Assembly (NCBI RefSeq): GCF_009720365.1
Contig: NZ_ML769316.1
Coordinates: forward strand, 462,228 to 526,227
Source of the DNA: Catellatospora paridis
GTDB taxonomy: Bacteria > Actinomycetota > Actinomycetes > Mycobacteriales > Micromonosporaceae
DNA: 64,000 bases
Direction of reading: 5' to 3'
Shown here: piece by piece, positions 1-64,000 of the stretch
Layout of the letters: every line of letters starts with the position of its first letter
Numbering within the stretch: position 1 is the first letter of the stretch
Notes under the pieces: generated by a model
Databases searched by the model: none
Seen by the model: only the letters and a program-made list of their open reading frames with translations
Told to the model about the DNA's origin: nothing
Position numbers and translations under genes: made by a program

Positions 1-265
1 AGCGGCCGAGGACCGCGTTGTCGGCGAGGTTGGCGAAGTGCTCCAGGGTGAAGTGCTCGGGCCACAGGCGCGGCGGGAACCGGAACACGTCGTCGTTGGG
101 CGTGAACGCCGTGACGAGCAGCCAGTAGACGGGGCCGAAGGCGAACACGCCGATGACGGCGACGGTCGCGGCGGCGCCCAGGTTGCCGGGCTTGCGCCTG
201 CGCGGCGCGGGTGCGGGCGCGGGCGCGGTGGCGGTCTGCGCGGGGGCGTGGACGGTGGCGGTCAC
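1..265 (-). CDS. Sugar ABC importer permease, MalG type (5' part only)
   Basis: Only the first 88 codons lie in the window; the gene runs off the left edge. It starts at a GTG whose first bases overlap the stop of the preceding permease (GTGA, 4 bp), so the two are translationally coupled. The product has a basic, Ala/Pro-rich cytoplasmic N-terminus, one transmembrane segment (about residues 32-55), then the FTPNDDVFRFPPRLWPEHFT-type extracytoplasmic stretch that follows TM1 in MalG-family (BPD_transp_1) permeases. With the gene at 262-1161 it would form the membrane heterodimer of a carbohydrate importer. The solute-binding protein and ATPase are not visible on this side and may lie beyond the edge. 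Confidence 0.85.
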   Translation of the reverse strand, partial: MTATVHAPAQTATAPAPAPAPRRRKPGNLGAAATVAVIGVFAFGPVYWLLVTAFTPNDDVFRFPPRLWPEHFTLEHFANLADNAVLGR

Positions 266-1161
266 GACTGCTCCTCCCGTTCGGCGAACCGGACGTAGAC
301 GACGACCAGCACGAGCAGCAGCACCAGCCAGAGCGCGCCGAGCGCGCCCGCCCGGCCCAGGTCGAAGCCCTTGAACGCGGTGTCGTAGACGGCGACGGCG
401 AAGGTGGTGGTGGCCCCGGCCGGGCCGCCGCCGGTGAGCACGTAGATCGTGTCGAAGTGCTGGAAGTTCCAGATGATCTCCAGCAGGACCACGATGCCGA
501 TGATGCCGCGCAGGTGCGGCAGGGTGACGTGCCAGAAGCGGCGCAGCACGCCCGCGCCGTCCATGCCGGCGGCCTCGTGCAGCACGGCGGGCACAGTCTG
601 CAGGCCCGCCAGCAGCATCACCATGATCCAGGGAAAGCTGGCCCAGGTCTTGGCGACGATGACGGCGTACATGGCGGTGTCGGGATCGCCCAGCCAGCTG
701 ACCGGCTCGGCGATCAGTCCCAACCGGACCAGGATGCCGTTGAGCAGCCCGTAGTTGGCATTGAAGATCCACAGCCAGGCGAAGGAGACGACGACGCCCG
801 GGATGACCCACGGGAACAGGAACGCCCCGCGCAGCAGCGCCCGCCCGGGCAGCCTGGTGTTGAGCGCCAGCGCCAGCGCGAAGCCGATGAGGAACGGCGC
901 GAGCGTGCCGAGCCCGGTGAACACGAGGGTGTTCCACAGCACGGGCCAGAACTGGTCGTCGAGCACCGCGCGGAAGTTGTCCAGCCCGACGAACTCCCGG
1001 CCCGGCTGCACCAGGCTCTGTTCGAACAGGCTCGTGGTCAGCGACCCGACGAGCGGGTAGAAGACGATCGCGCCGAACAGCACCAGAGCGGGCAGGGTCA
1101 GCAGGAAGCCGAAGGTCCGGTCGGACAGGGGACGCCGTTCGGCGGTGGGCGACGGCGTCAT
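262..1161 (-). CDS. Sugar ABC importer permease, MalF/UgpA type
   Basis: A 299-residue inner-membrane permease of a carbohydrate importer, normal length for the MalF/UgpA group. Six hydrophobic segments are evident. The cytoplasmic EAA loop reads HEAAGMDGAGVLRRFWHVTL followed by P, with the conserved Ala-Ala, Gly and Leu-Pro positions that dock on the ATPase. The ATG overlaps the stop of the upstream iclR-type gene by 4 bp (ATGA), and its own stop overlaps the next permease's GTG. Regulator and transporter are therefore one operon. The likely substrate is a sugar or sugar acid feeding the divergent catabolic genes at 2062-6701; this is inferred from context only. Confidence 0.92.
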   Translation of the reverse strand: MTPSPTAERRPLSDRTFGFLLTLPALVLFGAIVFYPLVGSLTTSLFEQSLVQPGREFVGLDNFRAVLDDQFWPVLWNTLVFTGLGTLAPFLIGFALALALNTRLPGRALLRGAFLFPWVIPGVVVSFAWLWIFNANYGLLNGILVRLGLIAEPVSWLGDPDTAMYAVIVAKTWASFPWIMVMLLAGLQTVPAVLHEAAGMDGAGVLRRFWHVTLPHLRGIIGIVVLLEIIWNFQHFDTIYVLTGGGPAGATTTFAVAVYDTAFKGFDLGRAGALGALWLVLLLVLVVVYVRFAEREEQS

Positions 1162-1973
1162 GACTGCCAGACCTCCGCGTGCGCCTGCTGCGACGGCGCC
1201 CGGGCCGGGCCGTGGTAGCCCAGGCCCATGCTGATGGAGTCGGCCGCTTCGATGACCGCGCTGGCGAGCATCGTCTCCCGATTCTGCAAGTCGATTGCAG
1301 ACAGCGGGCCCGACACCGACAGCGCGGCGACGACGGCGCCGGACGCGTCGCGGATCGGCGCGGCGACGCAGGCGCGGCCGAGCGCCAGCTCCTCGATCTC
1401 GCTGGCGTAGCCGCGGGCCACGGCCTGCGCGATCGCCTCGTCGAGCGCCTCGTGGGTGGTCAGCGTGCGCGGGGTGTATCCGGGCAGGTCCTCCAGCAGC
1501 ACCCGGCGCTCGGTCGGGCTGAGCCCGCTGAGCAGGGCCTTGCCGAGTCCGGTGCTGTGCAGCGGGTTGCGCTGGCCGGCGAGCGTGAACGGCCGCGGCG
1601 CCTGCCGGCCCTCGAAGTTGAGCAGGTAGAACAGCTCGTCGCCGCGGCGGATGGCGACGTTGGCGCCCAGTCCCAGCTCGGCGGCGAGGTTCTGGGCGAC
1701 CTGGCGGGCCTCGCGGTGCACCGGGTGGCTGTTGAGCACCGCCCCGCCGAAGGAGACCATGTCCAGGCCCAGCCGGTAGAGGCCGCTCACCGGGTCGCGG
1801 TCCACGAAGCCGGCCGTCTCCAGCGTCGCCAGCAGTCGCGACGCGGTCGACAAGGTGAGCCCGACCGCACTGGCCACATCGGAGACGCGCAGCTCGGCGC
1901 GCCCGGCCGTGAAGACCCGCAGCACACCGAGCGCTCGCTCGACGCTCTGGTTGCCGCTTGTATCCGAAGCCAT
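1158..1973 (-). CDS. IclR-family transcriptional regulator
   Basis: A 271-residue cytoplasmic repressor/activator. An N-terminal winged helix-turn-helix (about residues 8-70) contains the IclR signature around SVERALGVLRVF and LTLSTASRLLATLE. The C-terminal effector domain (about 80-250) contains GLGKALLSGLSP and RGYASEIEEL, both typical of IclR. The ATG at 1973 was chosen over a longer frame because an AGAGGGG-like ribosome site precedes it and it matches the family length. It is the first gene of the transporter operon and diverges from the sugar-acid genes, so it probably controls both directions. The ligand is likely a pathway intermediate such as a keto-deoxy acid (inference). Confidence 0.9.
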   Translation of the reverse strand: MASDTSGNQSVERALGVLRVFTAGRAELRVSDVASAVGLTLSTASRLLATLETAGFVDRDPVSGLYRLGLDMVSFGGAVLNSHPVHREARQVAQNLAAELGLGANVAIRRGDELFYLLNFEGRQAPRPFTLAGQRNPLHSTGLGKALLSGLSPTERRVLLEDLPGYTPRTLTTHEALDEAIAQAVARGYASEIEELALGRACVAAPIRDASGAVVAALSVSGPLSAIDLQNRETMLASAVIEAADSISMGLGYHGPARAPSQQAHAEVWQS

Positions 1974-2004
1974 GTGAGAAAGCCCCTCTGGAAGTTGCTT
2001 GCGC

Positions 2005-2026
2005 GATACGGCAAGGTATCCCGTAT
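2005..2026. promoter_or_regulatory. Candidate IclR operator in the divergent promoter
   Basis: Two interleaved inverted repeats lie between the divergent starts at 1973 and 2062: GATAC (2005-2009) with GTATC (2016-2020), and ATACGG (2006-2011) with CCGTAT (2021-2026). IclR regulators commonly bind short palindromes in such divergent gaps. The assignment to this regulator is inferred. Confidence 0.5.
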
Positions 2027-2061
2027 GTTGCAAGGCGTCAATCAGTGAGCGGGAGCACCTT

Positions 2062-3213
2062 GTGAAAGTAACGGCCGTGGAGTCCTATGTCGTCAAGCTG
2101 CGCCCACCGGAGGCCTATCTGGGTGCCCGGCCGGCCGGCGCGGCACCGGGCGACGCCTACTACCTGCGGCCGCCGTGGCGCAGCCTCTACTCCGACCGGT
2201 TCGAGTCGCTGCTGGTCCGGATCACCTGCGACGACGGCACTTACGGCTGGGGCGAGGCACTCGCGCCCGTCGCCCCCGAGATCACCCAGGCCGTCGTCGA
2301 CCGGCTGCTGGCGCCCGTGCTCATCGGCAGCGACCCGCGCCGCGTACGGCCGCTGTGGGCCACGCTCACCGGGCTGATGCGCGAACGCGGCCACCTCACC
2401 GGCCACCAGGCCGACGCCCTCGCGGCCGTCGACATCGCACTGTGGGACCTCGCCGGCAAGGCACACGGCGCACCCGTGCACGCGCTGCTGGGCGGAGCCT
2501 TCCGCGACGAGATCCCGACCTACGTCTCCGGGCTGGCCAAACCCACCGACCCCGAACGCGCGGCGCTGGCGCGGCAGTGGACCGACGGCGGCGTACGCGC
2601 CATCAAGCTGCACCTGGGCCACGGCGTCGCCGCCGACCTCGCCACCTTCGACGCCGTCCAGGCCGCCCACCCCGACCTGCGGGTCGCGGTCGACGCGCAC
2701 TGGGCCTACTCCCTCGGCGACGCGCTGCGGCTCGGCCGCGCCCTCGACGAGCGCGGCGCGTGGTTCCTGGAGGCGCCGCTGGTCCCGGAGGACGTGACCG
2801 CGCACCGCGAACTCGCCGCCGCGCTGAGCACCCCGGTCGCCGTCGGCGAGGCGATGCGCCACCGCTACGAGTTCCGGGACTGGCTGCACGCCCGCGCCAT
2901 GGACCTGTGCCAGCCCGACGTCGGGCGCACCGGCATCACCGAGGCGATGGAGATCGCCGCGCTGGCCGCCGCACACCACCTGCCCGTCGCCCCCCACCAC
3001 TCCGTCGGCCTCGGCGTCGCCGTCGCCGCCGGACTGCACGTCAGCGCCGCCGTCGACGACATGCCGGCGTTCGAGTTCCAGCCCGCCACCATGGCGGTGG
3101 CCAACCGGATCCTCACCAGCCCGCTGACCGGCGGTCCGGTGGCCTTCGCACTCCCCCGGTCACCCGGCCTCGGCGTCGAGGTCGACATCAGCACCCTGCA
3201 GGAGGAAGCATGA
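2062..3213 (+). CDS. Enolase-superfamily sugar-acid dehydratase (mandelate racemase/muconate lactonizing group)
   Basis: A 383-residue cytoplasmic enzyme. The GTG at 2062 is preceded by GGGAG at 6-nt spacing. The N-terminal capping domain is about residues 1-120 and the TIM barrel follows. Visible active-site elements are K182 in AIKLHLG, metal ligands D211 (DAHW), E237 (EAPL) and E263 (GEAM), the QPDVGRTG strand, and H312 in APHHSVGLG. In this superfamily the Mg-bound enolate intermediate leads to syn-dehydration of aldonic or aldaric acids to 2-keto-3-deoxy acids. The neighbouring lyase, PfkB kinase and lactonase support a dehydratase rather than a racemase. The exact acid cannot be told from sequence. 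It is the first gene of a five-gene overlapping operon. Confidence 0.87.
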   Translation: MKVTAVESYVVKLRPPEAYLGARPAGAAPGDAYYLRPPWRSLYSDRFESLLVRITCDDGTYGWGEALAPVAPEITQAVVDRLLAPVLIGSDPRRVRPLWATLTGLMRERGHLTGHQADALAAVDIALWDLAGKAHGAPVHALLGGAFRDEIPTYVSGLAKPTDPERAALARQWTDGGVRAIKLHLGHGVAADLATFDAVQAAHPDLRVAVDAHWAYSLGDALRLGRALDERGAWFLEAPLVPEDVTAHRELAAALSTPVAVGEAMRHRYEFRDWLHARAMDLCQPDVGRTGITEAMEIAALAAAHHLPVAPHHSVGLGVAVAAGLHVSAAVDDMPAFEFQPATMAVANRILTSPLTGGPVAFALPRSPGLGVEVDISTLQEEA

Positions 3214-4109
3214 CCCGCTCGTCCGACGTACGTGGCCTGATCCCCGTCCTGGCCACCCCCTTCCAGCCCGACGGCTCGCTCGACCTGCCGTCGCTGCGGC
3301 GGCTGGTGGAGTTCCAGGTCGCCTCCGGAGTGGACGGTGTGGCCGTGTTCGGCTTCGCCAGTGAGGGGTTCGCGCTGACCACGGCCGAGCGGGCGAGCAT
3401 CCTGCAGACCGTCGTCACGGCCGCACCGGCGCAGCTGCCGATCGTGGCCGGTGTCGCCGCCGTCGGCACCCGTGACGCGGTCGAGCAGACTCGCGCAGCC
3501 GCCGCGAACGGCGCCAGCGTCGCCATGGTGGTGCCGCCGTTCATGGTCAAGCCGAGCCCCGCGCAGATGGTCGACTTCTACGGCACCGTCGCCGCCGAGG
3601 GCGGACTGCCGGTCATGGTGCAGGACGCACCCGGGCCGACGGGAGTCAACATGCCGGTCTCGCTGCTCGTCGAACTGTCGAAGATCGACGGCGTGACCTC
3701 GGTCAAGGTGGAAACCCAGCCGACCACGCCGAAGGTCGCGGCCGTACACGAGGGCACCGCCGACGACTTCCTCACCCTCGGTGGACAGAACGCGCTGTTC
3801 CTGCTCGAGGAGTACGCCCGCGGCGCCGTCGGCACCATGCCCGCCTGCGAGTTTCCCGACCTGCTGGCGCCCGTGCTGCGCCAGTGGTCGGCCGGCGACG
3901 CCGCCGCCGCACGCGCATCGTTCGCCACGCTGCTGCCGCTCATCCGGTTCGGGCTGCAGCCGGGCATCGCCTGGTCGATCCACAAGCATGTGCTGGTACG
4001 CCGGGGAATCATCGCCTCGGCCACGGTGCGCCCGCCCGCCGTGGACGCCGACGCCGCCACCCTCGCCTGGCTCGACGACATCCTCACCGACCTCCGGCTG
4101 CTGCCGTGA
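3210..4109 (+). CDS. DapA/NAL-family aldolase or dehydratase
   Basis: A 299-residue class I (Schiff-base) lyase of the dihydrodipicolinate synthase/N-acetylneuraminate lyase superfamily, overlapping the dehydratase stop (ATGA) behind a GGAGGA ribosome site. The fold signature is VDGVAVFGFASEG (residues 41-53) and the Schiff-base lysine is K166 (SVKVE). The usual YNxP motif with its catalytic tyrosine is instead QDAP at 138-141, so proton relay must differ from DapA. In this operon a 2-keto-3-deoxy sugar acid aldolase or keto-deoxy acid dehydratase is most likely; true lysine biosynthesis is unlikely. Confidence 0.85.
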   Translation: MTRSSDVRGLIPVLATPFQPDGSLDLPSLRRLVEFQVASGVDGVAVFGFASEGFALTTAERASILQTVVTAAPAQLPIVAGVAAVGTRDAVEQTRAAAANGASVAMVVPPFMVKPSPAQMVDFYGTVAAEGGLPVMVQDAPGPTGVNMPVSLLVELSKIDGVTSVKVETQPTTPKVAAVHEGTADDFLTLGGQNALFLLEEYARGAVGTMPACEFPDLLAPVLRQWSAGDAAAARASFATLLPLIRFGLQPGIAWSIHKHVLVRRGIIASATVRPPAVDADAATLAWLDDILTDLRLLP

Positions 4110-4804
4110 CCGGCCGCGGGGTGCTCGTCGTCGGTTCCAGTTCACCCATCGGGCAGGCCATCGGCGCGGCCTTCACCGCGAGCACGGACACCGTCGTCGG
4201 CGTGTCTCTGCACCAGCCCGCCGACCTGATCGCCGACTGCGCCGCCGCTGAAGGCGCCCAGGCGGCGGTGCGGGCCGTCATCGACCGCGCCGGATCCCTC
4301 GACGTCGTCGTCCTCGCGGCCGCGGTCATGCCGGTCGCACCGATCACCGCGACCACCGACACGCAGTGGCATGCGGCGCTGGACGCCGTGCTCGGCACGG
4401 CGTTCGCGGTGTGCCGCACCGCGCTGCCGGTCCTGCCCCGCGGCGGCACGATCGTGGCGGTGAGCTCGGTCAACGCCACGCTCGCCGCACCGGGCGTGCC
4501 CGCCTACGCGGCAGCGAAGGCAGGACTGGAAGGCCTGGTACGCCAGCTGGCCCTCGAATACGGCCCGCGCGGGATCAGCGTCAACGCCGTCGCCCCCGGG
4601 CTCATCGACGACGGCGGCTCCCCCACGGCGACGGCCGGATACCCGCTGGGCAGGACCGGGCGGCCACACGAAGTGGCCGCCGCCGTGCACTTCCTCGCCG
4701 GAGCCGGCTTCATCACCGGCGCGGTGCTCCCGGTCGACGGCGGCCTGTCCATCGCGTCCCCGGCCGCGTTCCTGCGCGAGGACCTGCGGGCACGATGGCT
4801 GTGA
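4106..4804 (+). CDS. Short-chain dehydrogenase/reductase (sugar or sugar-acid oxidoreductase)
   Basis: A 232-residue cytoplasmic NAD(P)-dependent SDR starting at a GTG that overlaps the previous stop by 4 bp. The Rossmann glycine motif is GSSSPIGQA (a variant of TGxxxGxG with Pro before the second Gly). The classical elements follow: AAAV, catalytic SS in VSSVNA, YAAAK, and the C-terminal TGAVLPVDGG. Its place in the sugar-acid operon suggests oxidation of the incoming sugar to its lactone or acid, or reduction of an intermediate. The substrate cannot be assigned from sequence. Confidence 0.86.
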   Translation: MTGRGVLVVGSSSPIGQAIGAAFTASTDTVVGVSLHQPADLIADCAAAEGAQAAVRAVIDRAGSLDVVVLAAAVMPVAPITATTDTQWHAALDAVLGTAFAVCRTALPVLPRGGTIVAVSSVNATLAAPGVPAYAAAKAGLEGLVRQLALEYGPRGISVNAVAPGLIDDGGSPTATAGYPLGRTGRPHEVAAAVHFLAGAGFITGAVLPVDGGLSIASPAAFLREDLRARWL

Positions 4805-5751
4805 CCCGACAGCTCGACATCGTCGGCTTCGGCGAGGCGATGGCGCTGTTCCAGCCCTTCGACGGCGCCGACCTGCGCACGACCGCGCAGGTCGGCGTGC
4901 ACGTGGCGGGCGCTGAGCTGAACCTGTGCGCCGCGGCCGCCCGGGTCGGGCTGCGGACCGGGTTCTGCAGCAGGGTCGGCGCCGACCCGCTCGGGGCCCG
5001 CGTCCTCGACCACGCCAGGTCGCTGGGCGTCTCCATCGAACTCGTCGCGGTCGACGCGCGGCGACCGACCGGGCTGTTCCTCAAGGACGTCCAGCCCGAC
5101 GGGGTGCGGCGGGTGCACTACTACCGGAAGGGCTCGGCGGCATCGGCGATGAACGGCGACGACGCTGCCCGCCTGCTCGCGGATCCGCCCCGGCTCGTCG
5201 CGGTCTCGGGCATCACCTCGGCGCTGGGCGACGGACCGCGGACGGCCGTACGCACGCTGCTGCAGCGCGCCCGCGCGGCCGCGACCCTGGTCGCCTTCGA
5301 CCCCAATCTGCGCCCGGCGCTGGGCGACCTCGACGGGCAGATCGCCGAGGCACGCGCGCTGCTGCCGTATGTCGACGTCCTGCTGCTCGGCCTCGACGAG
5401 GCCGAGCCGCTGTTCGGCACGTCCGACCCGGAATCGATCTTCCAGACCGCGACGGCCGCCGGGGTGCGCGAGACGGTGCTGAAGGCCGGCCCCGACGGCT
5501 GCTACCACGCCACCGACGCCGGGATCGCGCACCAACCTACGGCCGCGTCCACCGTGGTGGACGCGGTCGGGGCAGGGGACGCGTTCGGCGGCGGCTACCT
5601 GGCCGCCCGGCTGCGCGGCGCGACCCCCGCGCGGGCGGCGTGGCTCGGCAGCAGACTCGCGGCCGGTGTCGTGGCCGCCCACGGCGACACCGACGGGCTG
5701 CCCGACCCCGAGACCGCGCAGGCCCTGCTGCACGACGCCCTCGCCCGATGA
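4795..5751 (+). CDS. PfkB-family sugar kinase, probably 2-keto-3-deoxygluconate kinase
   Basis: A 318-residue ribokinase-type kinase. The first PfkB signature is around GVHVAGAELNLCAAAARVG (37-52); the C-terminal signature DAVGAGDAFGGG (256-267) has catalytic base D262 and the anion hole. The start is ATG 4795, overlapping the SDR by 10 bp; GTG 4801 would give a 4-bp overlap and is equally possible. With an aldonate dehydratase upstream it most plausibly phosphorylates 2-keto-3-deoxy acids, as in the semi-phosphorylative Entner-Doudoroff route. No dedicated KDPG aldolase is in the window unless the DapA-family enzyme fills that role. Confidence 0.87.
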   Translation: MAVTRQLDIVGFGEAMALFQPFDGADLRTTAQVGVHVAGAELNLCAAAARVGLRTGFCSRVGADPLGARVLDHARSLGVSIELVAVDARRPTGLFLKDVQPDGVRRVHYYRKGSAASAMNGDDAARLLADPPRLVAVSGITSALGDGPRTAVRTLLQRARAAATLVAFDPNLRPALGDLDGQIAEARALLPYVDVLLLGLDEAEPLFGTSDPESIFQTATAAGVRETVLKAGPDGCYHATDAGIAHQPTAASTVVDAVGAGDAFGGGYLAARLRGATPARAAWLGSRLAAGVVAAHGDTDGLPDPETAQALLHDALAR

Positions 5752-6701
5752 CCGGCGACCGGCCTGCGGCCAGACAACGGAGCGGGCACGTGGACGTGAT
5801 CTCAACGAAGGCCTACCAGCTCGGCGAGTGCCCGCGGATCGATCCGCGCACCGGTGAGCTGCTCTGGGTCGACGTCGCCGCGGGGCGGCTGTACCGGGGC
5901 GGGTGGCACGGCGCGACGCTGACCGTCACCGCGGATTACCAGGTAGGCGCACATATCGGCGCGGTGGCGCCGGTCGCCGGGGACGGCGCCGGGTGGGTGG
6001 TCGCGGCCGACCGGGGATTCGCGCACGTGGCCGCCGACGGCACGGTACGTCCGCTGGGCCGGACCCGGCCCGGTGACAACGCTCCCCCGACCGACGTGAT
6101 CACCGCCCCCGGCACTCGGATGAACGACGGCGTTTGCGACCCCGCCGGGCGGTTCCTGGCCGGCAGCCGGATCCTGCCCGGCACCGCTGCCCGCTCCGGG
6201 GCCCTGCACCGCCTCGACCCGGACCGGACGGTCAGCACGATCATCACCGGCGTCGGGTGCTCGAACGGGATCGGCTGGAACGCCGAGGGCACGGCCATGT
6301 ACTACATCGACTCCCTGGCCCGCCGCCTCGACGTCTTCGACTACGACCCGGCGACCGGGGCGGCGACCGGACGGCGGGAGCTGGCGAGCTTCGACGACGG
6401 CAGTCCGGACGGGCTGTGCGTCGACGACGAGGGCTGCGTCTGGGTGGCGGTGTGGGACGCGTGGTGCGTACGCCGGTTCACCGCCACCGGGCGGCTGCTC
6501 ACCTCGGTGCGCCTGCCGGCGCCCCGGCCGACCGCGGTCTGCCTCGTCGGGACTGCACTGGTCGTGACGACCGCGTGGGCCGGGCTGGACCCGGCGGCCC
6601 TGGCCGAAGCGCCGCTCAGCGGGCGGATCTTCGCCGTCGACGTCGACGTCACCGGCCCGGTGGCCACCGCCTGGGCCGGTGACCTCGGCGAACTCCCCTG
6701 A
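5748..6701 (+). CDS. SMP-30/gluconolactonase-family lactonase
   Basis: A cytoplasmic six-bladed propeller enzyme of about 317 residues. Family landmarks are LGECPRIDPRTGELLWVDV near the N-terminus (metal-binding Glu), RMNDGVCDPAGRFLAGS (Asn), NGIGWN, YYIDS, and SFDDGSPDGLCVDDEG with the metal Asp. SMP-30 enzymes hydrolyse aldonolactones to aldonic acids with a divalent metal, which would supply the dehydratase at 2062. The ATG at 5748 overlaps the kinase stop by 4 bp. GTG 5790 has a better ribosome site (GGAG, 7 nt) and removes a non-conserved leader, so it may be the true start. It is the last gene of the operon and is followed by a hairpin. Confidence 0.86.
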   Translation: MTGDRPAARQRSGHVDVISTKAYQLGECPRIDPRTGELLWVDVAAGRLYRGGWHGATLTVTADYQVGAHIGAVAPVAGDGAGWVVAADRGFAHVAADGTVRPLGRTRPGDNAPPTDVITAPGTRMNDGVCDPAGRFLAGSRILPGTAARSGALHRLDPDRTVSTIITGVGCSNGIGWNAEGTAMYYIDSLARRLDVFDYDPATGAATGRRELASFDDGSPDGLCVDDEGCVWVAVWDAWCVRRFTATGRLLTSVRLPAPRPTAVCLVGTALVVTTAWAGLDPAALAEAPLSGRIFAVDVDVTGPVATAWAGDLGELP

Positions 6702-6741
6702 CGCCGCGCGGGTGCGGGCGGCGCAGACGGTGCGACCGCCG

Positions 6742-6762
6742 CGGTGCTCGTGGCGAGCACCG
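6742..6762. terminator. Bidirectional hairpin terminator
   Basis: A perfect 9-bp stem (CGGTGCTCG with CGAGCACCG) closes a 3-nt loop between the convergent lactonase and beta-propeller genes. There is no U-tract, which is normal for high-GC actinobacteria. Confidence 0.7.
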
Positions 6763-6776
6763 GGCGGCGCGGTTCG

Positions 6777-9077
6777 TCACAGGACCGGCGCTCCGACGTC
6801 GAGCCGGTAGACCCCCAGGCCGTAGGTGCCGGCCGTGATCAGGGTGCGGCCGCCGGAGACCGCGGTCGCCAGGTCCATCACGGACACCACCGGCAGGCCG
6901 GTGCCGGCGGCCGACCAGGTGACGCCGGCGTCGGTGGAGGTGAAGACACCGACGTCGGTGCCGACGTAGACCGCGTTGCGGTTCTGCGGATCGAGGACCA
7001 GGTCGTTGACGGGCGCGTTGGGCAGGTTGCCGGAGATCTGCTGCCAGCTGGTGCCACCGTTGGTCGAGCGGTAGACGTGCGCGGCCGAGTCGCCCACGGT
7101 GTATCCGGAGAACGTGGCGTAGACGAGGTTGGCGTCCGTGGGGTCGACGGCGAGCCGGGTGACCCAGCGCTGCGGCAGGGCGGTGCCGATCTCGGTCCAG
7201 GTGCTGCCGGTGTTGCGGGTGACCCAGATCCGACCGTCGTCGGTGCCGACATAGATGGTCGCGGCGCTGGTCTTCGCGACGGCGATCGTCGAGATGGTGT
7301 TGTAGGTGGTGCTGCCGCTGCTGCCGCGGCTCAGGTCACCGCTGATCGCGGTCCAGCTCTGCGCCGAGTTGGTGGAGCGGTTGAGTCGGTTGCCGCCGTA
7401 GTACATGATCGCCGGGTTCGACGGGTCGAACACCACGGGCGTCAGCCAGGCGCGGCGGTCCGAGGTCGTCGAGCCGAAGCTGCTCATCGAGTTGCCGCCG
7501 TTGGTGGAGCGGCCGCAGGAGCCGTTCTGCGAGCAGGCGTACACCTTCTGGTGGTTGGTGGGGTCGATGAGGTTCTGCAGGCCGTCGCCGCCGTAGTGGG
7601 AGCCCCACGCCGACCAGGACCGGACCGAGCCGTTGTCCTGCAGGCCGCCGCTGATGCGGGTGACGTCCTGCTGGGACACCGCGACGGTGTAGAACTGCAT
7701 GTTGCCCAGCCGGGTGGTCTTGGTCCAGCTGCCGCTCAGCGACCCGTTCGCGGTGGAGCGGTAGATGCCGCCGTCGTTGCCGATGAAGACGCGGTTGGCG
7801 ACCCGGGGATCGAACGCCACCGCGTGCTGGTCGACGTGGAAGGAGCTGGAGTTGCTGGTCCAGCTGCCGCCCGCGTTGCTGGATTCGAGCATCGGCACGC
7901 CCGGCACCCAGATGTGCTGGGGCGCGACCGGGTCTACGAAGATCCGGGAGAACCACCAGCCGAACGTGGACTGGGACGAGTTCAGCGCCGTCGTGTTGGT
8001 GATCTTCGTCCAGGTGTCGCCGCGGTTGACGGAGGTCCAGAAGCCGAGGAAGTTGCCGGTGGCGTTGGCCGCGATCGCGTACACCCGGTTGGGGTCGCTC
8101 TTGGCGACCGCGACGCCCATCCGGCCCACGTCGGTTCCTGACGCGGGCAGCGTGCTGGCGAGCCGGGTGAAGCTGGTGCCCCCGTTGGTGGACCGGAACA
8201 GCCCGGAGCCGACCCCGCCGTAGCGGCGGCTGCCGGGCATCCGCTGGTGGTCCCACATCGTGACGTAGATCCGGTTGGGGTCGACCGGGTCGATGGCGAC
8301 GTCGGACGCGCCGGTGGTGGAGTTGACTCCGGCGAGGATCTGCGTCCAGGTGGAGCCGCCGTCGGTGGTGCGGTAGAGGCCGCGGTCACCCCCGGGAACG
8401 TAGAGGTTTCCGGTGGCCGCGACCAGGATCCGGTTCTCGTTGGTGGGGTCGACCGCGATCCGGCCGATCCGGTTGGTGCCGGTCAGACCGATCGACTGCC
8501 AGGTCGCGCCGTGGTCGGTCGAGCGGTAGACGCCCGTACCGGGGAAGGAGGCGCTGCCGCCGCCGGGATTGGCCTCGCCGGTCCCGGCGTAGAGGGTGCC
8601 CGCGCTGGTGACCGCGATCGCACCGATGGCCTGGGTGATGGCGGGGTCCCACGCGTAGTTGAACGTGCTGCCCGAGTCGGTGCTCTTCCAGACGCCGCCC
8701 GAGGCGGTGGCGGCGTAGACGGTGTTGGCGACCGACGGGTCGACGACCAGGTCGGTCACCCGGCCGCCGAGGTTCGTCGGGCCCATCGACTGCCATGCGG
8801 GCAGCGCGGCGAAGGTGGACGCGCCACCGCCGATGCGTTCCGCCTGGGCACGCGCTCGCCCGGACAGCGCGACCAGGTCACCGGTCTGACTGGCGCCCAA
8901 GCGCTGGGCCATGAACCACTCGTCGGCCCCGGACGGGCCGGCGGCGCCTTCCAGCGCTTCCAGCGCGGCGACGTCGGCTCCGATCACGACATCGGCAGGC
9001 AGGCCATGCGCGTCCGCGGAGGCGACGAGCGACAGACCGAACAGGACGGTAAGACCGAAACCCAGTGATGATCTCAT
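6777..9077 (-). CDS. Secreted BNR/sortilin-type beta-propeller protein
   Basis: A 766-residue exported protein. The ATG at 9077 follows a GGGGGTGGGG ribosome site; a GTG three codons upstream is an alternative. A Sec signal peptide (about residues 1-24, ending ASADA) precedes many Asp-box/BNR units of the form STDxGxTW, for example KSTDSGSTF, RTTDGGSTW, RSTNGGTSW and TSTDAGVTW, spread over the whole length. This predicts one or two seven-bladed propellers like those of GH74 xyloglucanases and VPS10/sortilin proteins. No GH74 catalytic pair could be assigned with confidence, so the call stops at propeller. It diverges from a sugar importer across a 66-bp gap, consistent with a polysaccharide-related role. 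Confidence 0.85.
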   Translation of the reverse strand: MRSSLGFGLTVLFGLSLVASADAHGLPADVVIGADVAALEALEGAAGPSGADEWFMAQRLGASQTGDLVALSGRARAQAERIGGGASTFAALPAWQSMGPTNLGGRVTDLVVDPSVANTVYAATASGGVWKSTDSGSTFNYAWDPAITQAIGAIAVTSAGTLYAGTGEANPGGGSASFPGTGVYRSTDHGATWQSIGLTGTNRIGRIAVDPTNENRILVAATGNLYVPGGDRGLYRTTDGGSTWTQILAGVNSTTGASDVAIDPVDPNRIYVTMWDHQRMPGSRRYGGVGSGLFRSTNGGTSFTRLASTLPASGTDVGRMGVAVAKSDPNRVYAIAANATGNFLGFWTSVNRGDTWTKITNTTALNSSQSTFGWWFSRIFVDPVAPQHIWVPGVPMLESSNAGGSWTSNSSSFHVDQHAVAFDPRVANRVFIGNDGGIYRSTANGSLSGSWTKTTRLGNMQFYTVAVSQQDVTRISGGLQDNGSVRSWSAWGSHYGGDGLQNLIDPTNHQKVYACSQNGSCGRSTNGGNSMSSFGSTTSDRRAWLTPVVFDPSNPAIMYYGGNRLNRSTNSAQSWTAISGDLSRGSSGSTTYNTISTIAVAKTSAATIYVGTDDGRIWVTRNTGSTWTEIGTALPQRWVTRLAVDPTDANLVYATFSGYTVGDSAAHVYRSTNGGTSWQQISGNLPNAPVNDLVLDPQNRNAVYVGTDVGVFTSTDAGVTWSAAGTGLPVVSVMDLATAVSGGRTLITAGTYGLGVYRLDVGAPVL

Positions 9078-9112
9078 ATTCCCCACCCCCGGCTAGACAT
9101 GCAATGCTACGC

Positions 9113-9126
9113 ATCTATACATCTAA
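9113..9126. promoter_or_regulatory. AT-rich box resembling the one before the amidase gene
   Basis: On the minus strand this reads TTAGATGTATAGAT, matching 11 of 14 positions of the inverted repeat ATAGATGTATCTAT at 56515-56528. It lies 35 bp before the propeller start and 17 bp before the permease start, and stands out in DNA of very high GC. Possibly a regulator site or promoter core. Confidence 0.4.
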
Positions 9127-9127
9127 A

Positions 9128-9138
9128 GGTCTAGAGGT
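9128..9138. promoter_or_regulatory. Weak DasR-like (dre) half-match
   Basis: GGTCTAGA followed by GGT directly precedes the importer operon and covers its ribosome site. The DasR consensus is GGTCTAGACC within a longer palindrome; the right arm here is degenerate. Binding by a GntR/HutC-type repressor is speculative. Confidence 0.25.
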
Positions 9139-9143
9139 GTCCG

Positions 9144-9971
9144 ATGTCCTGGCACGACCCGGGCCGCCGGCGGCGGGCCTACGGCGCCGTCGCGGTGACG
9201 GCGCTCTTCGGCTCGCCGCTGCTGCTGCTCCTGGCCGGTTCGCTGCGCGAACCGGGCCAGCCGCCCGTCGTCGCGCCGCCGCTCATCCCCGAGGACCCCG
9301 GCTTCGCGGCCTACCACCAGGCGATCACCCACGGCGACCTGGTACGCGCCGCCGCCAACTCGATGATCGTCGCCGCGGTCGGCGTGCCCCTGAGCCTGCT
9401 CGTGGCGTCCCTGGCGGGATTCGCCCTGACCCAGCTCCCCCGCCGCCTCGCCAGCGCGGTGATCGGCCTGTCCGTGCTGGCGATGATGGTGCCCGCCACC
9501 GCGCTGCTGCTACCGCGCTTCGTGCTGTTCCGCACGCTCCACCTGACCGACACTCTGGTGCCGCTCATCGCACCCGCACTGATCGCCACCTCACCGCTCT
9601 ACCCGCTGATCTACTACCTCGCCTTCCGGGCCATCCCCGCCGACAGCTACGACCTGTGCCGGCTCGCCGACCTCACCCCGATGCAGACGTGGCGGCGCAT
9701 GGCACTGCCCCAGGTCCAGCCGGTCACCGCCGGCCTCGCCGCGCTGACGTTCGCGCTGACCTGGTCCAACCTGCTCGACCCGCTGGTCTACCTCTACGAC
9801 CGGGCGACCTTCACCCTGCCGCTGGCTCTCCGCGCCCTGGCGGCGATGGACCCGCACAACCAACCCGTGTTCCTCGCCGGCGCCGTCCTCACCACCCTGC
9901 CGACCCTGCTCGTGATCGGGGTCGCCCAGCGCCGGTTCATGCACTCCTACGGCCCCGAAGGAGCCCCGTGA
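9144..9971 (+). CDS. Sugar ABC importer permease, MalG type
   Basis: A 275-residue inner-membrane permease, first gene of a four-gene importer operon. The ATG has GAGG at 6-nt spacing. TM1 is about residues 14-32; further TM segments follow, including SVLAMMVPATALLLPRFVLF, and the protein ends with the family-typical QRRFMHSYGPEGA. The EAA loop (around SYDLCRLADLTPMQTWRRMAL) keeps the Leu-Pro end but lacks the usual Glu-Ala-Ala and central Gly, so the ATPase interface is divergent. Its stop overlaps the next gene's GTG by 4 bp. Confidence 0.88.
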   Translation: MSWHDPGRRRRAYGAVAVTALFGSPLLLLLAGSLREPGQPPVVAPPLIPEDPGFAAYHQAITHGDLVRAAANSMIVAAVGVPLSLLVASLAGFALTQLPRRLASAVIGLSVLAMMVPATALLLPRFVLFRTLHLTDTLVPLIAPALIATSPLYPLIYYLAFRAIPADSYDLCRLADLTPMQTWRRMALPQVQPVTAGLAALTFALTWSNLLDPLVYLYDRATFTLPLALRALAAMDPHNQPVFLAGAVLTTLPTLLVIGVAQRRFMHSYGPEGAP

Positions 9972-11299
9972 AGCGAACCCTCGCCCTGCTGAGCCTGGTC
10001 ACCGTGCTCGCCGCCACCGGAGTCACGGCCGGGTGCGGCGCCGATGCCGAACCGTCGGCCGAGGCCGTGTCCCTGCTGGTCGCCGGCACCCCCGACGAAC
10101 TCGCCGCCTACCGGGCACTCGCCGCCGCATACGAGCAGGCCTACCCCGGCACCTCCGTCGACCTGATCGAAGCGAGCAGCGCCAAGGACCTGATGACCAG
10201 GGTTTCCACCTCGATCGCGGGAAACGCCGCACCCGACCTGTTCCTGATCAACTACCGCAACTTCGGCCAGTTCGCCACCAAGGGCGCCCTCGCGCCGATG
10301 ACGGCCCGGCTCGCCGCCGCGGGGGGCAGCCTGCACGAGCAGGACTTCTACCCGCAGGCCATGGGCGCCTTCCGCTGGCGTGGCGAGCAGATGTGCCTGC
10401 CGCAGAACATCTCCAGCCTCGCCGTCTACTACAACCGCAGCCTGTTCACGAAATACCAGGTCGCCGAGCCGGTGGCGGGATGGCACTGGAACGACATGGT
10501 CGCCACCGCGCAGGCGCTGACCCGTGACGCCGGCGGCCAGACCGTGAAGGCCGGGGAGCCGGAGGCCGCCGGAGTGCCGGTGGCCGTGCACGGGCTGGGC
10601 GTCACGCCTGAACTGATCCGGCTCGCGCCGCTGATCTGGTCCAACGGCGGTGACATCGTCGACGACCCGGCGGCCCCGACCCGGCTGACCCTCGACACTC
10701 CCGCTGCGCGGCAGGTGATCCAGGACTTCCTGGAACTGCCCAAGATCGGCGTCGTCCCGTCGGACGTCGAGGTGGAGACCCAGGACCTCGAGGCCCGGTT
10801 CGCGGCCGGCAAGCTGGCGATGTTCGTCTCCTCCCGGCGGGTCACCACCGCCTTCCGGGCGATCACCGGATTCGAGTGGGACGTCGCCCCGCTGCCGCAG
10901 TACCGCTCCCCCGCCAACATCCTGCACAGCGACGCCTACTGCATGACCAAGGCGTCGACCCGCCAGAACGCGGCGTGGCACTTCCTCGAATACGCCCTGA
11001 GCGACCCCGGGGCCACCCTCATGGCCAAGACCGGGCGCACCGTTCCGTCGCGGACCTCCGTGGCGACCTCGTCGGCGTTCCTGTCCCCCGGCACGTCGCC
11101 GGCCCGCTCGCAGATCTTCCTGGACACGATCCCGGCGCTGCGACCGGTGCCGACGATCTCCACCTGGCCGGAGATCGAGGACGCCACCGGCAAGATCCTC
11201 GAGAACGCCTTCTACCACGGCGACCCGCTCGACAAGGTCATCGCCGACCTCGACGCGGCGACCCGCCCGATCTTTCAGCGCGGCACGGCGGCCCGGTGA
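9968..11299 (+). CDS. Sugar-binding lipoprotein of an ABC importer
   Basis: A 443-residue family 1 extracellular solute-binding protein. A short signal peptide ends at the lipobox VTAGC, giving lipid-modified Cys23 and outer-leaflet membrane anchoring. The two-lobed SBP signature is visible: APDLFLINYRNFGQFATKGALAPM near residues 75-100, LAVYYNRSLF, the GVPVAVHGLG hinge region, and FAAGKLAMFVSSRR. The GTG overlaps the permease stop by 4 bp and the stop overlaps the ATPase GTG, so all partners are made from one message. The ligand is unknown; the neighbouring secreted propeller suggests an oligosaccharide. Confidence 0.9.
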   Translation: MKRTLALLSLVTVLAATGVTAGCGADAEPSAEAVSLLVAGTPDELAAYRALAAAYEQAYPGTSVDLIEASSAKDLMTRVSTSIAGNAAPDLFLINYRNFGQFATKGALAPMTARLAAAGGSLHEQDFYPQAMGAFRWRGEQMCLPQNISSLAVYYNRSLFTKYQVAEPVAGWHWNDMVATAQALTRDAGGQTVKAGEPEAAGVPVAVHGLGVTPELIRLAPLIWSNGGDIVDDPAAPTRLTLDTPAARQVIQDFLELPKIGVVPSDVEVETQDLEARFAAGKLAMFVSSRRVTTAFRAITGFEWDVAPLPQYRSPANILHSDAYCMTKASTRQNAAWHFLEYALSDPGATLMAKTGRTVPSRTSVATSSAFLSPGTSPARSQIFLDTIPALRPVPTISTWPEIEDATGKILENAFYHGDPLDKVIADLDAATRPIFQRGTAAR

Positions 11300-12348
11300 C
11301 CGACGGGCTGAGGCTGCGCGACGTGCACCTGTCGCGCGGGGCGATCACCGCCCTGCGCGGCATCGACCTCGTCGTGCGCCGGGGCGAGCTGCTGGTCGTC
11401 CTGGGCCCGTCCGGCGCGGGCAAGTCCTCGCTGCTGCGCGCCATCGCCGGGCTCGACCCCGTCACCGGCGGCACCGTCGCCATCGGCGGGCGTGACGTCA
11501 CCGCGCTGCGACCCGGACAGCGCAACGTGTCCATGGTGTTCCAGTCCTACTCGCTGCTGCCGCACCTGTCGGTGGCCGACAACATCGCGTTCGGCCACCG
11601 GATCCGCGGCGCGGACCGCCGGGCCGCCGCGGCCCGCGCGGCACAGGCCGCGGCGACGGTGGGCTGCGCGGACCTGCTCGCCCGCCGCCCGCACCAGCTG
11701 TCGGGCGGCGAGCGCCAGCGGGTGGCGCTGGCCCGGGTGCTGGTACGCGAACCCGACGTGTTCCTGCTCGACGAGCCACTGGCCAACCTGGACGCCGCCC
11801 TGCGGACCCGCATGCGCACCGAGATCAGGGCGGTCCACGACCGGCTCGGCACGACGACGGTCTACGTGACCCACGACCAGTCGGAGGCGATGGCGCTCGG
11901 CGACCGGATCGCCGTGCTCCGCGACGGCCGCATCGAGCAGATCGGCACCCCGGACGAGGTGTGGCACCGCCCCCGCACCCGCCACGTCGCCTCCTTCGTC
12001 GGCGGCCCCGGCATGAACCTGCTCCCCGGCAACGGGCCATTGAGCCTGGCAGGTGTCGAGGCGACAGCCGTCGAGCTGGGCGTACGGCCCGAGCACGTGA
12101 CACTGAGCGGGGTCGGCAGCGCACCGGCCGACCTGCTCGGCAAGGTCGAACGGGTCGAGGTGCTCGGCGAGGACGCGCTGGTCCACCTCCGCCTCGGCGG
12201 GCACCCCATGATCGCCCGGGTCGCGGCCCGGACCCGCCCCGCTCCCGGTGACCGGGTCGCTGTCGACGTCGCCGCGAAGCACCTGCACGCCTTCGACGCC
12301 GTCACCGGAGAACGGATCCCGCTGCCCGCCGGGGCGGCCGCCCGATGA
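11296..12348 (+). CDS. Sugar importer ATPase, MalK/UgpC type
   Basis: A 350-residue ABC ATPase. Walker A is GPSGAGKS (37-44), Q-loop FQSYSLLPH, signature LSGGE (135-139), Walker B FLLDE (156-160) and H-loop THD. A shorter TOBE-like C-terminal domain follows from about residue 235 (LGVRPEHVTL). The GTG and the stop each overlap neighbours by 4 bp. Many actinobacterial sugar importers share one MsiK ATPase; here the importer carries its own, so it may be functionally insulated from MsiK. Confidence 0.93.
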   Translation: MTDGLRLRDVHLSRGAITALRGIDLVVRRGELLVVLGPSGAGKSSLLRAIAGLDPVTGGTVAIGGRDVTALRPGQRNVSMVFQSYSLLPHLSVADNIAFGHRIRGADRRAAAARAAQAAATVGCADLLARRPHQLSGGERQRVALARVLVREPDVFLLDEPLANLDAALRTRMRTEIRAVHDRLGTTTVYVTHDQSEAMALGDRIAVLRDGRIEQIGTPDEVWHRPRTRHVASFVGGPGMNLLPGNGPLSLAGVEATAVELGVRPEHVTLSGVGSAPADLLGKVERVEVLGEDALVHLRLGGHPMIARVAARTRPAPGDRVAVDVAAKHLHAFDAVTGERIPLPAGAAAR

Positions 12349-13271
12349 ATCGTGACCGCCGGCAGCTGGTGCTGATGCTGATGCCGTACCTGGTCGGGCT
12401 GGTGGTCCTGGTGCTGCTACCAGCCGCGGCCACGATGGCGATGGCGTTCACCGAGACCGACCTGATCGCCACCTCGCGGTTCCTCGGCGCGGCCAACTTC
12501 GTCGAACTCACCACAGACCCGGCGGTACAGGCCGCGGTCGGCAACTCGCTGTCCTACCTGATGTTCTCGGTGCCGCTGCGCCTGGTCATCGCGGTCGGAC
12601 TGGCCCTGCTGCTGCACCGGCGCGCCCGCGGCTCCGGCACGGCCCGCGCGGCGGTGCTGCTGCCGGGCGCCGTCCCGGAACTCGCCTACGGGCTGATGTG
12701 GCTGTGGCTGCTCAACCCGATCCAGGGGCCCGTCAACCAGTTCCTCCTGCTCGGCGGGGAAGGTGGACGGACCGCGTTGGGCACCCTGCCGCCGCAGTGG
12801 CTGACCGACCCCGAAGACGCCCGCGCGGGCATCGTCCTGATGAGCCTGTTCACCATCGGCGAGACGTTCGTCATCGTGCTCACGGCCCGGCTGGCGCTGC
12901 CGCCCGAGGCGTACGAGCTCGCCGAACTGGAGGGAGCCCGCGCCGGGCAGGTGCTGCGCCGGGTGACCCTGCCACTGCTCGCGCCGGTGCTCGCCGTCCT
13001 GGTGCTGCGCGACACGCTGATGAGCCTGCAGGCGTCGTTCGTGCCGACGCTGGTCGTGACGAACGGCGGCCCTCCGCCGTACGCGACGACCTACCTGTCC
13101 CTGGTGCTCTACCAGGACGCGTTCGAGTATCTGCGGTACGGCTACGCCGCCGCGGTCGCCGCGCTGATGCTGGGCTTGACGGCGGTGGCGGTGCTGATCC
13201 AGTGGCGCCTGCTGCGCCGCTGGGCGTCGCACGGCATCGTCGGCGCGGGAGCACAGCGGCCCGGGAACTGA
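12345..13271 (+). CDS. Sugar ABC importer permease, MalF type
   Basis: A 308-residue permease with six predicted membrane segments, the first around LVLMLMPYLVGLVVLVLLPA, and a canonical EAA loop EAYELAELEGARAGQVLRRV followed by TLP. It starts at an ATG overlapping the ATPase stop (ATGA) and closes the operon. The order MalG, binding protein, ATPase, MalF differs from the common binding protein, MalF, MalG order. A hairpin spans its stop codon and that of the convergent SDR. Confidence 0.9.
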   Translation: MNRDRRQLVLMLMPYLVGLVVLVLLPAAATMAMAFTETDLIATSRFLGAANFVELTTDPAVQAAVGNSLSYLMFSVPLRLVIAVGLALLLHRRARGSGTARAAVLLPGAVPELAYGLMWLWLLNPIQGPVNQFLLLGGEGGRTALGTLPPQWLTDPEDARAGIVLMSLFTIGETFVIVLTARLALPPEAYELAELEGARAGQVLRRVTLPLLAPVLAVLVLRDTLMSLQASFVPTLVVTNGGPPPYATTYLSLVLYQDAFEYLRYGYAAAVAALMLGLTAVAVLIQWRLLRRWASHGIVGAGAQRPGN

Positions 13272-13315
13272 CGGCACAGCGCGGCCGAGCCGACGCGGGT
13301 GGCTCGTGCGGTCAG
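13268..13315. terminator. Imperfect hairpin across two convergent stop codons
   Basis: CTGAC at 13268 pairs with GTCAG at 13311-13315; inner pairs GCAC/GTGC and CGAGCC/GGCTCG continue the stem with one mismatch and an 8-nt bulge. It sits exactly between convergent genes, so bidirectional termination is plausible. Confidence 0.4.
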
Positions 13316-14193
13316 GTGCCCAGTTCGGGTCCCGGTGCCGGCTCCGCCGATCGGGCACGGCGGGCGGCGATGTCGCCCAGCGCGGTGAACAGCGCCACCA
13401 CGAGCCGGTCGAAGACCCGGTCCGGCAGCAGCCAGCGGGCGAAAACCGCGGCTCGTGCGCCACGCCCCACCGCGTAGCGGGCGCGCGGCCGCCGCACCGT
13501 CGCGGCCCGCCCGATCGCCTTCGCGACGACCGAGGGAGGCGAGATGTGGTCCGGTTCCGACATCAACGTCAACGCGTAGCGGCGCGCGTGCTCGTCGTAC
13601 GGCCCGCCGCCGGAGGTGGCGAGCAGCCGCTCCCCCGCCACCCGCGGGAACTCGGTCGCGATGCCGCCGGGCTGGATCACGACCACGTCGATGCCCAGCG
13701 GCCTGAGCTCCACCCGCAGGCAGTCGCTCAGCCCTTCCAGCGCGTACTTGGTCGAGTGGTACCAGCTGCCCAGTGGCTGGTACAACTTCGCGCCCACCGA
13801 GGAGACGTTGATGATGCGGCCCGATCCCTGCGCCCGCAGGTGGGGCAGGACAAGCTGGCAGAGCCTGGCCGCGCCGAACACGTTGACCTCGAACTGCCGC
13901 CGCGCCTCGTCCATCGGCACGTCCTCCAACGCGCCGAACGACCCGTATCCGGCGTTGTTGACCAGCACGTCGAGGCGGCCCGACTCGGCGACGACGCGGT
14001 CTACCAGGGCCACCAGGGCCTTGTCGTCGGTGACGTCGACGGCGGCGGTGTGGATGCCCAGTGCGGCCAGCGGCGCCATCCGGTCCAGCCGGCGGGCCAC
14101 CGCGTACACGGTGAAGCCGAGCTCGTGCAGGCGGCATGCGGTGGCCGCGCCGATCCCCGCGGAGGCACCGGTCACGACGGCGACCCTGCTCAT
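13312..14193 (-). CDS. Classical short-chain dehydrogenase/reductase
   Basis: A 293-residue cytoplasmic NAD(P)-dependent oxidoreductase. The ATG at 14193 follows GGTGGAG at good spacing. Motifs: TGASAGIGAATA for the cofactor, an ARR cluster after beta-2 suggesting NADP preference, NNAGYGSFGALED, INVSSVGAK (catalytic Ser), YHSTKYAL (Tyr and Lys) and IQPGGIATEF. The C-terminal extension beyond residue 230 resembles sterol/acyl SDRs that act on hydrophobic substrates. It diverges from a P450 across 205 bp, so the two might act on one lipid or natural-product substrate, but nothing more supports that. Confidence 0.88.
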   Translation of the reverse strand: MSRVAVVTGASAGIGAATACRLHELGFTVYAVARRLDRMAPLAALGIHTAAVDVTDDKALVALVDRVVAESGRLDVLVNNAGYGSFGALEDVPMDEARRQFEVNVFGAARLCQLVLPHLRAQGSGRIINVSSVGAKLYQPLGSWYHSTKYALEGLSDCLRVELRPLGIDVVVIQPGGIATEFPRVAGERLLATSGGGPYDEHARRYALTLMSEPDHISPPSVVAKAIGRAATVRRPRARYAVGRGARAAVFARWLLPDRVFDRLVVALFTALGDIAARRARSAEPAPGPELGT

Positions 14194-14398
14194 GCGCTCC
14201 ACCTCTTGGCATCCGGACCGGCAGCGGCGCTCACGGTACAGCGGCCCTGCGGCCGGAGGCATGGGCCGATCCGCCGGAGTCGATGGCTACTCGGTTACCG
14301 ACCTTCCCCGCACCATTACCACCGGTAGGGTGACCGTCGCTGTCGGGCATCTGTCGGTTCGCTACCGGCCCGCCGAAGCCAGCGGCTGTAATCGATAT

Positions 14399-15571
14399 AT
14401 GATCCCGGCCGCTGAAAGTGCCTTCGCACAAAGGTCCAGCTCGCCCGCTGCGCTGGGGCGCAACCTCGCGGCTCTCGGGCAGCACGAGCCGATCGTCTTC
14501 GACGAGTTCATGAACGCGCCACTGGTGCTGCGGCACCGGGACGTGAGCGCCGCGCTGCGCGACACCGCCACCTTCAGCACCCGGTTCTACGGGATGGGCC
14601 CGATGAGTGCGGCGATGATCGCGCTCGACGGGCCGGCGCACCACGGGCTCAGGCGCGTGCACAACCGCTTCTTCAGCGCCGCCGCGAGCGCCAAGTACGC
14701 CCAGGCCGTGGTGCCGATCGCCCGACGCACCTTCGCGCCGCTCGCCGCGAAGACCGAGGTGGAACTCGTCGAGGAGAGCATCGCCCGATACCCGATGGAG
14801 GTCTTCCTCACCCTGCTCGGCATCCCCGACGAGCTGGGCGACCAGGGCCTGGCCTGGGTGCGCGCGATCATCACGTGGCTGGGCTCGCCGATGGACGAGT
14901 CGGTGGCCGCTGCCGGCCAGCAGGCGTACGCGCAGCTGAGCGCCTACACGTCCACGCTGGTGCAGCAGGAGCGGCGCGACCGCGGCGACAACATGCTCGG
15001 CGAGATCATCAGGGCGTTCGAGGCGGAGGACGCGTACTCCGTCGAATCCGTGACGACCGCGGTGGTGAGCCTGCTGCTGGGCGGATTCGAGACCACGATC
15101 CAGATGATGTCGGCCACCGTCTCCTCCCTGCTGTTCAACCCGGACGCGCTGGCCCGGGTGCAGGCAGACGGCAGCCTCGCCGAGGCCGCGATCGACGAGG
15201 CGTTCCGCTGGGCCAATCCGACGGCCGGGCTCTACCGCCTGGTGATGCGCGATGTCGAACTCGCGGGAACCGCGCTGGCGGCCGGCAGCATGGTCTACCT
15301 GTGCATCGCCGCCGCTCACTTCGACGAGCAGGTCTACCCCGACGCCGGGACGTTCCGGCTGGACCGGCGCGGCACCCACCTCGGCTTCGGCCTCGGCCCG
15401 CACTACTGCGTCGGCGCCCCGCTGGCCCGCATCGAGGTCGCCGCGGCCCTTACCGCGCTGCTCGACGCCTGCCCCGGCCTGCGCCTGGACCCCGACGCTC
15501 AGCCCAGGTTCCACTACGGTGCGCGCGGCTTCGTCCAGCACGGCACGGAGGCGCTACCCGTCCTGACCTGA
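14399..15571 (+). CDS. Cytochrome P450
   Basis: A 390-residue soluble bacterial P450. I-helix GGFETT (228-233), K-helix ExxR at E267-R270 (EAFR), and the heme loop FGLGPHYCVG with the thiolate ligand C337 are intact, so it should bind heme. No membrane anchor. There is no ribosome site before the ATG and an AT-rich patch (TGTAAT then 5 nt) lies just upstream, so a leaderless message is possible. No redox-partner ferredoxin gene is adjacent. The substrate is unknown; this is an orphan P450 next to an SDR, not a recognisable biosynthetic cluster. Confidence 0.93.
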   Translation: MIPAAESAFAQRSSSPAALGRNLAALGQHEPIVFDEFMNAPLVLRHRDVSAALRDTATFSTRFYGMGPMSAAMIALDGPAHHGLRRVHNRFFSAAASAKYAQAVVPIARRTFAPLAAKTEVELVEESIARYPMEVFLTLLGIPDELGDQGLAWVRAIITWLGSPMDESVAAAGQQAYAQLSAYTSTLVQQERRDRGDNMLGEIIRAFEAEDAYSVESVTTAVVSLLLGGFETTIQMMSATVSSLLFNPDALARVQADGSLAEAAIDEAFRWANPTAGLYRLVMRDVELAGTALAAGSMVYLCIAAAHFDEQVYPDAGTFRLDRRGTHLGFGLGPHYCVGAPLARIEVAAALTALLDACPGLRLDPDAQPRFHYGARGFVQHGTEALPVLT

Positions 15572-15615
15572 CCGCGACGGCCGCGCCCCGGGCCGCGGCG
15601 GAAACGGGATTCGCC

Positions 15616-15621
15616 TAGACT
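15616..15621 (+). promoter_or_regulatory. Extended -10 of a likely leaderless promoter
   Basis: TAGACT ends exactly 7 nt before the ATG at 15629, and no ribosome site is present. This is the usual layout of actinobacterial leaderless genes, where transcription starts at or next to the A of ATG. Confidence 0.6.
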
Positions 15622-15628
15622 CCGCCCG

Positions 15629-16057
15629 ATGATCGTGAGGAAGGCCGGCCTGGCAGACGTCGCGGCGCTCGCCGAGCTGCGTGGCATCGCATCGGACAAC
15701 CTGCCGGCGTACGCCGACTGGGTCGCCGCCCACGCCGAAACGCACCTGCCTTTCGTGGCCGAGGTCGACGGGGCCGTGGTGGGCGTCGCCTGGCTGCACG
15801 TCGCGGAACGAGTGCCCGCAAACACCGCGCTCGACCGGAGGTACGGCGACGTCCAGTCCGTCGAGGTGCGCGAGGCGTACCGCAACCGCGGCATCGGCGG
15901 CGCGCTGATGGCCGCGATCCTCGACGAGGCCCGGACCCGGAACCTGCTGCACGTCTGCGTCCACTCCGGCCGCCGGGCGGTGGACTTCTACCTGCGCAAC
16001 GGCTTCAGCCTCCACCGCCAGCTGCTGCTGTGGGAGCCGGCCGAGCAGGACGGCTGA
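15629..16057 (+). CDS. GNAT-family N-acetyltransferase
   Basis: A 142-residue single-domain acetyltransferase. The acetyl-CoA pyrophosphate loop is visible as VEVREAYRNRGIGGALM (R-x-x-G-x-G/A) and the C-terminal VDFYLRNGFSLHRQ is the family's motif B. The acceptor substrate is not predictable. It is preceded by a TAGACT element and no ribosome site, so it is probably leaderless and monocistronic, converging on the methyltransferase at 16105. Confidence 0.85.
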   Translation: MIVRKAGLADVAALAELRGIASDNLPAYADWVAAHAETHLPFVAEVDGAVVGVAWLHVAERVPANTALDRRYGDVQSVEVREAYRNRGIGGALMAAILDEARTRNLLHVCVHSGRRAVDFYLRNGFSLHRQLLLWEPAEQDG

Positions 16058-16104
16058 CGTCGGCCACCGTCTGCTCGCCGCCACTGCGTCCTCGCCGGTC
16101 CGGT

Positions 16105-16728
16105 TTAGTTCACGTCCGTGCGGCGGATCGTGGCCAGCCAGCCCTGCGCGGTGTCCTTCACGGAGCTCATCTCCAGCACGGCGGGTTCGATGCGCTCCAC
16201 CGTCCAGCCCTGGTCGAACACCGCCCGGATCTCGGCCTGAGTGACGCGGCGGGGACCCCAGTCGCCCGGCTCCCGCTCACTGAAGCAGAGCAGATGGTAG
16301 GTGCCGCCGGGAACGACCGCGGTAAGGACGACCTGCCCGTAGGTGACGCGGTCGGCGTCGGACAGGGTGTGGAACAGCGCCGAGTCCAGCACGGTGTCCC
16401 AGCGCCCGTGCTCCGCGAGATGCATGACGTCGTCGACGATGAAGGTCGCCGCCAGGCCCCGTGCGGCGGCTTTCGCCCTGGCCAGGCCGATCGCGGTCGG
16501 TGCGGCGTCGATCCCGGTCGCCGGAAGTCCGGCCGCCGCCGCCATCAGGGCGTGCTCGCCGGTGCCGCAGCCGACGTCGAGCACCCGGCCGTGCAGTCCG
16601 CCCGCGGCGGCCACCGCGGCGAGCGCCGGTTGGGGTCGTCCGATCTCCCACGGGGGTGTGTCGGCGTACATGGCGTCGAAGTCGTGGCGGGGCTCGCCCT
16701 CTGGCGGCGGGGCGCTGGTGTGGGTCAT
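16105..16728 (-). CDS. Class I SAM-dependent methyltransferase (TPMT-like)
   Basis: A 207-residue cytoplasmic methyltransferase. PPWEIGRPQPAL near residue 25 is the signature of the thiopurine/halide methyltransferase-like group. Motif I is VLDVGCGTGEHAL, followed by acidic GIDAAP and DDVMHL. The acceptor is unknown; relatives methylate thiol or halide substrates. It stands between convergent and unrelated neighbours. Confidence 0.86.
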   Translation of the reverse strand: MTHTSAPPPEGEPRHDFDAMYADTPPWEIGRPQPALAAVAAAGGLHGRVLDVGCGTGEHALMAAAAGLPATGIDAAPTAIGLARAKAAARGLAATFIVDDVMHLAEHGRWDTVLDSALFHTLSDADRVTYGQVVLTAVVPGGTYHLLCFSEREPGDWGPRRVTQAEIRAVFDQGWTVERIEPAVLEMSSVKDTAQGWLATIRRTDVN

Positions 16729-16792
16729 CCGTCGATGATGGCACTGGGAACCGCGTTCGGCCGCCTGGCAGGTCGCGCCACCGACAACCGGT

Positions 16793-17794
16793 TCAGGGCA
16801 GTCTGAAGTGCGCTATCGCCTTCGCATGCAGGCTGCCCAGCCATACCGTGCCGGACTCCTCGCGCACCCCGGTGACCATGGAGAATCCCGGTGTGGCCGT
16901 CTGCAGGTCGTGGACCGTGCGGCCGGCGGCGTCGACGGCCTGGACCCAGACGGTGTCGGCGGGCTGCGGCAGCAACGCGTCGGGCAGCGCCCACAGCAGC
17001 CGCCGCAGGACCGGCGGCCGCGAAGCGAGCAGGTCGAGTGTGCGGTTGCGCGGCGACCCCATCGCGATCCAGATCAGACCGTCGCTGCCGCGGGCGATGT
17101 TGTCCGGGAATCCGGGCAGGTTGTCCACGAGGACGTCGCGTTGGCCGGGCTGCGGGCCGGTCAGCCAGAGCCGGGTCAGCCGGTATGCGCCGGTCTCGGC
17201 GACGGCGACGAACGACTCGTCGGCCGCGAGGGCGACGCCGTTGGCGAAGTGCAGGCCGGTGAGCACCGTGGTGACCGTGCCGTCCGGGTCGCGGCGCAGC
17301 AGGCGTCCGGTTCCGGAGTGCTCGATGAGGTCGGCCTTCCAGTGCGCGAGGTCGAACCGGGCCGTCGAGTCGCTGAACCAGATGGTGCCGTCGGCGGCGA
17401 TCGCCGCGTTGTTGCACACCCGCAGCGGCACGCCGTCGATCGGTGTGCCGGCCGGGACGAGGTCTTCGATCGTCCCGTCGCCCGGCTGCACGCGGAGCAG
17501 GCCGCGAGCGGCGTCGCAGACCACGAGGGCGCCCTCGACGTCGGCCTCGATGCCGAGCGGGCGACCGCCGGTCTCGGCGACGACCTCCACAAGGCCGCCA
17601 CGGACCCGGAGGATCCGGCCGTCGGCGAGGCCGGTGTAGACCGCGCCGTCGGCGGCCACCACGACGTCCTCGGGCCCGATGCCGGGCAGCGGGTGAAGGA
17701 CCGGCTGCGGCATCGGGGCTGCGCTGTGCGACTGGCGCGCGCGAGCCGGTGTGGCGGGTGGCTGCCATACGATCGGCCTGATACGTGGCTTCAT
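16793..17794 (-). CDS. Strictosidine synthase/SMP-30-like six-bladed propeller protein
   Basis: A 333-residue protein with no signal peptide. Landmarks include GPEDVVVAADGAVYTGLADGRI with PLGIEAD, NNAAIAADGTIWFSDST, HFANGVALAADESF, and GFPDNIARGSDGLIWIAM, as in strictosidine synthase-like lactonases. Its ATG overlaps the stop of the giant HEAT-repeat gene (ATGA), so it is translated by coupling after that protein. True strictosidine synthesis is very unlikely in bacteria; a lactonase or other ester hydrolase is the better guess. Confidence 0.84.
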   Translation of the reverse strand: MKPRIRPIVWQPPATPARARQSHSAAPMPQPVLHPLPGIGPEDVVVAADGAVYTGLADGRILRVRGGLVEVVAETGGRPLGIEADVEGALVVCDAARGLLRVQPGDGTIEDLVPAGTPIDGVPLRVCNNAAIAADGTIWFSDSTARFDLAHWKADLIEHSGTGRLLRRDPDGTVTTVLTGLHFANGVALAADESFVAVAETGAYRLTRLWLTGPQPGQRDVLVDNLPGFPDNIARGSDGLIWIAMGSPRNRTLDLLASRPPVLRRLLWALPDALLPQPADTVWVQAVDAAGRTVHDLQTATPGFSMVTGVREESGTVWLGSLHAKAIAHFRLP

Positions 17795-20700
17795 GGGACG
17801 CTCAGAGTAGTCCCGGCCGGGCCGGGACTCAACCGCGCTCGATCGCCGCGATCCGGTCCCACCTCGGGTGTTTCACGCTCGGTGATCTGGTCGAGAATCG
17901 CGGTGTAATGGTGCCGCTTGTCCGGGCGGGCGCGGCTGGCCGCCTGCCTGAGGGCCGGGGTCGCCGGCGGTCCGATCTGGACCAGGCCACTGGCGGCGGT
18001 TTTGCGTACCGTGGTGTGGGGGTGCACGAGCAGGCGGACGATCCCTGGGATCGCCGGTTCGTAGGCAGCGTGGCTGAGGGTGCTGATCGCCGACCGGACC
18101 ACGTCGGGTTCGGGGTCGTCGAGCAATGCCGCGGTGTGCCACAGGTAGGTGGGACGGTCCAGGAGCTTGCGAGCGATTCGCTGGCTGTGCAGGCGAATTC
18201 TGGGCTCGGCGTGGTGGCGCAGGTCGGCCAGCAGGTTCTCCAGTTCGGGGTCGGCGACCGGCCCGGCACCGGTCGGGCGCCCGTCCTCGTGGACTTCGGC
18301 GAGGCGGGTGAGCGCGCGGCGGATCTGTTCGGTGTGGCCGGTGCGGATCAGCCTGAGCAGCTCCCGGCGAGATGGACCGAGTACGGCAGGGTCGGTGACC
18401 GGTCGGGGGCGCTCGCGCAGGGCCGCGAGCCGTGCGGCATCGCTTTCGGCGGCGTCGGCTCGGCGGAGCGGGCCGTCCACCAGGGTGAGCCTGTCGGCGA
18501 GGTCGTCGCGGCCTTCGGCGCGCAGCCGCCCGAGGGTGTCGGCCAGTGCCGGGGTCCGCAGTAGCGGCCGTCCGGCGATCAGGTCGAGGAACCCCCAGGC
18601 TCCGGCGTCGAGGCGGCCGCGGAGTGTCTCGGCGAGGGCGTCAGCGTGGTCGGCGGTGCGGCGCAGGGTGTGTTCGATCGACTCGCGCGTGGCGGGCCGG
18701 CCGTGCTCCCACCAGTCCACCAGCAGCGGCAGTAGGCGGTGCAGCTCCGGCGGGGCGAGTTGGCACGCGACGCGGGCGACTCGTTCGCGGACCCGCTCGG
18801 CGTCCGGGCCGCCGGTGATGGTTCGCAGCTCGGTTTCGTCGAGGTTGTCGAGGGCTCGGGCGAGGCCGGCGTCGATCACGATGTCGGCGCGTCCGTGCAG
18901 GAACGCGCGGAGCACGTCACGGGCGGTCTCCGGTTCGGGCCAGGCTCGCAGCGCCGCGGCGGCGGCACTGCGCCGACTTGCGGTGGGCGCGTCGAGCATG
19001 GCCAGCAGGCGTTCGCGTTGCGCGGCCGAGCGTGGCTGGTCGAGGTCGCCGTCGTGCGGTGTCCGTGCTGTGGGGGTGGTCCGGTGGGCGTCCTCGGTGA
19101 GGGTCCAGGGCGGTGCGCCGATGGGCTGGAGGCTCTCCATCCAGTCCAGCATCGCGCCGCGGACGTCCCGGTGTGCTGCCGGAAACGTGTCGATCAGGGC
19201 CATGAGGCGCGTGCGTGACGGGACGGTGTGATCGTCGCGGCGGCGGAAGTCGTGGAGGGCGGCCGGTGCGCCGACGGCGGCTTCGAGCCCGAGCCGCCAG
19301 TCGTGGGCCTCGGTGGCTGTGGCGGTCGCTGTGGCGGTGTCGAGCGCGGTGGTGACAGCGAAGGCGTCGCGCAGGGCCGCGGTCTCGGCGAGCCACGGGT
19401 CGGGGCCGCGCCGGGCGGTGGCGAGCGCCTGCTCGACGTCGGCGCGGGTCAGGACTGCTCCGCATCGGCGCAGCAGCGCCAGTGGTGACCGCTGCCCGGC
19501 GGCGGCGGGCGCGAGCGCGCGGAGCCGGACGGCGAGGTCGAGTGCCTGGACCGGGTGCAGGGTGGGCGCGACGGCTTCGAGCATCGCGATCAGGTCGTCG
19601 CGGTCGCTGCCTTCGGCACCGGTGAGTCCGTCGGTCAGGGTCCGGGCTGCCCGGGCAAGTTTGCTGATCTCGTCGGCCGACCATGGCGCGGGGCAGAACC
19701 GCAGGGTGAGCCGCAGGGTCGCCGGTCCGACGGTCGGCTCGGTGGCGGCCAGGTGGAGCCAGTCGGCGAGCATCGGGCGTAGCCGGGCGAGCTGGCCGGC
19801 GCTCAGGTGCTCGGGCCGTCCGTCGTGTCTGTGCACGATCCGCAGGGCGGTCTCGGTATGCCAGCCGTCGCGCTCCAGTGCGTCGACGTCCTCGCCGGAC
19901 GGGCCGGCGGCGGCCGGCGGCCGGCGGGCGGGTGCGGCGATGCCATGTGCCGCCAGCTGCTGCGCCAGGTCCTCGACGGTTCCGGCGACGAGTCTGACCC
20001 GGCCCGCGACGACCAGTGCCAGCAGCGCCGGCGTCACCGGTGAGCCCTGCCGCGCCAGCGCGCTGACCGCGCGCGCCGAAAGCGTCCCGCCGAGCGCGTC
20101 GAGCAGCAGCCCGCGGGTCCGCTCGCCGTCGGCCTGTTCGGCCGCCGCGAGGACCGTCGCGGCGTACGCCGGACCGAGGATCGTCCGAAGTGCCTCGACG
20201 AGGGTGGCACGAAGACCCGGGTTGTCCTGGTGGCCGAGCCAGAACAGCAGCTTCGGCACCACCGCGGGCGTGCCGGCGTGGGTCAGGACCGCGGCGGCGG
20301 TCTTCTTGACGTTCATGGTCGGGTGGTCCAGGCATGCCGCGATCGCCGGGGCGGCCCAGTGTGCCCGGATGTGGCCGAGGGCGAGCAGCGCCTGCCGGAC
20401 GGTCGGCGCGTCGCGGGCGACGGTCAACACGATCAGGCTCGCCGCCAGGGCATCGGCGTCGTCACCGGTGGCGTCGGCGGCCAGCAGCGCGATCACGTGC
20501 TTGCGGACGTGGCGGTCCCGGTGGCGCAGCAGCCGGTGCACGCGAGCGCGGGTGCCCGCATACGGGGCGCGTTCCAGCAGGGCGAGCAGGACGGCCTGCT
20601 CGCCACCGGACAGGCCGGGGCGGTCCAGCAGGTCCAGCACCATGGTCGCGACGAGCGCGTGGCCGGCCTCGTGGGCGTCGGCGGCCTCGCGCAGGCAGTA

Positions 20701-22536
20701 CGGCCGGAGCTTGCCGCGCTCGTGGAGCCGGCCGCCGAGCGCGCGGATCGCGGACACGACCTCGTCGGGCACGGCGGGTTCACCCGCGGGCGGCCCGTCC
20801 GAGCGACGGCGGTCGGCCGGTTGTGCGGGGCTGCCCGGCTCCCACGACGCCGCAAGGTCCGACACGATCCGGAGCAGGAGGTCGGCGATGCTCGCCAGGG
20901 CGGCGGCGTCGCCGTTGCGGGCCAGCGCGCGCAGCGCTGCCGCCGGGTCGTCGGCGTCGAAGTCGGCGGCCAGCAGCGCCAGTTCACGGCGGTCGGGTGC
21001 GCCTAGGTCAGCCGCGATCCGGCGGGGAACGTCGCGGGGGTCGAGCCGGGCCAGGACCGCGGCTCGTCGGGCGGGGTCGTCGGTGAGGTGCCAGAGCAGT
21101 TCCAGGGCACGATGGCGGACCGGACGCAGGTACGGCGCGATGACACCCGCCGGGGCGGCGCCGCCCGGCGAGGTCAAGCCGAGCCCTTCCTGCAGCGCGG
21201 CCACGGTCCACTGACCGCCGACTGCCTCCAGGGCGTGCAACGCCGCCGCCGGTGCCCTCGGCAGCGCGTCGAGCACCGCCGCCTCGGCCGGGGCGTGGCG
21301 CAGCGCACGGATCGCGGCCAGGAAGGGCTCCGGACGCGACGCCACGGGCAGCAGCCCGGCGATCGCATCGCCGACCGGGAGGTCGCCGCCTCCCTGCTGG
21401 GCAAGCTCGACCAGCAGCGCCAGCCGCCGCGGCCACGTCGCGTCATCGGCGTCCTCGATCACCAGTGCGTGGAACGCCTCGCGCCGACACGTGAACATGA
21501 TCGTGGCGATCTCGGCCGCGGACACGGTGTGGTCGGCGAGCGCGAGGTCCACGATGGCCGCCGCGTCCACGCCGGCCGGGAACAGGCCGCGCCGGTGCAG
21601 TGCCCGCAGGCACGCGGCCATGGGGCCGCCGAACAGCAGCGGGTCGGTGGCGGCCACCGCCGTCAGTTCGCCGATGTCGTCGCGTCCGGCCAGGTTGCCC
21701 AGTGCCTGCAGTGCGCGCTGCCGAGCCCGCGGTGGCATGGCCTCGTCCGCGACGACCTCCCGCAGGAGGTCACCGTGGCCATGCCGGGTCGCGGCCGCGA
21801 GCGCGGCATCGAGCTGCGGCGACGGCGATTCGGCGGCCAGGAACGGGCGCAGTTTCTCCGGTCGCAGCGGCCCGAGTGCGGCCCACGGCTCGGCAAGCTC
21901 ACGCAGGGCGGCTGCGGCCGGGCCGGCGGAATCGAGCAGCCTGCCGATGTGCTCACGAACCCGGGCCGGGGCCAGCAACGCGGTGTGCAGCCCTTCGCGA
22001 GCCAACCGCAGCGCCGCGCCCTGGAGCACCTGGTCACCGCTTGCGGTCAGCTCACCGACCAGTTCGTCGAGCTGGTCGATGTCGGCGGCGGCGATCCCGG
22101 CGACGGCCTGGTAGAGCAATTCGCCCGCAGGTTCGTGACGGACCGTCGCCGGCTGGTGGGAGATCTCGGCTCGCAGCCAGGCGATCTGCACGCTGACCGG
22201 CAGACCGGCTGTACGCCACTGCGGGCGGCGCTGCTCGGGGATGTAACGCCACAGCTGTTGATGGAGGCGGGCCAGGACCAGCGCCGTCTCCGGCGGTCCG
22301 TCCAGGGTCACCGGCAACAGCCCGGCGAGTTCGGCCAGCTCGGATTGCTCGGTGCCAGGCCTGGCGATCCGCGCGCCCAGACGGTCCAGGCCCAGCTGCC
22401 GCAGCAGCGGATCGTCGTGACGGACCAGCAGCTTCAAGACCGCCGGCGGGCAATCGCGCGCCTCGAGGTGGCCGGTGAGCCAGCCGAGGTCGCCACGTCG
22501 CACCGCGGCCCGAATCGGCTCGCTCACTGGTGTCAT
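17791..22536 (-). CDS. Giant HEAT-repeat scaffold protein
   Basis: A 1581-residue protein built almost entirely of alpha-helical HEAT-like repeats, for example HRDRHVRKHVIALLAAD, VRQALLALGHIRAHWAAPAI and PTMNVKKTAAAVLTHAG. The last two (DPEPDVVRSAISTL, HPHTTVRKTAASGLVQIG) lie at the C-terminus. No signal peptide, membrane segment or catalytic motif was seen. Proteins of this shape bind partners along the solenoid; function is unknown. The ATG at 22536 is supported by a TACCAT element 8 nt upstream (leaderless layout) and by repeats beginning soon after. It is followed directly by the coupled propeller gene. At 4.7 kb it is the largest gene in the window. Confidence 0.85.
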   Translation of the reverse strand: MTPVSEPIRAAVRRGDLGWLTGHLEARDCPPAVLKLLVRHDDPLLRQLGLDRLGARIARPGTEQSELAELAGLLPVTLDGPPETALVLARLHQQLWRYIPEQRRPQWRTAGLPVSVQIAWLRAEISHQPATVRHEPAGELLYQAVAGIAAADIDQLDELVGELTASGDQVLQGAALRLAREGLHTALLAPARVREHIGRLLDSAGPAAAALRELAEPWAALGPLRPEKLRPFLAAESPSPQLDAALAAATRHGHGDLLREVVADEAMPPRARQRALQALGNLAGRDDIGELTAVAATDPLLFGGPMAACLRALHRRGLFPAGVDAAAIVDLALADHTVSAAEIATIMFTCRREAFHALVIEDADDATWPRRLALLVELAQQGGGDLPVGDAIAGLLPVASRPEPFLAAIRALRHAPAEAAVLDALPRAPAAALHALEAVGGQWTVAALQEGLGLTSPGGAAPAGVIAPYLRPVRHRALELLWHLTDDPARRAAVLARLDPRDVPRRIAADLGAPDRRELALLAADFDADDPAAALRALARNGDAAALASIADLLLRIVSDLAASWEPGSPAQPADRRRSDGPPAGEPAVPDEVVSAIRALGGRLHERGKLRPYCLREAADAHEAGHALVATMVLDLLDRPGLSGGEQAVLLALLERAPYAGTRARVHRLLRHRDRHVRKHVIALLAADATGDDADALAASLIVLTVARDAPTVRQALLALGHIRAHWAAPAIAACLDHPTMNVKKTAAAVLTHAGTPAVVPKLLFWLGHQDNPGLRATLVEALRTILGPAYAATVLAAAEQADGERTRGLLLDALGGTLSARAVSALARQGSPVTPALLALVVAGRVRLVAGTVEDLAQQLAAHGIAAPARRPPAAAGPSGEDVDALERDGWHTETALRIVHRHDGRPEHLSAGQLARLRPMLADWLHLAATEPTVGPATLRLTLRFCPAPWSADEISKLARAARTLTDGLTGAEGSDRDDLIAMLEAVAPTLHPVQALDLAVRLRALAPAAAGQRSPLALLRRCGAVLTRADVEQALATARRGPDPWLAETAALRDAFAVTTALDTATATATATEAHDWRLGLEAAVGAPAALHDFRRRDDHTVPSRTRLMALIDTFPAAHRDVRGAMLDWMESLQPIGAPPWTLTEDAHRTTPTARTPHDGDLDQPRSAAQRERLLAMLDAPTASRRSAAAAALRAWPEPETARDVLRAFLHGRADIVIDAGLARALDNLDETELRTITGGPDAERVRERVARVACQLAPPELHRLLPLLVDWWEHGRPATRESIEHTLRRTADHADALAETLRGRLDAGAWGFLDLIAGRPLLRTPALADTLGRLRAEGRDDLADRLTLVDGPLRRADAAESDAARLAALRERPRPVTDPAVLGPSRRELLRLIRTGHTEQIRRALTRLAEVHEDGRPTGAGPVADPELENLLADLRHHAEPRIRLHSQRIARKLLDRPTYLWHTAALLDDPEPDVVRSAISTLSHAAYEPAIPGIVRLLVHPHTTVRKTAASGLVQIGPPATPALRQAASRARPDKRHHYTAILDQITERETPEVGPDRGDRARLSPGPAGTTLSVP
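17809..17829 (-). other. Perfect hairpin in the last codons of the HEAT gene
   Basis: AGTCCCGGCC and its exact complement GGCCGGGACT are separated by one base. It lies about 15 bp before the coupled start at 17794, where it could mask translation or act as an RNA-processing site. Confidence 0.4.
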
Positions 22537-22544
22537 GCCGCCCG

Positions 22545-22550
22545 ATGGTA
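22545..22550 (-). promoter_or_regulatory. Candidate -10 of the HEAT gene
   Basis: TACCAT on the minus strand, 8 nt before the ATG at 22536 and without a ribosome site between them, suggests leaderless transcription. Confidence 0.4.
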
Positions 22551-22653
22551 GTGCGCCGTGAGATCGCGTCCGGTCCAGCCGACCTGAAGTGCCGAAGGGC
22601 GCCGCAAGCGGCCGGGGGCACCTCGAGGGTGTGCGGTCGAGCAGAATCACGCG

Positions 22654-23283
22654 ATGCACTATTGCCAGCGTTGTGAACCTGCGGTCACTCTCGAACCCAC
22701 CGCAGATGTCGCGGTCTGCACGCGCTGCGGCTGGGCCGAACCTGCCCGCCGCGAGCCGCTGTACGTCGTCACCGGAGCGTCCGGTTCTGGAAAGTCGGCG
22801 ATCTTCGCACCGCTGGCCGCCGCGTTGCCTGAATGCGTGGTCTTCGACGTGGATTGGCTGATCGACCCGATGAAAACCGATGGATCGGTCGCCTGGGACG
22901 CTTTCCGCGACGCCTGGCTCAGTGTCGCCCACGGGATCGCGCAGGGACGCCGCAGCACAGTCCTGCTGGGGCCGCTGATGCCGGAGCAATTGGCGGACCT
23001 GCCGTCGCGGCGCTGGATCGGGCCGGTCCACTTCGCCGTCCTGGATTGCACGGACGAGCAGCGCCGCGCCCGGCTTCAGGCCAGGCCGTCATGGCGCGAG
23101 CATGCCATCGGCGAGCACCTGGCCTTTGCCGCGCACTTGCGCCGCACCATCGGCACCGTCCTGCACACCGGAACCGATACACCGGATCAGACCGCTCGAC
23201 AGGTCGCCGCCTGGGTCAGAAGCACCGCACCTCGCCGCGACGATCACGCAAGGCATCATCCGGTCTCCTCCAACAGGCTCTGA
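22654..23283 (+). CDS. Zinc-ribbon plus P-loop kinase-like ATPase
   Basis: A 209-residue cytoplasmic protein. The N-terminus has two CxxC knuckles, C4/C7 and C22/C25 (CTRC), a treble-clef or ribbon zinc site. A P-loop domain follows with Walker A GASGSGKS (41-48), VVFDVDWLIDP as strand 2 with acidic residues, and VLDCTDEQRRARLQAR as the late strand and lid region. This is the layout of AAA_33/gluconate-kinase-like or uncharacterised nucleoside-triphosphatases. It starts without a ribosome site, 6 nt after CAGAAT. It diverges from the HEAT gene across 117 bp. The phosphoryl acceptor is unknown. Confidence 0.8.
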   Translation: MHYCQRCEPAVTLEPTADVAVCTRCGWAEPARREPLYVVTGASGSGKSAIFAPLAAALPECVVFDVDWLIDPMKTDGSVAWDAFRDAWLSVAHGIAQGRRSTVLLGPLMPEQLADLPSRRWIGPVHFAVLDCTDEQRRARLQARPSWREHAIGEHLAFAAHLRRTIGTVLHTGTDTPDQTARQVAAWVRSTAPRRDDHARHHPVSSNRL

Positions 23284-23493
23284 GCCAGCGGTGTCGACGG
23301 TGGCGTCGATGGTTCACGACTCCTGGTATCGCGCGGCACGACCCGGCCACGCCTGGGACGCCCGTGCCCTGGTCCGGGTTGCTCGTCCGAACCACGCCGG
23401 GCGGCTCACCAGGCGTCCGGTTGCCGTGCCGAGGGCGGTATCGTCCCGCAGTACATCGATCATCTGGCACCGAGCGCCTGAGGAGACCCTGCC

Positions 23494-25425
23494 GTGACGA
23501 GCCGCGAGGAAGAGACCGGGCACGGCCCGGGCGCACGGGACGTGGTGCGGCTCGCCGTCGTCGTGGGCGCGCTGGGTGTGGTCTTCGGCGACATCGGCAC
23601 CAGCCCGATCTACACCATGCAGACCGTGTTCAGCCCCGCCGACCCGCACCCCGTGCCCGTCAGCGTGGACAACGTGTTCGGCGTCGCATCCCTGATCTTC
23701 TGGTCCGTGATGATCATCGTGACGGTCACCTACGTCCTGCTGGCGATGCGCGTCGACAACCAGGGCGAGGGCGGCATCATGGCGCTCATCACGCTGCTGC
23801 GCCGGTGGAGCACGCGCGGCGGCCGAACCGCGGGCGTGCTCGCGGCGCTGGGCATCTTCGGCGCGGCGCTGTTCTTCGGCGACAGCATGATCACCCCGGC
23901 GATCTCGGTGCTGTCGGCGATCGAAGGCCTCAAGATCGTCAACCCCGACCTGGAGGGGGTGATCATCCCGGTCACCGCCGTGATCATCGTGGCACTGTTC
24001 ATGGTGCAACGCAGGGGCACCGCGGCGGTCGGCCGCGTGTTCGGCCCCATCATGATCGCCTGGTTCCTGGTCATCGCGGTGTTCGGAATCGCCGGTATCA
24101 CCCACCACCCCGACATCCTCAAGGCCCTGTCCCCCACGTACGCCCTGGGCTTCCTGGCCGGCCACTTCGGTATCGCGTTCTTCGCCCTGGCCGCGATCGT
24201 GCTGTCGGTCACCGGCGCCGAGGCGCTCTACGCCGACATGGGCCACTTCGGCCGCCGTGCCATCACCCGCGGCTGGCTGGGCCTGGTCCTGCCCGCCTGC
24301 GTACTCAGCTACCTCGGCCAGGGCGCTCTGATCCTCGAGGATCCGGCCAACATCAGCAGCCCGTTCTTCCTGCTCGCGCCCGGCTGGGCACGCCTGCCGC
24401 TGGTCATCCTGGCCACCGCCGCGACCGTCATCGCCTCCCAGGCCGTGATCACCGGCGCGTACTCGGTCGCCTCCCAGGCCGCGGAACTGGGCTACCTGCC
24501 CCGGCTGCGGATCGCGCACACCTCCGAGGCGACCATGGGCCAGATCTACGTCCCGTGGATCAACTGGCTGCTGATGGTCTCCGTGCTCACCCTCGTCTTC
24601 GCGTTCCAGACCTCCGCGGCGCTGGCGTACGCGTTCGGCATGGCCGTCACCGGCACGATCACCATCACGACCCTGCTGTACTTCTACGTCGCCCATCTGA
24701 AGTGGGGCACCCCGCGCTGGCTGCTCGGCATCGGCGCATTCCTGCTGCTCGGCGTCGACCTGCTGTTCGTCGCCGCCAACCTGACCAAACTGGTCCACGG
24801 CGCCTGGCTGCCGCTGCTCATCGGCCTCACCGCCTTCACCATCATGACCACCTGGCAGCGCGGCAGGCAGATCGTCACCGCCGAACGTGAGCGCAGCGAA
24901 GGAACGCTGCCCGAGTTCGTCGAGCAACTGCGCGAGACGGCCGCGACCACTGCGACGGTGCCCGGCACGGCGGTCTTCCTCAACCGCGGCAAGCAGACCG
25001 CGCCGCTGGCCCTGCGCGCCAACCTCGAGCACAACCACGTCCGACACGAGCACGTCGTCATCATGTCGATCGAAACCGACACCGTCCCCCGCGTGCCGGC
25101 CGAGGAACGCATCACCGTCGACGACCTCGGCTACACCGACGACGGCATCACCCACGTCACCGCACGGTTCGGCTACATGGACACCCCCGACGTGCCCGCC
25201 GCACTGCACACCCTGGACCCGGCGGTCACCGAGGGACAGCTGGATCTCGACAACGCGACGTACTTCCTGTCGACGATCGAACTGCGGCGCGGCCCGGCGC
25301 CGACGATGGCGTCGTGGCGCAAGCGGCTGTTCATCGCGACCTCGTACATCACCGCCGACGCGGCCGCGCACTTCGGCCTGCCCCGCGACCGCACCATCAT
25401 CATGGGCTCGCACATCGACGTATAG
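23494..25425 (+). CDS. kup: Low-affinity potassium transporter Kup
   Basis: A 643-residue KUP/HAK/KT-family K+:H+ symporter. The family hallmark VVFGDIGTSPIYTM is in TM1, followed by 11 more predicted TM segments up to about residue 450, including GALFFGDSMITPAISVLSAIEG. A cytoplasmic C-terminal domain of about 190 residues ends at SHIDV. The GTG follows AGGAG at 8-nt spacing. It is a stand-alone gene with a 210-bp upstream gap in which no riboswitch could be recognised, and it ends at a very strong hairpin. Confidence 0.95.
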   Translation: MTSREEETGHGPGARDVVRLAVVVGALGVVFGDIGTSPIYTMQTVFSPADPHPVPVSVDNVFGVASLIFWSVMIIVTVTYVLLAMRVDNQGEGGIMALITLLRRWSTRGGRTAGVLAALGIFGAALFFGDSMITPAISVLSAIEGLKIVNPDLEGVIIPVTAVIIVALFMVQRRGTAAVGRVFGPIMIAWFLVIAVFGIAGITHHPDILKALSPTYALGFLAGHFGIAFFALAAIVLSVTGAEALYADMGHFGRRAITRGWLGLVLPACVLSYLGQGALILEDPANISSPFFLLAPGWARLPLVILATAATVIASQAVITGAYSVASQAAELGYLPRLRIAHTSEATMGQIYVPWINWLLMVSVLTLVFAFQTSAALAYAFGMAVTGTITITTLLYFYVAHLKWGTPRWLLGIGAFLLLGVDLLFVAANLTKLVHGAWLPLLIGLTAFTIMTTWQRGRQIVTAERERSEGTLPEFVEQLRETAATTATVPGTAVFLNRGKQTAPLALRANLEHNHVRHEHVVIMSIETDTVPRVPAEERITVDDLGYTDDGITHVTARFGYMDTPDVPAALHTLDPAVTEGQLDLDNATYFLSTIELRRGPAPTMASWRKRLFIATSYITADAAAHFGLPRDRTIIMGSHIDV

Positions 25426-25447
25426 GACGAGCCATGCCACATACGCG

Positions 25448-25487
25448 ACCGCGGCCGGCCGGGATCGTCTCCCCGGCCGGCCGCGGT
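25448..25487. terminator. Strong bidirectional terminator
   Basis: A perfect 16-bp stem (25448-25463 with 25472-25487, beginning ACCGCGGCCGG) with an 8-nt loop lies between convergent kup and the beta-helix gene. Confidence 0.85.
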
Positions 25488-25501
25488 ATGCGGTGCCCGT
25501 G

Positions 25502-27403
25502 CTACGGGGCCGGGTACTGCGTGACGTACACCGGCCCGCCGATGCGGGTCGTGTCAGCCGGGTCGCCGAGCCCGTTGACCACGTGGTCGATCGTGCCCGC
25601 GCTGAGGTTGACCGTCATGATGTGGTGCAGCTGCACGCCCGGCCGGTTCGGCACCTCGAAGCCGTTCTCGGTGTGGATCGACGGGTTGTTCTGGTTGAAC
25701 ACGTAGACGCCGCCCCCGTACAGGGTGTGCGTGCGTACGTGGTCGCCGACCTTGTAACCCGCGTAGCCTTCGACGTCGCCGTTCATCCAGTCGGCCTGCG
25801 TCGGCGGGTCGTAGGGCAGCTCGTTCTGGTACAGGATCGTGCGGCCGTTCTCGCCGTTCCAGACGGTGTTGTACTTCTGGAAGTGCTCGACGAACAGCCC
25901 GTTGGCGTTGACGTTGTCACCGTTGATCACCGCGCCGTACCGGCCGGTGTTGGTGTTCCACCGCTGCGTGTCGGTGAAGCCCTCCACGCCGTGGTCGCCG
26001 CGCCACACCCAGGTGTGGTCGATGAGCACGTTGTCGCTGTTGACCTGCAGCGCGGTGTCGGTCTTGCCGATGTGCGGGCCGCCGACGCGGAAGTACACGT
26101 CCGACAGCGTGGTCGGGTTGCTCGCCTGCGACCAGCGCAGGAAGTTGTGCTTGCGGCCGACGCGCAGCAGCACCGGGGACTCCTTGAGACCCGCGTCGAT
26201 GGTGACGCCCGCGATGATGACGCCGGGCACGTCGGCGACGTCGAGCGGCACGGAGCCGTTGACGGCGGTCAGCGTCGCCTGGCCCAGACCGAGCACCACG
26301 GTGTCGGGGCGCCACACCTCGATGCTGCGGGCGATGTCGTACACACCCGGGGTGAGCAGCAGGTGCTTGCCGAGCGCCAGCGCCACGTTGATCTTGGTGA
26401 CGGAGTCGCCGGGCTTGGCGACGTAGAAGTCGCTCAGCGGCACGGTGCGGCCCGGGGTCAGGCCGTTCGCCCACGAGACGCCGCTGCTGTCGAACTTCGC
26501 CGACGGCACCCGCACCTGGTACTTGCCCTGCGCGTCCACGAACAGGTACGGCTTCTCCCGGCTGACCGGGGTGGTGGCCAGCGTGGTGTAGGGCGGGTTC
26601 GGGAACGCCTCGTCGGTCGGCGCTCCGACCACACCGGTGAACACCTGGTTCCACACCCCGTTGGACCAGCCGTCGACCTGGCTGTTGCGGGTCAGCCACT
26701 GCTGCTGCGACCCACTGACCACGAACGGCAGCTTCGAGTCGGCGATGAAACCGCCGCTGGCGTACTGCGGACCGGCCGTGCAGTAGTCCATCAGCGACAG
26801 GTTCGCCCCGGTGATGTTGAGCCGGCGCATCGAGACCGCCTGCGACACACCCCAGAAGTTCGCCGAACCGCGGCAGCCGTCCTGCCCAGCGGAGTTGACG
26901 TTGATGGTCAGGTTGGACAGGGTGCGCCAGAAGTTGACCAGAGCGAGGCAGTTGCTGGTGCCGCCGTCGGCCAGGCAGCGGTTGTAGACCTCGACCTTGC
27001 CGTTGATCACGACGTCGGTCGGCGACGCGCCGAGGCCGGCGATCTCGGTGTAGTAACCCACCTTCACCTGGAGGGGCTGCTCCGCGGTGCCGTAGGTGCC
27101 GGGCTTGAACAGGAACGCGTACCGGTTGGGCGCCATCTCGGCGTCGACCTGTGCCGTGTGCACCGCGTCCAGGGTGGCCTGGATCTGGCCGACGGGCATG
27201 CTCGGGTCGAAGACGGTGACGTTCGCGCCGAAGTTCGGCGCGGCGGCCGACGGCGGGGTCGCGGCGGCGGCCGGGCCGCTGGCGCCGGCGACGACGATCG
27301 CCGCGGCGAGCGTCGCCTTCAAGCCGAGCGCCACCTTCCGGCGTACGGCGCCGGTGCCCGGGGACGGTGCCGCTACGGCACTGCCGGGACTCGTGCTCAT
27401 CAT
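25502..27403 (-). CDS. Secreted right-handed beta-helix protein (polysaccharide-active candidate)
   Basis: A 633-residue exported protein. A long basic N-region and hydrophobic core end in GPAAAA, about residue 45. The mature part opens with ANFGANVTVFDPSMP, then repeated Asn/Val/Ile-rich turns such as VVINGKVEVYN, LSNLTINVNSAG, VIIAGVTIDAG and NVLIDHTWVWRGDHG, which predict one or two pectin-lyase-type beta-helices as in GH55 glucanases. Close homologues in actinomycetes are often loosely annotated as adenylyl cyclase, which nothing here supports. The ATG follows AGAGGA. Two LacI-type operators lie upstream, so it is probably induced by a plant or fungal oligosaccharide. Family membership (GH55 versus lyase) is open. 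Confidence 0.78.
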   Translation of the reverse strand: MMSTSPGSAVAAPSPGTGAVRRKVALGLKATLAAAIVVAGASGPAAAATPPSAAAPNFGANVTVFDPSMPVGQIQATLDAVHTAQVDAEMAPNRYAFLFKPGTYGTAEQPLQVKVGYYTEIAGLGASPTDVVINGKVEVYNRCLADGGTSNCLALVNFWRTLSNLTINVNSAGQDGCRGSANFWGVSQAVSMRRLNITGANLSLMDYCTAGPQYASGGFIADSKLPFVVSGSQQQWLTRNSQVDGWSNGVWNQVFTGVVGAPTDEAFPNPPYTTLATTPVSREKPYLFVDAQGKYQVRVPSAKFDSSGVSWANGLTPGRTVPLSDFYVAKPGDSVTKINVALALGKHLLLTPGVYDIARSIEVWRPDTVVLGLGQATLTAVNGSVPLDVADVPGVIIAGVTIDAGLKESPVLLRVGRKHNFLRWSQASNPTTLSDVYFRVGGPHIGKTDTALQVNSDNVLIDHTWVWRGDHGVEGFTDTQRWNTNTGRYGAVINGDNVNANGLFVEHFQKYNTVWNGENGRTILYQNELPYDPPTQADWMNGDVEGYAGYKVGDHVRTHTLYGGGVYVFNQNNPSIHTENGFEVPNRPGVQLHHIMTVNLSAGTIDHVVNGLGDPADTTRIGGPVYVTQYPAP

Positions 27404-27441
27404 GGGGTGCAGGTCCTCTCTGCTGGACGGCTCGGCACGAT

Positions 27442-27453
27442 GACAGCGCTCTC
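27442..27453. promoter_or_regulatory. LacI/CebR-like operator, proximal
   Basis: GACAGCGCTCTC, a 10-of-12 palindrome with the AGCGCT core of actinobacterial LacI-family repressors such as CebR, 39 bp before the beta-helix start. Confidence 0.6.
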
Positions 27454-27494
27454 GCCCATGCGAGTGAGGCGTGACATGGAAATTCGATGTCGGA

Positions 27495-27506
27495 GAGAGC
27501 GCTCTC
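27495..27506. promoter_or_regulatory. LacI/CebR-like operator, distal
   Basis: GAGAGCGCTCTC is a perfect 12-bp palindrome around AGCGCT. Its centre is 53 bp, about five helical turns, from that of the proximal site, on the same face for looping or cooperative repression. Confidence 0.7.
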
Positions 27507-27686
27507 CCGTGCCAATCCTCTGGAGCGTAGCGGAGCGGACTCATTCTGGAAATCTCCGTTGTGGACGCTGATGCATCGATCCCGGTTTGCCGGAACAGCT
27601 GCCTTCCTCGCATCTCGCCCCGCTTGGCACCGACCGTCCACCCCGCCGACGGGGCCGATGACGGCCTCGTCTGCTGCGGCCGGAGA

Positions 27687-28748
27687 TCAGGCGAGCTGCG
27701 GCACCCGAGACTCCTGGCGCGGCGCGACCGCCAGGTGGGCGGACAGCGCGTCGAGGAAGTCGGGCGCGTCGAAGATCTCCCCGGCGGAGGCGACACCGCT
27801 CGTCCGCGTCCGGCCCTCGAGAATGCGGCGGACTGCTTCGACCGCCAGCGGCGCGCTGATCGCGTAGATGTCCTGACCGACGGCGACGACGCGGCGCCGC
27901 ATGTCGCCGGAGCGCACGACGACGTCCACGGTGAACGTCTGCGCGGACCGGCCCAGCTCGTCGACCGCGGCCGGTGCGGGTGTGTCCGCGGCGGCCAGGT
28001 CCTGCGCCGCGGCGGTGGTCATGTACGTGCGCACCTCGGGAATGGACAGATGGCTGGGCACGGTGACGACGTCGGCCATCGTGAACTCGCCGAAGACGGG
28101 CCGCGGGCCCATCGGTGAGGGGAAGTCCCACTCCAGGGTCGGCAGGTCGCCCTCGGCCGCGTAGTACTCCAGGCGTCCGCCGGTGTAGCGGACACGCCGG
28201 CCGTCGCGCCGCTCCCGGGAGACGGTGCCGGAGACACGGGTCCCGGCCGTGGGGTGCCAGCTGTTCAGCCCGTACGCGACGTGCGCCTCGTCGGCCGTCG
28301 TCCAGTCGCCCATCGCCGTCGTGACCAGCAGGTCGCCGAGTCCGCCGAAGAACGCCATCGCCGGGACGACCGCCACGCCCGCCGCCTTGGCCCGCTCGGC
28401 GAAGTGGGTGAACGTGTCGAGGTTGGCCTCGATCTCGGCCGCCACGTCCACGTACGGGATCCCGCTGCGCAGAGCGGCCTCGATCACCGGTGCCGCGGTC
28501 GAGGCGAACGGGCCGGCGCAGTTGACGACCGCGGCCACGCCCTGCAACGCCCGGTCGAGCGAAGCCGGGTCGTCGGCCGACGCCACCCGGTGTGCGAGCC
28601 CCGGATGCGCCCGCGCCATCGCCTGCAGCCTGCCCGCGTCACGGCCGAGCAGCACCGGGACGAAGCCCTGTGCGCGCAGCTCCGCCACCACGAACCGGCC
28701 CGTGTGCCCGTACGCGCCGAACACCGCCACGGTCTGCTTCGTACTCAT
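27687..28748 (-). CDS. Saccharopine dehydrogenase-like NAD(P)-binding oxidoreductase
   Basis: A 353-residue protein with an N-terminal Rossmann fold: VAVFGAYGHTGRFVVAEL (6-23), LLGRDAGRLQAM and VVNCAGPFASTAAPV. It belongs to the saccharopine dehydrogenase/trans-acting enoyl reductase superfamily, whose bacterial members reduce diverse polyketide or lipid intermediates. ATG 28748 was preferred to ATG 28754 because AAGGGG lies at 7-nt spacing. It diverges from an AraC/GlxA regulator across 95 bp, the classic pairing of an enzyme with its regulator. Substrate unknown. Confidence 0.83.
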   Translation of the reverse strand: MSTKQTVAVFGAYGHTGRFVVAELRAQGFVPVLLGRDAGRLQAMARAHPGLAHRVASADDPASLDRALQGVAAVVNCAGPFASTAAPVIEAALRSGIPYVDVAAEIEANLDTFTHFAERAKAAGVAVVPAMAFFGGLGDLLVTTAMGDWTTADEAHVAYGLNSWHPTAGTRVSGTVSRERRDGRRVRYTGGRLEYYAAEGDLPTLEWDFPSPMGPRPVFGEFTMADVVTVPSHLSIPEVRTYMTTAAAQDLAAADTPAPAAVDELGRSAQTFTVDVVVRSGDMRRRVVAVGQDIYAISAPLAVEAVRRILEGRTRTSGVASAGEIFDAPDFLDALSAHLAVAPRQESRVPQLA

Positions 28749-28830
28749 CTGCATTGCCCCTTAAAGATCGACTAGAGCCATCCTCCCGGCAGCGCCCCGT
28801 CCCGACGAGTGTCTGGAACGCCAAGCCCCA

Positions 28831-28836
28831 TACACT
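28831..28836 (+). promoter_or_regulatory. -10 element of a likely leaderless promoter
   Basis: TACACT ends 7 nt before the ATG at 28844 with no ribosome site, the same spacing as at 15616-15629. Confidence 0.55.
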
Positions 28837-28843
28837 TTCGGAC

Positions 28844-29800
28844 ATGGCCACCATCGCGCTCGCCGCCACCGACGGGATGCTGCACTTCGAACTCGCCATG
28901 GCCTGCGAGATCTTCGTCCGCGACCCCTCCGGCCTGGCCGACCCGTGGTACGACCTCGTCGTCTGCGGCCCCGGCCCGGTCGGGATGGGCAGATTCCGCA
29001 TGGAACCCGACGAGGGCCTGGACCGGCTCGCCCGCGCCGACACCGTGATCATTCCCGCCATCGCGGACATCGACGTGGACCTGCCGCCTGACCTGGTCGA
29101 CGCCGTCCGTGCGGCCCACGACGCAGGCGCGCGGATGGTCTCGCTGTGCACGGGTGCGTTCGTGCTGGCCGCCGCCGGGGTGTTGGACGGGCTGCGGGCG
29201 ACCACGCACTGGGCCCACACCGACGAACTGGCCGCCCGCTATCCCCGGGTGACGGTGGACCCCGACGTGCTCTACGTCGACAACGGCAACGTGCTCGCCT
29301 CCGCCGGCAAGGCCGCCGCGATCGACCTGTGCCTGCACCTCATCCGCCGCGACCACGGCTCGACGGTCGCCAACGCCGTCGCCCGCCGACTGGTCGTGCC
29401 GCCGCATCGCGCCGGCGGCCAGGCCCAGTTCGTCACCACCCCCGTGCCCGCCCGGGACGACCATCCCCTGGCCGACCTGCTCCCCTGGGCGCTGCAACGC
29501 CTGGACCGCCCGCTGACCGTGGAGGATCTGGCCCGCCAGACGAACATGAGCTCGCGCAACCTGGCCCGCCACTTCAAGTCGGCGACGGGCACCACTCCGC
29601 TGCAGTGGCTGTCCACGCAGCGCATCCGCCGCGCCCAGGAGCTGCTGGAGAACACCGACAGCAGTATCGACGCCATCGCGGAGGCGGCCGGCATGGGCAC
29701 CGCCACCACGCTGCGCCGGCACTTCCACCGCACCGTCGGGGTGCCTCCGGACGCCTACCGCCGCACCTTCCGCACCGCCTCGCCTCCGCCAGAGTCGTGA
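28844..29800 (+). CDS. GlxA-type AraC-family transcriptional regulator
   Basis: A 318-residue regulator. The N-terminal DJ-1/PfpI-like domain (about 1-185) shows VSLCTGAFVLAAAGVLDG with the nucleophile-elbow cysteine and TTHWAHTDELAARYP; it senses ligand rather than acting as an amidotransferase. The C-terminal AraC double helix-turn-helix (about 215-310) shows LARQTNMSSRNLARHFKSATG, TPLQWL and GMGTATTLRRHFHRTVGVPP. It probably controls the divergent oxidoreductase at 27687-28748. The effector is unknown. Confidence 0.9.
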   Translation: MATIALAATDGMLHFELAMACEIFVRDPSGLADPWYDLVVCGPGPVGMGRFRMEPDEGLDRLARADTVIIPAIADIDVDLPPDLVDAVRAAHDAGARMVSLCTGAFVLAAAGVLDGLRATTHWAHTDELAARYPRVTVDPDVLYVDNGNVLASAGKAAAIDLCLHLIRRDHGSTVANAVARRLVVPPHRAGGQAQFVTTPVPARDDHPLADLLPWALQRLDRPLTVEDLARQTNMSSRNLARHFKSATGTTPLQWLSTQRIRRAQELLENTDSSIDAIAEAAGMGTATTLRRHFHRTVGVPPDAYRRTFRTASPPPES

Positions 29801-29830
29801 ACACCGTCCGGTCGGCAGCCTGACGGTCGC

Positions 29831-29855
29831 GGTCAGCGGAGGTGACCGGCTGACC
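29831..29855 (+). terminator. Weak hairpin after the GlxA-type gene
   Basis: GGTCAGC pairs with GCTGACC across an 11-nt loop, 31 bp past the stop. Confidence 0.3.
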
Positions 29856-29956
29856 CGATCCCGGCGTGCCGCGGAAATCGTGGTGCCCGCCCGTCCGACG
29901 CGATGGCAGACTGCCCAGGTGGACGACATGGCACAGGCGACAACCGGACCTGCGGT

Positions 29957-30772
29957 ATGACCGGTCGATCGACGACTCCGGAAGCGGCGCGTCCGCACCG
30001 CCGGATGTCGTTCAACGCGGCCGCGAGCACCTATCAGCGCGGCCGGCCGCCGTATCCGGACGCGGTGTTCGAACTGCTGGCTCGCCGCTGCGGCCTGCGG
30101 CCGGCCGCGCGGGTTCTCGAGATCGGCGCGGGCAACGGGCTGGCGACCGGGCCGCTGCTGGCCGCCGGGGCGCACGTGGTCGCGGTCGAACCCGGCGCGA
30201 ACCTCGCCGCGATCCTTACCGACACCCATGCGTGCGACCGGCTCGAGGTGACCGTCGCCGACTTCGAGACCGCGACCCTCACCGGCGGCTTCGACCTGGC
30301 GGTGGCGGCGACGGCGCTGCACTGGCTCGACCCCGCCACCTCGACGGAGAAGATCGGCGGCCTGGTCCGGCCGGGCGGGTGGCTGGCCGCCTGGTGGACC
30401 GAGTTCGGCGACGTCGACCGGCCGACACCGTTCCGCGACCGGCTCGACGAGGTGTATCGCGACCTGCTGCCCGCCGAACCCGGCTACCGGCAGAGCCGCT
30501 CGCACGTGCTCGACACGGACCGGTGGCGCCGGCAGCTGACCGCCGGGGGCTGGTTCGACGACGTCGCGGTCGAGACCATCGCGTGGCAGCAGGCGTTGAC
30601 CGAGCAGTCCGCCCGCGACCTGTGGTCGACGTTCCCGAACATCGCCGAACTCGCCCCGCCTGATCGCGAGCAGTTCCTGACCAGACTCGCCGCGCTCGTG
30701 GCCGAGCAGGGCGGGCAGGTCGAGGACCCGCGGCTGACCGTCGTCTACACCGCCGCCCGCACCGCCAGGTGA
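29957..30772 (+). CDS. Class I SAM-dependent methyltransferase
   Basis: A 271-residue cytoplasmic methyltransferase of the Methyltransf_11 type. FNAAASTYQRGRPPYPDAVFELL precedes motif I VLEIGAGNGLATGPLL; acidic AVEPGANL, ADFETATL and the post-motif AATALHWLDP follow, as in trans-aconitate-type and related small-molecule methyltransferases. ATG 29957 is assumed; ATG 30005 (MSFN) is the shortest start that keeps the domain. There is no clear ribosome site. Acceptor unknown. Confidence 0.85.
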   Translation: MTGRSTTPEAARPHRRMSFNAAASTYQRGRPPYPDAVFELLARRCGLRPAARVLEIGAGNGLATGPLLAAGAHVVAVEPGANLAAILTDTHACDRLEVTVADFETATLTGGFDLAVAATALHWLDPATSTEKIGGLVRPGGWLAAWWTEFGDVDRPTPFRDRLDEVYRDLLPAEPGYRQSRSHVLDTDRWRRQLTAGGWFDDVAVETIAWQQALTEQSARDLWSTFPNIAELAPPDREQFLTRLAALVAEQGGQVEDPRLTVVYTAARTAR

Positions 30773-30801
30773 CCGGTCCGGTCCGGCGTGCGCCTGCCGG
30801 G

Positions 30802-30987
30802 TCAGTCGCCGGCGATGCGGCGGTCCCGGCGGAATCGCCGCCAGGACGCCAGGTAGGTGGCCGTCGATGCGGCGACCAGTCCGATTGTCACGGTGAGCAC
30901 GACCATGTCCACGTTCACCAGGTGGCGCATTGCCACGACCGTCCCGGCCATCGCAGCGCTGGTGCCGATACCTTTGAGAGAGTTCAC
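30802..30987 (-). CDS. Small membrane protein, probably paired with the GT2 gene
   Basis: A 61-residue protein with one or two hydrophobic stretches (about residues 9-45, MVVLTVTIGLVAASTATYLA) and a basic tail (RRFRRDRRIAGD). GTG 30987 has AGGAAAG just upstream and begins 13 bp after the stop of the membrane glycosyltransferase, on the same strand. No family was recognised. It may be an accessory subunit of the glycosyltransferase. Confidence 0.6.
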   Translation of the reverse strand: MNSLKGIGTSAAMAGTVVAMRHLVNVDMVVLTVTIGLVAASTATYLASWRRFRRDRRIAGD

Positions 30988-31000
30988 TTGCTTTCCTGAC

Positions 31001-32182
31001 TCAGTGCCACGACGTCACGCGGGTGAAATAGGACTTCAGAATGGCCGACACGAGCCAATAGGTGCGGACCACCGTGTAGACCAGTTCCGGAATGAGCGTG
31101 GCCTCGACCGCCATCGCCTTCCAGCCCAGATTGCGCACCCGGAGCGCGGGGTAGACGATCCAGAAGGCGAACAGCAGCCAGAAGATCGACGACTGCGAGA
31201 ACCCGTTCCGGGCCGCGATGGCCAGCTGGGTCGATCCGAAGCCGAGGATGTACGCGGCACCCAGCAGCCCGAGGATCAGGGTGGTTATCGAGTGCCAGGT
31301 GAACCTGGTCCAGCCCCGGCTGCGCAGGGTGTCGACTGTGCCGCGGACCCAGCGTTGCCGCTGCTGCAGCAGCTCACGCAGGGTGGGCATCAGGTCGGTG
31401 TACGCGATGCACAGCTGGTTGGAGGTCACCTTCCAGCCGCACTCCTTGAGGGTGAGGGTGGTCTCGTAGTCCTCGACGAGGTTGCGGTGGTCCTCCCAGA
31501 ACACCGCGCCGCGCCAGTCGAGCACCGACTGCAGGGCCGCGCCGCGGTAGAACGAACCGGCTCCGGACATGGTGTGCACGTCGCTGCGGTAGCGGGCGTT
31601 GGCGGCCCGGCCGTACTCGATGATCTGCATGCCGAGCAGGTAGCGCTGCCACGGGGTGCGCCACAGGCCGGTGCGGCCCAGGCAGGCGGCGCTGACGCCG
31701 CCGACCTCGGGATCGGCGGCGACCACGTTGCGGGCCCGTTCTATGAACTTCGGGTGCAGTTCGGTGTCGGCGTCCATGACCAGCACGTGCCGGACCGCGT
31801 CGGTCAGCCGTCCCCCGGCCCTGCGCCGCAACCAGGCGATGCCGTAGTTGAGCGCACCCGCCTTCTTGTGCACGTTGTTCGGCATGAGCAGCACGTCGGT
31901 GGCCGGGGTGCGCGGGTCGGCCGCGAACTGCCGTGCGTAGTCCTCGGTGCGGTCGGTCGAGTTGTTGACCACCACGATGATGCGATCGGGGCGCCGGGTC
32001 TGCCCGGCCAGGGAGACCAGAGACGTCAGGATCCCCGCCTCCTCGTTGCGCGCGGGCACGATGACGACGGTGTCGAACATCATGGCGCGCCTGGGCTCCG
32101 CGGTCCGGTGATCTCTGCGGTGCCGGCCGCGCAGCATCCGGGACACGTCGTGACCGGCTGCGCGCATGGTGGTGTGTTGCAT
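31001..32182 (-). CDS. Membrane family 2 glycosyltransferase (processive type)
   Basis: A 393-residue inverting GT2. The GT-A domain shows VVIVPARNEEAGI (39-51), VVVNNSTDRTED, KKAGALNYGI, DAD (137-139), SGAGSFYR (206-213), the ED catalytic pair in VEDYE and the QRQRW motif (274-278), the Q-x-x-R-W signature of cellulose, chitin, hyaluronan and PgaC-type synthases. Three C-terminal TM segments follow (about 298-322, 332-348, 360-386). An Arg-rich non-conserved N-terminal 33 residues precede the domain; ATG 32182 is supported by GAGGAA, but ATG 32083 (MMF) is possible. The likely role is extrusion of a beta-linked polymer; the sugar is unknown. Confidence 0.87.
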   Translation of the reverse strand: MQHTTMRAAGHDVSRMLRGRHRRDHRTAEPRRAMMFDTVVIVPARNEEAGILTSLVSLAGQTRRPDRIIVVVNNSTDRTEDYARQFAADPRTPATDVLLMPNNVHKKAGALNYGIAWLRRRAGGRLTDAVRHVLVMDADTELHPKFIERARNVVAADPEVGGVSAACLGRTGLWRTPWQRYLLGMQIIEYGRAANARYRSDVHTMSGAGSFYRGAALQSVLDWRGAVFWEDHRNLVEDYETTLTLKECGWKVTSNQLCIAYTDLMPTLRELLQQRQRWVRGTVDTLRSRGWTRFTWHSITTLILGLLGAAYILGFGSTQLAIAARNGFSQSSIFWLLFAFWIVYPALRVRNLGWKAMAVEATLIPELVYTVVRTYWLVSAILKSYFTRVTSWH

Positions 32183-32484
32183 TGCTTCCTCGTGTTTCCC
32201 CGTGAACGACGTCCAGCGAGGTCGGTCACCGTCTGGAGCACGGGAAGGTTAGCGGATATCGCGATTCGGCAAGCGCTGGTCGGGAGCCGCGGAGCTGCGC
32301 CGTTTGCGGCTCAGTAGAATGTTTTGCCCGAATAATTCCGGCATTTTGCCCGCGTATCGACGAACAGAGTGATCCAGAACACGGCCACGTGCCATGTTTT
32401 CCCAGCTCAGGGCCACTTTCCGTCGCCTGTACGATGGCGCCACAACGTTTCAGCAGCCCCATGGGCATGTCGCAAGGAGTGCCC
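32183..32484. other. 302-bp divergent intergenic region with direct repeats
   Basis: This gap separates the GT2 from the CBM3-GH16 gene. It is AT-richer than its surroundings from 32310 to 32460. TTTTGCCCG occurs twice, at 32322-32330 and 32344-32352, 22 bp apart, i.e. on one face of the helix. A clear ribosome site AAGGAG (32474-32479) serves the plus-strand gene and GAGGAA the minus-strand gene. No gene is seen inside. Confidence 0.5.
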
Positions 32485-33915
32485 GTGAGCAGGTCCGATC
32501 CCCGTTCGCCCCGCCGTGGGCGCACCGCGGTCAGCCTGGCGGCCGTCGCCCTGGTGCTCGCCGGGGGCGGCACCCTCTACCGGGTGTGGCCGGCGAACTC
32601 GACCGCCGGATCCCCCACGGACAGCGCGCAGGACAACCCGCTCACCGTCCGCTACCGCACCGACGGCGCGGCCACGGTGCCGGTGGGCAGACCGTGGCTC
32701 GAAGTGATCAACAATGCCGACGCGCCGGTGTCCCTGCGCGACGTGACGCTGCGGTACTACTTCAGCGCCGACGACGGGGCGGCCTATTCGGCGAACTGCG
32801 TGCAGAGCGCGCTGCGGTGCTCCAGCATCACCCAGACCATCGCGGCGGCGCCGGCTCCGCTGCCGACCGCGAGCCACTACCTGCAGGTCGGTTTCACCGA
32901 GGCGGCCGGCTCCCTGGCCCCCGGCGAGACGAGCCAGGGCATCGGCCTGCAGCTGTACCGGCTCGACCACCGCGACCTCGACCAGAGCGACGACCACTCA
33001 TTCGACGGCTCCATCACCAGCTATGCGCCGTCGCCCCTGGTCACCGCGTACCGCGACGGCGTGCTCAGCTGGGGACGGGAACCCGGCAGCCCCACGGCAT
33101 CCGCGCCGCTCCCGCCCTTCCCCGCGGTGGCCGCCGAACCGGGGGTGCTGTTCGACAACTTCCACTACACCGGAGTCGACGACCCGGCACTGACCGCCAA
33201 CGGCTGGCAGCCCCGCACCGACGGCGGCGGACCCGGCATCAGCGGCAGCTGGTCGACCGACGCGATCAGCTTCCCCGCCGACCCACAGGCGCAGGGCGGA
33301 CAGGCCCTGCAGCTCCAGGTCGTCACGGACGGCACCAGGCAGGGCACCCGGCAGTCCGAACTGGCCGGCAACAGCTTCTTCACCGGCACGCTGGCCGCCC
33401 GGATCCACTTCACCGACCGGCCCGACCGCGGCCGCAACGGCGACCACATCAACGAATCCTTCGCCACGATCTCGCCGACGGCGTCCTCACCCCGATACAG
33501 CGAGCTCGACTTCGAGTACCAGCCCAACGGCGGCTGGGGTGTGCCGGGACCCAAACTCGACACGACCAGCTGGCGCAGCGCCAAGCCCCGCGACCGGGCG
33601 ACCCACGCCCTGCACCGGCGGCTCGACGGCTGGCACATCGTCATGCTCACCGTGGCCGACGGGAAGGTCACCTACTCCGTCGACGGCCGTCAGGTGTTCC
33701 GCAGCGACGGCCGGACGTTCCCCCGCGAAGCCATGCGCATCCACCTGAGCACGTGGCTGGTCGACCTGCCCTTCGCGGGCGACCGCACCTGGAGCATGCG
33801 GGTCGACTGGGTCTACTCGCAGGCCGGCAAGGCGGTGACGGCGGCCGGGGTCAAGCAGGCGGTGAACCGCCTCAGCGCGGCCGGCGTCAACCACCTCGAC
33901 ACCACCGACCGGTGA
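32485..33915 (+). CDS. CBM3-GH16 extracellular beta-glucan-active protein
   Basis: A 476-residue protein. The N-terminal hydrophobic segment (14-35) is a signal anchor or uncleaved signal. A family 3 carbohydrate-binding module (about 50-182) shows NPLTVRYRTDG, LEVINNADAPVSLRDVTLRYYF and the aromatic tail FDGSITSYAP. The C-terminal beta-jelly-roll (about 220-455) has the GH16 catalytic sequence ELDFEY: E340, D342, E344 in the ExDxE arrangement. GTG 32485 has AAGGAG at 5-nt spacing. CBM3 targets cellulose and GH16 cleaves or rearranges beta-1,3/1,4-glucans or galactans. Its divergent position from a processive GT2 suggests remodelling of a self-made polymer. Confidence 0.8.
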   Translation: MSRSDPRSPRRGRTAVSLAAVALVLAGGGTLYRVWPANSTAGSPTDSAQDNPLTVRYRTDGAATVPVGRPWLEVINNADAPVSLRDVTLRYYFSADDGAAYSANCVQSALRCSSITQTIAAAPAPLPTASHYLQVGFTEAAGSLAPGETSQGIGLQLYRLDHRDLDQSDDHSFDGSITSYAPSPLVTAYRDGVLSWGREPGSPTASAPLPPFPAVAAEPGVLFDNFHYTGVDDPALTANGWQPRTDGGGPGISGSWSTDAISFPADPQAQGGQALQLQVVTDGTRQGTRQSELAGNSFFTGTLAARIHFTDRPDRGRNGDHINESFATISPTASSPRYSELDFEYQPNGGWGVPGPKLDTTSWRSAKPRDRATHALHRRLDGWHIVMLTVADGKVTYSVDGRQVFRSDGRTFPREAMRIHLSTWLVDLPFAGDRTWSMRVDWVYSQAGKAVTAAGVKQAVNRLSAAGVNHLDTTDR

Positions 33916-33949
33916 GCGGCATCCGGCCCGCTGCGACCCGCTGACGACG

Positions 33950-33991
33950 GTGCCCGGGGCCTGCTCCGCTCGCGCGGCAGGCCCCGGGCAC
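33950..33991. terminator. Strong bidirectional terminator
   Basis: A perfect 15-bp stem (GTGCCCGGGGCCTGC with its complement) and 12-nt loop lie between the convergent CBM3-GH16 and ABC-exporter genes. Confidence 0.85.
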
Positions 33992-34000
33992 CGGTTGCGG

Positions 34001-34837
34001 TCAGGAGATGTCGCGGGAGCGCGTCAGCAGGGTGCCGACGAGGCCGGTGACGACGGCCCAGCCGACCAGCACCAGCGCGCCGACCCAGTACGCGGGCTGG
34101 CCGGGAAGGTTGGCGCCGCTGGTCATGAGGTTCGACGCCAGCGACGGCATCGCCCACTGGACGTTGGCGAGCCAGTCCCAGTCCAGCGCGGTCACCAGCA
34201 GGTTCACGATGATCGACACGGCGGCCGTGCCTACCGTGTAGACGACCATCGCGGTGATGGTGGCGCCGATCTGGCTGCGGATGAGCACCCCGATGCCGAT
34301 GCCGATCAGGGCCCACAGCGCGTACGCCAGGCCGTTGAGCAGGACGGCCCGGATGACCTCACTGTCGCCCAGGACCGGGGTGATGCCCTCGGACTCGAGG
34401 AAGATCGCGGTCGCCGGCACGGTCAGCGCCGTGGTCACCAGCCACAGCACGATGCCGAAGATGCCGCCCGCCACCGCCTTGGCCACGATCACCGAGGTCC
34501 GGTGCGGGGTCGCCAGGAACGTCGTCGTCGCGGTCTGGTGGTGGAACTCGTTCGTCACGGTGATGATGCCCAGGAGCATGACGAACATCAGCCCGAAGTA
34601 CTGCCCCGAGGTGACCATGTAGGAGGTCAGCGCGACGGGATCGGCCAGGGCCTTCAGCACCGCGGCCTGCTCGGGGTCCATGGTCTGGCCCGCCTCGGTG
34701 GGCGGCTGCAGCACGAAGTGCATGTTCAGCGCGTTGGCCGCGAACGCCACCACGAGCAGGCCCACCGCGCCGAGCGCGAACAGCCACCACACGTTGGTCG
34801 TACGGATCTTCAGGAATTCGCTGCGGACGAGCCTCAC
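34001..34837 (-). CDS. ABC-2 type exporter permease
   Basis: A 278-residue inner-membrane protein with six predicted TM segments. SEFLKIRTTNVWW at the N-terminus, ITVTNEFHHQTATTTFLATPHR between TM2 and TM3, and the LTRSRDIS C-terminus are typical of BcrB/NosY-like permeases beside drug or lantibiotic-immunity ATPases in actinomycetes. It overlaps the ATPase stop by 4 bp. With the ATPase it would form a dimeric exporter; the cargo is unknown. Confidence 0.88.
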   Translation of the reverse strand: MRLVRSEFLKIRTTNVWWLFALGAVGLLVVAFAANALNMHFVLQPPTEAGQTMDPEQAAVLKALADPVALTSYMVTSGQYFGLMFVMLLGIITVTNEFHHQTATTTFLATPHRTSVIVAKAVAGGIFGIVLWLVTTALTVPATAIFLESEGITPVLGDSEVIRAVLLNGLAYALWALIGIGIGVLIRSQIGATITAMVVYTVGTAAVSIIVNLLVTALDWDWLANVQWAMPSLASNLMTSGANLPGQPAYWVGALVLVGWAVVTGLVGTLLTRSRDIS

Positions 34838-35751
34838 CGGATCGCCTCCTTGCCCGCTGTGAGGTCGAGGAAGACGCGCTCCAGGTCGGGGCGTTCGGTG
34901 ACCAGTTCGTGGATGGCGACCCCGGCGCGCAGCGCGGCGTCGCCGACCTGCTCGGCGGTGACGCCGGTCAGCACCAGCGCGCCGTCGTCGCCACGGCTGC
35001 TGCCGACGCCGTCGAGCGCGCCGAGCAGCGTGTCGGGGTGCGGGGTGCGCACGCGTACCGTGCCCACATTGCCCGCGTTGCCCATCACCTCGGCGACCGG
35101 GCCCTGCGCCACCAGCCGGCCCGCCGCGATGATGACGACGTCGTCGGCGAGCAGCTCCATCTCCGACAGCAGGTGGCTGGAGACCAGGATGGTGCGGCCT
35201 TCGCCGGCGAGTTTCTGCAGCAGGTCACGCATCCAGCGGATGCCCTCGGGGTCCAGTCCGTTGGCCGGCTCGTCGAGGATGAGCACCCGCGGGTCGCCGA
35301 GCATCGCCGCGGCGATGCCGAGCCGCTGCCGCATACCCAGCGAGTAGCCCTTGAACTTGCGCTTGGCCGCGGGGGTCAGCCCGACCAGCTCCATCGCCTC
35401 GTCGGCGCGGGAGGCCGGCAGACCGGCGGCGGCGCAGATGACCCGCAGGTGGTTGCGGCCGGTGCGGCCCTTGTGCGCGCTCGACGCCTCCAGCACGGCG
35501 CCGACCGCGCGCAGCGGCTCGGCGAGGTCGGCGTAGCGGGAGCCGCCGATCGTCGCGGTGCCCGCGTTGGGCGACACCAGATTCAGGATCATTCGTAGCG
35601 TAGTGGTCTTGCCTGCGCCGTTCGGTCCGAGGAAGCCGGTCACACGTCCCGGCTTGATGGTGAACGAGAGTCCGTCGACGGCTTTGACCTGTTTGTAATG
35701 TTTGGTCAAGCCGGACACGACGATCTCACCATCGGTGATCACATTGCCCAT
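34834..35751 (-). CDS. ABC exporter ATPase, BcrA/DrrA type
   Basis: A 305-residue ATPase. Walker A is GPNGAGKTT, the signature YSLGMRQRLG is the BcrA/NatA variant of LSGGQ, Walker B is VLILDEP with ANGLDPEG, and the H-loop is SSHLLSEM. A C-terminal regulatory region (about 215-305) follows. ATG 35751 gives a normal length; ATG 35787, preceded by ACGGAA, would add 12 residues. It is first in the operon with the permease and diverges from a serine hydrolase, so self-resistance or envelope-stress export is plausible. Confidence 0.9.
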   Translation of the reverse strand: MGNVITDGEIVVSGLTKHYKQVKAVDGLSFTIKPGRVTGFLGPNGAGKTTTLRMILNLVSPNAGTATIGGSRYADLAEPLRAVGAVLEASSAHKGRTGRNHLRVICAAAGLPASRADEAMELVGLTPAAKRKFKGYSLGMRQRLGIAAAMLGDPRVLILDEPANGLDPEGIRWMRDLLQKLAGEGRTILVSSHLLSEMELLADDVVIIAAGRLVAQGPVAEVMGNAGNVGTVRVRTPHPDTLLGALDGVGSSRGDDGALVLTGVTAEQVGDAALRAGVAIHELVTERPDLERVFLDLTAGKEAIR

Positions 35752-35996
35752 CCGCACAGTGTGCTTGGCCGGGGCAAGTACGGCCATCGCGATTCCGTCA
35801 CGATTCCACCACTGGCTGTCGTGGCCTGCCACCGGTTCCGGCTCCACCCGACGGCGATGAGAGTGCTGGGGCGCACCCTCCGCCGCCAGGACGACAGCAG
35901 GGTCCTCCCCGGGGCCGATGACCGCCTCCCTCGCCGGACTGACGGCACGCGCGCGCAGACGGGGCAGCATGGGCATCTGTCCAAAGGGGAGGAACG

Positions 35997-37178
35997 ATGT
36001 CCAGAACGCCCATCCGTGCCGCATTCGGCGCCGCCGTCACGCTGATCCTGCTGGCCGGTGCCGCACCCGCCGGCGCCGCCATCGGCGCCACTCTGCGACC
36101 GCAACTGGAGGCGATCACCGCCGCCGGCATGCCCGGCGTGTTCGCCGAGGCCGTCGACGGCCGTCACCGGCAGTCCGCGGCCGCCGGCGTCGCCGACGTC
36201 AGCACCGGCGCACCCACCCGGCCCGGCATGCGCCACCGCGTCGGCAGCATCACGAAGACCTTCACCGCGACGGTCCTGCTCCAGCTCGCCGGACAGGGCC
36301 GGCTGCGGCTCGACGCACCGATCGGCCGCTACCTGCCGGCGTACGCCGTCGACGGGGTCACCGTCCGGATGCTGCTCAACCACACCAGCGGCATCGCCGA
36401 CTACGACCACGTCATCTTCGCCACCGACGCCTCGCTGGAGCAGAACCGTCACCGCACGTTCACCCCGGCCGAGCTCGCCGCGATCGGGCTGGGCCAACCC
36501 GCCACGGGCGCACCGGGCGCGGCCTGGTCCTACTCCAACACCAACTACGTGCTCGCCGGGATGATCCTGGAGAAGATCACGGGACGGTCCGTGGCACACG
36601 AGATCACCAAGCGGATCATCCGTCCGCTGGGCCTGCGCCACACCTACCTGCCCGGCACCGGCACCCGCATCCACGGCCCGCACGCCGCCGCCTACATCCC
36701 CTGGTACGACGGCACGCTGCTCGACTTCGCCGACTACAACATGTCCTGGGCGTGGGCCGCCGGCGAGCTCGTCTCCACCACCGGCGACCTCAACACGTTC
36801 TACCGGGCGCTGCTGACCGGTAGGCTGCTGCGGCCCGCTCAGCTCGCCGAGATGCAGACGACGGTGCCGTGGGTGCCCGGCGCGCCGGAGTACGGCGGCT
36901 ACGGCCTCGGCCTGTACTCGAACGCGCTGCCGTGCGGGCTGGCCTGGGGGCATGACGGCCTCGTGCTCGGCCACGCCACCATCTCCTGGCACAGCCCCGA
37001 CGGCCGCCGCCAGGTCACCGTCGCGCAGAACATGACCCACTACGTCGCGCCCGGGCAGCCCGACCCGATCGCCGACGCCACCATCGCGATGCTGATCGCG
37101 CAGCTGTGCGGCGAGCAGTCGGCCGCGGCCCGCACCGCCGCGCACCCGCACTTCGCCGACCAGGCCTTCCGCCGCTGA
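35997..37178 (+). CDS. Secreted beta-lactamase-family serine hydrolase (D-Ala-D-Ala carboxypeptidase-like)
   Basis: A 393-residue exported enzyme. Sec signal peptide (1-28, ending PAGAA). Class C/DD-peptidase fold with S84-I-T-K87 (SxxK), Y179-S-N181 (YxN) and H318-D-G in place of KTG. These are the catalytic triad motifs of Streptomyces R61-type DD-carboxypeptidases and esterase EstB relatives. The ATG follows GGGGAGGA. Substrate could be peptidoglycan stem peptides or small esters. It stands alone between divergent and convergent neighbours and ends at a strong hairpin. Confidence 0.9.
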   Translation: MSRTPIRAAFGAAVTLILLAGAAPAGAAIGATLRPQLEAITAAGMPGVFAEAVDGRHRQSAAAGVADVSTGAPTRPGMRHRVGSITKTFTATVLLQLAGQGRLRLDAPIGRYLPAYAVDGVTVRMLLNHTSGIADYDHVIFATDASLEQNRHRTFTPAELAAIGLGQPATGAPGAAWSYSNTNYVLAGMILEKITGRSVAHEITKRIIRPLGLRHTYLPGTGTRIHGPHAAAYIPWYDGTLLDFADYNMSWAWAAGELVSTTGDLNTFYRALLTGRLLRPAQLAEMQTTVPWVPGAPEYGGYGLGLYSNALPCGLAWGHDGLVLGHATISWHSPDGRRQVTVAQNMTHYVAPGQPDPIADATIAMLIAQLCGEQSAAARTAAHPHFADQAFRR

Positions 37179-37183
37179 GTCAG

Positions 37184-37216
37184 GCCGGCGCGGCACGGGT
37201 TCCGTGCCGCGCCGGC
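37184..37216. terminator. Strong bidirectional terminator
   Basis: A perfect 15-bp stem (GCCGGCGCGGCACGG with its complement) and 3-nt loop lie 6 bp past the hydrolase stop, facing the convergent yibE/F gene. Confidence 0.85.
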
Positions 37217-37273
37217 GTCTGCGCCGCCCGGGTAGGTCTCGCGGACCCGGTGGCGGTTCCGGCAAGGGGCGGA

Positions 37274-38623
37274 TCAGACCGTTCTGTCGTGCTCCGCCCA
37301 CGCCCGTGTCGGCTGCGGGTGCGCGTCGTGGTCGGCAGGCAAGCCCCACGCCTGTTCAAGATCGTCGACTCGCCGAGGCCGCACCCGCCGAAGCGCCGGC
37401 GCGTCGCCCGTCCCGCGGCTGACCAGGGCGGCCAGCGCGGTGGTGATCGGCACCGCGGCGATCAGGCCGATCGTGCCGACCGCCGAGCGCACGATCTCCT
37501 GCGCCAGGAACTCGTTGGTCAGCATCTGCCCCAGCGGCGCGCCGCCCGCGGTCAGCAGCAGCAGGGTGGGCAGCGACGCACCGGCGTACGCCAACACGAT
37601 GGTGTTGATGACCGAGGTGATGTGCGCCCGGCCGACCCGCGACGCCGCCCGGTAGAGGCCGGTGAACCCCAGCTTCGGGTTGGCGGCCGCGAGTTCGGTG
37701 ACGGTGTAGGCCTGGGTGACGGTGACGTCGTCGAGCACGCCGAGCGCGCCGATGAGGATGCCGGCCAGCAGCAGGCCCGCCATGTCGATGTCGGCGTTGA
37801 CGAACGTGACGTACATCGACTCCTCGCTGGCCATGCCCGTCAGGTGCAGCAGCGACACCGACAGCGCCGACAGGCCGCCGGTCAGCGCGAGGGCGGTCAG
37901 CGTACCCAGCACCGCCATCGAGGTGGGGGCGTTGATGCCGTGGGTGAGGTAGAGCACCACCAGCATGATCACCGCCGAGCCGACGATGGCGACAAGCAGC
38001 GGCGAACTGCCCTGCAGGATCGCCGGGACCACGAACATCAGCAGCACCGCGAACGTGAACGCGAGCCCGACCAGTGCGAACACGCCCCGCCAGCGGCCGA
38101 ACGCGATCACCGCGCCGACGAACGCCAGGGCCAGCGCCCACAGTCCGTCGGTGCGGTCATGGTCGACGATATCGTATTTGATCACGCCTTCCTGGTCGAA
38201 CGACTCGGTCTCCATCACGATGATCTTGTCGCCGGCCTCGACCTCGGCCGCCCCCGGACCCGACGGGATCGAGGTGGTGACCACCTTGCCGTCGGCGAGC
38301 CGCACGACCACCTCTCCGCACGCCGGTGGCGCGGTCTGGTCCGGGGTCTGCGCCGGCGGCTCGGCGGCGTCGGCGCAGTCGACGACACGCACGGCCGCCA
38401 CGACGCCGTCGTGGCTGACGGCCCCGGTCCAGGGCTCGGTCTTGAGGTCGCCTGGCCACAGCAGGAGCAGGCCGACGAGGGTGGCCACCGCCGCGGGGAC
38501 CAGCGCGAGCACCGTCAGCCGGGTGGCCCGCCGACTCACCGGAACGCCGGAGTGGGAGTGGGAATGGGAGTGGGAGTGACCGGGGTCACCGGCGACGGTG
38601 TCCGGGTCGTGCGAGGGGGTCAC
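37274..38623 (-). CDS. YibE/F-family multipass membrane protein with a His-Ser tract
   Basis: A 449-residue membrane protein. GTG 38623 has GAGGAG at 6-nt spacing, so it was preferred to GTG 38683. The N-terminus carries five alternating His-Ser pairs (residues 16-25), then TM1 and an extracytoplasmic domain (about 55-140) with DCAD and CGEVVV cysteines. At least seven more TM segments contain family landmarks VGLAFTFAVLLMFVVPAIL, THGINAPTSMAVLGT, DIDMAGLLLAGILIGALGVLDDVTVTQ and NEFLAQEIVRS. The biochemical role of YibE/F is not established. The His tract could bind divalent metal. Confidence 0.88.
   Translation of the reverse strand: MTPSHDPDTVAGDPGHSHSHSHSHSGVPVSRRATRLTVLALVPAAVATLVGLLLLWPGDLKTEPWTGAVSHDGVVAAVRVVDCADAAEPPAQTPDQTAPPACGEVVVRLADGKVVTTSIPSGPGAAEVEAGDKIIVMETESFDQEGVIKYDIVDHDRTDGLWALALAFVGAVIAFGRWRGVFALVGLAFTFAVLLMFVVPAILQGSSPLLVAIVGSAVIMLVVLYLTHGINAPTSMAVLGTLTALALTGGLSALSVSLLHLTGMASEESMYVTFVNADIDMAGLLLAGILIGALGVLDDVTVTQAYTVTELAAANPKLGFTGLYRAASRVGRAHITSVINTIVLAYAGASLPTLLLLTAGGAPLGQMLTNEFLAQEIVRSAVGTIGLIAAVPITTALAALVSRGTGDAPALRRVRPRRVDDLEQAWGLPADHDAHPQPTRAWAEHDRTV
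38549..38578. repeat. Hexanucleotide repeat encoding (His-Ser)5, with G-quadruplex pattern
   Basis: The plus strand has four GGG runs separated by exactly three bases (38554-38574), a textbook G-quadruplex motif. On the coding strand the same tract encodes His-Ser five times. Such short tandem repeats can vary in copy number by slippage. Confidence 0.7.
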
Positions 38624-38873
38624 CGGGGGCTCCTCGGCGGTTCGGCGGCCGCGCTGCCCGGGGGCGGGCCCATGCGGCGTCACTGTCAGCGGCCGGCCAA
38701 GTAAAGCACGCAGCTCAGGATGGCGCTCATGGCGATGAAGAGCGTCATCGCGCCGCCCGGCCGCGTGGGCGCAAACCCACCTCCCCCGCGCACGGAGTCA
38801 GGAGCACCCGCTTGTCGAGGTGCCTCGCCGACGCATCGGCCGCGAGGGCGTCCGATGTGGTCGGGTAAGAAAG

Positions 38874-38902
38874 TTGTCGGGCGGGCCGCGGGCCCATAGC
38901 GT
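38874..38902 (+). promoter_or_regulatory. Candidate promoter of ltrA
   Basis: TTGTCG (38874-38879) and TAGCGT (38897-38902) are separated by 17 bp and would give a leader of about 23 nt carrying the AGGGAG ribosome site. The rest of the 308-bp gap 38624-38931 shows nothing else recognisable. Confidence 0.5.
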
Positions 38903-38931
38903 TGCCGGGCAGCCTCACCACAGGGAGCCTC

Positions 38932-40146
38932 GTGAATCACCCGCCGCTCGCCGCAGACCCCGTCGTCGACACCCCGGCCGCTCCGGCCGCGCACCACGAG
39001 GAGCAGCGGGTCGCCTGGGCCGAGCTGTTCTTCGACCTGATCTGGGTGTTCGCGATCACCCAGATCACCACCACCCTGGCCGGCGCGCACAGCGTGGGTG
39101 AGGCGGCCCGCGCCGTGCTGCTGTTCCTGCCGCTGTGGTGGGGCTGGGTCGGCACGACACTGGTCGCGAACCTGGCCGGCAGCCGTGTCGACCGGGCCGC
39201 GGGCCGGCTCGTGCTGTTCGGCGCCGCCGGCTGCGGCCTGCTGGTGTCCGTGTCGATCGGGCAGGCCTACGGCGACCACGCGATCCTGTTCGCCGTCGCC
39301 TACGCCGTGCTGCGGCTGGTCCTGTGGGCGGTCCGCAGTGGACTGTCCGGTGCGTCCTGGCGCCCCGCGCTGGAGCCGTTCGCGGTCGCGCTGTTCGTCA
39401 GCGCCCCGCTCTACCTGGCCGGCGCCGTGCTCGGCGGCCCGTGGCAGACCGCGCTGTGGGTGAGCGCCGCGCTCATCGAGCTCAGCAGCCCGCGGCTGCT
39501 CCGCCGGAGCCTGAGCGAGCTGCGGTTCGAGACCGCGCACCTGCCCGAGCGGTTCGGCCTGGTGCTGATCATCGCGCTGGGCGAGACCGTGGTGGCCACC
39601 GGGAACCAGGCCGCCGCGGGCCGACTCGGCCCGGCGGAGCTGGTCGCGCTGCTGCTCGCGTTCACGCTGATCGTGCTGCTGTGGTGGACGTACTTCCACT
39701 ACGGCGCACCGGCGGTGCGGCACAGCCTGGAGCACACCCCCGCGCAGTCGCGCATCGTCACCGACGTGTTCAGCTACGCCCACCTCGGCTACGTCGTGGC
39801 GATCGTGGCGGTCGCGGTCGGCCTGAAGAAGCTGCTCGCCCATCCCCTGGACGTGCCGCACAGCCTGCCCGAGCTGCTGCTGGCCCCCGGTGTCGCGCTG
39901 TACCTGTCGGGGTTCTGCTACGCGCGCTGGCGCATGTTCGGCGCGGCGACCCTGCAGCGCTCCGCCGCCGCGGTCAGCTGCTGCGCCATCGCCGCTGCTG
40001 CCGTCGTGCTGCCGATCGTCGCGACGGCCGCGCTGCTGGTCGCCGTCCTGCTCGCGCTCAACGGTTTCGAGGCCTGGCTCATCCGTACGCACCGGCCCCT
40101 GCCGCTGCTGCGGATGCCCGGCCGGAGGGCCTCCGCCGAGGTTTGA
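38932..40146 (+). CDS. ltrA: Low-temperature-requirement A (LtrA) family membrane protein
   Basis: A 404-residue multipass membrane protein of the bacterial LtrA family. WAELFFDLIWVFAITQ is the family's N-terminal signature. RFGLVLIIALGETVVATG and WWTYFHYGAP are also diagnostic, and 10-12 TM segments are evident. GTG 38932 follows AGGGAG. LtrA was named from a cold-sensitive Listeria mutant; its biochemical role is unknown. A structured leader or terminator region follows at 40190. Confidence 0.9.
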   Translation: MNHPPLAADPVVDTPAAPAAHHEEQRVAWAELFFDLIWVFAITQITTTLAGAHSVGEAARAVLLFLPLWWGWVGTTLVANLAGSRVDRAAGRLVLFGAAGCGLLVSVSIGQAYGDHAILFAVAYAVLRLVLWAVRSGLSGASWRPALEPFAVALFVSAPLYLAGAVLGGPWQTALWVSAALIELSSPRLLRRSLSELRFETAHLPERFGLVLIIALGETVVATGNQAAAGRLGPAELVALLLAFTLIVLLWWTYFHYGAPAVRHSLEHTPAQSRIVTDVFSYAHLGYVVAIVAVAVGLKKLLAHPLDVPHSLPELLLAPGVALYLSGFCYARWRMFGAATLQRSAAAVSCCAIAAAAVVLPIVATAALLVAVLLALNGFEAWLIRTHRPLPLLRMPGRRASAEV

Positions 40147-40189
40147 CGCGCCTGATCGTGGCGTGACGGCGCGGCCGGCTGGGCATGAG

Positions 40190-40241
40190 GGTGTCGGACC
40201 GGCTTGCCGGCGGGTCACTCGGGTCCGACACCGAGTGGCCC
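40190..40241 (+). promoter_or_regulatory. Two mutually exclusive hairpins (attenuator-like)
   Basis: Arm 40190-40200 pairs perfectly with 40222-40232 (11 bp). Arm 40212-40221 pairs with 40232-40241 (10 bp, one G-U). The second hairpin needs the right arm of the first as its loop, so only one can form. It lies 44 bp after ltrA and 62 bp before the SNF2 start. Confidence 0.45.
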
Positions 40242-40302
40242 GCGCCGCGGGAGTAGTCCAGGGTCCGTGCCGTCCGGCGCGGCGGGGTGAAAGGAGGTCA
40301 CG

Positions 40303-42465
40303 ATGGTCGCCACCGCGCACAGCGCGCAGGCGCGTGCCCTGGTCACCGACGCCGCAGACACACAGCGGACCGCCCGCACCCTGCTCGACGCCGAGCAGCG
40401 CCTCGTCACCGAGATCCGCGAACTCGCCACCGGCCACCGCCGGCAGCTGCTCGACGAGCGCCTGCACCAGGCCGACCTCACGCGGCTGCGGGAGGCGGCC
40501 GGCGGCCGGCTGCGGCTCGGACCACTGCAGGCGGCGGGGTTCACCACCGTCGGCCAGCTCATCGCCCGACGCCACCAGCTGCACCAGTACCCCGGCATCG
40601 GGCGTACGACCGTCACGCAGCTCGAGGCGGCCATCGAGACGCTGGCCGAGACCGTCGAGGCCGACACCGTGCTGCGCCCCGACCCCGACCGCCGCTCGCC
40701 GGCCGACACCCACCTGCTGCGCTCACTGCACCGGCTGGCCGTCGTGCGCCGGCGGGTGCGGCCCGTCCTCAGCCGCGCCGGCGAGCTGCACGACGCCATC
40801 GCCGGCAGCATCGACGGCGCGCGGCGCGCCAACAGCCGCTGGCGCGGCCTGTTCCGCGGCCGCCAGGGCCGCCAGGCCGATCGCGAGGCACTCGCCGCGC
40901 TCGACGCGGCCCTGCGCTCGCCGCGGCTCGAGACCGCCCGCACCAGGGTGGTCGCGGCCACGACGGCCCTCTCCCGCGAACCGACCGACAAGCAGCTGTG
41001 GCAGAAGTACCAGGCCGACGCCGCGACCTACCTGACCCTGCTGGCCGAGGTGACCGGCCGGGAGACCGGCGGGCGCGGCCCGGCCGAGCACCTGCCGCCC
41101 GACGACGCCGCCCGCATCGACGAGTTGCGCCTGGACACCAGCCTGCTGAACTCCACCCTACGCGGCTACCAGTCCTTCGGCGCCAGGTTCATGCTCGTAC
41201 AGCGGCGGGTGATCCTCGGCGACGAGATGGGCCTGGGCAAGACCGTCGAGACGCTCGCGGCCATGTGCCACCTGGCCGCGCGGGGCGAGCGGCACTTCCT
41301 GGTGATCTGCCCGCCGAGCCTGGCCGGCAACTGGATGCACGAGATAAAACGGCACTGCAAGCTGACCCCTCGCCTGCTCTACGGCGGCGACGTCGCCAAG
41401 GCGAACGCGGTCTGGCGCGCGCAGGGCGGCATCGGCGTGACCACGTACACGGCCCTGGACCGGCTGGACCTCACCGGTGTGGAGGTCGCCATGGCCGCGT
41501 TCGACGAGGCCCACTACATCAAGAACCCGGAGGCCAGGCGCACCCGGCAGAGCCGCCGGCTCATCGAGCGGGTCGAGCGGGTCGCGCTGCTGACCGGAAC
41601 CCCGCTGGAGAACCGGGTGACCGAGTTCGCCGTGCTCACCGAGCATGTGAACCCCGCCGTCGCCAGGCAGGCCGCGGCGGCGCCGTCGGCCGAGGCGTTC
41701 CGCCACGCCATCGCCCCGGCATACCTGCGCCGCAACCAGTCCGACGTGCTCGCCGAGCTGCCCGCCCGGATCGAGAACGTGCTGCCGGTGACGTTGACGG
41801 CCGACGAACTCGGCGCGTACCGCAAGGCCGTCTGGGAAGGACATTTCATGACCATGCGCCGGGCCACCTTCGGCGACCCGGCGAAGACCTCGTCCAAACT
41901 CGACCACATCCGTGAGATCACCGCTGAGGCGCTGGCCGAGGGACACAAGGTCGTCGTGTTCTCGTACTTCCGCGACGTGCTCACCGCGGTCGCGGAGGCG
42001 CTGGGCGCACGGGCGCACGGGCCACTCACCGGCTCGACTCCCCCGCTGCAGCGTCAGCAGGTCATCGACGCGTTCACCGCCAGCCGGAAACCGGCCGTGC
42101 TGGTCAGCCAGATCGAGGTGGGCGGGGTCGGCCTGAACCTGCAGACGGCCTCGGTGGTGATCCTGGTCGAGCCGCAGTGGAAGCCGAGCACCGAGGAGCA
42201 GGCCATCGCCCGCTGCCACCGGATGGGCCAGGTCCGGCCCGTGCAGGTGTTCCGGCTGATCGCCGAGGACACCGTGGACACCAGCGTGCGCGAACTGGTG
42301 GCGACCAAAGCCGCGATCTTCGACGAGTACGCCCGGCGCAGCGCGTTCAAGGACGCGAACGCGCAGGCGATCGACGTAAGCGACAACGACAGCAAGCGCG
42401 CCGCCGCCGAGCGCCTGATCATCGAGAAGGAGCGGGCCCGCCTGCGGGACCGGGGCGACGAGTGA
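40303..42465 (+). CDS. SNF2-family DNA-dependent ATPase with N-terminal HhH region
   Basis: A 720-residue cytoplasmic protein. Residues 1-280 are helical; a helix-hairpin-helix-like element lies around LGPLQAAGFTTVGQLIARR and YPGIGRTTVTQL (72-110), suggesting DNA binding. The SNF2 helicase core (about 285-700) has motif I DEMGLGKT, II DEAH, III LLTGTPLENR, V QIEVGGVGLNLQTA and VI QAIARCHRMGQ. No nuclease or methyltransferase domain is fused and none is adjacent. The ATG follows AAGGAGGT. Role may be in nucleoprotein remodelling or repair; a defence role cannot be shown from context. Confidence 0.9.
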   Translation: MVATAHSAQARALVTDAADTQRTARTLLDAEQRLVTEIRELATGHRRQLLDERLHQADLTRLREAAGGRLRLGPLQAAGFTTVGQLIARRHQLHQYPGIGRTTVTQLEAAIETLAETVEADTVLRPDPDRRSPADTHLLRSLHRLAVVRRRVRPVLSRAGELHDAIAGSIDGARRANSRWRGLFRGRQGRQADREALAALDAALRSPRLETARTRVVAATTALSREPTDKQLWQKYQADAATYLTLLAEVTGRETGGRGPAEHLPPDDAARIDELRLDTSLLNSTLRGYQSFGARFMLVQRRVILGDEMGLGKTVETLAAMCHLAARGERHFLVICPPSLAGNWMHEIKRHCKLTPRLLYGGDVAKANAVWRAQGGIGVTTYTALDRLDLTGVEVAMAAFDEAHYIKNPEARRTRQSRRLIERVERVALLTGTPLENRVTEFAVLTEHVNPAVARQAAAAPSAEAFRHAIAPAYLRRNQSDVLAELPARIENVLPVTLTADELGAYRKAVWEGHFMTMRRATFGDPAKTSSKLDHIREITAEALAEGHKVVVFSYFRDVLTAVAEALGARAHGPLTGSTPPLQRQQVIDAFTASRKPAVLVSQIEVGGVGLNLQTASVVILVEPQWKPSTEEQAIARCHRMGQVRPVQVFRLIAEDTVDTSVRELVATKAAIFDEYARRSAFKDANAQAIDVSDNDSKRAAAERLIIEKERARLRDRGDE

Positions 42466-42527
42466 CCTGGCGCAGTCAGCACCGCTGACCGCACACCGAC
42501 CGGTCGGACAGCGTTGCCCGTCTCGGC

Positions 42528-42533
42528 TACGTT
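42528..42533 (+). promoter_or_regulatory. -10 element of a possible leaderless promoter
   Basis: TACGTT ends 6 nt before the ATG at 42540. No ribosome site is present. Confidence 0.45.
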
Positions 42534-42539
42534 GTGCCG

Positions 42540-44417
42540 ATGCGTCGCCCCGGCACCCGCCTGCTCGCCCTGCTCACGCTCTGGCTCGTGCCGCTTTTCC
42601 TGCTGCGGACGGGCTGGCATCTCGCGACCGACGACAAGACGAGGATCGTCGACGCGAACCTGACGTTCGGAGGCGACGACCCGGTTCTGGTGCTCGTCAC
42701 GGTGGTCTGGTGGACCTGGGCCGTGCTCGCCGCCATCGCCGCCGTCGCGGGTCGGCCGGAGCCGATGCGACGGGCGCTGCGGTCCCTGCCGGTCGCGCTG
42801 GCTGCCTTGCTCGGCGCCCTGCTGGTGTTCGTGGTCGGCTTCCTCGCCTTCGGCCTGGTGATTCCCGGCGGACTCGTGGTCGGCGGCCTGGCTCTGCTCA
42901 TCGTGATCATCGTGCTCGCGCCGGTCATCGCACGGCTGGCCGTCACCGGCCCGGTCGCCGTCCTCGCGCAAGCTCGTGGGCTCGCGGCCTTCTCCCAGGC
43001 ATCCGGCCTGGTCCGCGGGCAGGTCCCGGTGACCACCGTGATCACCGTATTCGGCGTGGTGGCTCCTGTGCCGGCCATCGGATGGCTGATCGAGAACACT
43101 CGGCCCGCGGGCTTTGTGCCGGGTGTCCTGCATTGGCTCGCGACCGATGCCGCCCTCGTCGTGGTCGCCGCCGTGCAGGCGCGGTCGTTGCTCGCGGCGT
43201 ATCAGGACTGCCTGCCGGGACCCGGACCCGTCGCCACGACGCCGTCGGCGGGGCCGTCGCCGCGGCTGCTGGCCGGGGCCGGGGCCATGCTCGCCATGTC
43301 CGGCCTGCTGGCCGGAGGCACGGTCGCGCTCGACCGGCTGCCGCAGGTCACGACGCTCACCCCGTCGGACATGAACCAGCACCTGATCAAGGTGGGTTGG
43401 CCTGCCGGGCGCCATCCCATCTTCATCGGGCAGCACTTCGTCAACGACTGCCTCGACGAACAGTGCAGCGACGTCAAGACCACCGACCTGTCGGTCACCA
43501 TGTTCGACCCGACGGGATCGGCGGCGATCGCTGCCGACGGTGCGGTGTTCGCGCTGGGCCAGAAGCAACTCGAACACTGCGACGCGCAACGCCGATGCCG
43601 GCACACGGACGGCCTCCTCGAGATCCTCGCGGACTCGGACGCCGATGCGGTCGCACTGTCGGCAGAGGGTGACCTGCTGATCGCGACCGCCACCGCGGTC
43701 GGTGAGCGCGCGAAGGCCACCCAGGTCGAGCTGGGTCTGGTGCACTGTCGTGACGTGCTGTGCGCGGATTCGCGTACCACCAGGCTCGGCGTCGTCCAGG
43801 CCGGTATGAAACATTCCGGCGGCTGGCGGCAACAGGTGGTGGCGCTGGCGCTCGACAGCGCCGGCCGTCCGGTCGTGGCGCTGCGGTCCTACCACGCAGG
43901 AGCGCGCGACGGCTGGCCTGCCATGGCGGGGTTCACCGAAACGCCGCCGGCGGGCCCACCGGGCGAACTGTGGGTGGCCCGATGTGACACTGCGGACTGC
44001 CGGCACGCCCGCGTGGACCAGCCGTCCGCGGACGACATCGACGATCTGGCGCTGCTCCAGTTCGATGCCATGCTCGGCTGTCTGCGCAGCGACTGCGGCC
44101 CCGACGTGCCGGTCGCGACGATCGCGCGGCCGCAGGGCGGCGCCTACGCGGTCCTCGTCGAACCACGCGAACGGGACGGATTCTGGATCCGGGTCGGCGA
44201 GCGGTCGGACGAGATTCAGGCCACGCTGCTCGTCTGCGCCGATGCCACCTGCCGGCAGGCACGGCGGATCCCTCTCGAATTCGGCCAGCTGGGCAGCAGC
44301 AACCTACCGAGGCCACTGCCGAGCGAGATATGGATCATGGCGGTCAACCCGGACGGGCGGGTGCTGCTCACCCGTCCGAGACACAACCCCACCGACATCC
44401 ATGTCGTCCAGCCGTGA
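42540..44417 (+). CDS. Membrane protein with extracytoplasmic cysteine-pair propeller-like repeats
   Basis: A 625-residue protein of unknown function. Residues 1-225 hold five or six TM segments; another lies at 243-263. The remaining 360 residues appear extracytoplasmic and contain six closely spaced cysteine pairs: C304/C309, C347/C353, C403/C408, C482/C487, C514/C519 and C566/C571. Five are C-x4-C. Around them the pattern ALDSAGRPVVALRSY then LWVARCDTADC recurs in degenerate form, resembling actinobacterial beta-propeller blades with a disulfide-closed hairpin. ATG 42540 fits the leaderless promoter; in-frame GTG 42534 is an alternative. It precedes a receptor-like kinase gene on the same strand. 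Confidence 0.75.
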   Translation: MRRPGTRLLALLTLWLVPLFLLRTGWHLATDDKTRIVDANLTFGGDDPVLVLVTVVWWTWAVLAAIAAVAGRPEPMRRALRSLPVALAALLGALLVFVVGFLAFGLVIPGGLVVGGLALLIVIIVLAPVIARLAVTGPVAVLAQARGLAAFSQASGLVRGQVPVTTVITVFGVVAPVPAIGWLIENTRPAGFVPGVLHWLATDAALVVVAAVQARSLLAAYQDCLPGPGPVATTPSAGPSPRLLAGAGAMLAMSGLLAGGTVALDRLPQVTTLTPSDMNQHLIKVGWPAGRHPIFIGQHFVNDCLDEQCSDVKTTDLSVTMFDPTGSAAIAADGAVFALGQKQLEHCDAQRRCRHTDGLLEILADSDADAVALSAEGDLLIATATAVGERAKATQVELGLVHCRDVLCADSRTTRLGVVQAGMKHSGGWRQQVVALALDSAGRPVVALRSYHAGARDGWPAMAGFTETPPAGPPGELWVARCDTADCRHARVDQPSADDIDDLALLQFDAMLGCLRSDCGPDVPVATIARPQGGAYAVLVEPRERDGFWIRVGERSDEIQATLLVCADATCRQARRIPLEFGQLGSSNLPRPLPSEIWIMAVNPDGRVLLTRPRHNPTDIHVVQP

Positions 44418-44538
44418 TTCTCATCCCGTGACGGATCCCGTCCGTGCAGCGCGGGGCGCATTCCGCCGTCGGGGTGAGACACCCGGGCACCCGCTCCAAA
44501 GTCCACAGTCGGGGGACGTACCCTACTGCGAGTCGGGA

Positions 44539-46320
44539 ATGGCTCTGCGGTTCTGGCCTGCGAAGGTGGTCGCGTTGGTCCGTGCGGGAACGGTGCTCGC
44601 CGAACGGTATCGGCTCGAGCAGCGCGTCGGCAGCGGCGGCATGGGTGAGGTGTGGCGGGCCTTCGACGAGGTGCTGGGCCGCACCGTCGCCGTCAAATGC
44701 CTGCTGGACAGCCACCCGGACGACCCCAGCTTCGTCGCCCGGTTCCGTACCGAGGCACGCGTCATGGCCACGATCAGCCACCCCGGCGTGGTGGAGGTGC
44801 ACGACTTCGGCGACGACCCCGCAGCGGGCGTCTACCTGGTCATGAAATACATCGACGGCGAGTCCCTGGCACATACCCTGGCCCGGGTCGGACGGCTGAG
44901 CGCCGAGGCGACGATGCGGCTGGTCGCCGACGCCGCCGAGGCGCTGCACGCGGCCCACGAGAAGGGCGTGACCCACCGCGACATCAAGCCCGGAAACCTG
45001 CTGCTGCGGGCGGACGGCAGCACGCTGGTCACCGACTTCGGCATCGCCCGATCGGCCGGCGCGACCGGTTTCACCACCACCGGCTCGCTGGTCGGCACCG
45101 CCGGATACCTCGCGCCCGAGCGGGCGATGGGCCGTCCGGCCACGCCCGCCTCGGACATCTACGCGCTCGGCATCGTGGCATACCGGTGCCTGGCCGGCCA
45201 CATGCCGTTCACCGGCGACAGCGTGGTGGAGATCGCGATGCGCCACGTCCACGACGATCCCCTGCCACTGCCGCCGGACGTGCCCCCCGGCGTGCGCGCG
45301 GTGGTGGCGCGGGCGATGGCGAAGGACCCGGAGCTGCGCTGGCCCACCGGTGCCGCGCTCGCCGAGCAGGCGCGGCTCGCGGCGGTGGCGGACACGTCGG
45401 AGCCCCTGTCCCCCACGGCCGCGACGCCGTCCGGGCCGACCCGGCCCCAGGCCGTGGTGGCGGTGCCTACCCGTGACCAGTCGGTTGCCGGCGTGCGTCG
45501 CGGCAGGCGGCCGCTCGGTTACGCGGTCGCGGGGCTGGCCCTCGCGGTCATCGCGACGGCCGCGATCGTCCTGCGCCCGGCCGACGACCCGCAGCCCCAG
45601 AGCCTCGCGGCGAGCCCGGAGCCCAGCACGTCCGGTTCCGCCGCAGCCGGTGACGCCACGACTCCGGCGGCCAGCCCGAGCGCCACGAATCTCGCGCCGA
45701 GTTCGGGGGCGGCGAGCCCCGCGCCGAGGTCCGGCGCAAGCCCGAAGCCGAGCGCCCGAACCGCGTCGCTCGCGACGCCGAGCAACCTGACGGCGACACC
45801 GATCAGCGCGAGCACGATCCGCCTGCGCTGGAAGGACACCTCATCCGGCGAAGGCGGCTTCACCGTCATCAACGGCAACACGTCGCGCGACGTCGCCGCC
45901 GACACCACCACGTACGACTGGACCGGCCTGTCGCCCGCGACCCGCATGTGCTTCAAGGTCCGCGCGTTCGACTCCGCCGGAGTCTCGGACTATCACCCGA
46001 CCGCGAACGATTGGGTCTGCGTCATCAGCCTGTCCGGCTCGGGACCCGTGGCACCCGGCAATCTGACCGCGACGGCGGTCGGCACCGGAACGATCCGCCT
46101 GCAATGGACCGACCGCTCGTCGGACGAGGACGGTTTCACCGTCACGACCAGCGACACGTCCAGGAACGTCGGAGCCGGCACGACGGAGTTGAACTGGGAC
46201 GGCCTGGCCCCCGGCACCTACATGTGCTTCAAGGTCCGCTCGTACCACTCCGCCGGCGTCTCGGCCTACGCCCCGACCGCGGAGAACGACTGGGTCTGCC
46301 TCACCACACCGACCACCTAG
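44539..46320 (+). CDS. Transmembrane Ser/Thr protein kinase with two extracellular FN3 domains
   Basis: A 593-residue PknB-type receptor kinase. Kinase domain about 24-280: glycine loop GSGGMGEV, K53 (VAVK), H147-R-D149 with KPGN, D166-F-G168 and APERA. One TM segment at 326-345 is followed by a Pro/Ser/Ala linker (347-410). Two fibronectin type III domains follow (413-495 and 507-588) instead of PASTA repeats; each has a conserved MCFKVR cysteine and a closing DWVC cysteine (C471/C494, C563/C587), presumably a disulfide. ATG 44539 lacks a good ribosome site; TTG 44576 with GAAGGTGG is an alternative that keeps the whole kinase. Ligand unknown. Confidence 0.9.
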   Translation: MALRFWPAKVVALVRAGTVLAERYRLEQRVGSGGMGEVWRAFDEVLGRTVAVKCLLDSHPDDPSFVARFRTEARVMATISHPGVVEVHDFGDDPAAGVYLVMKYIDGESLAHTLARVGRLSAEATMRLVADAAEALHAAHEKGVTHRDIKPGNLLLRADGSTLVTDFGIARSAGATGFTTTGSLVGTAGYLAPERAMGRPATPASDIYALGIVAYRCLAGHMPFTGDSVVEIAMRHVHDDPLPLPPDVPPGVRAVVARAMAKDPELRWPTGAALAEQARLAAVADTSEPLSPTAATPSGPTRPQAVVAVPTRDQSVAGVRRGRRPLGYAVAGLALAVIATAAIVLRPADDPQPQSLAASPEPSTSGSAAAGDATTPAASPSATNLAPSSGAASPAPRSGASPKPSARTASLATPSNLTATPISASTIRLRWKDTSSGEGGFTVINGNTSRDVAADTTTYDWTGLSPATRMCFKVRAFDSAGVSDYHPTANDWVCVISLSGSGPVAPGNLTATAVGTGTIRLQWTDRSSDEDGFTVTTSDTSRNVGAGTTELNWDGLAPGTYMCFKVRSYHSAGVSAYAPTAENDWVCLTTPTT

Positions 46321-46385
46321 GCTCGCGCGCGGCTGCGATGGAGGACCCGACGACCACGCGGGTGCCCTGCTCCAGATCGCGCGCC

Positions 46386-47330
46386 TCAGGCCGGCGGGCT
46401 CTCCGGTTCCGCGGGGGCGCCGACCCGGTCCCGGATCAGCGCGATCACGGTGTCGGCGGTCCGGTCGAGGTGGCTGCGGCCGTCGGGCAGCTTGGCCTGC
46501 GGGCTGATGTAGCTGCGCGGACCGACGTGGGTGGCCGGGTCGAGCCAGTGCACGGTGATCTTCCCGTCACGGACGGCCCGGTTCCACCCGCTCCAGCGGA
46601 ACAGCGGCCAGCGCTGCGGAAAGATCCACATGCCGGTGCGCTCGATCCAGTCACTGGCCGCGGTGAGCCGGTCGAGGTGCTGGGCGTGGCTGATGTCGTT
46701 GGCGCCGTTGTAGAACCCGCCGAGAGTGATCAGCCACAGCGGGCAGCGCAGCTCGGACCACAGCTCCTCCACCGCGCCGGTGGCGACCTGGGCGCCGCCG
46801 CTGTAACTGAGCAGCACCACCGGGATGCCGCTGTCGGGGGTGTAACCGGCGAGCCGGAGCTGGGCGGCGATCTGCGATCCGACGGCGCGGTTGTACAGCG
46901 GACGGTACCGGCGGTCGGCGGCGACGAAGATCTGCATCACGTTGTGCAGGAACAGCACCAGCCCCATACGGCGGCGCAGCCAGATCCACACCGGCCGGTT
47001 GGCGAGCGGGTAGGCCAGCGGGGAGTAGGGCTGCACCTGGCCCAGCACCCTGAGCTCCGGCGCCCTGCCGAGCAGGGATTTGACGAGCTGGCCGCCGTCG
47101 CGGGTGTCCTGGAAGCGGCGTTTGCCGATGCCGTCGAGGTAAACGAGGTAGGCGGCCGGAGGGCGGTCCGCGTCCGCGCCCCGCGCGTAGGGCACGCGCG
47201 GGGGAAGCGCGGTGTCGGGAGTACGCCAGCCCGCGGTGTAGGCCAGCAGCTCATACCGGGAGAGCAGGGCTTCGGCGAGCAGCACCGGTCCGATTCCGAA
47301 AAGCAGCAGCAGAAGCGCGAACTCGATCAC
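46386..47330 (-). CDS. Membrane-anchored alpha/beta-hydrolase-like protein
   Basis: A 314-residue protein. The N-terminal hydrophobic segment (1-20) anchors it. A basic domain with LVYLDGIGKRRFQDTRDGG precedes VVLLSYSGGAQVA, where SYSGG is a G-x-S-x-G-like nucleophile elbow. WLITLGGFYNGANDISH and a late His (RSHLDRTADTV) could complete a lipase-type triad. GTG 47330 overlaps the preceding gene by 4 bp. It is the last of a coupled trio with a GT1 glycosyltransferase, so hydrolysis or acyl transfer on a glycolipid or glycoside is a reasonable guess. Confidence 0.7.
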   Translation of the reverse strand: MIEFALLLLLFGIGPVLLAEALLSRYELLAYTAGWRTPDTALPPRVPYARGADADRPPAAYLVYLDGIGKRRFQDTRDGGQLVKSLLGRAPELRVLGQVQPYSPLAYPLANRPVWIWLRRRMGLVLFLHNVMQIFVAADRRYRPLYNRAVGSQIAAQLRLAGYTPDSGIPVVLLSYSGGAQVATGAVEELWSELRCPLWLITLGGFYNGANDISHAQHLDRLTAASDWIERTGMWIFPQRWPLFRWSGWNRAVRDGKITVHWLDPATHVGPRSYISPQAKLPDGRSHLDRTADTVIALIRDRVGAPAEPESPPA

Positions 47331-47818
47331 CGGAGCGGCTCCGGCACCGTGGTCCTGTTCAGCCTCGCGACCAGGCGGCGGACGCCCTCGACGGCGATGC
47401 CGAGCCCGGCTCCCGCCACAGCCACGCACCCGGCGGCCGCCCACCAGCCGATCCCCGCCACCGGCACGAGCGCGGTGGCGAGGCCCGCCCCCACGCCCAC
47501 CATGAGCAGCAGGTGCAGTAGCGGCCCGAGCAGCGGAAACGCCAGGATTGCGGCGAGCAGCAGCGGGGCGACCAGACCCGGTGTCCAGACCAGCACGCCC
47601 TGGTCGGTCGTCGAGGTGGGCAGCACCAGCTCGGCGAGGGTCCATGCGGACAGTGGCCAGAGTGCGAACACCGCGGCGTCGACGAAGGCACCGGCGACCA
47701 CCAGCCAGATCGCCCGGGTGTGCGAAACGCCGGACAGGCGCGCCACCAGGGGCAGCAGCCGCCCGATGGCCTCGGACAGGCCGGCGAGCAGCAGCAGTAC
47801 GGCGACGAAGAGGGTCAC
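47327..47818 (-). CDS. Four- or five-TM membrane protein of unknown function
   Basis: A 163-residue hydrophobic protein with four or five predicted TM segments (LFVAVLLLLAGL, AIWLVVAGAFVDAAVFAL, LVAPLLLAAILAFPLLGPLL, GIGWWAAAGCVAVAGAGLGI). No motif was recognised. GTG 47818 overlaps the glycosyltransferase stop and its own stop overlaps the hydrolase start, each by 4 bp. Confidence 0.75.
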   Translation of the reverse strand: MTLFVAVLLLLAGLSEAIGRLLPLVARLSGVSHTRAIWLVVAGAFVDAAVFALWPLSAWTLAELVLPTSTTDQGVLVWTPGLVAPLLLAAILAFPLLGPLLHLLLMVGVGAGLATALVPVAGIGWWAAAGCVAVAGAGLGIAVEGVRRLVARLNRTTVPEPLR

Positions 47819-49041
47819 CGTTCAGCCCTGCGCGGCAGCTCGACGGGCCCCGGCTCGGTGACGCCGGCCTGCCGCAGGTAGCGCTCGAGTTCGTCGGCGG
47901 CGAGGGGGAATCCGCTCGCCTGACGCTGGGCGGCCTGCAGGGCGCGCACGCCGTCGCGGAACCGGGGCTCACCGAGCACGCGCTGGGCGAGGGCGCGTAC
48001 GACCTCGACGTCGGCGTCCTCGGTGCGGATGGACAGACCGGCGTCGAGGTCGACGATGCGGCGGGCCGTCAGCGTCTGGTCCGCGCCCTGCGGGACGGCC
48101 AGCATCGGGACGCCGGCGTACAGGGCCTCGTTGACGCTGTTGACGCCGCCGTGGGTGACGAACAGCGCGGCGCGGGCCAGCACCTCCAGCTGCGGCACGG
48201 AGCTCACGGCGAGCACGTTCTCCGGCAGGGGACCGAGCTCGGCGGGGTCGGTGTGGCCGGTGGCGACGACCACCGTGCCGCCGAGCGGGGCCAGCGCTGC
48301 GGCGAAGGTGCGCAACAGCCGCGGGCCGGCCTCGAACACCGTGCCCATGGAGACGTACAGCACCGGGTCCCGCAGCCGGGCGGCGGGGAACGACGGGTCG
48401 GCCGGGCGGGCGCCGATGCTCGGTCCGACGAAGCGGTAGGACCGGTCGAAGCTGTCGGCGTCGGGGTGGAACGCCTGCGAGGTGTAGACCAGGTTGAGCG
48501 GCTGACGGATGTCCGCCAGGTCGGTCAGGGGCACCGCCCGCATGTCGTACCGGCGGCGCAGTTCCCAGCGGGCCCGCAGGTATCCCGCCGCGCTGCGGGG
48601 CATGGTCGCGGCGGCGGCGAGCAGCCCCCAGGAGGCGCGGGTGGGGCTGGGCACGTGCCGGTTGAACGCGAACGTGGTGAACGACGACGCGGCCGGCACG
48701 CCGAGTTCGCGGGCGGCCACCGGCCCCCACAGACAGGCGGAGTCGTGCACGACCAGGTCGGGCCGGGCGCCGCGCAGATCGGCCAGGACACCGGGCAGCA
48801 CCTGCACCGCGGTGCGCGCGAGTTGTTCGAGCAGGGTGATCGGCGTCGGCGGGCCCGACATCGGTATCTCGCGGCCGGAGTACAGGAACACCCGTGCGCC
48901 GGTGGCCGCGATCTCCTCGGCGTGGGCGGGCGTCGTGTGGTAGGTGACGGTGTGGCCACGACGGACGAGCTCGGCCGCGAGCGGCAGTGTCGGGTTGATG
49001 TGACCGTGCATGCCTATGTTGAGGAAGGCGACCGTGCTCAT
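47815..49041 (-). CDS. GT1 glycosyltransferase, macrolide/UGT type
   Basis: A 408-residue GT-B fold enzyme. The N-terminal acceptor domain opens with STVAFLNIGMHGHINPTLPLA, as in MGT-type macrolide glycosyltransferases. The C-terminal donor site has VSSVPQLEVLARAALFVTHGGVNSV with the HGG motif, GVPMLAVPQGADQ and DLDAGL. Family members transfer UDP- or dTDP-activated sugars to lipophilic acceptors. ATG 49041 follows an AGGG at about 8 nt. It heads an operon with a membrane protein and a membrane hydrolase; upstream is a 226-bp gap with no feature seen. Confidence 0.9.
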   Translation of the reverse strand: MSTVAFLNIGMHGHINPTLPLAAELVRRGHTVTYHTTPAHAEEIAATGARVFLYSGREIPMSGPPTPITLLEQLARTAVQVLPGVLADLRGARPDLVVHDSACLWGPVAARELGVPAASSFTTFAFNRHVPSPTRASWGLLAAAATMPRSAAGYLRARWELRRRYDMRAVPLTDLADIRQPLNLVYTSQAFHPDADSFDRSYRFVGPSIGARPADPSFPAARLRDPVLYVSMGTVFEAGPRLLRTFAAALAPLGGTVVVATGHTDPAELGPLPENVLAVSSVPQLEVLARAALFVTHGGVNSVNEALYAGVPMLAVPQGADQTLTARRIVDLDAGLSIRTEDADVEVVRALAQRVLGEPRFRDGVRALQAAQRQASGFPLAADELERYLRQAGVTEPGPVELPRRAER

Positions 49042-49267
49042 CGTCCGGCCCTGGCCGGGGAAGGGGTCGGTGCCGGGCACCATGCAGCGATCATGATCCG
49101 CTTTACCTCCGCGACAGAGCATCGCGCTCGTTCGCGCCCAGTATGGCAGCCCAGAATGATCCACTCGGCCGGGACCCCTGGTAGCGACGGGTGTCGACCC
49201 GAGGGGCGGATCCGCGCCGGGTCATGCCCCCGCACCGTCGCACGAGTCGCTGGGTCGGCTCTTCCGG

Positions 49268-52054
49268 TCATACCGGCTCCGACGGTTCGGCGACCGGCAG
49301 CGCCGCGTGAAGGTACCGGCGTGAGCTCACGCCGAGCTTCGTGAACACGTTGCCCAGGTGCCATTCGACCGTACGCGGGCTGATGAACAGCTGGGCGGCG
49401 ATCTCCGGATTGGTGTGACCGTCCCTGGCGAGCCTGGCGATCTGCGCTTCCTGGCCGGTCAGCTCGCTGAGCGCGCTGACGTTGCGCTTGCGTACCGTCT
49501 CCCCCGTCGCGGTCAGCTCCCGCCGGGCGCGCTCGGCGAACCCGTCCGCTCCGGACCGGGTGAACGCATCGTGGGCGGCGCGCAGCTGCACCCGGCTTTC
49601 CTGGCGGCGGTTCTGGCGGCGCAGCCACTCGCCGTAGACGAGGCGTGCGCGGGCCAGATGAACGGCGATCCGGCAGCGCCCGAGCTGGTCCACGGCTTCC
49701 TGATAGTGCGCCTCGGCGGCCGGGCCGTCGGCCAGCAGCCCGCGTAAGCCTGCCTCGATGCCGCGCGCCCATGCGGTCGCGCTGGCATGGGTGCTCGGGA
49801 CGAGCCTGTCCAGCGCGGCCTCGGCGGTGTCCCGATCGCCGTTGCGGGCGGCCGCCTCGACCAGTTCGATCAGCGCCCAGCCGAAGAACCCCAGGTCCTC
49901 GTGCGCGCATGCGCGGGTGGCAGCGGCCTGCGCGGCCTCGTAGCGGCCGAGGCCGTTGTGCAGCAGCGAGGCTGCGTACTCGGCCAGCGCCAGCGCGCGG
50001 CCTTCACCCTGGGCGCTCGCATCCCTGATGCCGGCCTCGATGGCGGCCAGCGCCTGTGGCTCCTGCGCCCGCCAGGCATCCAGCAGCAGCGAGGCGTACC
50101 TCAGCGGCGTGCTGCCGATCGCCTCGGAGATCGCGGCCGACTCGTCGACCAGCGTCGCCGCGGTGTCGAAGTCGCCTGTGTGCAGGCAATAGTTCGCCTG
50201 GTAGGTCAGCGCGATCGGAAGGACCGACAGCGTCCCGGCCTTGCGGGCGATGTCGGCGCCGCTGGTGGTCAACTCGTGCCAGGCGTCGTCGTCCCACACT
50301 TCCGGTGCCAGTGGCTCCGGGGTCACCGGGCAGGCCAGCCAGAGCCAGCCGACGATCTTCGCCGCGTCGGAGTCCTGCTCCCGGCGTAGGGTGCGCAGCG
50401 CGTTCTGCAGCGCGCCGACTCCGCCGGCATAGCCGCCGATGATCCGGTCGGTGATGCTGTCCAGCAGCACGTCGACCGTCCGGGGCGGTGTCGAGGCGTG
50501 CGGTCCGGCGCGGACCGCCAACGCGACCTCGACCTCGCCCGGGCCGAGTCGGCCGGCGAGGATAGCCGCCCCGACGGCCTCCAGCAGCGTGTCACGGGCG
50601 AGCGCGGCATCGAGCGGCGCCATCCGGGCCGCGGCGTCGAGCAGCAGCCGTGGCGCGTCACCGCCGCGCACCTGGGTGCACACCAGCCTGGCGCGCAGCC
50701 GCTCGAGCCTGGCCCGCTGCAGATCGTCCATCGGGCCGGCCTCCGCGACCGCCAGCAGGTTGTGGGTGTGGTCGACGGCACCGACCTCGAACGCGGCCTC
50801 GGCCGCGGCCAGCGCCCGGGCGACCCGGCGGGCGGGGTCAGGTGTCAGGTCGGTGGCCCAGCGCAGGAAGGTGGCGGTCGCTGCGGCTCCACCCCGGCGG
50901 TGCGCTCGCGCGGCGGTGCGCTCCAGGTCGGCGGCGATCCGCTCGTCGGGTTGGGTGGCGGCGCGGGCGCGATGCCAGGCTCGGCGGTCGGGGTCGAGTG
51001 CGGGGTCGGTCGCCTCGGCCAGGGCCAGATGCGCGGCGCGGCGTTGCGCCATGGTCGCGCCCCGGTAGACGGCCGTGCGGACGAGCTGTTGGCGGAACCG
51101 CACCCGGGCGCCGATCTCGATCAACCCGGCCGCCTCCGCCGGCGCGCCGGCGGAGGCAGGAATGTCCTGGACCTCGGCTGCGCGCCAGAGCAGGCCCGCG
51201 TCGCCGGTCGGATCGGTCGCGGCGATCAGGAGCAGCTGCCGGGTGTCCTGCGGCAATGACTGGACCTGCTGCTGGTAGGTGCTCTCCAGGTGGCTCGTCG
51301 CGGAGCGGCCCTCGGGGTGCCAGAATCCACCGGCCGGCTCCGCCGGTGCGAGCGTGCGCGGCACCTGAAGCAGGGCGAGGGGGTTGCCGCGCGCCTCGGC
51401 GACGAGCCGGTCGCGGACCTGCGGGTCGAGTGGCACCCGCACGACGGAGGCCAGCAGTGTGCGGGCGTCGGTGTCGCTGAGGCCCGACACGGTGAGTTCG
51501 GGAAGGCCGGGCAGCACGGGCGGTCGGGCGGGCTCGCGTACCGCGAAGATCAGCGCCACCGGTTCGGCCTGCAGTCGCCGGGCCACGAACGCGAGCGCCT
51601 GCAGGGAGGCGTGGTCGATCCATTGGGCGTCGTCGACCAGGCAGACCAGGGGCTCGTCCACAGCGGCGCCTGCGAGCAGGCTCAGCGCCGCCAGCCCGAC
51701 GATGAACCGGTCCGGCGGCGGGCCGCTCTGCGCGCCGAACGCGACGGACAACGCCTCGCGCTGTGGTGCGGGCAGTTGCGGCAGCCGGTCGAGCATGGAG
51801 GCGAGCAGCTGGTGGAGGCTGGCGTAGGGCAGTTCCATCTCGGATTCGACGCCGGCGACGGTGGCGACCGCGAACCCGGCCGCGTCGGCGGCGATGTGGT
51901 CCAGCAGAGCGGTCTTGCCGATCCCGACCTCGCCGCGCAGCACGAGGATCGCACTGGTGCCCGCCCGCGCCTCGGCCAGCACACGTTCGAGTGCCGCCGA
52001 CTCACGGCGCCGCCCGATCAGCCCCACGGGTGTTTCCGTTGCGAATGCGCTCAT
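49268..52054 (-). CDS. LAL-type (MalT-like) LuxR-family regulator with AAA ATPase domain
   Basis: A 928-residue cytoplasmic regulator. AAA/STAND domain about 8-300: Walker A GEVGIGKT near 41-48 and Walker B LVCLVDDAQW near 135-144. A long helical, TPR-like sensor region follows (about 330-830). The C-terminal LuxR helix-turn-helix (about 862-920) shows LTGQEAQIARLARDGHTNPEIAAQLFISPRTVEWHLGNVFTKLGV. Such proteins act as ATP-dependent activators, often of secondary metabolism or sugar use. A TAGGAT -10-like element lies upstream. Targets unknown; the divergent GGDEF-EAL gene is one candidate. Confidence 0.93.
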   Translation of the reverse strand: MSAFATETPVGLIGRRRESAALERVLAEARAGTSAILVLRGEVGIGKTALLDHIAADAAGFAVATVAGVESEMELPYASLHQLLASMLDRLPQLPAPQREALSVAFGAQSGPPPDRFIVGLAALSLLAGAAVDEPLVCLVDDAQWIDHASLQALAFVARRLQAEPVALIFAVREPARPPVLPGLPELTVSGLSDTDARTLLASVVRVPLDPQVRDRLVAEARGNPLALLQVPRTLAPAEPAGGFWHPEGRSATSHLESTYQQQVQSLPQDTRQLLLIAATDPTGDAGLLWRAAEVQDIPASAGAPAEAAGLIEIGARVRFRQQLVRTAVYRGATMAQRRAAHLALAEATDPALDPDRRAWHRARAATQPDERIAADLERTAARAHRRGGAAATATFLRWATDLTPDPARRVARALAAAEAAFEVGAVDHTHNLLAVAEAGPMDDLQRARLERLRARLVCTQVRGGDAPRLLLDAAARMAPLDAALARDTLLEAVGAAILAGRLGPGEVEVALAVRAGPHASTPPRTVDVLLDSITDRIIGGYAGGVGALQNALRTLRREQDSDAAKIVGWLWLACPVTPEPLAPEVWDDDAWHELTTSGADIARKAGTLSVLPIALTYQANYCLHTGDFDTAATLVDESAAISEAIGSTPLRYASLLLDAWRAQEPQALAAIEAGIRDASAQGEGRALALAEYAASLLHNGLGRYEAAQAAATRACAHEDLGFFGWALIELVEAAARNGDRDTAEAALDRLVPSTHASATAWARGIEAGLRGLLADGPAAEAHYQEAVDQLGRCRIAVHLARARLVYGEWLRRQNRRQESRVQLRAAHDAFTRSGADGFAERARRELTATGETVRKRNVSALSELTGQEAQIARLARDGHTNPEIAAQLFISPRTVEWHLGNVFTKLGVSSRRYLHAALPVAEPSEPV

Positions 52055-52383
52055 CTCAGGTTCATTTCCAACCGTTGGTGCGCAAAACGGTAATTAAGGT
52101 CATCCTACCCAATGCGCGGGCATCGATCAGCGCGGCGGCGAGCAGGACCGCCCTACTCGACCATCCGCAAATGGGGCACATAACCGCATTTAGCTACTGG
52201 CGAGCACGAACGGAGCTGCTCGGACGGCTCGGCGGCCCCGGGGACGGGCTCCCGGGGGACGCGACCCCCGGGGGTTCCCTGGGGCGACGAGGGATCCTAT
52301 CGGCGACCGTGGACCAGTCGGCGCCATCCGCCGACTTCCCCACGACGCGCCGCCACGGCGCAAGCCCCGGAGGGCCGGACAAC
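52055..52383. other. 329-bp divergent intergenic region
   Basis: Between the LAL regulator and the GGDEF-EAL gene. A minus-strand TAGGAT (52102-52107) could be the -10 of the regulator, about 50 bp before its ATG. GGAGGG (52369-52374) is the ribosome site of the plus-strand gene. AT-rich stretches occur at 52070-52110 and 52175-52200. No coding sequence was accepted. Confidence 0.4.
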
Positions 52384-53865
52384 GTGAGTGTTCCAGAGAT
52401 CGAGATCGACCACGGCCCGCGTGACACCGCGGTCCGCAGCGACGTCGTCGCAGGCGCCCACGTCGCCGAGCACGCCGGCGACAACCTCCACACACCGCCG
52501 ACGCAGCCGATGCCCCACCCGCACCCGTCCCGCCAGCACACCAGGCACGACCCGTTGACCCGGCTGCCCAACCGCGCCATGCTCAGACACGCTCTGCTCG
52601 CCGCCCTGTCCCCCGCTGCCACGCAGCGCCCGGTCGGGCTGTGCCACCTGGACGTCGACGGGTTCACCGCGATCAACCACACCCTCGGACACGACGTCGG
52701 CGACCAGCTGCTGCAGACGATCGCCCAGCGCCTGTCCGCCCGGCTCGGCGAAGGCTGCCTGCTCGCCCGCACCGGCAGCGACGAATTCACCGTCCTGGTG
52801 ACCTCGTGTTCTCACATCACCGACGTCACGAACATCGCGGACACCATCCTGCAGGCGATCCGCGAGCCCATGGACATCGGCGGACGGCGGCTGCACGTGA
52901 CCGCCAGCGTCGGCGTCGCCGCCCACACCCCGCAGCTCGGCTCCGCCCACCAGCTGATGAGCGCCGCCGAGTCCGCACTGTCGCAGGCGAAGTCCGCCGG
53001 CCGCGACCGCTACCGCCGGTTCGACCCGGACCTGCATGCCCGGCAGCTCGCCCGGCACGAGATCGCCCGGGCGCTGCCGCAGGCATTGGCCCGCGGCGAG
53101 CTGTTCGTGGAGTACCAGCCGATGGTGCGGGCCGACGACGGCGAGCTGCACGGCGTCGAGGCACTGGCCCGGTGGCGGCATCCGCAGCAGGGCGTGCTCG
53201 GCCCGGCGCAGTTCATACCGGTAGCCGAGGAACACGGGATGATCGACAAGGTAGGGATGTTCGTGCTGCGTACCGCCTGCGCGCAGGCCGGGACGTGGAA
53301 GGCCCGCCATCCGGGCCGCCCCCTCGTCATGAGCGTCAACATCGCCCCGGCGCAGGCTGACGACCCGGCGCTGCCCGGCCTGGTGGCCGGCCTGCTCGCG
53401 CAGCACGGCATCGACCCGGCCATGTTGCAGCTGGAGATCACCGAAAGCAGCATGATGCCGACCGCCGGGCAGGCTGTCGAGACGCTACGAGCGCTGGCCC
53501 GCCTCGGCGTGCGCATCGCCATCGACGACTTCGGCACCGGCTACGCGAACCTCACGAACCTGCGGTCACTGCCGGTGCACCACGTCAAACTCGCGCGGCA
53601 GTTCGTCACCACACCCGACGACGAACTCGCCGAGCGGGTCGACTGCGTCCTGATCGCGACGGTCGTACGGCTCGCCCGCAGCCTCGGCCTCGGCGTCATC
53701 GCCGAAGGAGTCGAATCGCAGGCGCAGGCACAGATCCTGCGGCGGCTCGGCTGCGACGTCTTCCAGGGATACGTGTACGGCAGGCCGCAGTCACCCGAAG
53801 CCATCGACGCCCGCCTCAGCAACACGTCCGGGCGCGAACGTAAAAGAAGGGGCAGTCGACCATGA
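52384..53865 (+). CDS. GGDEF-EAL c-di-GMP signalling protein, degenerate GGDEF
   Basis: A 493-residue cytoplasmic protein. GTG 52384 has GGAGGG at 9-nt spacing. The His/Pro-rich N-terminus is followed by a diguanylate cyclase domain (about 55-215), HDPLTRLPNR to RTGSDEF; the active-site GGDEF reads GSDEF, so cyclase activity is doubtful. The EAL domain (about 225-480) is complete: GVEALARW, MSVNIAP, LEITESSMM, IAIDDFGTGYANL, a retained Lys in HHVKLARQF, VIAEGVES and FQGYVYGRP. Net activity is probably c-di-GMP hydrolysis or binding. No TM segments. It is coupled to the next gene by ATGA. Confidence 0.9.
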   Translation: MSVPEIEIDHGPRDTAVRSDVVAGAHVAEHAGDNLHTPPTQPMPHPHPSRQHTRHDPLTRLPNRAMLRHALLAALSPAATQRPVGLCHLDVDGFTAINHTLGHDVGDQLLQTIAQRLSARLGEGCLLARTGSDEFTVLVTSCSHITDVTNIADTILQAIREPMDIGGRRLHVTASVGVAAHTPQLGSAHQLMSAAESALSQAKSAGRDRYRRFDPDLHARQLARHEIARALPQALARGELFVEYQPMVRADDGELHGVEALARWRHPQQGVLGPAQFIPVAEEHGMIDKVGMFVLRTACAQAGTWKARHPGRPLVMSVNIAPAQADDPALPGLVAGLLAQHGIDPAMLQLEITESSMMPTAGQAVETLRALARLGVRIAIDDFGTGYANLTNLRSLPVHHVKLARQFVTTPDDELAERVDCVLIATVVRLARSLGLGVIAEGVESQAQAQILRRLGCDVFQGYVYGRPQSPEAIDARLSNTSGRERKRRGSRP

Positions 53866-54635
53866 AGATCACCGTCATCGGATCCAGCGGCCTCATCGGC
53901 TCGCACCTCACCCGGCAACTGCGGGTCCGGGGCCACGACGTCGTGGCCGCCGCACCCGGCACCGGAGTCGACACCGTGGCCGGAACCGGCCTCAGCGACG
54001 CGGTGGCCGGTGCCGATGTCGTCGTCGACGTCACCGACGCGCCGTCGTTCGGCGACGCCGCGGTCATGGACTTCTTCCAGACCTCCGGGCGCAACCTGCT
54101 GGCCGCCGAACTGGCTGCCCGGGTGCGCCATCACGTGGCACTGTCGGTCGTCGGCGCCGACCACATGCCCGCCAGCGGCTACATGCGTGCCAAGGCCGCC
54201 CAGGAACAGCTGGTCGGATACGGGCTGGTGCCGTACACCATCGTGCGCTGCACCCAGTTCTTCGAGTTCCTGAACAGCATCGCCTGCGTCAGCAGCCGGG
54301 ACAGCGGCACGATCCGCCTGTCACCCGTGCTCATGCAGCCGATCGCCGCCCAGGACACCGCCACGATCCTCGCGGACATCGCCGAAGGCGAACCCCGTGG
54401 CGGCCACCTCGACATCGCCGGACCCGAGCGACTGCGCCAGGACGAGCTCGTCCGGCGGCTCCTGGTCGCCCAGCACGACCCCCGCGCCGTCGTGGCCGAC
54501 CCGACCACCTACTACTTCGGAGCGGCCGTCGACGACACGACGCTGGTGCCCCCGCGGCCGTGGCAGCTGGGCAGCACACACTTCACGGACTGGCTGACCG
54601 GACGGGGCCCGGCCATCAGAGCACGCCGCCGTTGA
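53862..54635 (+). CDS. NmrA-like atypical SDR (NAD(P)-binding)
   Basis: A 257-residue Rossmann protein with MKITVIGSSGLIGSHLTRQL and RGHDVVAAAPGTGVDT at the N-terminus, VALSVVGADHMPASGYMRAK (Tyr and Lys) and LVPYTIVRCTQFFEFL. This is the NAD(P)-dependent epimerase/NmrA sensor group, which often acts as redox-responsive regulator or small reductase. The ATG overlaps the GGDEF-EAL stop by 4 bp. Its 3' end overlaps the convergent SDR by 20 bp. Confidence 0.87.
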   Translation: MKITVIGSSGLIGSHLTRQLRVRGHDVVAAAPGTGVDTVAGTGLSDAVAGADVVVDVTDAPSFGDAAVMDFFQTSGRNLLAAELAARVRHHVALSVVGADHMPASGYMRAKAAQEQLVGYGLVPYTIVRCTQFFEFLNSIACVSSRDSGTIRLSPVLMQPIAAQDTATILADIAEGEPRGGHLDIAGPERLRQDELVRRLLVAQHDPRAVVADPTTYYFGAAVDDTTLVPPRPWQLGSTHFTDWLTGRGPAIRARRR

Positions 54636-55377
54636 CCTGGATGACCTGACCATTGACCCAGTGCCCGGCAGGCCGGGCCAGGAACGCGACGACCTCGGCG
54701 ATCTCCGCCGGTGTGCCGAGACGATTCGTCGGAGCCCGGGCGGCCAACTGGGCGAGAGTCTCGTCGTCCTTGCCCTCCAGGAACAGCTCCGTCGCGGTGG
54801 GTCCGGGCGCCACCGCGTTGACGGTGACGTCGCGACTGCCCAGCTCACGCGCCAGGATCAGGGTCATCGCCTCGATCGCGGCCTTGCTTGCGCTGTAGGC
54901 GGCGTAACCCGGCATGGCCAGCCGTACCACGGCGGTGGAGAACGTGATGATCGCGCCGCCGGCGCGCACCCGGCGCGCGGCCTGCTGCGCCACCATGAAC
55001 GTGCCCCGGATGTTGGTGCGGTAGAGCACGTCGAGCACCGCCAGGTCGAGTTCGGCGACTGTCGAGGTGCGCCCGAGGCCGGCGTGCGCGGCGGCGTGGA
55101 CGACCACGTCGACCCCGCCGTAGGCCGACTCGGCCGCGTCGAACAGCGCCGCGACCGAAGCCTCGTCCGACACGTCGGCGCGCATGCCGAGCGCCGTCCC
55201 GCCGGCCGCGGTGATCTCCTTGGCGACCGTGTCGGCCTCGTCCTGGTTGCGCGAGCAGACGACGACGGCGCATCCGTCGCCGGCGAGCAGGCGTGCCGAA
55301 TCGCGGCCGATACCGCGTGAGCCGCCGGTGATCACAGCCACGCGGGGCTGGGCGCCGGCGGTCGTGGTGCTCGTCAT
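54616..55377 (-). CDS. Classical short-chain dehydrogenase/reductase
   Basis: A 253-residue cytoplasmic SDR. Cofactor motif TGGSRGIGRDSA, catalytic Ser in ITFSTAV, YSASK (Tyr and Lys), VNAVAPGPTATELF and the terminal GHWVNGQVIQVNGG characteristic of FabG-like enzymes. The Asn of the usual NNAG motif is replaced: the strand reads VVHAAAHAG. It converges with and overlaps the NmrA-like gene. Substrate unknown. Confidence 0.9.
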   Translation of the reverse strand: MTSTTTAGAQPRVAVITGGSRGIGRDSARLLAGDGCAVVVCSRNQDEADTVAKEITAAGGTALGMRADVSDEASVAALFDAAESAYGGVDVVVHAAAHAGLGRTSTVAELDLAVLDVLYRTNIRGTFMVAQQAARRVRAGGAIITFSTAVVRLAMPGYAAYSASKAAIEAMTLILARELGSRDVTVNAVAPGPTATELFLEGKDDETLAQLAARAPTNRLGTPAEIAEVVAFLARPAGHWVNGQVIQVNGGVL

Positions 55378-55557
55378 GGTGTTCCCCCGTTCCTGCCGCC
55401 CGCCGCGGAAGGCAGCACCGGTGGCGGGCCGGGAGGGTCCGTTATGTTCTTTTCGACCTTAACAGCCGCGCGGCGGCCACGCGGCGGGTGCCGACAATCG
55501 CCAACGCCGTCGCGGCGGCATGGTCGCGGCCTATGCTGCGGTGACAGGGGGTGTGGC

Positions 55558-55725
55558 ATGCCTGGGAGTGGTGCGCAGGGCAACGGGATGTCGGTCGGCA
55601 CCCGACTGGCGATCTTCACCGTGCTCGCGGGCGCGACCGCGGCCGGAGTCGCCGGCGCGCTGCGCCGCCGCCACCGCCGCGACACCGTCATCGCCGAGAA
55701 GGATCTCGGACCCAAGAGCCGCTGA
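55558..55725 (+). CDS. Single-pass micro-membrane protein
   Basis: A 55-residue protein with one TM segment (about 12-31, TRLAIFTVLAGATAAGVAGA) and a strongly basic cytoplasmic tail (RRRHRRD). ATG 55558 has AGGGGGTG just upstream and a TATGCT (55532-55537) that could be the -10. No family was recognised. Confidence 0.6.
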   Translation: MPGSGAQGNGMSVGTRLAIFTVLAGATAAGVAGALRRRHRRDTVIAEKDLGPKSR

Positions 55726-55819
55726 CGTATGGGCCATCAGCCGCCGAGGACCGGGTTTCCGGTCCTCGGCGGGCTCGGTTCGGGCCGTCGTGCCGGCGCG
55801 GGGTGGCGGACGGGACGCG

Positions 55820-56458
55820 TCAGATGCCCAGGAAGGCCGCGATGCCCCTGGCGTGGCCGCGGGCGGTGGCCGTGATGAAGTCGGCGCGCTTGAGCAGATT
55901 GGCGTTGGCCACGGTGTCGATGAACAGATTCTCGGTGAGCACCGCGGGCATGTTGCTCTCGCGAAGCACGTGGAGGTCGGCGCTCTTCTGCCCGCGGTCG
56001 GTGACCGACCCGATCGAACGCATCCCGGACAGCACATTGGAGTGGACGAGGTTCTGCAGGCGGACCGTGGTGGATCCCACGCCCGGGTATCGGTAGCTTT
56101 CGAATCCGCTGCCGCCGCCGGCGTTGATGTGGATGCTGACGAAGATCGTGGCGCCCCACGCATTGGCGTCGTCGGTGCGGTAGGCGAGGCTGCGCGTGAC
56201 ATCGGTGGTGCGCGACAGGCGCACGTCGACGTTCCAGCTCGCCTTCAGGATGTCGCGCGTCTGCAACGCGATGTTGAGGGTCAGCGTCTTCTCCTGCAGG
56301 CCGTTGGCGACCGCGCCGGGGTCGGTGCCGCCGTGGCCGGGATCGATGTAGACCTTGGGGACCGCGGCGAATGCGGGGCTGGCCGCGAAGGGCGCCACCG
56401 CCAGACCCGCAGCCGCGGCGAGCAGGGTGCGGCGGCGCGCGCCGGAGTTGCCGATCAT
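55820..56458 (-). CDS. Secreted N-acetylmuramoyl-L-alanine amidase (Amidase_3)
   Basis: A 212-residue zinc amidase that cleaves the lactyl-amide bond of peptidoglycan. A Tat-like signal (ARRRTLLAAAAG, ending ASPAFAA near residue 32) precedes a complete catalytic domain with zinc ligands H42 (DPGHGG), E56 and H110 (SIHINA) and catalytic E176 (LTENLFID). It has no cell-wall-binding domain. An AT-rich inverted repeat lies 57 bp upstream. The gene ends near the small ORF at 55558-55725 on the other strand. Confidence 0.92.
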   Translation of the reverse strand: MIGNSGARRRTLLAAAAGLAVAPFAASPAFAAVPKVYIDPGHGGTDPGAVANGLQEKTLTLNIALQTRDILKASWNVDVRLSRTTDVTRSLAYRTDDANAWGATIFVSIHINAGGGSGFESYRYPGVGSTTVRLQNLVHSNVLSGMRSIGSVTDRGQKSADLHVLRESNMPAVLTENLFIDTVANANLLKRADFITATARGHARGIAAFLGI

Positions 56459-56514
56459 GTGTGCGCCTCTCGTGGGGGAGCGAGGGGGACCGTGACGGCA
56501 AGAACATAGCGCAT

Positions 56515-56528
56515 ATAGATGTATCTAT
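56515..56528. promoter_or_regulatory. AT-rich inverted repeat before the amidase
   Basis: ATAGAT-GT-ATCTAT, a perfect 6+6 inverted repeat with a 2-bp spacer, starts 57 bp before the amidase ATG. A related box precedes the secreted propeller gene (9113-9126). Confidence 0.5.
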
Positions 56529-56607
56529 GAAGATGTCTTGCAAAGTTTTTCTGATGTCCGGTCTTTTCCTTCACCCGCCCCTCCCCCGGCACGGTTGCAC
56601 CGCAAAG

Positions 56608-56647
56608 CGTCAGGCCGCCGGATCACTTGGGATCCAGCGGCCTGACG
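56608..56647. terminator. Terminator after glnR
   Basis: An 11-bp stem (CGTCAGGCCGC with its complement) is extended by GGATC/GATCC around a short loop, 30 bp past the glnR stop. Confidence 0.85.
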
Positions 56648-56676
56648 AGAGTTGGGTGACGATCCGGGCTGGGGTG

Positions 56677-57423
56677 TCAGCCGGCCAGGTTGAGGTCGAC
56701 CAGGAGCGCGTCGGCGAGGCTCGACTCGACGTTGTCAGAGAACTGCGGGCGCGACGACGGGAGCACGAACTTGTAGCCGACCTGGCGCACGGTGCCGATC
56801 ATGGCTTCGTACTCGGAGCCGAGCTTGGCGCGCAGGCGCCGCACGTGCACGTCCACCGTGCGGGTGCCGCCGAAGTAGTCGTAGCCCCACACCTCGCGCA
56901 GCAGCTGGTCGCGGGTGAACACCCGGCCCGGGTGCTGGGCCAGGAACTTCAGCAGCTCGAACTCCTTGTAGGTGAGATCGAGGTGCCGTCCCTTGAGCTT
57001 CGCCGCGTACGTGTCGGGGTCGATGGTCAGCTCGCCACCACGGATCACGCCGCCGGCAGCCGCGGTCGCGGAGTGCAGACGCCCGGTCGACACCCGCAGC
57101 CGGGCCTCGACCTCGGCGGGACCGGCCGCGGCGAGGATGACGTCGTCGACGCCCCAGTCCGCGTTGATCGCGACCAGGCCGGCCTCGGTGACCACCGCGA
57201 TCAGCGGCACGCCGATGCCGGTCGCGTGCAGCATCCGGCAGGTGGCCCGGGCCTCGGACAGTTCGGTACGCGCATCGACCAGGACCGCGTCCGGGGTGGG
57301 CGCCGACACCAGCGTGCGCACGTCGCGCGGTGCGGTGCGCACGGTGTGCGGCAGCAGGTCGATCGCGGGCAGGACGGCCGATGGTTCACCGGCACGTGCC
57401 GTCACCAGGAGAAGGATTTCCAC
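56677..57423 (-). CDS. glnR: GlnR-family nitrogen response regulator
   Basis: A 248-residue OmpR-type regulator. The receiver-like N-terminus contains [32 protein letters not shown] and [18 protein letters not shown], closely matching actinobacterial GlnR; the acidic phosphorylation pocket is incomplete, as in that orphan family. The winged helix (about 135-230) with [40 protein letters not shown] and [15 protein letters not shown] is nearly invariant with GlnR. GTG 57423 has GGAGG upstream. GlnR controls glutamine synthetase, ammonium transport and often carbohydrate importers. No sensor kinase is adjacent. A paralogue within the family cannot be excluded. Confidence 0.82.
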
Positions 57424-57895
57424 GGTTCGCCTCCGTCGTTCGCGGTTCGCACCGAACGGGCGTCCGCTGCACGCACCGGCACAAGCCGATGGCGCGGGGG
57501 ATGCGGTGCCGCGTCGGTCCCGGCGTCTCTGACGGGTGATTAAGGCATGAGCATAGTCGAGGACGCGGTAAAGGCCAGTGATTGATTTCTTTGTCACTAC
57601 TGTCTTTGCGCGGGTATTCCCGGCAGTTTTCCAGCATGTTTCCGGACCGGGCGCAGCGCCCGAACCCGCAGCCCGGCGCAGCGCCGCACCGGCGGCCCGA
57701 GTGGGGCCGCAGACCGGACGCCGCGAAGCATTCGCTTTCCGGCCGCACTCTTTCGCCATTGGACACACACCGCTCCCCTGGGTCGGCCGTCCTGTGCCCG
57801 CCGAGCACGGCTCGGACTGTCGGACCCAGCGCCTAACCTCGATATGCCGGCCCTGGACCGACACCACCAGGATCCGGCAGGCGGGCAGGTGAAGC
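57424..57895. other. 472-bp divergent intergenic region
   Basis: Between glnR and the ArdC-Toprim gene. A minus-strand TATGCT (57550-57555) could be the glnR -10, and a plus-strand TAACCT (57834-57839) the -10 of the primase-like gene, whose AGGTGA ribosome site lies at 57887-57892. The stretch 57560-57650 is AT-richer. No convincing gene or GlnR box was recognised. Confidence 0.4.
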
Positions 57896-59821
57896 ATGAC
57901 CACTCGGACGCACCCGGGCAACCGCGCCATGCTCCACGCCACCATGCTCACCCTGCGTCTGGCGGTCGCCGACCTCACCGGCACGCAGGGCTGGACCCGC
58001 CTGCTCGACGTCGCGGCCCGCCACCCCGGCCGCAGTGTCGATGACGTCCTGCTGATCGCACGCCAGTGCCCTGACGCCACCGAACTGGCCACCTACGACC
58101 AGTGGCGGGCACGAGGCGTCCACGTCCGCCGTGGCGAACGCGGCCTGGCGCTGCTGCAACCGCTGGACGACACGGGCAGCGCCTTCGACGTCGTCAAAGT
58201 CTTCGACATCACGCAGACCAATGCCGCGCCCTCACCGCGGCAGCCCAAGCATGATCTCGTGCCGGTGGTGGCCGCCCTGGCGGCGCTGGCCCACCGCGCC
58301 GGGCTGACCGTGAAGCTGCGCCAGGGACTGGCGGCCGCGGCCCGCGCCGACGGCGACCGGCTCGACCTGGCCGCGAACCTGCCGATCTCCGCGACCGCCG
58401 GTCACCTGGTCCACCACCTGGCGCAACGCATGCTGCCCGCGGGCCCGGCCCGCCACGTGCAGGCCGCCGGCATAGCCCAGATCATCGCGCGGCGATTCGG
58501 TCTGCAGCCGCCCGACGCCGCCCTGCCCGAGCCCCGCCGCTGGGCCGAGACACTGGACCCGGCAGCCCCCGACCAAGCCGTCGTGGACTGCGCCGCGGCG
58601 ATCATCAGCGCTGCCGACAAGCTCACCGGCCGCCTGCGGCACGCCCTCCACCGGCCCGCGGCGGCCGCACCGATGCCGAGCCGTCCCGCTCGGATTCCGG
58701 CGCAGCGCCGACCGGACCGAGCGGCAGCCGCCGCACCGGGCGCGCAAACCACAGACCGGGCCGCGCTGTACGCCGCCAACGCCGCCGCCGCCGCGTTCTT
58801 CAACGCGCACCTGCCCGCAAGCCGTGCCGCAGCCGCCTACCTGCGGTCGCGAGGCATCGCCACCGCCGTCGGCGCCGAAAGCAGCTGGCAGCTCGGCGTC
58901 GCCCCGCCCGGCGGCGACGCCCTTCTGCGGCATCTCCGCGCACTCGGCTTCGCCGCCCGGGTCCTGCTCGACGCCGGCCTGGTCGCCGCGAGCCGGCTGC
59001 ACGACGGCGGCCTGTACGACCTGTTCCGCGACCGGCTGATGTTCCCCATCCACGCCCCCGACGGGCAGATCGCCGGGTTCACCGGCCGGGACCTGTCCGA
59101 ACGCAGCAAGGCCAAGTTCTACAACACCCCCGCGACGGCGATCTTCCGCAAGAGCGAGCTGCTCTACGGCCTCGTACCGCAGCTGCGGCAGCAGGGCGTG
59201 CCGACGCAGTTCGTCGTCGTCGAAGGGCCCACCGACGCCATCGCCGCGCACCTGGCCTACGCCGGGCTGGCCCGCGATGGCGTCACCACCGTCGCCGTCG
59301 CCCCCTGCGGCACCGCGTTCACCGCAGCCCAGCTCGCGCTGCTCGCCGCCAACGCCGGACCCGACACCTCACTGATCATGTCGTTCGACGCCGACAATGC
59401 CGGCGCCAGAGCCCTGGACCGGGCCTACCCGCTGGCCGTCACCTGGCCGCACGGCCGAGTCCTGGGCACCGGACCCGCCGCGTTCAAGGACATCGCCGCG
59501 CTGCTGGCTGCCCGCGGCGCCGACGAGGCATTGCTCGACCTGCTCGCCGCCGAACGGCCGCTGCCACTGCTCGGCGCAGAACGTGCACTGGCCAAGGCGT
59601 TCCCCGAGGGATTCCACGCCGACTGGCCGGAAGCTCGGGTCCGCGCCGACCGGACCGTCGCCCCGTACCTGCTCGACGCGGTGCGCCACGGTGACGTCGA
59701 CCTGCTGCTGCAGTCGGCGGCAGCGCAGCTGGGCATCGCACCGCATCAACTCAGCCAAGGCGTGGTCCAGCACTTCGGAACGGCCGAGCTGTCCCCGGAC
59801 CCCGCTCCGAAGCGGCCGTAG
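57896..59821 (+). CDS. ArdC-N/DnaG-type Toprim primase-like protein
   Basis: A 641-residue protein. Residues about 5-100 ([47 protein letters not shown]) match the ArdC/LtrC-type ssDNA-binding domain of plasmids and conjugative elements. From about 310 a DnaG catalytic core follows: [52 protein letters not shown], then Toprim with E443 (VVEGPTDA) and D498-x-D500 (FDADNAG). The usual N-terminal CHC2 zinc finger is absent and the ArdC domain stands in its place. It may prime or restart replication on transferred ssDNA. No relaxase, integrase or att site is visible in the window. Confidence 0.82.
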
Positions 59822-59829
59822 ACCCGCGA

Positions 59830-60156
59830 TCAGGCCGGGACGTCCCGGGGACCCCGACGACCGTTGCGGGTGACGCCCGGCTGCAGCGCGCACCGCCGAG
59901 CGGCGGTGCCCGCACCCACCGCCGCGAACAGGGCGACCAGCCCGCCGCCCAGCCACCCCACCAGCAGCAGGACGACCGCCAGCACGACCGCGGCCACGGC
60001 CAGCGCGAAACCGAGCCGCGCCGCGCTCCGCCTGCGGTATTCGACCGGCGGGCAGACGACACCCGTGCTCAAGCCCACCACGAAAGCCGGGTCGCCCACG
60101 CGGGTCTGCTCGGCCAGCCCGTCAAGAAGTGCCTGTTCCTCCGGACGCAGCGACAC
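59830..60156 (-). CDS. DUF3040-like small membrane protein
   Basis: A 108-residue protein. The N-terminus SLRPEEQALLDGLAEQTRVGDPAFV matches the amphipathic head of DUF3040, and a long hydrophobic stretch (about 44-77) gives one or two TM segments. GTG 60156 sits behind a strong AGGAGGAGGTGGG. It converges with the ArdC-Toprim gene, the stops being 8 bp apart. Function unknown. Confidence 0.72.
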   Translation of the reverse strand: MSLRPEEQALLDGLAEQTRVGDPAFVVGLSTGVVCPPVEYRRRSAARLGFALAVAAVVLAVVLLLVGWLGGGLVALFAAVGAGTAARRCALQPGVTRNGRRGPRDVPA

Positions 60157-60321
60157 CGCACCCACCTCCTCCTGTGCCCACCTCCTACCCAGCACACACG
60201 CTCGCCTACCGCTCGCGAACCGCCGATATCCGCCACCGGCCGGGCTGCGCTAGATGCGAACCCCGGTTTGGCCCCAGCCCCCTGCGGGGTACGGCACAAG
60301 CATCGTCAGCAGGAGGCAGAA

Positions 60322-60456
60322 ATGTCGACCATCACCGACCCTCGCGATCCCGTGCAGCCCATGCCTGCACCGGAACCGCCCCAGCCCGCTCCCCCGCCCA
60401 CACCTCCGCCGCCGGCGCCGTCACCCATCCCGCCGGTCCCACCGCCGCCCATGTGA
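60322..60456 (+). CDS. Proline-rich microprotein
   Basis: A 44-residue peptide, about half proline, with PPPTPPPPAP and VPPPPM runs and no TM segment. Its start is convincing: AGGAGG at 5-nt spacing before ATG 60322. No homologous family was recognised. It could be a flexible ligand for SH3/WW-like or profilin-like domains, or a cell-wall linker; both are guesses. Confidence 0.55.
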   Translation: MSTITDPRDPVQPMPAPEPPQPAPPPTPPPPAPSPIPPVPPPPM

Positions 60457-60488
60457 CCGACAACGGCCCGGCCCGCGAATCGGTGGGA

Positions 60489-61049
60489 TCAGGGAAGGTT
60501 GACGCAAGCCAGCCGTGCGCCGGCCATACCGGCATGGCCGGCGGCGGTCTGCGTCGCCTCGGCATGGATGATCAGCGACCGTGGCGGGTTCTGCTCGTTG
60601 AACGGCCACTGATGGGTCGCGGAGCTCTGCGCGCTGCCGTCCGCGCCGGTGGTGAAGTCGAGCCACACCTCGTTGGTCGCGTTGGCGTACGCGGGGTCGG
60701 TGGACGGTTTCTCCGGCGTGGCTGCCGGGTCGCTCGTGTGCTGGTAGTGCGGCCCGGCGGCGGCGCCGTCGGGCCCGCAGGGCCGCTGGTGCAGGTGCGC
60801 GCCGTAGGCCCGATCCGGAACGAGTCCGGTCAGCCGGAGGGTGACCTTCGGCGTGGTCGCGGCATCGGCGATCGCCAGCCGCACGGTCGCTCCGGTCGGC
60901 ACCACCGCCGGATCGTAGGTGACGGCCGCCGCATCGGGCGTATAGGTGCTGAACGACGCCTCCACCTGCGGCGCAGGTGTGGGCTGCACGGCGAACGCGG
61001 CGAGCGCCAGTGCGGCGGGCAGTGTCGCGGCGCGCATGACGGACCTCAT
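60489..61049 (-). CDS. Secreted Cu/Zn superoxide dismutase-like protein
   Basis: A 186-residue exported protein. Short signal peptide (1-21). The SodC fold is recognised from YGAHLHQRPCG (two Cu ligands and the disulfide Cys), GPHYQH (bridging and Zn His), VWLDFTTGADGSAQSS, RSLIIHAE (last Cu His) and GARLACVNLP (second Cys). The zinc loop differs from SodC of enterobacteria, as in other actinomycetes. ATG 61049 follows AGAGGGGG. It would dismutate superoxide outside the membrane. Confidence 0.83.
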   Translation of the reverse strand: MRSVMRAATLPAALALAAFAVQPTPAPQVEASFSTYTPDAAAVTYDPAVVPTGATVRLAIADAATTPKVTLRLTGLVPDRAYGAHLHQRPCGPDGAAAGPHYQHTSDPAATPEKPSTDPAYANATNEVWLDFTTGADGSAQSSATHQWPFNEQNPPRSLIIHAEATQTAAGHAGMAGARLACVNLP

Positions 61050-61237
61050 GCCGTCCCCCTCTCCGATCGGGCTGTGCCCCGGTCCGCCCTCGGCAGTACC
61101 CCGCGACCCGGATTCGGGAAACGTGCCGGCGGCTTCGACAGCGTCACCGCCGTTGCCGGCCACCTCGCGGTCCACGTTTAGTCCGTCCGGAAGGTGGAAA
61201 AGATCAGGTTGTTGGGCGGACCACCAGGAGGAGCGGT

Positions 61238-61444
61238 ATGAGCATCAACGACGACGACCTGACGACCACGGGCGCAGCCGGGGCCGAAGGCCCGGACGAC
61301 GCCGGCGCCGACGAGCGGGTCGACCCGGCTGAGCACGACGGCGGAGCCGACGGGGGCGCGGACCTGGAGGGCCCCCTGGACGCCGGCGCCGACGACGCGG
61401 TCGACTCGGCTGAGCACGACGGCGGAGCCGACGGCGGTGCCTGA
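61238..61444 (+). CDS. Acidic two-repeat peptide, candidate modified-peptide precursor
   Basis: A 68-residue peptide with no basic residue except Arg27 and two histidines. A Thr/Asp leader-like region (1-17) is followed by two 24-residue repeats, G18-A41 and G45-A68, with 20 identical positions; both end AEHDGGADGGA and hold one His each (H33, H60). The second repeat ends exactly at the C-terminus. ATG 61238 follows AGGAGGAG. The gene overlaps the start of the JmjC oxygenase gene by 8 bp, so the two are translated in tandem. It has no cysteine or signal peptide. A precursor of a hydroxylated ribosomal peptide, or simply a protein substrate of the oxygenase, is the best hypothesis. Confidence 0.7.
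   Translation: MSINDDDLTTTGAAGAEGPDDAGADERVDPAEHDGGADGGADLEGPLDAGADDAVDSAEHDGGADGGA
61289..61441 (+). repeat. Tandem 81-bp-period repeat inside the acidic peptide gene
   Basis: Units 61289-61360 and 61370-61441 (72 bp each, 9-bp spacer) are highly similar in DNA and encode near-identical 24-residue segments, which indicates a recent internal duplication. Confidence 0.85.
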
Positions 61445-62654
61445 CCCGTTCGACCACGGCGCAGCGTCCGGCCTTGACGGGTCGGCGCTGCGCCGCTGCG
61501 TGGGAGACCCGGCGGAGTTCGAGCGCACCCACTGGGGCCTGCGGCCACTGTTACGCCGCGCCGACCGCCACGACGACCTGTTCGACCTCGCCGCCGTCGA
61601 TGAGCTGCTCAGCGAACGCGGCCTGCGCACCCCGTTCCTGCGTATCGCCAACGCCGGTGCCGTCGTGCCCGCGAAGAGCTTCACGGGCGGGGCAGGACTG
61701 GGCGCCGAGGTGTCCGACCAGATCCGCGACGACAAGGTCCTCGAACAGCTCGCCGCGGGTGCAACGTTGATCTTCCAGGGGCTGCACCGGATCTGGCCGC
61801 CGTTGCAGTCCTTCTGCCTCGACCTGGCCCGCGAGCTGGGCTGCGCCGTGCAGGCCAACGCCTACCTCACCCCCGCCGGGAACCAGGGATTCGCCACCCA
61901 CTACGACACCCACGACGTGTTCGTGCTGCAGGTCGCCGGTGTCAAGCACTGGCAGGTGCACGAGCCCGTGCACCCCGACCCGCTGGAGCGCCAGACCTGG
62001 GGCGGACACGCCGACGAGGTCGCCGCATGCGCCACCGGCGACCCGTACCTCGACCACGTGCTCGACGAGGGCGACGTGCTGTATCTACCCCGCGGCTGGC
62101 TGCACGCCGCTGCCGCCGTCGACCGCACCAGCCTGCACGTCACCCTCGGGCTGCGCCGGCCCACCCGGTACAGCATCGTCGAGGCGCTGCTCGGCCTCGC
62201 CGCCGAGGATCCGCGGCTGCGCGCCGGCCTGCCCCTGGGCCTGGACCTGACCGACCCGGTCGCCCTCGCACCCCATCTGGCCGCCACGGTGCAGGCACTG
62301 CAGGACTTCGCCGACAAGGCCGACGCCGAAAACGTCGCCCGCCGACTGCGACCCGGCCAGTGGACCGCGCACCGACCCGGTCCGGTCCGCCCCTTGGCGC
62401 AGGCCGCGTTCGCCGACACGCTCACTGCCGACAGCCGGGTCCAACCGCGGCCCGGTCAACGCCTCGCTCTCGGCCAGGGACGGCTGGAGCTCGCCGACCG
62501 GACCGTCGGCTTCCCGCCCGCATGCGACGACGCCGTGCAGACGCTGCTCGCCGGACCCGCCGTACGCGTCGGCGACCTGCCCGGCCTCGACGAGCAGTCA
62601 CAACTCGTGCTCGTGCGGCGCCTGCTGCGCGAAGCCGTCGTCATCCCCGCCTGA
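61437..62654 (+). CDS. JmjC-domain 2-oxoglutarate oxygenase (NO66/MINA/YcfD-like)
   Basis: A 405-residue cytoplasmic Fe(II)/2OG oxygenase. The cupin core shows NAYLTPAGNQGFATHYDTHDVFVLQ with Fe ligands H155 and D157, K170 in VAGVKHW as candidate 2OG anchor, and H223 in LPRGWLHAA as third ligand. A C-terminal helical/winged-helix region (about 245-405) resembles the dimerisation and substrate parts of ribosomal oxygenases. Those enzymes hydroxylate His or Arg in ribosomal proteins. The GTG start lies inside the upstream acidic peptide gene (8-bp overlap), pointing to a functional pair. Confidence 0.85.
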   Translation: MPDPFDHGAASGLDGSALRRCVGDPAEFERTHWGLRPLLRRADRHDDLFDLAAVDELLSERGLRTPFLRIANAGAVVPAKSFTGGAGLGAEVSDQIRDDKVLEQLAAGATLIFQGLHRIWPPLQSFCLDLARELGCAVQANAYLTPAGNQGFATHYDTHDVFVLQVAGVKHWQVHEPVHPDPLERQTWGGHADEVAACATGDPYLDHVLDEGDVLYLPRGWLHAAAAVDRTSLHVTLGLRRPTRYSIVEALLGLAAEDPRLRAGLPLGLDLTDPVALAPHLAATVQALQDFADKADAENVARRLRPGQWTAHRPGPVRPLAQAAFADTLTADSRVQPRPGQRLALGQGRLELADRTVGFPPACDDAVQTLLAGPAVRVGDLPGLDEQSQLVLVRRLLREAVVIPA

Positions 62655-62739
62655 GCCGCCGAGCGAAGCCGACGTGTTCGTGCCAGCCGGGCGAACACAC
62701 CCGAGGGAGAATGAAAAGGGATGCCACGGGAGGTGGACG

Positions 62740-63012
62740 ATGGCGAACAAGACGCGCTGGACCATCGATCTGGACATCGAAGAGGTCCAGGAGGAGCGGT
62801 GCACACGGGCGACGGCGAGGCTGCGCCGCGACGGGACGAGCCTGGAAAGCACGGGCACCGCCCACCGCCATCCCCGCGACCTGGACCTGGCACGCGTCGG
62901 CGACGATCTTGCGGCCGCTCGGGCCCTGGTCGAACTCGCCAGCTTGCTGCAGACCGACGCGGCCCAGGTCCTGGAGAAGTTCGGCGCGGCCCCGCCTGCA
63001 CCGACCGTCTGA
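62740..63012 (+). CDS. DUF1876 small protein
   Basis: A 90-residue cytoplasmic protein matching DUF1876: WTIDLDIEEVQEERCTRATARL, GTAHRHPRDL and VGDDLAAARALVELASLL. ATG 62740 follows GGGAGGTGG. Members are common in actinobacteria, sometimes near stress genes; the function is unknown. It lies 85 bp behind the oxygenase gene and may be co-transcribed. Confidence 0.8.
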   Translation: MANKTRWTIDLDIEEVQEERCTRATARLRRDGTSLESTGTAHRHPRDLDLARVGDDLAAARALVELASLLQTDAAQVLEKFGAAPPAPTV

Positions 63013-63216
63013 GCTCCACCTGAGCGGGTGCCCCGACACCGGTGGGGACAGAAAGCCCAAAGCCGCCGGCGGACTTCGGATGGTGTTGATCCGGAACTCA
63101 CCGCCTAGCCGGCATCGCAGCGGGCCCGGCGGGGCGCAGCTCGGAGGTGTGGCCGGGCCGCCAACCGGGTACGCAGCACGTCGAACGTTCGTGCTCCGCA
63201 CAGGACGGCAGGTGCC

Positions 63217-64000
63217 ATGGCTGGTGGCGGTGTGGACGGCGTCGACGCGGTCGTGGTGGGCGCCGGACCGAACGGGCTCGCCGCGGCGGTGACCCTCGCC
63301 AGGGCCGGCCTGCGGGTGAGCGTCTTCGAGGCCGCCGACACCGTGGGCGGCGGCGCCCGCACCGAGCAGCTGACCCTGCCGGGCTTCCGGCACGACCCGT
63401 GCTCGGCGGTGCACCCGCTGGGAGCGGGCTCGCCCGTGCTGCGGTCCTGGCCGCTGGACCGTCACGGCCTGCAGTGGCTACAGCCGGAGGTGGCGCTGGC
63501 CCATCCGTTCCCGGACGGCACGGCCGCAATCCTGACCCGTTCCGTGGCACAGACCGCCGCCTCGCTGAACATCGACGCGGCGCAGTACCGGCGGCTGGTC
63601 CGGCCGTTCCTGGGCCGGTGGGACCAGCTGGCTCCGGATGTGCTGCGCCCCCCGCTGGGCGCGCCGCCCCACCACCCGCTGCTGCTCGCCCGTTTCGGCA
63701 TACCCGCGGCGCTCCCGGCCGCGGTCCTGCTGCGGCTGTTCCACGGTCCGCTCGCGCGGGCCTTGCTGGCCGGGCTGGCGGCGCACACGACCTCGCCGCT
63801 GAGCTCGCCAGGCACCAGCGGTGTCGCGCTGACGTTCGCGCTGGCGGCGCACGCCGTCGGCTGGCCAATGGCGCGCGGCGGGTCCCAGTCCATCTCCGAC
63901 GCCCTCGCGGCCTACCTGCGGGAACTGGGCGGGCAGGTGTACACCGGACACCCGGTCACGAGCCTGGACGAGCTGCCGCGGGCGCAGGCGTACCTGCTCG
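63217..64000 (+). CDS. FAD-dependent oxidoreductase, phytoene-desaturase-like (3' end missing)
   Basis: The first 261 codons of a flavoprotein; the gene runs off the right edge. The dinucleotide-binding motif [22 protein letters not shown] is near residue 8, followed by [22 protein letters not shown], typical of the NAD(P)/FAD-dependent CrtI-like family. [26 protein letters not shown] is the later conserved block. ATG 63217 follows CAGGT. Members desaturate or isomerise carotenoids, retinoids or other lipids; no other carotenoid gene is in view. Confidence 0.88.

Follow-up and report, generated by a model that had tools for sequence, protein, structure and literature searches.

A gene pair that is widespread in actinobacteria, encoding a small Asp-rich repeat peptide and a JmjC oxygenase, suggests a kind of modified peptide not described before. 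The reading that we favor, with a probability of roughly 0.6, is that the pair is RiPP-like and that the oxygenase has its own leader-bearing repeat precursor, in which it hydroxylates many Asp residues. The copy studied here lies in a 64-kb stretch of Catellatospora DNA, which was analyzed as a whole and is referred to as the window (Table 1).

Table 1. Features of the peptide-oxygenase gene pair in the window
Feature	Coordinates	Strand	Basis
Precursor-like peptide gene, 68 aa	61238..61444	+	ORF, ATG start
AGGAGG ribosome-binding site of the peptide gene, 6 nt before ATG	61226..61231	+	read from sequence
Leader of the window peptide, MSINDDDLTTTGAAGA	61238..61285	+	
Repeat unit 1, EGPDDAGADERVDPAEHDGGADGGA	61286..61360	+	sequence comparison
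Repeat unit 2, EGPLDAGADDAVDSAEHDGGADGGA, ends at the peptide C terminus	61367..61441	+	sequence comparison
JmjC (PF08007) Fe(II)/2-oxoglutarate oxygenase, 405 aa, GTG start	61437..62654	+	Pfam, AlphaFold2, Foldseek
Iron ligands H155 (61899-61901), D157 (61905-61907), and H223 (62103-62105)	61899..62105	+	
C-terminal winged-helix-like domain, residues 334-404, candidate leader-binding domain	62436..62648	+	model secondary structure

The two repeat units of the window peptide are identical at 21 of 25 positions and recur with a period of 27 codons, and their DNA shows 85% identity across 74 nt. A preliminary description had reported a 68-aa peptide with two repeats (20 of 24 positions identical), a single His in each unit, a second unit reaching the C terminus, and an 8-bp overlap between the peptide and oxygenase genes, all of which were borne out by the ORF, the repeat comparison, and the sequence itself, with the overlap at 61437-61444. 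The peptide is under purifying selection, with dN of 0.06-0.10 versus dS of 0.25-0.46 in the six pairs formed by four congeners. Neither Pfam nor NCBIfam contains a match to it, and three other peptides of this type that were tried have no match in NCBIfam. The oxygenase has one match in the window's own genome, which is the window copy, and the three records that are 85-89% identical to it belong to the genus Catellatospora, family Micromonosporaceae. The 14-nt sequence CCAGGAGGAGCGGT in the region of the peptide ribosome-binding site (61224-61237) is found again at 62787-62800.

As assessed by homology searches, an oxygenase match at E 1e-30 or better is present in 125 of 200 Micromonosporaceae genomes (in G043 solely through a homologue of 34% identity), and one at E 1e-40 or better in 70 of 394 genomes of the class. 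The search for small repeat ORFs upstream of this oxygenase family, which the preliminary description had proposed, was carried out on these genomes. A first scan, for a same-strand ORF with at least two DGG[ATSVP][DNE] motifs no more than 1,500 nt upstream of the oxygenase, identified the peptide at 123 of the 131 distinct loci. The eight loci without a hit comprised a contig end at which a partial peptide is visible (L015), L054, and the loci of six homologues with 32-38% identity. All 28 new loci from the class search, one of them from a genome already counted, have the peptide. In the combined set of 215 loci, which takes in all matched genomes of the family and class and 17 of 38 further matched genomes, 203 have an Asp-rich small ORF immediately before the oxygenase gene in the same orientation, either as type A (at least two D[GAS][GAS]x[DNE] motifs, i.e. 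DGGA-type repeats; 181 loci) or as type B (other Asp-rich ORFs; 22 loci), and the remaining 12 comprise two contig ends and ten loci without a peptide. For oxygenases of at least 40% identity, the peptide is present in 183 of 186 loci (178 type A and 5 type B), the misses being the two contig ends and L054, which encodes an oxygenase of 52% identity and has a complete upstream sequence. At 30-39% identity, 29 loci yielded 3 type A peptides, 17 type B peptides, and 9 cases with no peptide by this rule. Under the identical rule, 482 control genes gave one type A and two type B ORFs, all three of which look unrelated.

The pairing also holds in the reverse direction. A search with a peptide profile produced matches in 50 of the 394 genomes, in 47 of which an oxygenase adjoins the peptide by coordinates; the other three matches are weak (E 1.6e-4 to 8e-4) and come from genomes without the oxygenase. 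When 40 loci (770,478 bases) were scanned in six frames, 33 contained a single ORF with at least two DGG[ATSVP][DNE] motifs, at the upstream side of the oxygenase, the other seven (L054-L060) contained none, and no such ORF was found away from the oxygenase. The only one in the window is the window peptide. The possibility raised at the outset that homologous oxygenase genes might consistently lack an upstream peptide thus runs contrary to what close homologues show, and the earlier claim that the peptide is a dedicated partner of the oxygenase stands. We regard conservation of the precursor-oxygenase pairing as strongly supported and very likely real, and the peptide is probably the substrate of the oxygenase. 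In a tree built by a quick method, in which several distant rows are long branches of unsure placement, L205 and L212 fall inside the repeat-peptide clade, and a longer acidic non-repeat peptide overlaps the oxygenase gene there instead.

The window oxygenase matches Pfam JmjC_2 (PF08007) at 2e-30, as do all 66 aligned homologues. The intact Fe triad noticed earlier was confirmed, none of the 66 aligned homologues deviating at H155, D157, or H223. An AlphaFold2 model of the protein (pLDDT 94.9) has NO66 as its best Foldseek match (E 1.3e-27, TM 0.67, ∼25% identity over the fold alignment), and the nearest solved structures by sequence and fold are NO66, MINA53, and YcfD. According to the model, the oxygenase has the fold of these ribosomal oxygenases, with the HxD...H triad and a winged-helix-like domain at the C terminus. 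The last ∼70 residues are modeled as short strands followed by helices, an order that resembles RREs as they are defined in the relevant section of PMC12710340. It is plausible, judging from the model, that this domain recognizes the precursor leader. At one locus (L062), the oxygenase match is split into two adjoining pieces in different ORFs.

The peptides combine a common start with variable cores. With a loose pattern, a leader-like start of the LxDDDI type was recognized in 176 of 216 loci, a count in which genome G510 appears twice (L195 and L227, both type A). The usual leader reads L-[NDS]-D-D-D-[IM]-x-T and is followed by Asp/Gly/Ala repeats, and some clades are devoid of an LxDDDI leader, e.g. 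those with peptides starting MSQSETEGPADGG. Cores differ between clades. In Micromonosporaceae the repeats are often EGPADGGA(N/T)PxG(H/Q/R)DGGADG(G/S)A, e.g. EGPADGGANPxGHDGGADGSA, other clades have (DGGA)n, and DADGTDGDATDTTDG-like or DASDADAADAD-like cores occur in other classes of the phylum. DGGA is present between 1 and 21 times per peptide (median 8); the two-core arrangement suggested for the window peptide holds for that peptide and lies close to the lower limit. Spacing between Asp residues is short throughout, most commonly 4 or 9 residues in type A and 2-3 in type B.

Which residue is modified cannot be read from conservation alone in type A peptides. The invariant columns of an 18-row peptide alignment are Met, Gly, Asp, and Ala, and within DGGAD the Gly and Ala vary no more than the Asp. 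This constancy would suit a precursor-enzyme pair with another reaction, whether desaturation, cyclization, oxidation of the Gly backbone, or an oxidation that sets up an Asp-Gly imide. We consider such chemistry unlikely, although it is the strongest of the competing explanations, because type B cores (DADGTDGDATD, DASDADAADAD) keep Asp, often with Ala, Ser, or Thr as the next residue, and because hydroxylase is the function named for most of the nearest solved relatives.

Somewhat less likely is that the peptide is a partner and not a substrate: it would then sit in the substrate groove as an acidic mimic or regulator, and the oxygenase itself would act on a ribosomal protein. The oxygenase shares its fold with ribosomal oxygenases, which modify ribosomal proteins, and a polyacidic partner could compete with these. 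Nevertheless, the varying repeat number, common leader, and clade-specific cores suit a substrate better than an inhibitor, and the oxygenase is patchy among relatives, occurring in 125 of the 200 Micromonosporaceae genomes. Moreover, the surroundings of some distant homologues suggest other kinds of peptide modification. Certain homologues at 32-38% identity adjoin other small peptides (L056, L057, and L216), of which the L057 peptide keeps an LNDDDI start. One JmjC homologue lies in a thiopeptide-like cluster (L055:668-10631), where its neighbors are YcaO, ThcOx, the N- and C-terminal proteins of a lantibiotic dehydratase, and a small precursor-like peptide rich in Cys and Ser. A further homologue in the 32-38% range, on a plasmid of Streptomyces clavuligerus (L266:6769-13184), is a cupin oxygenase that adjoins a 48-aa Asp/Pro peptide and has genes for an ABC transporter and an S9 peptidase nearby; L056 has a similar gene set. 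In L058 and L059, the oxygenase homologues come after a nitroreductase-family gene. Because distant relatives lie beside small peptides or RiPP-type genes, the wider oxygenase family seems to consist of peptide-modifying enzymes, and gene context points to a non-ribosomal substrate for the oxygenase.

The preliminary description had suggested that His or Asp is hydroxylated once per repeat. Hydroxylation of one His per repeat, as in the substrates of NO66 and MINA53, has in its favor that both of these nearest solved structures are His hydroxylases and that His is the commonest residue preceding DGGAD (293 of 540 sites). However, a conserved target His, as expected in the partner peptide of a His hydroxylase, was not found. 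Gln, Arg, Ser, Gly, Val, Thr, Glu, Asp, Asn, and Met also precede DGGAD, 49 of 172 peptides have no His at that position, and even within the genus Catellatospora it is Gln (L002) or Asp (L004) in one unit. In a set of 174 type A peptides (from 198 loci, leaving out peptides present at L104, L164, L171, L182, and L239), in which peptide starts are heuristic and two peptides exceed 220 aa, Asp is present in all 174 and His in 149; 25 have no His anywhere, or 33 when counted from the first repeat onward. Type B tails contain His in 6 of 22 cases and none in the other 16. The His half of the earlier suggestion is thus probably wrong, and we consider a His target improbable. Since Asp is found in all 174 peptides, and His is absent from the invariant columns and from many peptides, the target, if it is a side chain, is most easily Asp, and on these sequence comparisons Asp rather than His would be the likelier substrate residue. 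Finally, the idea that the small ORF is no gene, merely low-complexity GC-rich sequence beside an oxygenase gene, draws on a GC content of ∼72% and the GC-rich codons of Asp, Gly, and Ala but is ruled out by the reverse search, the one-to-one occurrence of the motif ORF in the 40-locus scan, dN well below dS, and the pairing relative to controls, with the common leader and ribosome-binding site also against it.

Outside Micromonosporaceae, the pair usually has a third member. Of 83 loci with 150 nt or more of sequence downstream of the oxygenase, 67 have a Suc_Fer-like gene as the next gene on that strand, and all three examples tried match PF06999 in Pfam. Examples of this gene are found at L268, L283, and L287, and at L281 a copy flanks the pair on either side. 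Inside Micromonosporaceae it lies beside the oxygenase in 2 of 128 loci, and a search of the window's own genome gave no PF06999 match. Yeast Aim32, which has a thioredoxin-like ferredoxin domain with a bis-histidinyl [2Fe-2S] cluster, is aligned with sucrase/ferredoxin-like proteins in the part of PMC8482512 that concerns them. A natural guess is that the Suc_Fer-like protein serves as a redox helper of the oxygenase.

In Micromonosporaceae, the pair stands alone. No larger conserved gene cluster was found around it among 39 loci with eight genes considered on each side; the commonest other neighbor families occur in 14-17 of the 39 loci, on the opposite strand as listed, and reflect the shared flanks of related genera. 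Within the family, the flanks change with genus. Next to the window pair lie a divergent gene for a Cu/Zn superoxide dismutase-like protein (PF00080; 60489-61175, − strand), a short Pro-rich ORF starting MSTITDPRDPVQPMPAPEPPQP with no family match (60319-60456, + strand), and, downstream of the oxygenase, a gene for an Rv2632c-like protein (PF08962; 62740-63012, + strand). There was no match in 50,697 phage records that would indicate a phage origin, and the 136 plasmid records that match are all below 60% identity.

An element of the form GGWWW-N15-17-GGGTAY (GGTTA-N16-GGGTAC-like) precedes the peptide in 68 of 117 Micromonosporaceae loci and 3 of 530 control genes. In a second group, made up of 58 loci that come mostly from other families, two carry it, and one of these two (L177) is in Micromonosporaceae; it is absent from the window's own upstream sequence. 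The element resembles SigB/SigF-type stress promoters. Because its count is inflated by relatedness, we do not take it as evidence for function.

Among characterized enzymes, NO66 (RIOX1), MINA53 (RIOX2), and YcfD are like the window oxygenase in their JmjC fold, HxD...H iron site, and C-terminal winged-helix domain. They act on ribosomal proteins, the targets named in the part of PMC6006756 dealing with them being H216 of RPL8, H39 of RPL27a, and R81 of Rpl16, whereas the window-type oxygenase gene is coupled to an Asp-repeat peptide gene. As far as the relevant portions of PMC12707348 and PMC12257519 describe them, the JmjC/cupin-like BipG, BpmG, and PbsQ hydroxylate precursor residues of biphenomycin-type RiPPs; the likeness lies in a JmjC or cupin-like oxygenase acting on a ribosomal precursor, but their target is ornithine within a multi-enzyme cluster, whereas here there is one enzyme and an Asp-rich repeat precursor. 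An update of RRE-Finder reports, in its relevant section, fish and algal proteins in which PF08007 is joined to an RRE-like fold and states that their closest bacterial homologues (∼30% identity) are in RiPP-like contexts (PMC12710340). Such proteins combine a PF08007 domain with an RRE-like winged helix, for which the modeled C-terminal domain of the window oxygenase is a candidate counterpart, and that section gives no precursor family, repeat, or reaction for them. Asp β-hydroxylation in a precursor peptide is described, in the corresponding parts of PMC13060819 and PMC13097080, for PesHI, an MNIO acting on Asp21, and for SmaO, an oxygenase of a graspetide cluster. The principle is thus already known from biphenomycin-type JmjC/cupin hydroxylases and from Asp hydroxylases of other kinds. 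Among the literature matches listed, a set to which most subscription papers do not belong, there is no description of the peptide-oxygenase(-Suc_Fer) system, the repeat strings DGGADGG and DGGADG gave no relevant match, and the searches made found no substrate assigned to actinobacterial members of the oxygenase family.

We propose that the pair is a minimal RiPP-like system of a precursor gene and a modifying enzyme gene. The precursor would consist of a short LxDDDI-type leader and tandem Asp/Gly/Ala repeats. The oxygenase would bind it, probably via the leader and the modeled C-terminal winged-helix-like domain, and would use Fe(II), O2, and 2-oxoglutarate to hydroxylate Asp side chains, most likely at Cβ, repeatedly along the repeats. 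In most relatives outside Micromonosporaceae, the Suc_Fer-like [2Fe-2S] thioredoxin-fold protein may hold the iron in its reduced state or work on the product. The finished peptide would be strongly acidic and bear many 3-hydroxyaspartates, and it might conceivably bind metal ions under stress, a guess that draws on hydroxyaspartate chemistry and on the Micromonosporaceae upstream element that the window lacks. Consistent with a RiPP, a small precursor-like gene is conserved as a pair with the gene for an enzyme of peptide-modifying type, and in most of the peptides a leader-like start precedes a core that varies between clades. It is unusual for a RiPP that no protease or exporter is conserved among the 39 Micromonosporaceae loci within eight genes on each side, and this counts against the RiPP-like reading, as do the peptides without an LxDDDI leader, the peptide-less L054, the 9 of 29 loci below 40% identity without a peptide, and the absence of the Suc_Fer gene beside the oxygenase in 126 of 128 Micromonosporaceae loci. 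More speculatively, and with considerable doubt, the peptides could be an undescribed, phylum-wide actinobacterial class that carries up to ∼20 3-hydroxyaspartates at regular intervals and acts as metal-binding polyanions in stress. The enzyme making them would be ribosomal-oxygenase-like, its ancestral partner would be a Suc_Fer-like ferredoxin, and ribosomal oxygenases would then lie within a larger peptide-modifying family.

The oxygenase family is known mainly for single hydroxylations on ribosomes, and the peptide gene beside nearly every close homologue offers a directly testable substrate for this oxygenase. If the proposal is true, a common actinobacterial peptide family would carry dense Asp modification, and the oxygenase would be a simple one-protein tool to modify repeat peptides.
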